Position numbers and translations under genes: made by a program. Under the pieces are notes generated by a model. The model made no database searches. It was not told the DNA's origin and worked only from the letters and a program-made list of their open reading frames with translations. A stretch of 23,288 nucleotides of DNA from a virus, in the IMG/VR virus record IMGVR_UViG_3300037054_000160, positions 1 through 23,288 of that record. One strand, written 5' to 3'. Shown here piece after piece: positions 1 to 23,288 of the stretch. The number at the start of each line of letters is the position of its first letter. The first letter of the stretch is position 1.

Positions 1-3000
1 TTCGTGTACGACATCCTCAACGAACCAGATTGGGGAGGGTTTTTTAGCGGCTCTGAGGCACAGTACGATGCGGCCTATGCTGGGGCTTTTGCGGCCATTC
101 GCGCGATCAGCGGCAGCATCGTTATTGTCGGCCCGAGCACGACACATTGGGATTCGTGGGCGACTGATTTTCTAGTCTACGCCAAAGCGAATAGCGTGCT
201 GCCCAATGAATTGGCCTTCCACGAACTAAGCACCGTATCGACTGCCGTCTCTGAAATCGCCGCCGCAAAGGTGTATCTCGCTGCAAACGAGCCCGGCATC
301 ACCCTGATTGACATCACCGAATACGTGGACTCTGGCAGCACGTATGTTCCGGGAACGACGGTCCAATACATGGCGGCCCTTGAGCGCGCGCAAGTTCACG
401 AAGCCGCGCACGCCGCCTGGACCCCTGACGATGGCGGTGATAACAACCTCGACGGTCTGCTGATCAGCACCTCGACAGTACAGCGTGCAATCTGGTGGGC
501 CTACCAAGCGTACGCGCAGATCACCGGAACCATTGTGGGCGTCACGCCCAGCGCAACGGTGGACGGCATCGCCGGCCAGGACTCGGGCGCGAGTCAGTCC
601 TATTCAATATTTGGTCGCAACGGTGGCTCGGGCAGCGTCACCTTCACGTTCACAAATATTAGCAGCGCTTCCTACCTCAACGTTGGCGGCACCGTCAACG
701 CCGCAGTGTACTTCCTGGCGGATGACGGCGGCACCGGATCGTCTGGTCCCACGCTGCTCAGCTCATCTGCCGTCAGTGTGGTCTCAAATTCCATTTCCGT
801 CACCGTTCCCAGCATGGGAGCGAACGACGTGGTGAAAATCTTCCTGACCCCAGGTTCGGGCGGAGGGGGGGGCGGGGGCGGCGGCGCCACGACTTATTAC
901 ATTGATGGCGTCGGCGGAAGCGACTCAAACCCCGGAACAAAAGCCTCGCCCTGGCAACACTTGCCCGGCATGCAGGGAGTTACAGGAGTGCCGGCAGCCA
1001 TCTTAACAAGTGCGGGAGCGGGCTCGGGACTGGTTCCCGGAACTAACTTCATCCTCAAAGGCGGCGTAACCTGGCCAGCAGCGGATTTCCCGCTGGTGAT
1101 GGTCTACACAGGCTCCAGCACGAGTACGTCCGCGGTAGGTTGCACAGGCCCGGGATGCATTTATATCGGCGTGGATCAGACGTGGTATTCAGGAGCGGCT
1201 TGGTCCCGACCAATTTTCGATGGCCAAGACACGCTGCCGGCTGTCGATTGGGGCGGGGCGCAAGCCGCTGTAGACCTGTACGGTGGGTATTTTGTGTTCG
1301 ACAATATAGAACTTCCAAACTGGTGGCAGGTCGGTAACACGTCAACGACATGGGCCATCATCGCCATGCGCTGCACGCATTGTGAACTCAAGAACAATTA
1401 CATCCATGGATGGGGACACAGCGGGACGACTGGCGGTGTAGGCGGCACCTTCCTAGACAACGGCAAACTAATCAGCGGAGGAAACGCCTGCCCCGCAGAC
1501 ATGACCAGCTCCATCCATGGCAACGTGATCGACGGTTTCGATAGTTCGCAAGATGCGTTTCAGGCCCTGTCCTCGGGACAAGGATATGTCTACGGAAATT
1601 ACATAGCAGGGACCGCGACGGAGATGCTCAGTTCGTCTCGCTATGTATTCAGCAACACATTTGGTCCTACCGCTCCAACGTTCTTTGAACTCAGCGTGCA
1701 CGGCAACGTGCTGGAGGAGACGAACTGCAATCTGATCGCTTACAACAACTACAGCGTAAGCGGCATGGGTGGTGCGACATTTTTCCCGAGTCCTGTCACC
1801 GGGTCCATTGATTACGAGTTCAACAATTTACTTGTTGATACTACCAATCAAGCGATTCAAATAGATAACGCCGGCATAGAGGCGACCGGCGGCGGCGCTG
1901 GCAGCGGGATATACGTTTTCAACAACACGATTCAAACAAGGGCAGGATACCCTAACAACTCAATAGCCGCGAGTACTGGTGGCCCTGGGCATGGCGATTC
2001 CACAGTTATGCCATTCGTGTACGTGGCCAACAATTTTCTGATTGGCGACGACCCGGTAGTGAACCTCGGGCCTTTCATCGGCACCCCGACAAGCACGAAT
2101 CAAGTCCCCATGACGAACGCCGCGGCCATGGCGGCTGGCTACATTTCGACCAGCACATATCCTTACACTCCGCCAAACGGCACCGGTGCCACGATTGCCG
2201 CGGGCTTAAGCGGTACGACCATGGCAGCGATCTGCGCGGGCATCCCTTCCGACGCGGTGGCCACGGCATCAGCAGCGTGCCTCAATGACACCACGGTGGG
2301 CGTGATCTATAACTTTTCGAACCATACGGTGACTGCTCCCGATCGCACCTCGCTGGCGCATCCAAGCGGAGGCTCTGCCTGGGATTCGGGAGCGTATCAG
2401 TATGGCGTCGGCGTTGCCGCGCCCGGCGTGGGACTCACACCATCACCGCTGCCCTTCGGGAACCAGGTTCAGAGCACGACGAGTGCAGGGCATAGCGTCA
2501 CACTGACCAACACCGGCACGGCCGACCTCACCATCGCAGGCATTACGATTACGGGCACAAATGCTGGCGACTTCGCGCAAAGCAATACGCTCCCGGTAGG
2601 TTCGGGATTTCTGGCTCCCTTTACAAGCGGCACCATCACCGTCACGTTCACGCCTGGCGCGACGGGCGCGCGGTCAGCGAGCATTTCCATCTCCGACAAC
2701 GCCGGCGGCGGCACGCACACTGTGGCGCTTAGCGGCACTGGCATTGCGAGCGGCGGGGGCGGCGGTGGTGGTGGCACCGGCACGGTCGGCGGCGCGCGAT
2801 GCTCGATTTGCTTCTCACAGCAGGGCGGGATTCAGAACCAGGCATATACCTACGTGCCCGGCGGCGGCACGGCGAACACGCAGACGGCAACCCTCACTCC
2901 GGCGCCCCAGGCTTATGCGGCAGGCCAAAGCGTGTTCTGGATGCCGAACGCAGCGAATACCAGTGGCACGCCTACACTCAATTTGGATGGGCTGGGCAAC

Positions 3001-3420
3001 AAGACCATCGTCAAGGCGGGCGGTGCCGCGCTGTCCGCTAGCCCACCCGACCTGACGACGACCGCGATTGCCTGGGCGATTTACGACGGGACAAACTTCG
3101 AGCTGCAAAATCCTCAGACCGCTCCATCTGCCGCGACGACGACGATTGCCAGCGGGACCTCGGCGCTTGGGACCTCAGCAATAGCCTCGGGCGCGTGCGC
3201 GACGGTCGTGACCACAACAGCGACCGGCACCGCTGCAACGGACAACATACAGGCGGATTTCAACGCGGACCCGACGAGCACGCTCGGCTACGAGGCGGGC
3301 GCGATGCTCACGATCATCAAGTATCCGACGAGTGGCAACGTGAATTTCAAGGTCTGCAATAACACCGGCTCGAGCATCACCCCGGGTGCGGCCACGTTGA
3401 ACTGGAGAGTAGTGCGCTAG
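1..3420 (+). CDS. Modular tail-spike/fibre protein, 5' end outside window
   Basis: The frame is open from the first base, so the N-terminus lies outside the window; 1139 residues remain. Residues 3-9 (YDILNEP) resemble the acid/base 'NEP' motif of clan GH-A glycosidases, suggesting the C-terminal half of a GH5-like domain to about residue 180. A beta-sandwich-like stretch follows. After a Gly-rich linker (about 287-297) comes 'YYIDGVGGSDSNPGT', typical of right-handed beta-helix proteins, with many N-rich turns to about 800. Residues about 808-917 resemble a choice-of-anchor-D/ASPM-SPD-2-Hydin domain ending VALSGTG. A second Gly linker leads to a fibre-like C-terminus (GTPTLNLDGLGNKTIVKAGG, then YDGTNFEL). 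I infer a receptor-binding, possibly polysaccharide-degrading virion protein. Domain calls are from memory of motifs; the catalytic role is unproven. An eight-G run (865-872) encodes part of the first linker. Confidence 0.75.
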   Translation, partial: FVYDILNEPDWGGFFSGSEAQYDAAYAGAFAAIRAISGSIVIVGPSTTHWDSWATDFLVYAKANSVLPNELAFHELSTVSTAVSEIAAAKVYLAANEPGITLIDITEYVDSGSTYVPGTTVQYMAALERAQVHEAAHAAWTPDDGGDNNLDGLLISTSTVQRAIWWAYQAYAQITGTIVGVTPSATVDGIAGQDSGASQSYSIFGRNGGSGSVTFTFTNISSASYLNVGGTVNAAVYFLADDGGTGSSGPTLLSSSAVSVVSNSISVTVPSMGANDVVKIFLTPGSGGGGGGGGGATTYYIDGVGGSDSNPGTKASPWQHLPGMQGVTGVPAAILTSAGAGSGLVPGTNFILKGGVTWPAADFPLVMVYTGSSTSTSAVGCTGPGCIYIGVDQTWYSGAAWSRPIFDGQDTLPAVDWGGAQAAVDLYGGYFVFDNIELPNWWQVGNTSTTWAIIAMRCTHCELKNNYIHGWGHSGTTGGVGGTFLDNGKLISGGNACPADMTSSIHGNVIDGFDSSQDAFQALSSGQGYVYGNYIAGTATEMLSSSRYVFSNTFGPTAPTFFELSVHGNVLEETNCNLIAYNNYSVSGMGGATFFPSPVTGSIDYEFNNLLVDTTNQAIQIDNAGIEATGGGAGSGIYVFNNTIQTRAGYPNNSIAASTGGPGHGDSTVMPFVYVANNFLIGDDPVVNLGPFIGTPTSTNQVPMTNAAAMAAGYISTSTYPYTPPNGTGATIAAGLSGTTMAAICAGIPSDAVATASAACLNDTTVGVIYNFSNHTVTAPDRTSLAHPSGGSAWDSGAYQYGVGVAAPGVGLTPSPLPFGNQVQSTTSAGHSVTLTNTGTADLTIAGITITGTNAGDFAQSNTLPVGSGFLAPFTSGTITVTFTPGATGARSASISISDNAGGGTHTVALSGTGIASGGGGGGGGTGTVGGARCSICFSQQGGIQNQAYTYVPGGGTANTQTATLTPAPQAYAAGQSVFWMPNAANTSGTPTLNLDGLGNKTIVKAGGAALSASPPDLTTTAIAWAIYDGTNFELQNPQTAPSAATTTIASGTSALGTSAIASGACATVVTTTATGTAATDNIQADFNADPTSTLGYEAGAMLTIIKYPTSGNVNFKVCNNTGSSITPGAATLNWRVVR
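865..878 (+). repeat. G8-C-G5 homopolymer tract inside the tail-spike gene
   Basis: Eight consecutive G (865-872), one C, then five G (874-878) encode the first poly-glycine linker. Slippage here would shift the frame between the N-terminal hydrolase-like part and the beta-helix. The second Gly linker (about 2749-2778) has only short G runs. Confidence 0.7.
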
Positions 3421-4178
3421 TGAGAAAATCTCTCCTACTTCTCGCGCTGGGTTTCTTTTGTGCGCTCGGGGCCCATGCGCAATCTTGCACCGGAGGCTCG
3501 ACCTATTGCGTACAAACCGCAAGCGGCACGCCCGGGTTGTTCACTACCGCGACCTCCTACACCCTGATCTTTTCGAATCCGGGGGTGGTCGGGCACCACC
3601 TTAAAATCGTTGTTGAATACGCTCCGGTCCTGACCGGCGGTGATGTGGCTAAAATCACCGACCCGGACGGCGACACGTTTACTTCGCGGCTCGGGCTCAG
3701 TCCCGGTTTCGGCAACCAGTTCGCCCAAATTTGGGAAACGACTATCAGCAGCACGAGCATTCCCCAAGTCACCGTGGGAACCGTGGCCGGAACGAATGCT
3801 TACTACACGTTTGTCGACGGCGAGGAAGACAGCTTTCCGGGCACGTTTAACGCACTGAGCTATGGGATTTCGAGCGGCGATAGCTGCACCACGACCAGCA
3901 ATTCCTCGCTGACTGTGGGCGCGAATGCTTTCTATTGGTTCGTCTATTCGTATCAGGGCGGCACGGGGGAGACCTACACCGGGCCGAGCGGCTATACCAA
4001 CCGCGCTTCAAATTTCAGCCTGGTGATGTACGACAACTTTCTTACCGGGGCGCAGGCGGCGTATTCCGTTTCTATGAGCGATTCCGGCGGTGCGGCCAGC
4101 GTGGTTTGCGCGGTGCTGACATACGGGCCGCCGGCCAATGTGCAAACGCAAATCGGCGGCTTCCTCGTCGGACCATGA
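3420..4178 (+). CDS. Secreted beta-rich protein of unknown function
   Basis: A 252-residue protein starting at a GTG that overlaps the TAG of the tail gene; GGAGAG lies about 10 nt upstream. Residues 1-20 form a clear Sec signal peptide: basic MRK start, Leu-rich core, AHA cleavage site before QSC. The mature part is rich in Gly, Ser, Thr and Tyr and looks all-beta, with no catalytic motif I recognise. Overlap with the tail gene suggests co-translation. A signal peptide is odd for a virion protein; it may be a secreted accessory (moron-like) product or an adhesin-like factor. The function is unknown. Confidence 0.65.
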   Translation: MRKSLLLLALGFFCALGAHAQSCTGGSTYCVQTASGTPGLFTTATSYTLIFSNPGVVGHHLKIVVEYAPVLTGGDVAKITDPDGDTFTSRLGLSPGFGNQFAQIWETTISSTSIPQVTVGTVAGTNAYYTFVDGEEDSFPGTFNALSYGISSGDSCTTTSNSSLTVGANAFYWFVYSYQGGTGETYTGPSGYTNRASNFSLVMYDNFLTGAQAAYSVSMSDSGGAASVVCAVLTYGPPANVQTQIGGFLVGP

Positions 4179-4405
4179 AAACATTCTGGGCTTGGGTAGC
4201 CGCTCACAATGGAATCGTCCTCGGGTTCCTGGTCGTCGGTTATGTCTACGGAATGGTATCGACGATCCTGCTAACCCGGCCGCGGTACTGCGCGCGCTGC
4301 GGACAGCTCAACCGCTGGCTAAGCATGGAACATGCTGTGGCGCGTGGGCTGAAAGGCGACAAGGGCGATAAAGGCGAGCGCGGCGCTAAGGGCGAGCACG
4401 GATAA
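4175..4405 (+). CDS. Small membrane protein with CxxC and a collagen-like tail
   Basis: This gene encodes 76 residues. The ATG overlaps the previous stop (ATGA). An N-terminal membrane segment (about residues 12-34) is followed by RPRYCARCGQLNRW, which carries a CxxC pair. The C-terminus is a run of six Gly-X-Y triplets with charged X/Y residues (GDKGDKGERGAKGEHG). The next gene is a paralogue lacking the collagen-like tail. Two CxxC-bearing subunits could share a metal or form disulfides, and the triplets could trimerise the protein, but this is inference. It sits between the tail genes and the HNH gene, where a lysis or host-envelope function would be plausible. Confidence 0.7.
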   Translation: MKTFWAWVAAHNGIVLGFLVVGYVYGMVSTILLTRPRYCARCGQLNRWLSMEHAVARGLKGDKGDKGERGAKGEHG

Positions 4406-4421
4406 GAGGGCCAACTAGATT

Positions 4422-4673
4422 ATGTGGGAAACCTTGTGGAAATTGATGGACGGGCACAACGGCGTGTTTACCATCGGCCTGGTCGTGGGCTTCGTGTCCG
4501 GAACGCTCTGGACGGTATTCGCCGCCCGCCCTCGATTCTGCGCACGCTGCGGCCAGTACAACCAGTGGATCAATGCGGAGAAGGTAAGGCTGAAGCTGCT
4601 GAAGCAGAAACATAACCGCCGGAAGGGAGATAAGGATAAGGAAGGCGCTGTGGAAAATGGCGAGCAGACATGA
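4422..4673 (+). CDS. Small membrane protein with CxxC, paralogue of preceding gene
   Basis: This gene encodes 83 residues. It shares with the preceding protein the pattern HNG-V...LVVGfV-G...T, then RPRFCARCGQYNQW, so the two arose by tandem duplication. It has one N-terminal membrane segment (about 14-36). Its C-terminus is a lysine-rich charged helix (KLLKQKHNRRKGDKDKE) instead of Gly-X-Y repeats. The start has only a weak, distant AGGG upstream. A product anchored in the inner membrane with a cytoplasmic basic tail is plausible. No function is assigned. Confidence 0.7.
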   Translation: MWETLWKLMDGHNGVFTIGLVVGFVSGTLWTVFAARPRFCARCGQYNQWINAEKVRLKLLKQKHNRRKGDKDKEGAVENGEQT

Positions 4674-4942
4674 GACGCCAATACGAAAACGAGAAGACGC
4701 CCGAGGGCCGCATGGCCGCAGTCGCGCGCGATCTCATGCCCGGTTTTGATGGCATCAGGAAAACAGGCGGCGAATACCCGGACTACGCGGACTTCCTCGA
4801 AGTGTTCAAGCCCTACATGGATAGGGAGTTGCTCATGGCGCGAGTGAATGAGGCTGGAATTGCATGGGCCGTCAGCCGAGTCTTCATGCTCGAGCAGCAG
4901 CTTGAGCAGGCGAACGAGGTGATCAGGAATCTGCGGCGTTAG
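4670..4942 (+). CDS. Hypothetical protein with C-terminal coiled coil
   Basis: A 90-residue protein; the ATG overlaps the stop of the preceding gene (ATGA). The N-terminus is charged (MRRQYENEKTPEGR). The C-terminus (MLEQQLEQANEVIRNLRR) has heptad-like spacing and is probably a short coiled coil. I do not recognise the family. Its 3' end overlaps by 20 nt the 3' end of the convergent minus-strand gene. Confidence 0.65.
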   Translation: MRRQYENEKTPEGRMAAVARDLMPGFDGIRKTGGEYPDYADFLEVFKPYMDRELLMARVNEAGIAWAVSRVFMLEQQLEQANEVIRNLRR

Positions 4943-5207
4943 CCCGTCGCAAGACTTCCTCTAGCGTCGGCGCCGCTATCTTGCAAAAGCCGATTGAAGT
5001 CTCTGGATACCACTGAAGCGTCCAAAGTTCATCCGTATCGATGGAACGCCGCTTGGATTCGGGGGATTCAAAGCGGTCTTCGAGGCCTTCCTCTTCTTCG
5101 ATGAAGTCCTGGAGCTTCGAGCGCACGGTGCGATGAGCGTTATGCTCGAGATATAACCCGCATTTGTGCGCTGGAAACCTGAACTCCAGTTTGTACTCTT
5201 GAATCAT
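4923..5207 (-). CDS. Hypothetical protein on the minus strand
   Basis: A 94-residue protein beginning MIQEYKLEFRFP and ending TLEEVLRRANAADS. The reading frame extends further upstream, but those residues are antisense to the HNH gene, so I chose the ATG at 5207. The composition is natural, with an acidic middle (FIEEEEGLEDRFESPES) and a conserved-looking WYPETSIGFCKIA segment. It is one of the very few minus-strand genes here and is divergent from the HNH gene with about 30 nt between starts. No strong Shine-Dalgarno is seen. The family is unknown; it may be independently transcribed. Confidence 0.55.
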   Translation of the reverse strand: MIQEYKLEFRFPAHKCGLYLEHNAHRTVRSKLQDFIEEEEGLEDRFESPESKRRSIDTDELWTLQWYPETSIGFCKIAAPTLEEVLRRANAADS

Positions 5208-5237
5208 GGGGTGAGCATAACATGCATTTCCTCCAAC

Positions 5238-5576
5238 ATGCCCAAGCGCGCTAAACAGCCCTGCCAAGCTCCCGGATGCGGCGCGCTCTCCGACGCACGA
5301 TTCTGCGCGAAGCACATGCCAGTATTCTACGGCCAGTACGATCGCGAGCGCGGGTCGGCGGCTTCGCGCGGCTACGGGCGACGGCATGAGAGCTGGCGGA
5401 AGATGATTCTCGCGCGTGACCCGCTCTGCAAGATCGCGCACTTCTGCGGCGGGATGGCTCCGAGCACGGTGGCCGATCACGTCATTTCACTGCGCAGCGG
5501 CGGCGACTGGGCGATGGAGAACGGGCAGGGAGCTTGCGCCGCGTGCCACGGATGGAAGACGGCTCAAGGAAAATAG
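5238..5576 (+). CDS. HNH endonuclease
   Basis: A 112-residue protein starting MPKRAKQPC. A Cys4-like knuckle (CQAPGCGALSDARFCAKH, about residues 8-25) precedes SRGYGRRHESWRKMIL, the helix typical of small phage HNH proteins. The core reads ADHVISLRSGGD, then N, then CAACHGWK, giving the D-H, N and H positions of the beta-beta-alpha-metal fold. Such nucleases are usually near terminase genes and support DNA packaging; here the gene is far from terL in the linear window but would be closer on a circular map. An upstream GTG (5211) is an alternative start; neither start has a clear ribosome-binding site. Confidence 0.8.
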   Translation: MPKRAKQPCQAPGCGALSDARFCAKHMPVFYGQYDRERGSAASRGYGRRHESWRKMILARDPLCKIAHFCGGMAPSTVADHVISLRSGGDWAMENGQGACAACHGWKTAQGK

Positions 5577-5585
5577 GAGACCACG

Positions 5586-5708
5586 ATGAAGGGATTTTTC
5601 GCATTACTGTGCATCGTCTCGTTCTTTTCCGGCTGCGTCACGAAGGGCTACATGCGCGCAGTAGCCGAACAGCAACGCGCAGCCCAGGCGCAGCAGAACA
5701 AAAAGTAG
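5586..5708 (+). CDS. Tiny lipoprotein, possible outer-membrane spanin
   Basis: A 40-residue ORF immediately after the HNH gene. It has a lysine start, a hydrophobic core and a lipobox-like FSGC (residues 14-17), so mature residue 1 would be Cys17, leaving a 24-residue Gln/Ala-rich tail. GGAGA lies about 8 nt before the ATG. Its small size and the membrane-protein gene 3 nt downstream resemble a spanin pair, but the gene order is reversed relative to Rz/Rz1 and the mature part lacks prolines. An entry-exclusion-type lipoprotein is the alternative. Confidence 0.6.
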   Translation: MKGFFALLCIVSFFSGCVTKGYMRAVAEQQRAAQAQQNKK

Positions 5709-5711
5709 GCC

Positions 5712-5957
5712 ATGCTTGCCGGGATCATCGGCGCGCTGGTGAACCTACTGCTCCTCGCATTCGCTGCCGGGCGCCTGCACTCGAATCAGGAAGAGAACCG
5801 GGCGGACATCAACGGCCTGGGCATCAAGTGTCGCGGGATCGAGACTCGCGAGGATCGGCGGCACAAGCAAATGATCGCCGCGCTTCTGATGAATGCTAAG
5901 GACGACAAAGAGAAGGAGCGGCTCGCGTCCCTACTGCGAGACGATTCTTGGAGCTAA
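5712..5957 (+). CDS. Small membrane-anchored protein with charged helix
   Basis: This gene encodes 81 residues, starting 3 nt after the lipoprotein stop. Residues 1-20 form one membrane segment or uncleaved signal anchor (MLAGIIGALVNLLLLAFAAG). The remainder is a charged helical domain with two short Arg/Lys/Glu-rich runs. This is the general shape of an inner-membrane spanin (Rz-like), consistent with the adjacent lipoprotein, but no family motif is recognised. It ends with tandem TAA TAA. Confidence 0.6.
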   Translation: MLAGIIGALVNLLLLAFAAGRLHSNQEENRADINGLGIKCRGIETREDRRHKQMIAALLMNAKDDKEKERLASLLRDDSWS

Positions 5958-6146
5958 TAACGTCCGTCGCCAGCGGCACACTCTCGGAAACCAGATGCGC
6001 CGCTGACTCCATCGTTCCCAGCCCGGAACGCTTTGTCACGAGCGCAGATCGGTTTCCGATGGATTCGCGCCGTCGAGGGAACAGGCAATCACGTGCCAGC
6101 CAGTCGCGATATTGTCTGGGACGTATATGCGAGGAGATTATACACA
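5958..6146. other. 189-nt gap without a convincing gene
   Basis: The frame of the next gene remains open through this gap back to the TAA TAA of the previous gene, but no start with a ribosome-binding site was found before 6147. The upstream translation (for example IGFRWIRAVEGTGNHVP) looks fairly natural, so the gap may be the decayed 5' part of a longer gene. Confidence 0.4.
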
Positions 6147-6398
6147 ATGCACATCCATGAGCTTTACGATATCGCGAGCGGCGTGGTGGTGGGGAGCTCG
6201 GCGCTGTATTCGTTTCTGCCATCCTACGAGATTTTCGCGGACTTCCCGAGGACTCAGAAGGTCTACAAGGTATTCACGCTCGTCATTCTGAAATTTGGCA
6301 GCGTCAACTTCCGGTCCATGATGAATCCGGCGATCCGCAGCGTCGAGAACGCCAGCGGCACCGTTACGCCGCAGCCTCTCCCGGACGATAAGAAGTGA
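6147..6398 (+). CDS. Small hydrophobic protein, holin-like candidate
   Basis: This gene encodes 83 residues. The ATG at 6147 was chosen because GAGGAG lies 10 nt upstream. One or two hydrophobic segments (about 8-25 and 40-55) flank LPSYEIFADFPRTQKVYK, an arrangement common in small phage membrane proteins annotated as unknown or holin-like. The C-terminus (MMNPAIR) resembles the start of the next protein (MNPAIR). The stop overlaps the next GTG. The function is uncertain. Confidence 0.6.
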   Translation: MHIHELYDIASGVVVGSSALYSFLPSYEIFADFPRTQKVYKVFTLVILKFGSVNFRSMMNPAIRSVENASGTVTPQPLPDDKK

Positions 6399-7045
6399 AT
6401 CCAGCGATCAGGACGCTGTGCGTGGCGGCGCTGGCGATCGCTGGCGTCTGCGCGCTGGTCGAATTATACCTATTGATCCGCGACGTTCGCACGGATCTGA
6501 AAACGCAGTCCGCCAGCCTTCACGCAATCCTAGCGACCACGGACGCCGCTGCCGCTCAGCTTCTCGCCGCAAGCGCACAGGCCGAACTCGCCGCACAGGA
6601 AGAGCGCGCATATTTTGCGAAGACCTCGCTCGAAGCCTACAAGACCGCTGCGGCCGCTCGCCTGGTGCTGGTGCGCACCGATCACAGCCTGAACGACGTA
6701 CTGGTACCCGAGATGACCGCAAGCCTTGCGGCCACCGACCAACTTCTACAACAGAGCGCTGCGGACCTGAATTCGACCACGGTCGCGATCACGCCGACGC
6801 TTTTGAACCTTACGCAAGCCTCCGCTTCAGCCGCGGACGCGATGGCCAATCCGCACATCGCTGAGACGCTGGCCAACGTGGACGCAGCTACCAAAAACGT
6901 GGCCAGTACCTCGCAGCATGTTGACGAGATGTCGGTGATGGTCGAGAAGCGTCTGCGGCAACTGCTCAAGCCTGCCACGCTCGCCGAACGGCTATTTGAG
7001 CGCTTGGCCGGATTGGGGATCACGGCTTACGGGGTTGCCAAATAG
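6395..7045 (+). CDS. Membrane-anchored coiled-coil protein
   Basis: A 216-residue protein; its GTG start overlaps the previous stop (GTGA). A single N-terminal membrane helix lies at about residues 8-27. A long Ala/Thr/Leu-rich helical region follows with heptad-like periodicity (about 30-190), recalling DUF948-like or methyl-accepting-like helices. The C-terminus is amphipathic (LAERLFERLAGLGITAYG). No catalytic residues are seen. It probably sits in the inner membrane with an extended soluble coil. It closes the left gene cluster and precedes the control region. Confidence 0.65.
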   Translation: MNPAIRTLCVAALAIAGVCALVELYLLIRDVRTDLKTQSASLHAILATTDAAAAQLLAASAQAELAAQEERAYFAKTSLEAYKTAAAARLVLVRTDHSLNDVLVPEMTASLAATDQLLQQSAADLNSTTVAITPTLLNLTQASASAADAMANPHIAETLANVDAATKNVASTSQHVDEMSVMVEKRLRQLLKPATLAERLFERLAGLGITAYGVAK

Positions 7046-7167
7046 CAAGATCAGCGGTGCCTTTGTGCTTAACCATTAGGCACGAGTCGGCGGAAACCTC
7101 TGGCCGTTGCGCGAACGCTGGCGCGGCGAGAGCGAGCGCAAAAAGGACTAGCGAAGTTAATCGCATA
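7020..7167 (-). pseudogene. Frameshifted small secreted protein ORF
   Basis: On the minus strand an ATG at 7167 has GGAGG 10 nt upstream and begins MRLTSLVLF. The sequence then meets a run of six T (minus strand). If that run had five T, the frame would continue LALAAPAFAQRPEVSADS, a textbook signal peptide with AFA-Q cleavage, to a stop at 7020 (about 48 residues). With six T as given, translation diverts and stops early. It is therefore a pseudogene, a slippage-controlled gene, or carries a sequencing error. Its 3' end overlaps the upstream + gene by 26 nt. Confidence 0.5.
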
Positions 7168-7332
7168 AAATTAGTGCCTCCAGTTGAGCTTTCGTGCAAT
7201 TAAGGGTCCAAACGCTATCTTGTGGAAAACGGGCACCGAAGCATTCCCGAAATGGGAAAGAGTATTCCTAAATGTGGCAATAATTAGGCTTCCCTCGTTT
7301 TAAGAAAAGATGCGAAATGTACGATAATTACG
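7168..7332. promoter_or_regulatory. AT-rich control region with operator-like repeats
   Basis: This non-coding stretch lies between a minus-strand ORF and a + strand regulator gene. It contains the inverted repeat TTCCC-gaaat-GGGAA (7244-7258). A related motif, ATTCCTAAATG (7264-7274), is offset by 21 bp from ATTCCCGAAATG (7243-7254), i.e. two helical turns. Such spacing fits adjacent repressor sites. It is more AT-rich than the flanking genes. Confidence 0.4.
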
Positions 7333-7361
7333 TTGACAGGTTTCTAGCCATCCCGTATATT
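7333..7361 (+). promoter_or_regulatory. Sigma70-type early promoter
   Basis: TTGACA (7333-7338), a 17-nt spacer, then TATATT (7356-7361). The -35 is consensus, the -10 matches well and the spacing is optimal. It reads toward the HTH gene and the early gene run. It is the best promoter in the window and the likely start of the early operon. Confidence 0.75.
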
Positions 7362-7395
7362 CAACCCGCTCGCGACTTAGTTGATAATGTATAAG

Positions 7396-7419
7396 CGGTT
7401 TACTTAACATAAACCGGTT
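7396..7419. promoter_or_regulatory. Inverted repeat, probable operator
   Basis: CGGTTTA (7396-7402) and TAAACCG (7410-7416) form perfect 7-bp arms with a 7-nt spacer. The right arm overlaps the palindrome AACCGGTT (7412-7419). It lies about 35 nt downstream of the promoter -10 and 38 nt before the HTH start. An autoregulatory site for that HTH protein is the simplest reading. Confidence 0.5.
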
Positions 7420-7456
7420 AGACATTAGTAAAAGGCGCGAAGCCGTCGAGGCTTAC

Positions 7457-7696
7457 GTGCCAGCTTCCGTTAAGCGCCGCAAGAAAGCAGTTTCCGAGAC
7501 AGACTTCGTAGAGCTCGGCCGTCGCCTCAAATTATTCCGCCTGGAGAAATATCTCTCCTACAAGAAGCTCTCCCTGCTAGTCGGCGGCGGCATTTGCGTT
7601 GATACGATTCGGCGCGCCGAACGTGGCAAACGGCTCAACGCGGTTACTGCCTACAAAATCAAACGACTCCTGGAGGGGGTTAACAGTCATGCGTAA
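7457..7696 (+). CDS. XRE/Cro-like helix-turn-helix regulator
   Basis: A 79-residue protein with a GTG start and GAGG five nt upstream. After a basic N-terminus, residues about 17-72 have the five-helix Cro/XRE layout: LGRRLKLFRLEKYLSYKKLS, VDTIRRAERGKRLNAVTAYKIKRLLEG. The recognition helix would be near VDTIRRAERG. As the first gene after the strong promoter and palindromic sites, it is the likely early regulator. No matching CI-type repressor with a peptidase domain or integrase is seen in the window, so lysogeny is not demonstrated. Confidence 0.7.
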   Translation: MPASVKRRKKAVSETDFVELGRRLKLFRLEKYLSYKKLSLLVGGGICVDTIRRAERGKRLNAVTAYKIKRLLEGVNSHA

Positions 7697-7888
7697 CCCC
7701 TCGTTCTCTATGAGCAATCGCGCGAGCATCGCCAGCGCGGTTTCTTCCACCATTTCGTGCAGCGTTTCCCGCAACCGTTTCGACAGCAACGCCGCGTGGT
7801 TTAACCGCGAAAGCTCGAAGTCGTTCAACGAACTGCGCGAGGCCGACAGCAGAAATTCAATCTGCACGGATGGGCTGAGTGGGGACAT
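7577..7888 (-). CDS. Hypothetical helical protein, minus strand
   Basis: A 103-residue ORF with AAAGGAA about 8 nt before the ATG. Residues 1-66 look like a genuine helical protein (for example NDFELSRLNHAALLSKRL and MVEETALAMLARLLIENE). The last 37 residues, antisense to the HTH gene, look less natural. A competing + strand ORF (7689-7937) occupies the same DNA; I favour the minus strand on amino-acid composition. The two frames share third codon positions, so base composition cannot separate them. Confidence 0.45.
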   Translation of the reverse strand: MSPLSPSVQIEFLLSASRSSLNDFELSRLNHAALLSKRLRETLHEMVEETALAMLARLLIENEGLRMTVNPLQESFDFVGSNRVEPFATFGAPNRINANAAAD

Positions 7889-7937
7889 TGGACTATTCCT
7901 TTCGGGGCAACTGCTTGCGATCGGTGCGAGTAGGTAG
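7689..7937 (+). CDS. Competing Ser/Asn/Arg-rich ORF, doubtful
   Basis: An 82-residue ORF overlapping the HTH gene by 8 nt and preceded by a very strong GGAGGGGG (7672-7679). It would fill an otherwise 248-nt gap in a tight + strand gene run. Its composition is heavily Ser, Asn and Arg, as expected of an antisense shadow of the minus-strand ORF. Position and ribosome-binding site favour it; composition does not. Confidence 0.3.
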   Translation: MRNPSFSMSNRASIASAVSSTISCSVSRNRFDSNAAWFNRESSKSFNELREADSRNSICTDGLSGDIGLFLSGQLLAIGASR

Positions 7938-7944
7938 CAATTAA

Positions 7945-8076
7945 ATGGCCGCGGCGAGAGAAAAACTTTTGGTGCGGCAGATCGAGCTAAAGCTCATGCG
8001 GCTCAAGCCTCGCGATCGCGTCCGGCTGATGAGGTTGGCCTACCTTCTGAATTTGTGCGCGAGGAAATCGTCATGA
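7945..8076 (+). CDS. Very small basic protein (43 aa)
   Basis: ATG at 7945, with AGGT about 9 nt upstream, ending in a TGA that overlaps the next ATG. The product is Arg/Lys/Leu-rich (KLMRLKPRDRVRLMRLAYLL) and probably forms an amphipathic basic helix, possibly nucleic-acid binding. The family is unknown. Confidence 0.5.
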   Translation: MAAAREKLLVRQIELKLMRLKPRDRVRLMRLAYLLNLCARKSS

Positions 8077-8330
8077 GAGGTAGCAATCCTTTACTGGAAG
8101 CTTATGAGCTACATGAACGTTTGTTGGAGCTAGAAGTTTATGTGGCGTTCTTGATTCTCGGTGACCACGCCGATTTCTCGCGCTTACATCACAACAAGGC
8201 AGACGCTTTTCACAAGTTGATCCTGGATGCTTGGGTTGCGTGCGGGGGCTGTTCTCCGCGCGTGAGGAAGGCGCGATTGAATGCGATCTGGAAAGACTTT
8301 GTCACTAAACATAAGAGCGCCGCGGCATGA
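8073..8330 (+). CDS. Hypothetical protein (85 aa)
   Basis: Start at ATG 8073, chosen because GAGGAA lies about 8 nt upstream and the start overlaps the previous stop; a GTG at 8055 is the alternative. It is a helical protein beginning MRGSNPLLEAYELHERLLELE, with two Cys in CGGC (near residue 55) and a basic C-terminus. No membrane segment is evident. It is coupled by ATGA to the next gene. The function is unknown. Confidence 0.6.
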   Translation: MRGSNPLLEAYELHERLLELEVYVAFLILGDHADFSRLHHNKADAFHKLILDAWVACGGCSPRVRKARLNAIWKDFVTKHKSAAA

Positions 8331-8554
8331 GCGCGCTGCAATTCATTCACATTCTGCCGCGCGCGCTCTGGATTCTGGCGCACTCGTGGCCGTGGTGGCG
8401 CTCATGCCTGATCTGGCTGGCTATTGCGGCTGGAGTGATATCGGCCCGGGGCTATATACGGGAGATGCGCGCCCTGGCTCGCGAAGACTTTCTTATTTCG
8501 CAAAAGGAGAAATACCAAAATGTTGAAGACTCTGAAAGCACTCTGGAACGATGA
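8327..8554 (+). CDS. Small membrane protein (75 aa)
   Basis: Its ATG overlaps the previous stop. A Trp-rich amphipathic stretch (RALWILAHSWPWWRS) leads into a membrane segment (LIWLAIAAGVIS, about 28-40). A charged cytoplasmic tail follows. Its last 35 nt overlap the pilin gene start and contain that gene's ribosome-binding site. It could be a partner of the pilin, but this rests only on adjacency. Confidence 0.5.
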   Translation: MSALQFIHILPRALWILAHSWPWWRSCLIWLAIAAGVISARGYIREMRALAREDFLISQKEKYQNVEDSESTLER

Positions 8555-8690
8555 AGAAGCGCAGGATTTGCTCGAATATAGTTTGCTCCTCGTCCTCATA
8601 GCTCTAATTGCGACCGCGTCAATTGCTGCCGTAGGTCACGCCGTTAGCAACGTGTTCAGCAACGCGGCAGCAAATCTGACGACAACATGA
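8520..8690 (+). CDS. Flp/Fap-type (type IVb) pilin-like protein
   Basis: A 56-residue ORF with AAGGAG 10 nt upstream. After a short charged leader it reads EEAQDLLEYSLLLVLIALIA, matching the Flp prepilin pattern: a small residue at the cleavage site, Glu at +5, Tyr at +6, then a hydrophobic helix. A short Ser/Asn/Ala-rich C-terminus follows (VSNVFSNAAANL), as in Flp pilins. Ala replaces the usual Gly before cleavage. Flp pilins are normally built by Tad secretion systems; no tad genes are visible. In a phage early region it is unexpected: a cargo gene, pilus decoy or membrane toxin are possible roles. Confidence 0.75.
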   Translation: MLKTLKALWNDEEAQDLLEYSLLLVLIALIATASIAAVGHAVSNVFSNAAANLTTT

Positions 8691-8878
8691 GCGGCCTCTG
8701 GTCCGACATCAAGGTCCCGCCAATGTCGAAGCGCGAGCGTGCGGACCTGGAGCGCGAAGCTGGGCGCGCCTTCTTATCCGACGACCAGGCCCACGCCTAC
8801 CGCAAGCGGCAACTGAATAGCTGGCTAGACCCACGCGAGGCCGTGCGGGCACCGCGGAAGAAACGTAAGGCTGCGTGA
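8687..8878 (+). CDS. Hypothetical basic protein (63 aa)
   Basis: The ATG overlaps the pilin stop (ATGA). The protein is charged and helical (SKRERADLEREAGRAFLSDD) with a strongly basic end (RAPRKKRKAA). No membrane segment is evident. The family is unknown; it could bind nucleic acid. Confidence 0.55.
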   Translation: MSGLWSDIKVPPMSKRERADLEREAGRAFLSDDQAHAYRKRQLNSWLDPREAVRAPRKKRKAA

Positions 8879-8879
8879 G

Positions 8880-9026
8880 ATGTGCAACGCCTGCGGCTTC
8901 GAGTGCTGCGCGATGGATTGCTTCGACGGGTGTGGCTGCGAAGATTGTCACGAGCCGAAGTGCTGGGATTATGACGATGGCTTCCAGGAAGGCGAAGACG
9001 ACTACCTGGACGAGGAGGAGGAGTAG
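8880..9026 (+). CDS. Cys-rich acidic miniprotein (48 aa)
   Basis: The ATG starts one nt after the previous stop. Nine Cys and one His fall in the first 28 residues (C2, C5, C9, C10, C14, C18, C20, C23, H24, C28), in a CxxC...CC...CxCxxCH layout. The last 20 residues are almost entirely Asp/Glu with aromatics (EDDYLDEEEE). A metal-binding cluster with a DNA-mimic-like acidic tail is a reasonable picture; the function is unknown. Confidence 0.6.
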   Translation: MCNACGFECCAMDCFDGCGCEDCHEPKCWDYDDGFQEGEDDYLDEEEE

Positions 9027-9028
9027 CT

Positions 9029-9205
9029 ATGGCCGACTTTTCCGAATGGAACAACGAGCCGATCCGCACCGCGCACTCCGCGCCTTCCTCGGTGCTGCGC
9101 GCCTTCCATCGCGCCGACCGCCGCAAGACGTTGAACCGCGTGGCGCTGGCAGCGCTTTACATTGCGGCGTTCTTTGTTGGGTATTGGGCGTTTACGCGAA
9201 ATTGA
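9029..9205 (+). CDS. Small C-tail membrane protein (58 aa)
   Basis: The ATG follows the preceding stop by 2 nt; GAGGAGGAGG in the end of that gene serves as ribosome-binding site. A soluble N-terminal 38 residues precede one membrane helix at the C-terminus (VALAALYIAAFFVGYWAF). Tail-anchored topology is likely. The function is unknown. Confidence 0.55.
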   Translation: MADFSEWNNEPIRTAHSAPSSVLRAFHRADRRKTLNRVALAALYIAAFFVGYWAFTRN

Positions 9206-9347
9206 GTTTCTTGGCGATGCGACGGGCGTGGTCCGTCGCCGGGAATGTGGGCGCTGCTGCACGTCCGGGGATATTGGGCACAATCTCCTTCCGGCACGGG
9301 CAGCGCGCCCATAAAAGTTCCGAGACGTACAAGGGGGAGACGAACAT
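9192..9347 (-). CDS. Possible small CxC protein on minus strand
   Basis: This frame fills the 140-nt gap before the Gp157-like gene. Its translation contains ARCPCRKEIVPNIPGR, then TFPATDHARRIAKKLNFA, which looks like a real small metal-binding protein. However, the only ATG (9347) overlaps the start of the + gene, there is no ribosome-binding site, and the strand opposes the operon. Confidence 0.25.
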   Translation of the reverse strand: MFVSPLYVSELLWARCPCRKEIVPNIPGRAAAPTFPATDHARRIAKKLNFA

Positions 9348-9864
9348 GGCGAGCAAGACAGCAATCATAGAACGGCCGCTGCGGGAACTAGCCGATGAAC
9401 TATTCACGGAGTTTTTTGATTCCATTCTCGAACAGTCCGCACTCACTCCAGAGCAGCAAGACAAATTGGCCGAGTGCTTGAAGGATGGAGCCATTGAAAA
9501 GCGCGACCGTATCGCTAACTTTCTCTGGCGATGGGAAGCCGAAGCGCAGTACGTGCGCACCAGGGAACAGGGCCTTGCCGACTACCGCCATCAAATCGAG
9601 AAGGTCATCGGCTGCATCAAGGAAACGATCAAGGTGCAGTTTGAGAATTGGGGTGTGCGCAAAGTCGAGGGCCGAGAATCTCGCTTCACGCTCAAGAAAA
9701 ACCCGCCCAAGGTCGAGGTGTTCGACGAATCAGCGCTGCCCGGCGAGTACATCAATTATGTACCGACTCCCGACAAACGCAAGATTGCCGATGACCTGTC
9801 GGCCGGCAAACAGATTCCCGGCGCACGGTACGCCGATCCTAGTCAACGTTTGGAGATTAAATGA
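9346..9864 (+). CDS. Siphovirus Gp157-like protein
   Basis: A 172-residue protein; ATG at 9346 with AGGGGGAG upstream. A longer frame extends to 8875, but that part is antisense or out of frame with the genes above. The N-terminus is helical (RPLRELADELFTEFFDSILE). The middle has IANFLWRWEAEAQYVRTREQ and a helix to about 100. A C-terminal basic/beta part follows (SRFTLKKNPPKVEVFDESAL, then PGEYINY). This matches the siphovirus Gp157 family, which typically lies beside RecT/ERF annealases. Its ATGA overlap with recT supports a joint recombination role. Confidence 0.75.
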   Translation: MASKTAIIERPLRELADELFTEFFDSILEQSALTPEQQDKLAECLKDGAIEKRDRIANFLWRWEAEAQYVRTREQGLADYRHQIEKVIGCIKETIKVQFENWGVRKVEGRESRFTLKKNPPKVEVFDESALPGEYINYVPTPDKRKIADDLSAGKQIPGARYADPSQRLEIK

Positions 9865-10970
9865 GCGCCACAGCAATAACGAACGCCACACCGAAAGCGC
9901 CGACCCTCGTTGAAATGCTCGATAAGGTGAGGCCGCAAGTTATGCTCGCGCTACCGAAGGGCTTCGACGCGGGCCGCATGATCCGCACCGTGCTTACGGC
10001 AGTGCAGAAGACTCCCAAGCTAATGCAATGCACGCCGCAAAGCATCGTCCTAGCCGTCCTCCAGGCAGCACAACTCGGACTCGACGTGGATGGATTTCTA
10101 GGACACGCCTACCTAGTTCCTTATTGGAATAAAAAATCTGGCAAGAACGAGGCGCAACTCCAGGTTGGATACCGCGGCTTCATTGCACTTGCGCGGCGCT
10201 CCGGAGAGATAAGCGCGATCAGTGCCGAGATTGTCTACAGCGAGGATAGTTTCAGTGTGAGCCTCGGCACCGACCGCAAGGTTACACACCTGCCCGCTCC
10301 TGGTGATCGGGGCGAAGCGATAGGGGCGTACGCCGTAGTTTTTTACAAGGACGGATTCAAGGACTTCGAATGGATGACGAAGAACCAAATTGAGCACGTC
10401 CGCAAATCTTCCAAGGCTGCCGATGATGGTCCTTGGGTCACCCATTGGGAAGAGATGGCGAGGAAGAGTCCAATACGAAGGCTCGCAAAGCGACTGCCCC
10501 TATCCGCAGAGGATTCCGCGCTCATACGCGCCGCGGTTCTGGACGAGTACCATGAGGCATCAGATGTTGACGATCCTCCTGCAGGAATTATCGAGCTAGA
10601 GCCTGAATCTCCGCTACTTACAAATGGCAACGTTCCTGACGGTCAATATGCTGAGGTGGCCGCCCCTAAAGAGACAGAAGGGCGCATCCCCGCAAGTTCC
10701 GAAGTGATTTTCTTCCACGTCGGAAAGATGTTAACGACGCTGACTGGCGCAACGCCTCGTCTCAGTCTTACCGAGTACAAAAACCTTGGCGGCCGGCGCT
10801 ATGAAACTATCAAGGGCTGGACGATTCCAGGATCGCTCACCGAGAACTTCCTTAAGTTGTGCGAGTCAAAGAAAATCCCCGTCTCTGAGATTGACGATAA
10901 CGGGCAACCGATGGCCGCGCCATTCATGGCGACTAACGACGACCTGCCCGGCATGTTCAGCGGCCAGTAA
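9861..10970 (+). CDS. recT: RecT-family single-strand annealing protein
   Basis: This gene encodes 369 residues; the ATG overlaps the previous stop. The RecT core spans about residues 15-240: LALPKGFDAGRMIRTVLTAV, then TPQSIVLAVLQAAQLGLDVD, GHAYLVPYWNKK, AQLQVGYRGFIALARRSG and WEEMARKSPIRRLAKRLPLS are diagnostic. It anneals complementary single strands during phage recombination. A C-terminal extension (about 245-369) of unknown role ends NDDLPGMFSGQ; its acidic-proline-Phe end loosely recalls SSB-type tails. No exonuclease partner is recognised in the window. Confidence 0.92.
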   Translation: MSATAITNATPKAPTLVEMLDKVRPQVMLALPKGFDAGRMIRTVLTAVQKTPKLMQCTPQSIVLAVLQAAQLGLDVDGFLGHAYLVPYWNKKSGKNEAQLQVGYRGFIALARRSGEISAISAEIVYSEDSFSVSLGTDRKVTHLPAPGDRGEAIGAYAVVFYKDGFKDFEWMTKNQIEHVRKSSKAADDGPWVTHWEEMARKSPIRRLAKRLPLSAEDSALIRAAVLDEYHEASDVDDPPAGIIELEPESPLLTNGNVPDGQYAEVAAPKETEGRIPASSEVIFFHVGKMLTTLTGATPRLSLTEYKNLGGRRYETIKGWTIPGSLTENFLKLCESKKIPVSEIDDNGQPMAAPFMATNDDLPGMFSGQ

Positions 10971-11021
10971 ACAACTTCCCCCGCAGCGTAGCTCCCAACG
11001 ACGGAGCGGAAAGGAGGGCAC

Positions 11022-11081
11022 ATGTGGTACGTCTCAGATTGGCTGTATGAATTCTTGTTCGGCGATGAAACGGGCTTTTAG
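11022..11081 (+). CDS. Micro-ORF (19 aa) with perfect ribosome-binding site
   Basis: MWYVSDWLYEFLFGDETGF follows AAAGGAGG by 4 nt, the strongest Shine-Dalgarno in the neighbourhood. It is aromatic and acidic. The surrounding 10971-11143 gap holds no other convincing gene. It may be a microprotein or a leader peptide for downstream genes. Confidence 0.45.
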   Translation: MWYVSDWLYEFLFGDETGF

Positions 11082-11143
11082 TTCGATTCTAGGCGCGGCT
11101 CGGGCGATGGACTCGGGCCGCGTGGAGGATGCAGACGTAAGCC

Positions 11144-11347
11144 ATGGCAACCCAGCATAGATATTCGCAGGAGGGGCACATACACGCGCGATGCATGACG
11201 TTGTACGGAGCGCGCACTATGGTCGCGGAATTAATTCGAGACCGACGAAAGAAGCGCGATTGGCGGGCGGCAGATTGTGCTAGGTGTGGCGGGTTTCATG
11301 TTTACTTCGAACCGAATAAAGGAAAGGGTCGCTGGTACTTAGGATGA
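11144..11347 (+). CDS. Hypothetical CxxC protein (67 aa)
   Basis: ATG at 11144. No close Shine-Dalgarno is seen; GGAGG lies about 17 nt upstream. The N-terminus is His/Arg-rich. ADCARCGGFHVYFEPNKGKG near the C-terminus gives one CxxC and a beta-hairpin-like end, a half zinc ribbon. It is coupled by ATGA to the next gene. The family is unknown. Confidence 0.55.
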   Translation: MATQHRYSQEGHIHARCMTLYGARTMVAELIRDRRKKRDWRAADCARCGGFHVYFEPNKGKGRWYLG

Positions 11348-11520
11348 TTACCGAATCTGAACTACGCGAACGACTTGGTGCGCGCCTGGAGACTTCGACG
11401 CACATCAAGCCGCAGGATTTGGCGTTTGCGCGCAGCATAGCGGCGATGCTCGTGCCGATGATTATGCGGATCATTCGGGACGAGGTTCGTGAAGCGAATA
11501 CCCTTAAAGGCGAAGAATGA
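11344..11520 (+). CDS. Hypothetical helical protein (58 aa)
   Basis: ATG at 11344 overlapping the previous stop, and itself overlapped by the next ATG. It begins MITESELRERLGARLE and contains an amphipathic Met/Ile-rich helix (AAMLVPMIMRIIRDEVREA). It may be oligomeric or membrane-associated. The function is unknown. Confidence 0.5.
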   Translation: MITESELRERLGARLETSTHIKPQDLAFARSIAAMLVPMIMRIIRDEVREANTLKGEE

Positions 11521-11699
11521 AAAAGCGAAAGCGCCTACCTAAAATTAAGGTCGGCCAAAAAGTCATGATTACCAATCTTGAAGGCACTGTAGAAGTGGTT
11601 GATGGTCATACATTCCACATTCACGCTGGCACAAAATCGGGAATCATTTGTTTCCGAGACGAGTTCCGCTTGTTTACTAAATCTGAGCTGCGCGGCTAG
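11517..11699 (+). CDS. Small basic beta-barrel-like protein (60 aa)
   Basis: The ATG overlaps the previous stop. The basic start MKKRKRLPKIKVGQKVMI leads into alternating strands (VEVVDGHTFHIHAG, GIICFRDEFRLF). The 'VGQKVMITNLEGTVEVVD' layout resembles SH3-like/KOW-type barrels. It is immediately upstream of the cold-shock gene. Nucleic-acid binding is inferred only. Confidence 0.5.
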   Translation: MKKRKRLPKIKVGQKVMITNLEGTVEVVDGHTFHIHAGTKSGIICFRDEFRLFTKSELRG

Positions 11700-11705
11700 G
11701 CGGAA

Positions 11706-11912
11706 GTGAAACAGGGCACCGTAATCTGGTTTGGAGTGGCGCGCGGCTATGGATTCATCAAGCCGGACGATGGTGGCGCGGACGTGTTCGTGCACTACTC
11801 CGGTATCGATGCCGATGGCTTTCGCAATCTGCAACCGGCGCAGCGTGTCGAGTTTGATTTGGCCGAGGAAGAACGTGGATTTATGGCTGTGAATGTGAGG
11901 GTTGTGAGTTGA
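11706..11912 (+). CDS. Cold-shock (CspA-family) domain protein
   Basis: A 68-residue protein with a GTG start. It carries GTVIWFGVARGYGFIKPDDG with RNP1-like GYGFI, then DVFVHYSGI (RNP2-like VFVHYS), the hallmarks of the CspA OB fold. Residues past 50 complete the barrel. It would bind single-stranded nucleic acid, acting as an RNA chaperone or ssDNA binder in the replication cluster. The stop overlaps the next TTG start. Confidence 0.88.
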   Translation: MKQGTVIWFGVARGYGFIKPDDGGADVFVHYSGIDADGFRNLQPAQRVEFDLAEEERGFMAVNVRVVS

Positions 11913-12577
11913 ATCAAAAACAAAGAGTCGCGTCGATACAATTTTACTTCCGACAGTTCGCGGCCGACGAGTGTGTGATGTCGATGGACCTAGATGCGGT
12001 CGGTGCCCATATCCTCCTAATATGCGCCGCGGGCATGTCCAGTAAGGGTTACAAATTAAACTCAAACGAGCGCTTCATTAGATCACTTATCAGATACCCT
12101 AACGACTTAGATTTTGAGCGAATTAGAACCCAACTTTTAGCAGGTGCGTGGAAATTATCTAACGACGGGAAGTGGTGGGTGCAGGACGGTATGCGCCGTA
12201 GCTATAAGAAAATAATACACTTCATAAAGGAACAGAAACGGAAAGCTAAGCTTGGAGCTAAAGCTAGATGGGATGCCCACGGGCATAATCCGGCTATGCC
12301 CGAAGCTATGCACGGAGATGCCCTATCTTGTAGTGTCTTATCATCTTCAATACTAAATACAAAAACAAATACCGCGCAACCCCAGCGCGATTTCCATCAA
12401 CTTCCAGAACAAGAGCAAAAACGCCAAGTCGAAGCTAAAGAAAAGCGCCTTGCGGAGCGTTCGAATGGAGCGCGAGGCCAAGGCATCTCGATACGCGGTA
12501 CGCCCAAGAGGGAAATTCTGGAAAAGGAAAAGGCGCGTCGGGCTGCGGCCGGGATTGCGCAACCAAATGACCAATGA
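11909..12577 (+). CDS. DUF1376-like replication-region protein
   Basis: A 222-residue protein with a TTG start overlapping the cold-shock stop (TTGA); GAGGG lies upstream. Residues about 8-90 (FYFRQFAADECVMSMDLDAV, then GAHILLICAAG) follow the DUF1376 layout seen at the start of phage replication-initiation proteins. A basic Lys/Arg linker (KEQKRKAKLGAKARWDAHG) and a charged C-terminus (EILEKEKARRAAAG) follow. It is probably a replication accessory or initiator-like protein. The middle segment (12250-12370) is locally AT-richer, as an origin could be, but no iterons are visible. Confidence 0.6.
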   Translation: MNQKQRVASIQFYFRQFAADECVMSMDLDAVGAHILLICAAGMSSKGYKLNSNERFIRSLIRYPNDLDFERIRTQLLAGAWKLSNDGKWWVQDGMRRSYKKIIHFIKEQKRKAKLGAKARWDAHGHNPAMPEAMHGDALSCSVLSSSILNTKTNTAQPQRDFHQLPEQEQKRQVEAKEKRLAERSNGARGQGISIRGTPKREILEKEKARRAAAGIAQPNDQ

Positions 12578-12776
12578 AATAGTCCATACAACGAAATGGC
12601 TTTACTTCACACTGGCCTATGAAGGCGAGACAGAGCATGGTGTCGCTGTGGTGGTTTTAATACCGCGCATTGCAGTAAAAAACGGGCAAGACACGGCGCA
12701 ATTCGAAGCTGAGTTGGAAGAACAAAAACCACCGTCAACAGACACGCTAGTATTCCCACTTCGGATGATTCTATGA
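12567..12776 (+). CDS. Hypothetical beta-rich protein (69 aa)
   Basis: ATG at 12567, overlapping the preceding gene by 11 nt; it has no Shine-Dalgarno, so translation is probably coupled. The protein reads MTNEIVHTTKWLYFTLAYEG, with further strands GVAVVVLIPRIAV. An acidic loop and LVFPLRMIL close it. No motif is recognised. It is coupled to the next gene by ATGA. Confidence 0.5.
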   Translation: MTNEIVHTTKWLYFTLAYEGETEHGVAVVVLIPRIAVKNGQDTAQFEAELEEQKPPSTDTLVFPLRMIL

Positions 12777-12967
12777 CGAGCCGAGCACGATCCACACCAG
12801 AGCAGCGTGAAAAATGGCTGGCCGATCACCCAGAGATCGCAAAACTAGACAAGCCCGCAATCGTCCGCGCACTCAAGGCGGCTGGGTTGCTGGCACCCAC
12901 GACGTACGCCGGAGACGTGAGGATTAAGAGATTTACAGATATCGGCAGAACTTGGAGGCGTGGATGA
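12773..12967 (+). CDS. Hypothetical protein (64 aa)
   Basis: The ATG overlaps the previous stop. It is a helical protein (STPEQREKWLADHPEIAKLD, then PAIVRALKAAGLL) with a possible small HTH or DNA-binding shape, and a basic end (TWRRG). It is coupled to the next gene. The family is unknown. Confidence 0.5.
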   Translation: MTSRARSTPEQREKWLADHPEIAKLDKPAIVRALKAAGLLAPTTYAGDVRIKRFTDIGRTWRRG

Positions 12968-13119
12968 ATGCGCGTGATCTCATCAGTGAGCTTAAAGAGC
13001 TCCCAGAGCACATCAAGGATTTAGAAGTGTATCTGGACACAGGAGACACCAAGAGAACCGCTCGGTGTGTAGTTTTATTGCCGATCGGCGAATCTCGGGA
13101 AGTTGTCATTACGGCATGA
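12964..13119 (+). CDS. Hypothetical protein (51 aa)
   Basis: ATG at 12964, overlapping stops at both ends by ATGA. An N-terminal acidic helix (MNARDLISELKELPEHIKD) precedes two or three strands (ARCVVLLPIG, EVVIT). No motif is recognised. Confidence 0.5.
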   Translation: MNARDLISELKELPEHIKDLEVYLDTGDTKRTARCVVLLPIGESREVVITA

Positions 13120-13343
13120 CCCACCTCCCCGATCCCGACGTGATGCGCCGCCAGATGTGTGAATGCGGCCACTCGCGCCTGGTCCACGCCGGCCAAGGCA
13201 AGCTTGGCGACTGCCTGCGCGTGATCCACAACGACGGCACGTACTGCAAGTGCCACGCGTTCCGGTTGCCGTCAGAGAAGCCGCAAGGTCCCGGGCGGCG
13301 TGGAGCGGAGAGACGCAGGCATGGGGTTAGAATTAAAAAATAA
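13116..13343 (+). CDS. Small Cys/His zinc-finger-like protein (75 aa)
   Basis: Start at the ATG overlapping the preceding stop; a longer frame upstream is antisense-like. The core has CECGHSRLVHAG, GDC and CKCHAFR, giving Cys/His ligands in a CxCxH...C...CxCH layout, so metal binding is likely. The C-terminus is strongly basic (GPGRRGAERRRHGVRIKK). It may bind DNA. Confidence 0.55.
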   Translation: MTHLPDPDVMRRQMCECGHSRLVHAGQGKLGDCLRVIHNDGTYCKCHAFRLPSEKPQGPGRRGAERRRHGVRIKK

Positions 13344-13356
13344 TTGGGGGAGATAA

Positions 13357-13986
13357 ATGCAACAATACAGCCTAAAAATACGTTTTACAGAATCACTACT
13401 TGGGAGTTCTCCTATGAATCCCGAAATCTATAAACAGTTCATCGCTTCGCGTATTGTGGACGACAAAGAAAAAGCGGGAGAGGAGGTCGATACACTTCCG
13501 GCAGGAGAGCAAGAAAAAGTCGGATGGTCAGTTTTTCATAGCGATGAGAACGGTTTGTTTTTGTTCGATTACAAAATCAGAGGGTTCTTCAAAGAGGCGG
13601 CCAGTGCCGTCACAGGCAAGGCGGGGCTAGCTGCGTTCAAAAGTAAAATAGATAAATGGCTTTTCGTGGCACCGCGCAAACTGTACCTTAGACGCTCTGG
13701 ATCGCCCATCACAAAACCGGATAGCGTACTGGAGCGGCCTATCCGCGCGATGACTGCGCAAGGTCCGCGCGTTTCATTAAAACGCAGCGATCTAGTGATC
13801 GCTGGTACTGAGGTCAAATGCAACCTGATTTTGTTGTCCTTAGGAGAGAGAGAGATCACCGAAAAGATATTGCGAGAATGGCTGGACTATGGGCAGTTTC
13901 AAGGGCTCGGAGAATGGCGCAATGGATCTAACGGACGTTTTACGTTCGAGCTACACGCGAGCAATGTGTTGACAGCATCGGCATAG
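13357..13986 (+). CDS. Conserved phage protein of unknown function
   Basis: A 209-residue protein; ATG with GGGGGAG upstream after a short AT-rich stretch. Distinctive segments are SLLGSSPMNPEIYKQFIASR (about 14-33), FLFDYKIRGFFKEAAS, PDSVLERPIRAMTAQGPRVS and GLGEWRNGSNGRFTFEL near the C-terminus. I recall phage proteins with the same landmarks (LLG...P, RP-R-MT-QGPRV, GLG-WRNG--GRF), annotated as hypothetical and often next to a pentamer-repeat tract like the one that follows here. No catalytic motif is recognised. The memory of the family cannot be checked here. Confidence 0.7.
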   Translation: MQQYSLKIRFTESLLGSSPMNPEIYKQFIASRIVDDKEKAGEEVDTLPAGEQEKVGWSVFHSDENGLFLFDYKIRGFFKEAASAVTGKAGLAAFKSKIDKWLFVAPRKLYLRRSGSPITKPDSVLERPIRAMTAQGPRVSLKRSDLVIAGTEVKCNLILLSLGEREITEKILREWLDYGQFQGLGEWRNGSNGRFTFELHASNVLTASA

Positions 13987-14231
13987 CACCGGCAGCGTGT
14001 CGCGACCTACGGCGATGGCCTAGCTCAGTGGAGTTCCGCATGGCATCGGCGAAGTAGCGCATGGCATCGGCGAAGTGATGGCGATGAGCCGCTCAGCGAC
14101 GGCAGAGTAACGCGAAGTTTTGCTTAGGCATAGTACTGCGGTGTTCTGCCGAGTGATGGCAATGCGTGGCAACCGTTTCGCGATGCCTCGGCACTGCTTA
14201 GCCGCGTCGCGCGCAGGCAAGGAGGAGAAAA
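13987..14231. repeat. 5-nt-phased 'GC' repeat tract
   Basis: This 245-nt non-coding stretch is built of degenerate units of about 5 nt ending in GC (for example ATGGC GATGA GCCGC TCAGC GACGGC), with occasional 6-nt units. It includes an 18-bp direct repeat, GCATGGCATCGGCGAAGT, at 14038-14055 and 14059-14076 (period 21). It ends just before the AAGGAGG of the next gene. No ORF in either strand is convincing. Confidence 0.65.
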
Positions 14232-14954
14232 GTGAGTTCAGAAATAAACCCAAGAATTAGAGCGTGGCTCTGTGACCGTTGCGGCAAGAAGACTGTCGAT
14301 AAACCGCTAACCATGGAGCTAAATGCTCCTCCCGCCAATCTACCAGAACTCGTTGAGGTCAAGCATTCTGACGGCTCTAACGTTCTAGAGTGGTGGTGCT
14401 GGCAGTGTGTTGCCAGTGAAACCGAATTGCCGCTAGCGGAGCCTAATCTAATACAGTTGGGAAAATATCGTGAAGTTATCGGAGTTGAGGAGAAAATATC
14501 CAAAAGTGTTCGAGGTGCGAAAATGAGCGACTGGGGAGAGCGCCACGCGTGCCGTTTTGCTGGCGGCGGAATTGTCATGACAAATGTAGATTATTGCCCC
14601 AACGGTGATCACTCACTGAAACTTGACTTTAGTAAAGCCGATCTCGACAACGCAGTGCAGGCTGAACGAGAAAAGTGGACGAAGCTGTATCACGACAAAA
14701 GTGGCGCTGTACTGGATATGGCTGCGATCATCGACAAAGCCACCCAGCTGGCCGTAGCGCAGGCGCGGATCAGTGAGGCAAAGTGGTGGGAGCATTTAGC
14801 AGGCGAATCCCACGCTTGGCACGAGGAGAATTCTATTGTTTGTCCCTACTGCGCGCATATGACAGAACTACAAGCCAACGTGGACACTGCGCGGTTAGGA
14901 AGCCCCAAGGAAAGCCCTATAGCGAAGGATCTAAGCGTAGCGCGCGATTTGTAA
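14232..14954 (+). CDS. Zn-ribbon-type protein, probable fusion of two small genes
   Basis: A 240-residue protein, GTG start with AAGGAGG upstream. The N-terminal half has CDRCGKK (about 14-20) and WWCWQCVAS (about 55), two CxxC pairs forming a zinc ribbon. At codon 98 an internal ATG (14523) with GAGGTG upstream begins a second half, MSDWGERHACRFAGGG, containing VQAEREKW and a further CPYCAH pair. The junction TTCGAGGTGCGAAAATGAG matches the gene boundary at 17675-17692 except for one extra A, which fuses the frames here. The product may be one fused protein or two. The function is unknown. Confidence 0.6.
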   Translation: MSSEINPRIRAWLCDRCGKKTVDKPLTMELNAPPANLPELVEVKHSDGSNVLEWWCWQCVASETELPLAEPNLIQLGKYREVIGVEEKISKSVRGAKMSDWGERHACRFAGGGIVMTNVDYCPNGDHSLKLDFSKADLDNAVQAEREKWTKLYHDKSGAVLDMAAIIDKATQLAVAQARISEAKWWEHLAGESHAWHEENSIVCPYCAHMTELQANVDTARLGSPKESPIAKDLSVARDL

Positions 14955-15023
14955 GAAACGCCCGACTTTATTGGCATACCAGGATGAAAACGCAGCCAGT
15001 TAGCTACTGATTCGATATTTACG

Positions 15024-15060
15024 GAATTTGGGTTACATAACTATTTTTATCGGACGTGAG
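15024..15060 (+). repeat. Leader repeat copy A
   Basis: A GAATTTGGGTT...TATCGGACG block just upstream of the 15067 gene, repeated with a few changes at 15585-15620 before the methyltransferase gene. It is AT-rich and probably includes translation or transcription signals. Confidence 0.65.
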
Positions 15061-15066
15061 GTGGAG

Positions 15067-15246
15067 ATGATTTACGAGGTCGTGATCGGGGAATCTAGTT
15101 CGTTGGCTCAAGACAAATGGCTCATAAACGCTTCGTCTCTTCTGGTCGCAGTAAGTAAAGCAGAAAAACAAAGAAAGCGCCACGACGAGTTCAATAATGG
15201 GTGGGTATTAATAAGCGCAAAAGAGATCGGTAAACTAGTAAAGTAA
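15067..15246 (+). CDS. Hypothetical protein (59 aa)
   Basis: ATG at 15067, preceded by GAGGTGGAG at a short spacing. A TTG at 15028 would add residues encoded by the leader repeat and is less likely. The protein begins MIYEVVIGESSSLAQDKWLI and ends SAKEIGKLVK. It has an alpha/beta pattern and no motif I recognise. It lies between leader copy A and the first rusA-start copy. Confidence 0.55.
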   Translation: MIYEVVIGESSSLAQDKWLINASSLLVAVSKAEKQRKRHDEFNNGWVLISAKEIGKLVK

Positions 15247-15277
15247 AATGCTCCTCCTGACCATCTACGGCGTACCG
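15246..15277 (+). repeat. First displaced copy of the rusA 5' end
   Basis: Thirty-two nt identical to 16471-16502, i.e. the two bases before rusA plus its first ten codons. It encodes the micro-ORF MLLLTIYGVPR, whose TGA (15281-15283) overlaps the ATG of the next small ORF. Confidence 0.9.
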
Positions 15278-15282
15278 AGGTG

Positions 15283-15486
15283 ATGGATGCCGTTCATCCA
15301 GATTGCCCGTGCAGTTGCCATTCCGATATGCCGATAGGAAGTCGCGTGTGTGAGCGTGAAGGTTGCTACGAGTGCTGGAAGCTGTTCGGGCACCTGTGCC
15401 GTGCTTTGAGCCTTCATCTTTTTCCCGTCTCTCTTTTTCGCCTTCATGCGGCACTATGCCTTCACCGCATTTCACCATATCGGTGA
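15283..15486 (+). CDS. Doubtful Cys-rich small ORF (67 aa)
   Basis: The ATG overlaps the stop of the truncated rusA micro-ORF (TGATG), so translation could be coupled. Residues 1-33 look metal-binding (DCPCSCHSD, then CEREGCYECWKLF). The second half is Leu/His/Arg-rich and looks degenerate. It may be a real small gene with a decayed end. It lies between two rusA-start copies. Confidence 0.35.
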   Translation: MDAVHPDCPCSCHSDMPIGSRVCEREGCYECWKLFGHLCRALSLHLFPVSLFRLHAALCLHRISPYR

Positions 15487-15488
15487 AA
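15470..15488. terminator. Hairpin, possible weak terminator
   Basis: TTTCACC-atatc-GGTGAAA gives a perfect 7-bp stem with a 5-nt loop at the end of the 15283 ORF. CAAAGATTTT follows, with only a short T run, so termination is uncertain. Confidence 0.35.
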
Positions 15489-15543
15489 CAAAGATTTTAG
15501 GCCACGAATTGAATGGCCAGATATTCTAGGAAATGTGAAGAGC

Positions 15544-15573
15544 AAATGCTCCTCCTGACCATCTACGGCGTAC
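15544..15573 (+). repeat. Second displaced copy of the rusA 5' end
   Basis: Thirty nt identical to the start of rusA (16471-16500). It encodes the micro-ORF MLLLTIYGVLRF, stopping at 15582-15584, directly before leader copy B. Confidence 0.9.
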
Positions 15574-15584
15574 TGCGGTTCTGA

Positions 15585-15620
15585 GAATTTGGGTTGCATG
15601 AATATTTATTATCGGACGAG
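15585..15620 (+). repeat. Leader repeat copy B
   Basis: GAATTTGGGTTGCATGAATA...ATCGGACGAG, an imperfect copy of 15024-15060, ending 3 nt before the methyltransferase ATG. Confidence 0.65.
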
Positions 15621-15623
15621 AGC

Positions 15624-16472
15624 ATGGCTAGAGGTCGTCCTGTTTTGCGATACCACGGTGGCAAGTGGCTGTTCGCCCGCGTACTAATTGGATTGTTTCC
15701 ATCGCACCGCATTTACGTTGAGCCGTTCTCCGGTGCTGCTTCCGTTTTTATGCAAAAGCCACGTTCGTACGGAGAGGTATTAAACGACAAATGGGATGTG
15801 GTTGTAAATGTCTTTCAGTGCCTACGCGATCCCGTGAAGTCCGAGCAGCTAAAAGAGAGTTTGCGACTAACCCCATTTTCTCGGACAGAATTCAATCTGG
15901 CTTTTGGACATAGGCCTAAATTTCCAGGAGACGTGGAGGCGGCCCGCCTTTGCATTCTTAGATCATTCGCCGGTTTTGGTTCAGCCAGTACCAATGGTGA
16001 TTACGCCACGGGATTTAGGTCTAACTCGAATAGGTCGGGGACAACGCCGGCGCAAGATTGGATGCACTACCCGGATTCTGTCGCAGGATTCGTTGAAAGG
16101 TTGCGAGGAGTTGTAATTGAGAATAAGGACGCGCTCGAAGTAATTCCACAACAGGACGGACTGGACACCCTTTTTTACTGTGACCCTCCCTATGTTTTGG
16201 GAACGAGAAATGTCGCGCGCGGCAATGCCGCTTATTCGTGCGACATGACCGACGATGACCACCGACGCTTTGCGCAAGTAATCAAAGCCGTACGTGGAAT
16301 GGTGGTGCTAAGCGGATATGCGTGCCCGCTGTACGACTGCGAGCTGTTCCCAGACTGGCACAGGAAAGAGTTTTCCTGGCGCGCAGATGGTGCTCGAAAG
16401 CGTGTCGAAGTTATCTGGATGAATGAGGCTGTGGCGTGTAGGGTTCCGCAACTTGAGTTTGACAAAGCCTAA
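15624..16472 (+). CDS. D12-class DNA N6-adenine methyltransferase
   Basis: A 282-residue protein, the usual length for Dam-like enzymes. Start at ATG 15624; a TTG at 15594 would translate the leader repeat. Motifs: LRYHGGKW (residues 8-15, AdoMet-contact motif X), YVEPFSGAASVF (31-42, motif I) and FYCDPPYVLG with the catalytic DPPY at 187-190. It would methylate adenine in a short target, probably shielding phage DNA from host restriction. No cognate restriction enzyme is adjacent, so it looks like an orphan. Its TAA is followed directly by the rusA ATG. Confidence 0.92.
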   Translation: MARGRPVLRYHGGKWLFARVLIGLFPSHRIYVEPFSGAASVFMQKPRSYGEVLNDKWDVVVNVFQCLRDPVKSEQLKESLRLTPFSRTEFNLAFGHRPKFPGDVEAARLCILRSFAGFGSASTNGDYATGFRSNSNRSGTTPAQDWMHYPDSVAGFVERLRGVVIENKDALEVIPQQDGLDTLFYCDPPYVLGTRNVARGNAAYSCDMTDDDHRRFAQVIKAVRGMVVLSGYACPLYDCELFPDWHRKEFSWRADGARKRVEVIWMNEAVACRVPQLEFDKA

Positions 16473-16949
16473 ATGCTCCTCCTGACCATCTACGGCGTAC
16501 CGGTCGCCAAAGGCAGCATGAAAGCCTTTATGCGCCCCGGCATGCGCTTCCCGATCGTGACACACGACTCACTACAAACTAAGCCGTGGCAGCAACAGGT
16601 ATCGATCATGGCGAAGATAGGAATGTCAGAAGGCAACGCGGAAATCATCAGGCGCCCCAACGCCGTTCGCGTACAAGCTGAGTTCTATTTCGCGCGACCG
16701 CAACGCACCAAGAAAACCGTAAACCACAAGACGACAAAGCCGGACGTGGAAAAGCTAGCCAGAAATCTTTTAGACGCGCTGACCGGAATCTGTTACGAGG
16801 ACGATGCGCAAGTCGCGGAGTGCTCGGTCAGCAAGGCGTTCGACGAGACGCCGCGATCAGTTGTGAGGGTCAGCGCACTAGAAGAAGACTTCGATGTGCA
16901 CAGCGATAAAGTTCGGAGCGCAACATACAGGGACCTCTTTGGAGATTAA
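16473..16949 (+). CDS. rusA: RusA-family Holliday-junction resolvase
   Basis: A 158-residue protein. It begins MLLLTIYGVPVAKGSMKAF and contains TKPDVEKLARNLLDALTG, then CYEDDAQVAECSVSK, the RusA signature. Likely metal-binding acidic residues are D91, D101 and D110/D111. RusA dimers cut four-way junctions symmetrically, debranching phage DNA before packaging, which suits a genome carrying recT. Its first 30 nt occur twice more upstream (15246 and 15544). No separate Shine-Dalgarno is evident; it starts right after the methyltransferase stop. Confidence 0.92.
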   Translation: MLLLTIYGVPVAKGSMKAFMRPGMRFPIVTHDSLQTKPWQQQVSIMAKIGMSEGNAEIIRRPNAVRVQAEFYFARPQRTKKTVNHKTTKPDVEKLARNLLDALTGICYEDDAQVAECSVSKAFDETPRSVVRVSALEEDFDVHSDKVRSATYRDLFGD

Positions 16950-17052
16950 AAGCCCTGCGGATATTCTCAAACACTGGTGAGGCCGACGCGCTGTGGCTGC
17001 TCGAGTACGGCCGGCAGAGATTGGTCAGAGATGTGAAGCAAGCGAGGTTGAG

Positions 17053-17691
17053 ATGAGCGTGCTGACGGATGCGACGTACTGGCTGATTCAGTTCGAGGAC
17101 GCCGGTAAGAAAGCTGAAATATTCACTGATGAGGCTTGTGCGCGTGCTCGTTACGAACAACTGCAACTTAATTGGAACTGCCATTTATTCGTGCAGGTCA
17201 AAGTTATCGACCACCTGCGCCAAGAGCGTGCGGACACGGTGCAGGCGGCCGTGGCTGCGGCGCTGGAGCAGGCGGCTGGGACCGAATGCGATCTGTGTCG
17301 TGATGGCGTGCCGATGCGGGCTGATGGGAAAATGCATTCGTCGTCGTTATGCGACAACAGCTGCCACGCGCCGAAGATTCGTGCACTCATCACCGCCGAC
17401 GCGATCAAGGCGCTGGCCGAGCATGACGCCGCCCTTCTCAGGCAACACGGTTTCGATGCCAGCATGGATGCTATGGCAGAGGATGTGACCGACCTTTACG
17501 AGCAGATCGCCAGTAAGTCCGACGAAGATCTTACCGTGGAAGCCCAGCGACTCAAAAAGGCGATGAACTTGGCGTTGCAGGCGCATGTGCAGGCTGAGCG
17601 GGAGCGGTGCGCCTTCATCGCAGAGACTTATTCCGAAGCTGAACCGTGGGTTTGCCGGCACATTGCAGCGGCGATTCGAGGTGCGAAATGA
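17053..17691 (+). CDS. Hypothetical protein with Cys knuckle and helical C-terminus
   Basis: A 212-residue protein; ATG at 17053 with GAGG upstream (a GTG at 16993 is an alternative). Residues 1-55 are alpha/beta (TYWLIQFEDAGKKAEIFTDE). A Cys/His segment follows (TECDLCRDGVPM, then SLCDNSCHAPK), probably metal-binding. The rest is helical, ending VQAERERCAFIAETYSEAE and AAIRGAK. It shares the 'VQAERE' phrase and the RGAK-end DNA with the 14232 gene. It resembles composite phage accessory proteins; the function is unknown. Confidence 0.65.
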   Translation: MSVLTDATYWLIQFEDAGKKAEIFTDEACARARYEQLQLNWNCHLFVQVKVIDHLRQERADTVQAAVAAALEQAAGTECDLCRDGVPMRADGKMHSSSLCDNSCHAPKIRALITADAIKALAEHDAALLRQHGFDASMDAMAEDVTDLYEQIASKSDEDLTVEAQRLKKAMNLALQAHVQAERERCAFIAETYSEAEPWVCRHIAAAIRGAK

Positions 17692-17858
17692 GAATTTCGA
17701 GAAAGACAACTTCCTTTCTAAGAACTCCGGGCGAACAGGAATACTATGGGCCTTGGTTTGTGTGCAGCGCGTGCGAGGCAAAATTCGTGATTTATACAGA
17801 GAAAGACGATCCTAAATTCTGCCCGAGATGTGGACGGAAGGCTGCGATCCCCACATGA
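17688..17858 (+). CDS. Small zinc-ribbon protein (56 aa)
   Basis: The ATG overlaps the previous stop (ATGA). FVCSACEAKFVIYTEKDDPK followed by FCPRCGRKA gives two CxxC pairs about 20 residues apart, a classic zinc ribbon. The N-terminus is basic. No partner domain is present. It may bind nucleic acid or protein. Confidence 0.7.
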   Translation: MRISRKTTSFLRTPGEQEYYGPWFVCSACEAKFVIYTEKDDPKFCPRCGRKAAIPT

Positions 17859-17865
17859 GTTGCGC

Positions 17866-17933
17866 CCGAAGCTGCCTTCGGCTCCGCACGAACCGCAGCC
17901 GGATTGTTTGTTTTCGGTTTGGGAGTGTACACT
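17866..17933. promoter_or_regulatory. Hairpin and 10-bp palindrome, possible weak promoter
   Basis: CCGAAG-ctgc-CTTCGG (17866-17881) is a 6-bp hairpin after the zinc-ribbon gene, without a T run. AGTGTACACT (17924-17933) is a perfect palindrome lying where TACACT could be a -10, with TTGTTT 18 nt upstream. Both readings (operator, promoter) are tentative. Confidence 0.35.
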
Positions 17934-17951
17934 ACGGCCGGGGAGATAAAA

Positions 17952-18059
17952 ATGAAATTAGACGGCGAAGACTGCTCGGTAATCTTGGAGGCGTTACAGC
18001 GTATTGAAGCCAAGGTTGAATCGTCCGCAATTTCGCAAAAGATTACAGATGCTCACTGA
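17952..18059 (+). CDS. Tiny hypothetical protein (35 aa)
   Basis: MKLDGEDCSVILEALQRIEA begins it; GGGGAG lies about 7 nt upstream. It is a single acidic helix ending SQKITDAH, overlapping the next gene by 11 nt. No motif is recognised. Confidence 0.45.
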   Translation: MKLDGEDCSVILEALQRIEAKVESSAISQKITDAH

Positions 18060-18261
18060 AGTCGCAAAAGCAAAGCTTCATGGGTATTTAATTTCCGCGG
18101 CCAAAGAGGTCTCTTATGCCATTACACTTCGTGACGATTATGACGTTCGTGGGTATATAAACCTGGAATTTATTCAAGCAGAGCTTCGTCATAAAGCGGC
18201 CATGATTGAAACCGAACCGACGCTCGATATTCTTCAGCCAACTCGGCCGACATTGGGATAG
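18049..18261 (+). CDS. Hypothetical protein (70 aa)
   Basis: The ATG at 18049 lies inside the end of the previous small gene; the frame extends upstream to a TTG at 18004, which would overlap it more. The protein is alpha/beta: MLTEVAKAKLHGYLISAAKE, then VRGYINLEFIQAELRHKAAM. The function is unknown. A minus-strand ORF (18170-18481) overlaps its 3' end and is considered less likely. Confidence 0.45.
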   Translation: MLTEVAKAKLHGYLISAAKEVSYAITLRDDYDVRGYINLEFIQAELRHKAAMIETEPTLDILQPTRPTLG

Positions 18262-18450
18262 CCTGTCCTTCCGTACAGTCTTTACCACACGTAACACCTA
18301 ACCTAAATAAACTGTTGTATTTACAGCCGGTTCGCATACCATCTGCATGGATGTTTGTGCCGTAGCGCTTCTGATTAGCGCTAGGCAAGCCGTCCTCCAG
18401 GCTCAAACTCGGAGGCACCTCTTTTTCGCGGAGGTGTTTCTGCTCAACCC
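18262..18450. other. Non-coding gap with two hairpins
   Basis: TAGCGCT-tctgatt-AGCGCTA (18363-18383) is a perfect 7-bp stem with a 7-nt loop. CACCTC (18416-18421) pairs with GAGGTG (18431-18436), hiding a GGAGGTG that could serve the next gene. No gene with a convincing start was found. Confidence 0.45.
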
Positions 18451-18843
18451 TTGGCACTAAAGAATATCTGCTCGATACCACGCACCTGGACGCTCGAAGA
18501 CTATCGAAAGCACACCTGCATAGACGGCAGTCACGGCCACGTTTCGCGCGCCGAACTGAAGCCCAGTATCGCTAAAGGTCTCGTCGTGTGGCTGATCGAA
18601 GGACAGACACGGCGCGAATCGAGTGTGATTTATGTGCTGCCAGACGCGCATCCCGGGCCAGCAACAAAGAGACCGTGCTCACCTCCAATCAACACAGGAT
18701 TGTCCTACGCGGTCGGCGCCGAACTAGCCAACGCTTTTTACAACAGAGAGCCATACGCGGCGGTGATGCTCGCAAATATTCGCACGAAGCGTGAAAGTCC
18801 CGCGCCTGAGTTCGCTCCAGAGTTCTACTCGAATCAAATCTAA
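18451..18843 (+). CDS. Hypothetical protein (130 aa)
   Basis: A TTG start with GGAGGTG about 14 nt upstream, inside a hairpin. It begins MALKNICSIPRTWTLEDYRK; HTCIDGSHGHVSRAEL and GLVVWLIEGQTRRESSVIYV follow, giving an alpha/beta pattern. The C-terminus is Pro/Glu-rich. I do not recognise the family. It is the last accessory gene before the packaging module. Confidence 0.5.
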   Translation: MALKNICSIPRTWTLEDYRKHTCIDGSHGHVSRAELKPSIAKGLVVWLIEGQTRRESSVIYVLPDAHPGPATKRPCSPPINTGLSYAVGAELANAFYNREPYAAVMLANIRTKRESPAPEFAPEFYSNQI

Positions 18844-18864
18844 ATCGAAAAATGAGGTTTTGAA

Positions 18865-19263
18865 ATGTCAACAACACCGGCACCGGTAACAGCGGCCGCC
18901 GTAACTGCGGCTCCATCAGTAAGCGAACTAACGAAGATTTGGAACTGGATCAAAGGAAAGGTTGTAGTCGTGGAAACCGATCTAGTCTCGATACTTGGCT
19001 CCAAGGCTGCGGCTGACCTTGAAGCTGTTGGCAAGACCATGCTTGACAGCTGGATCGGTCCTCTTGCTACCAGCGCAATCGCGGATGCCACCGATATCGT
19101 AACTGGCCAAATGTCCGTCTCTAAAGCGGTTAGCGGACTGGTGGCATCGGCCACCAGCACTGGCAAGACGGTGTCTGCGGCTGCAGCGTTGCAGGCCATC
19201 GCCATCATTCAGAATGCGTTGCCTGTCGGCACGGCAAACGGTACGGTAACGCCCGTCGCGTAA
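18865..19263 (+). CDS. Ala/Val-rich protein with hydrophobic helices
   Basis: A 132-residue protein, ATG with GAGG 7 nt upstream. A Pro/Ala/Thr N-terminus leads to ELTKIWNWIKGKVVVVETDL and Ala-rich helices (SKAAADLEAVGKTMLDSW, TVSAAAALQAIAIIQNAL). Hydrophobicity is moderate, without a clear membrane span. Its position just before terS suggests a late-operon protein. No family is recognised. Confidence 0.55.
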   Translation: MSTTPAPVTAAAVTAAPSVSELTKIWNWIKGKVVVVETDLVSILGSKAAADLEAVGKTMLDSWIGPLATSAIADATDIVTGQMSVSKAVSGLVASATSTGKTVSAAAALQAIAIIQNALPVGTANGTVTPVA

Positions 19264-19402
19264 GTGCGCTCAGCGCACTTCCAGCCCCAGGGGGAGGGGG
19301 GTCAAAATCCTTAAAGTTGAGCCCCTTGCGGACCGTTGCCCGGGCGAACACGCATTTCCGCGAAATTAGAATTTCCGGTTTTCCGCAGTAACTCACAAAG
19401 AG
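19262..19402. promoter_or_regulatory. Inverted repeats upstream of terS, candidate cos/pac region
   Basis: AAGTGCGCT-c-AGCGCACTT (19262-19280) is a perfect 9-bp inverted repeat starting within the stop codon of the previous gene. It has no T run, so it is a weak terminator candidate. CCCCAGGGGGAGGGGGG (about 19285-19301) and GAAATT-ag-AATTTC (19362-19375) follow. Packaging start sites of HK97-like phages often lie just before terS; that role is inferred from position only. Confidence 0.4.
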
Positions 19403-19894
19403 ATGGCCAGAGCCAGAGGACAAGGACGGCGCCCGACCCCTACGGCGCTAAAGAGGGCGCGCGGCAATCCGGGCAAGCGGAAACTAAATAATAAAGAGCC
19501 ATTACCGGCTACGGGCGAACCGGAAATGCCAGAGGGCCTGTCGAAGCTTGCTATTGGAAAGTGGAAATCGCTAGTTCCTGAGTTGCTCGCGCTTGGAGTG
19601 CTCACCAGGGTTGACGGCGAAGCTCTCGCGAACCTCTGCACCGCGTATTCTCATCAGCGAATAGCCGAGAAGGCGATACAGCGCCTGGGCACCGCTGCAC
19701 TTGACGACGAGCATGGGAAATTACTGAAGCACTGGAACGACGCGACAAAGATTATGAAGCAGTTCGAAGTGGAGTTTGGTCTCACGCCAGCGTCACGATC
19801 GCGGCTGAATGTGAACGATGGCGAGAAAACTAAAGACCCCGCCGACCAATACTTTGCAAACGTTCGGCCCATCCGATCCAGTCAGTCAGCATAG
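19403..19894 (+). CDS. terS: Phage terminase small subunit, P27 family
   Basis: This gene encodes 163 residues. The basic N-terminus with RPTPTALKRARGNPGKRKLN and EPLPATGEPEMPEGL is the P27-family signature. GKWKSLVPELLALGVLTRVD and YSHQRIAEKAIQRLG follow, then VEFGLTPASRSRL near the C-terminus, as in the family. It recognises the packaging site and recruits the large subunit. It overlaps terL by 77 nt, indicating translational coupling. Confidence 0.92.
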   Translation: MARARGQGRRPTPTALKRARGNPGKRKLNNKEPLPATGEPEMPEGLSKLAIGKWKSLVPELLALGVLTRVDGEALANLCTAYSHQRIAEKAIQRLGTAALDDEHGKLLKHWNDATKIMKQFEVEFGLTPASRSRLNVNDGEKTKDPADQYFANVRPIRSSQSA

Positions 19895-21596
19895 CGCCGA
19901 CGTTGTAGCCGGCAAGATTCTCGCCGGCCGCATGGTCATGCTGGCGTGCGAGCGTCATCTGCGCGACCTGAAAGACGGCCCAAAACGCGGGATTTTCTGG
20001 GACCCCGATGCGGCGCAGCGCGTAATCCGGTTCTTCCCGGACGTGCTGCGGCTCTCTGAGGGAGAGTACGCTGGCAAGCCTTTCGTTTTATCGCCATGGC
20101 AGCAATTCATCGTCGGCTCACTTTTCGGATGGAAGAGCGCGGACGGCTTCCGACGCTTCCGGAACGCGTACATAGAGATTGGCAAGGGCAATGGCAAGAG
20201 TCCTCTGGCTGGCGGCATCGGCATTTACATGATGACGGCGGACGGGGAAGCGCACGCCGAGTGTTACGCCGCCGCGACGACGCGCGACCAGGCCAGCATA
20301 CTTTTCCGCGACGCAGTGAACATGGTAGACGCATCTCCGGCGCTGTCGTCGCGCATCGTGAAATCTGGCGGTCAGCAGATTCACAACCTGTATCACCCAG
20401 CGAGCGGATCGTTTTTCCGGCCGGTGTCTTCAGAAGGACGCGGACTAGACGGCAAGCGCGTTCACTATGCAGCTCTTGATGAAATCCACGAACATCCAAC
20501 CCCGGTTGTCGTCGATAAGATGCGCGCCGGCACTAAGGGACGCCGTCAGGCGCTCATTGTCGGCATCACCAATTCCGGCTTTGACCGTGATTCCGTCTGC
20601 TGGCACATGCATGAGTACTCGGAGCACATCGTAGAGCGGCAGGATGAGAACGACGCTTGGTTTGCTTATGTCTGCCAGCTCGACAAGGACGACCAGTGGA
20701 CCGACGAGCGCGTCTGGCCGAAAGCAAATCCGAACCTGGGCGTTTCCGTTCCCCTCAAATATCTGCGTGAGCAGGTTGCGGAAGCACAGGGAATGCCAAG
20801 CAAGCAAAACGTTGTCCGGCGCCTCAACTTCTGTGAGTGGACAAATCAGGAGACGGCCGCTATCGACGCCGAAGACTGGAATAAGTGCGTCGGATTTTCA
20901 CTGGCCGGCCGCGATGCCAAGGTGCTACGCGAGGAAATGGAGCAGCGCCTCGAAGGCCGCACGTGTTTTATTGCGGTGGACCTCTCTTCCACCGAAGACA
21001 CTACCTGTTCGCTAAAGCTTTTCCCTCCGACCGACGACTGCGACCTCTACATTGCTATCCCCCATTTCTGGGTCCCGGAAGACAATGTCGAGCGTAAGGT
21101 CAAGGAAGCACGCCTTCCTTACGATGTCTGGGTCCGCGAAGGTTTTCTGCTCACCACGCCAGGATCCGTTGTCGATTATGACGCCGTCATGGAGCAGGTC
21201 CTCAAGGACTGTGAACGGTACGATGTTCGCGAGATTACGTTCGATCCTTGGAATTCAACTCAATTTTCCAACAATCTGCAAAAAGAAGGTATCGCCGTTG
21301 AGCGCCTGGTGATTTTCAAGCAGACGCTTGAATTCTTCCACGAGCCTACCAAAAAGCTGCTCGATGAACTTATACCGACGCGACGAATTGCGCACCTCGC
21401 TAATCCGGTACTGCGATCGCACGCGGCCAATCTAGAGAAAAAAGAAGACGTGAGCGGCAATCTTCGACCCATTAAAAACAGGCAACGCGGCAAAGTGGAT
21501 GGGATGTTCTGCTTGATCATGGCCCTGGGCCGCGCAAACGCGAATGCTGACGGCGGATGCGTTTACGACGATGGGCGCGAGATTGTGGTCGTATGA
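19818..21596 (+). CDS. terL: Phage terminase large subunit
   Basis: A 592-residue protein of the Terminase_1 type. The N-terminus has VVAGKILAGRMVMLACERHL. The ATPase has a Walker-A-like IEIGKGNGKS (119-128) and a Walker-B VHYAALDEIHE (D221, E222). FRPVSSEGRGLDGKRVH lies just before it. The nuclease domain has FIAVDLSSTEDTT (D388) and KVDGMFCLIMALG (D561) as likely metal ligands. It pumps DNA into proheads and cuts unit genomes. The start lies inside terS with a weak Shine-Dalgarno. Its length and motifs are complete. Confidence 0.95.
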   Translation: MARKLKTPPTNTLQTFGPSDPVSQHSADVVAGKILAGRMVMLACERHLRDLKDGPKRGIFWDPDAAQRVIRFFPDVLRLSEGEYAGKPFVLSPWQQFIVGSLFGWKSADGFRRFRNAYIEIGKGNGKSPLAGGIGIYMMTADGEAHAECYAAATTRDQASILFRDAVNMVDASPALSSRIVKSGGQQIHNLYHPASGSFFRPVSSEGRGLDGKRVHYAALDEIHEHPTPVVVDKMRAGTKGRRQALIVGITNSGFDRDSVCWHMHEYSEHIVERQDENDAWFAYVCQLDKDDQWTDERVWPKANPNLGVSVPLKYLREQVAEAQGMPSKQNVVRRLNFCEWTNQETAAIDAEDWNKCVGFSLAGRDAKVLREEMEQRLEGRTCFIAVDLSSTEDTTCSLKLFPPTDDCDLYIAIPHFWVPEDNVERKVKEARLPYDVWVREGFLLTTPGSVVDYDAVMEQVLKDCERYDVREITFDPWNSTQFSNNLQKEGIAVERLVIFKQTLEFFHEPTKKLLDELIPTRRIAHLANPVLRSHAANLEKKEDVSGNLRPIKNRQRGKVDGMFCLIMALGRANANADGGCVYDDGREIVVV

Positions 21597-21715
21597 AAAT
21601 GGGACTCCGCGACTTTACCGGTGGCTCGTTAGCGATATCGCCTTTTTATCCCTTGCACTCTCTGCAACTTACAAGGTACTCCCGAACATTGCAAAACCCA
21701 CAATTGCATAATTGA
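21593..21715 (+). CDS. Possible 40-aa ORF after terL
   Basis: The ATG overlaps the terL stop (ATGA). It begins MKMGLRDFTGGSLAISPFYP and has no recognisable motif. Its second Met (21599) starts with the same AAATGGGACTC that begins the portal gene at 21883-21893, so it may be a duplicated portal start reading into unrelated sequence. Confidence 0.3.
   Translation: MKMGLRDFTGGSLAISPFYPLHSLQLTRYSRTLQNPQLHN
21597..21607 (+). repeat. 11-bp duplicate of the portal gene start
   Basis: AAATGGGACTC here is repeated exactly at 21883-21893, the start of the portal gene. The two copies flank the small genes between terL and portal. Confidence 0.7.
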
Positions 21716-21716
21716 C

Positions 21717-21884
21717 ATGAGGGATTTCACTAAGTGGCTGCATGAAGACGCGCTTCGTGATGTGGTTTTCGTTATTGGCTGCGGATTCGTGGCGTTCGGT
21801 GCCTCGCAGGTCTACCGCCCGGCCGGTTACATCATCGCAGGCCTTTTGCTCATCGGCATAGTGGCAGCGACGACAAAACATTAA
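21717..21884 (+). CDS. Small membrane protein between terL and portal (55 aa)
   Basis: ATG at 21717 and a TAA directly followed by the portal ATG. Two membrane helices are evident: VVFVIGCGFVAFGA (about 16-29) and YIIAGLLLIGIVAA (about 38-51). Tiny membrane proteins of unknown role do occur at this position in HK97-like phages. No clear Shine-Dalgarno is seen. Confidence 0.6.
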   Translation: MRDFTKWLHEDALRDVVFVIGCGFVAFGASQVYRPAGYIIAGLLLIGIVAATTKH

Positions 21885-23057
21885 ATGGGACTCGTCTCAC
21901 AGATCCGGGCTGCGGTGGGCACCGCGCTTCCGCCCTGGGACGATTATTGGTATTCGCGCCCTGGCTGGGACTCTGCCGCCGGCATGGCGGTGACTCCCGA
22001 GTCGGCCATGAAGCTGTCGGCTGTATATTCATGCATCAGAGTGCGGTCCGAGGATTTGGGCACCGCTCCACTGATCGTTTTCAAGCGACTGCCAAACGGC
22101 GGGAAAGTCCGCGCGCCAGAGCACCCACTTTATGCGGTCCTAAATTCTCCGAATCCGTGGCAAACCGGCGTCGAGTTCGTCGAAATGATGAACGCCCACC
22201 TAGACCTGCGAGGCAACGCCTTCGCGCGCATCTTGCCGGGCCCGCGCGGTGCCATCGACCAACTAATACCTCTGCACCCCGACCTCGTGCAGGTTTACCG
22301 GCTGCCGAACGGCAGGCTGATATATCAGGTCCGCTCGCGCTTTAGCGCCACGTTTGAGACATATGTGCAGGATGAGATCTTCCATCTGCGCGGCCTTTCC
22401 TCAGATGGCCTGGTGGGGCTGAGCCCGATTGCGATTCAGCGCGAAACCATCGGCGCGGGCCTGGGCATGCAGGATTATGCAGCAAGGTTCATCGCCAACG
22501 ATGGGGCGACAACGAGGTGGATCAAGCATCCGGGCAAGTTCAAGGACGACGCGGTCCGCGATAAATTCCGCGAGAACTATCAGAAGTCCCAAACAGGCCC
22601 GAATCGCGGCAAGGCACCAGTCTTGGAAGACGGCATGGAACTTCATTCCATGAGCATATCCAATCGGGACGCGCAGTTTATCGAGGCAACGCTAGCGAAT
22701 CGCGAAGAGGTGTGCGGCCTGTTTCGCGTTCCACCGCACAAAATCGGCATCTTGCAGCGCGCAACAAACAACAACATCGAATGGCAGGGTTTGGGCTACG
22801 TCTCTGACTGCATGAAGCCTATCGCGGTGCGCTGGGAGCGCCGCATCAACGCCGATCTGATCGATCCGATCAGCGAAGCCATGAGCGATGGCGCGGAATA
22901 TTTTGCGGAATTCCTGCTCGATGGCCTCATTCGCGGCGACATGAAGAGCCGCTTCGACGCCTATGCGATCGCCCGGAACTGGGGCTGGATGTGCCCCGAC
23001 GACGTCCGTGAATCCGAGGGCATGAATCCGCTACCAGACGGTAAGGGCGGCCAGTAG
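21885..23057 (+). CDS. HK97-family portal protein, ends at an in-frame TAG
   Basis: A 390-residue product up to TAG at 23055-23057. Portal landmarks: AMKLSAVYSCIRVRSEDLGT, HPLYAVLNSPNPWQTGVEFV, LDLRGNAFARI, GLSPIAIQRETIGAGLGMQD, IEATLANREEVCGLFRVPPH and DDVRESEGMNPLPDG. It forms the dodecameric ring for DNA entry and exit and for neck attachment. Translation of the same frame continues after the TAG with YLRPMNMVPAG, the usual portal C-terminal motif. The TAG is therefore internal to the ancestral gene: a nonsense mutation, a sequencing error or a readthrough site. Confidence 0.93.
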   Translation: MGLVSQIRAAVGTALPPWDDYWYSRPGWDSAAGMAVTPESAMKLSAVYSCIRVRSEDLGTAPLIVFKRLPNGGKVRAPEHPLYAVLNSPNPWQTGVEFVEMMNAHLDLRGNAFARILPGPRGAIDQLIPLHPDLVQVYRLPNGRLIYQVRSRFSATFETYVQDEIFHLRGLSSDGLVGLSPIAIQRETIGAGLGMQDYAARFIANDGATTRWIKHPGKFKDDAVRDKFRENYQKSQTGPNRGKAPVLEDGMELHSMSISNRDAQFIEATLANREEVCGLFRVPPHKIGILQRATNNNIEWQGLGYVSDCMKPIAVRWERRINADLIDPISEAMSDGAEYFAEFLLDGLIRGDMKSRFDAYAIARNWGWMCPDDVRESEGMNPLPDGKGGQ

Positions 23058-23288
23058 TACTTGCGGCCCATGAACATGGTGCCCGCAGGCACAGTCTACC
23101 TCGCAATGGGTGCCACAGACGCCCCGGATCCGCAGAACAAGCCGACGCCCGGCACTGGAAACGACAACCAAGATCCTCCCCCCGAAGAGTCCGACGACGA
23201 CGGCGAACAGTCGCGGCTCCCGAGCAAGAACCTTCTGCGCGCGTTTGCCACCGAAGCAGCGCGACGTGTCGTGCGCAAGGAAGTCACC
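23058..23288 (+). CDS. Portal C-terminal region beyond the in-frame TAG, open at right edge
   Basis: This is the same frame as the portal gene, open for 77 codons to the window end. It reads YLRPMNMVPAGTVYLAMG, then a Pro/Asp/Glu-rich linker (DPPPEESDDDGEQSR), then KNLLRAFATEAARRVVRKEV. The first block is the conserved portal 'yl-P-NMvP' motif. An internal ATG (23070) could serve as a restart but would leave out the conserved YLRP. If not read through, this is the 3' remnant of a broken portal gene. Confidence 0.75.

Follow-up and report, generated by a model that had tools for sequence, protein, structure and literature searches.

The rusA locus of this phage raises the question of how one gene came to have its first codons written three times on the same strand, with other genes in between. 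The window analyzed here, i.e., the whole stretch of DNA, is a 23,288-bp virus record of IMG/VR in which RecT, RusA, terminase and portal genes are present. The first 30 letters of rusA (AAATGCTCCTCCTGACCATCTACGGCGTAC, beginning with AAATGCTCC and ending with GGCGTAC) are found exactly at 15246..15275 (copy 1), 15544..15573 (copy 2) and 16471..16500 (copy 3), all on the plus strand, which confirms what the first-pass annotation of this DNA had noticed. The 20-mer AAATGCTCCTCCTGACCATC has exact copies starting at the same three positions, and not a single match to it appeared in 100 dinucleotide shuffles, even when three mismatches were allowed. The common length is 30 nt for all three copies and 32 nt for copies 1 and 3; copies 1 and 2 have 36 nt in common with two mismatches. 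Only copy 3 leads into a full RusA (16473..16949). Copy 1 reads MLLLTIYGVPR* in a stub ORF of 11 codons (15248..15283), and copy 2 reads MLLLTIYGVLRF* in a stub ORF of 12 codons (15546..15584). The earlier description of one complete resolvase and two stubs of 11 and 12 codons was thereby borne out.

The two stubs could be the remains of full-length rusA genes, an outcome against which the first-pass annotation had wished its own reading to be checked. However, no rusA-like sequence was detected 3' of either stub, by self-blastn or by local alignments. Because the DNA following both is without similarity to rusA, the stubs are, judging from the sequence, cut-off gene starts and not decayed genes. 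The joins with the inserted DNA fall at the edge of the 30-mer, the second point on which the annotation had asked for a check.

The intact gene at 16473..16949 encodes a RusA-type Holliday junction resolvase of 158 aa (PF05866, E = 1.6e-15; phrog_140, E = 4.8e-28). It scores 58.2 bits against PF05866, for a cut-off of 22.8, and residues D91, D101, D110 and D111 are invariant in an eight-member alignment. Directly upstream, on the same strand, lies a D12-class (Dam-type) adenine methyltransferase at 15624..16472 (PF02086, E = 1.1e-15; phrog_56, E = 6.4e-53; the profile scan was started at 15594), with phage homologues of about 50% identity and a stop codon overlapping the rusA start region (TAAATG). 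The small ORF in front of copy 1 (15067..15246, plus strand) counts 59 codons, or 72 from a TTG at 15028, and its stop abuts the first rusA start. Its in-frame codon score is higher than that of the other frames; no protein-family or phage match was found for it. The small ORF has a GC content of 43%, compared with 52% in the methyltransferase and 55% in rusA. Between copies 1 and 2, a middle segment of 268 bp (15276..15543, plus strand) holds a Cys-rich ORF of 67 codons (15283..15486), whose start overlaps the stop of stub 1 (TGATG). The codon statistics of this ORF are weak, the small ORFs gave no match when searched against phages, and no clear gene ends at copy 2; the middle ORF is perhaps the relic of a gene, or does not code at all. 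Of the layout proposed earlier, the genes before copy 1 and between copies 2 and 3 were retained, and the middle ORF became doubtful in view of its poor codon statistics.

A second repeat, absent from the first-pass account, was added by the present analysis. It is a leader of 37-38 nt, present on the plus strand at 15024..15060 (copy A, directly 5' of the small ORF) and at 15585..15622 (copy B, starting directly 3' of the stub 2 stop), and was recovered by self-blast with an E-value of 7e-4. The two copies are identical at 33 of 37 aligned bases, with one gap of 1 nt. The leader ends 1-6 nt 5' of the start codons of the small ORF (ATG at 15067) and the methyltransferase (ATG at 15624), and the stops of these two genes (TAAAATG for the small ORF) abut the AAATG of a rusA start. 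The order along the locus is leader A, small ORF, rusA start 1, 268-bp piece, rusA start 2, leader B, methyltransferase and rusA: two complete units of leader, gene and rusA start, plus the 268-bp fragment, are stacked 5' of one intact rusA. The two units are alike in build, and each gene would therefore once have directly adjoined an intact rusA. No ends common to all three units were found, the leader being present in two of the three and missing from the middle one. A scan of 14900-16600 limited to sigma-70-like promoters gave none, and no unusual RNA structure was predicted at the repeats (z between -1.1 and 1.0; z = 0.41 for the leader fold).

A possible decayed fourth rusA 5' end lies further upstream, at 14321..14343 on the plus strand (20/23 match), within the ORF at 14232-14954. 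The score of its extended match, 17.5, was reached in none of 300 window shuffles and none of 2000 shuffled queries, and by 5 of 3000 synonymous recodings of the containing ORF. On these statistics, the segment is probably related to the rusA start, but it is kept as uncertain because the ORF that contains it otherwise looks coherent. A larger duplication, at which the near-equal copy spacings of 925 and 927 hinted, was rejected: the segments have only the leader in common, at an offset of 561.

For comparison, 87 other rusA loci were collected, 80 from IMG/VR and 7 more. None of them repeats any part of its rusA start over more than 14 nt, whereas 32 nt recur in the window. Furthermore, 112 loci (1.16 Mb, window included) were screened for exact direct repeats of at least 24 nt and, by our own classification of the listed repeats, the window alone has a bare gene start as the repeat. 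The remaining ones are low-complexity or tandem sequences, repeated fiber segments, shared domains and isolated pairs. No relevant precedent for gene-start stubs in phages was met in the literature searched. One candidate for a comparable case, three adjacent minus-strand genes just 3' of rusA in locus L060 (7080-8863), was set aside, as their Lys/Pro-rich repeat is a C-terminal domain common to the neighboring genes. In locus L007 (2368-9190), glycine-rich fiber-like genes share a near-identical segment of 80 nt (TVFTTSGVFTVPKGVKSIDV). Of its six copies, four lie on one strand and two on the opposite one, and they surround a homologue of window ORF 13357; this set resembles a repertoire on which recombination or inversion could draw.

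The slot 5' of rusA is variable. With mechanically called ORFs and the window included, 58 neighbor families occupy it at 87 loci, and the neighbor touches or overlaps rusA at 62 of the 87. Recognizable neighbors elsewhere are DNA methyltransferases, Mom, HNH endonucleases and regulators, these alternative genes being observed among distant relatives only. HNH families match a few of the genes directly 5' of rusA, and an HNH gene is annotated at or near this place in L010 and L032. Close relatives of the locus itself did not turn up. The search for the 30-mer across contigs that the first-pass annotation had proposed yielded no second source, its central 23-nt core being absent from IMG/VR. 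Queries with RusA, the methyltransferase, ORF 14232 and the leader had no hit in IMG/VR, and blastn gave none for 14200-17200 against phages or for 15246-15545 against plasmids. TerL retrieved only distant relatives from the genomes searched. Across the IMG/VR and phage searches, no relative spanning 14200-17150 and none with one unit fewer was found.

The stubs are probably the scars of a serial accretion of genes, by unequal recombination at short homologies between sibling phages. Such siblings would carry a leader, a gene X and rusA in this order, with X differing in the slot 5' of rusA; here, the small ORF and the methyltransferase would be such genes, as perhaps would the middle fragment. 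In an out-of-register exchange, the recipient would be cut just inside its rusA, at roughly codon 10, and DNA 5' of the X of the donor would be attached there. The donor rusA would arrive together with X, leaving the gene whole, so that each event would add one X and the first 30-32 nt of the recipient's rusA would remain as a scar. Once a scar is present, the 30-nt repeats, which are near the RecA limit, would suffice for an annealing of the RecT type, and units could be added or removed. Within this scheme, the sequence of events, the donors and the part played by RecT are what we infer. The window does encode a RecT-family single-strand annealing protein (9861..10970, plus strand; PF03837, E = 8.6e-54; phrog_148, E = 2.2e-82), and pairing is published to need at least 23-27 bp with Red-beta and 31-34 bp with RecA (PMC3945230). 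Annealers similar to RecT are known to act on short homologies. The earlier suggestion that RecT anneals such short homologies is plausible to this extent, the gene being present and 30 nt exceeding the Red-beta minimum; that RecT acted at this locus is a supposition.

This serial accretion is supported by the exact 30-mer, present three times and each time at the stubs followed by an abrupt end of similarity. Moreover, the leaders are about 13% apart and the 30-mers 0%; the leaders were thus probably already different when they were joined, which would make their import from a sibling likelier than a duplication at the locus. The like build of two units, the GC content of the small ORF and the variability of the slot 5' of rusA also count in favor of accretion. 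The claim of a repeated insertion just 5' of rusA, with the gene start regenerated each time, fits these observations, as the stubs are not full-length rusA copies in decay and are joined at the 30-mer edge.

A near-identical contig, L014, allows a view of the region just downstream. It is 99.7% identical to the window over 19286-21583 (2.3 kb, packaging region), and, in 17409..19290 (plus strand), identical pieces alternate with unrelated ones. One of the joints sits in a 24-nt block (23/24) that is common with a site 162 bp away. Sequence discontinuities at short common sequences, with gene function kept, are seen both at the rusA locus and in this comparison. L014 gives direct support for this manner of change, by swaps of whole segments, just downstream of rusA.

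However, rusA is broken at almost the same point in the two stubs, with 30 and 32 nt of it retained. Were any point of rusA possible, we estimate that two independent random joins would agree so closely in about 1% of cases. A favored site of breakage, selection, or the origin of one scar from the other would therefore have to be invoked, and the near-coincidence keeps a different reading open, in which cassettes bounded by the 30-mer move without an integrase: recombination between the flanking 30-mers would release them as circles that carry a single 30-mer, and RecT or RecA would insert them at another rusA start. It would account for two inserts flanked on both sides by the exact 30-mer, whose beginnings lie no more than 2 nt apart relative to rusA, and the repeat is longer than the pairing minimum of Red-beta (PMC3945230) in a phage that encodes RecT. 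Nevertheless, such movement is unlikely, as no second genome with any cassette or the 30-mer core was found, none of the 87 other rusA loci has the arrangement, exchange between repeats would delete as readily as add, and a precise first insertion would still have to be explained. The more general idea that the rusA start is an integrase-free docking site, at which the annealing system of the phage itself swaps 30-mer-bounded cassettes between genomes, is likewise quite doubtful. If true, an ordered array of accessory genes would be built there, and the stubs would be its join sequences.

An error of the metagenome assembly, joining pieces of different genomes at an overlap of 30-32 nt, has in its favor that the length of the repeat is near common assembly word sizes and that no independent contig was found over the region. 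It is nonetheless very improbable: even with a wrong order, the junctions between stub and foreign DNA must exist in some reads, the contexts are gene-coherent, and two other contigs match this one elsewhere at 99.7-99.96% identity.

Integrative elements can restore their target gene, with the start regenerated and a remnant left at the other end, and the first-pass annotation had compared the locus with them. The rusA start is indeed regenerated at every step, a remnant is left, and almost the same break point was used twice, as expected if site-specific mobile elements targeted the rusA start in the manner of integrases or free-standing homing endonucleases. HNH families also match a few other rusA neighbors, and an HNH gene adjoins rusA in Tunturi_1. 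The likeness did not hold, in contrast, for the units themselves, which have no recombinase gene and no common ends. From 14232 to 17691, the ORFs tested gave no match to an integrase, a transposase or another recombinase or endonuclease besides RusA, though an enzyme encoded elsewhere in the genome might act in trans. The middle insert measures just 268 bp, the cassette ends are not conserved, and neither the other rusA loci (0/87) nor IMG/VR, from which the 23-nt core is missing, speak for recurrence. Site-specific elements are accordingly given very little credence.

Just as little is given to a functional role of the stubs, kept as short coupling ORFs or leader peptides by which translation would be connected from gene to gene in the operon. 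Stub 1 starts at the stop of the upstream gene and ends in the next ATG, and stub 2 stops immediately 5' of leader B, contacts that would suit coupling. Such stop-start contacts are, however, ordinary at phage rusA genes, and neither unusual RNA structures (z from -1.1 to 1.0 at the repeats) nor promoter-like sites accompany them. Finally, a tandem duplication of the whole rusA followed by decay, although in line with three same-strand copies of the start, is practically negligible, since decay would give a gradient instead of 30-32 perfect nucleotides followed by zero similarity.

Phage mosaicism at short repeats is known; the stacking in series at the start of a gene makes the present case an unusual variant of it. 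The PeSL elements of T4-type phages, on which Arbiol et al. are said to have reported in 2010, are mobile regulatory cassettes; they resemble the leader described here in being a repeated upstream element attached to different genes. In contrast, no sigma-70-like promoter and no stem-loop were detected in the leader of the rusA locus, where the dominant repeat is coding. In lambdoid phages, short and conserved sequences stand at gene borders, and different genes are exchanged through them. A short border sequence would serve as the exchange site in both cases, but the lambdoid boundaries are compared between phages, whereas the rusA boundary recurs as scars inside a single genome. The lambdoid boundary sequences are mentioned in PMC3029335, as is the cluster I mycobacteriophage Island3, whose gene 68 is absent from the near-identical Brujita and repeats at its end the end of gene 67; the difference was explained by recombination at a short repeat (PMC3029335). 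The Island3 repeat was re-found here, with 65 nt at 88%. An inserted gene beside a short repeat of its neighbor is common to both phages; Island3 differs in having a 3' end repeat and one insert, against an exact 5' end and two inserts in series at the rusA locus. Whether small accessory genes enter phage genomes harmlessly at gene borders by random joins followed by selection or through short shared sequences is debated (PMC3029335, PMC3945230). Intermediates that normally escape notice are preserved in such a row of scars with its regenerated gene start; siblings living in the same habitat could reveal whether the exchange passes through the 30-mer.

Some further features were seen in the window. 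In the comparison of 17409-19290 with L014 1-2310, one gene has its N- and C-terminal parts in common and an unrelated middle, and a gene end is conserved (L014 477-492, window 17677-17692). A diverged tandem gene pair, at 4179-4318 and 4429-4568, is 63% identical over 140 nt. At 7385-7427, an imperfect palindrome of 43 nt (79%) occupies the gap 5' of the ORF at 7457.
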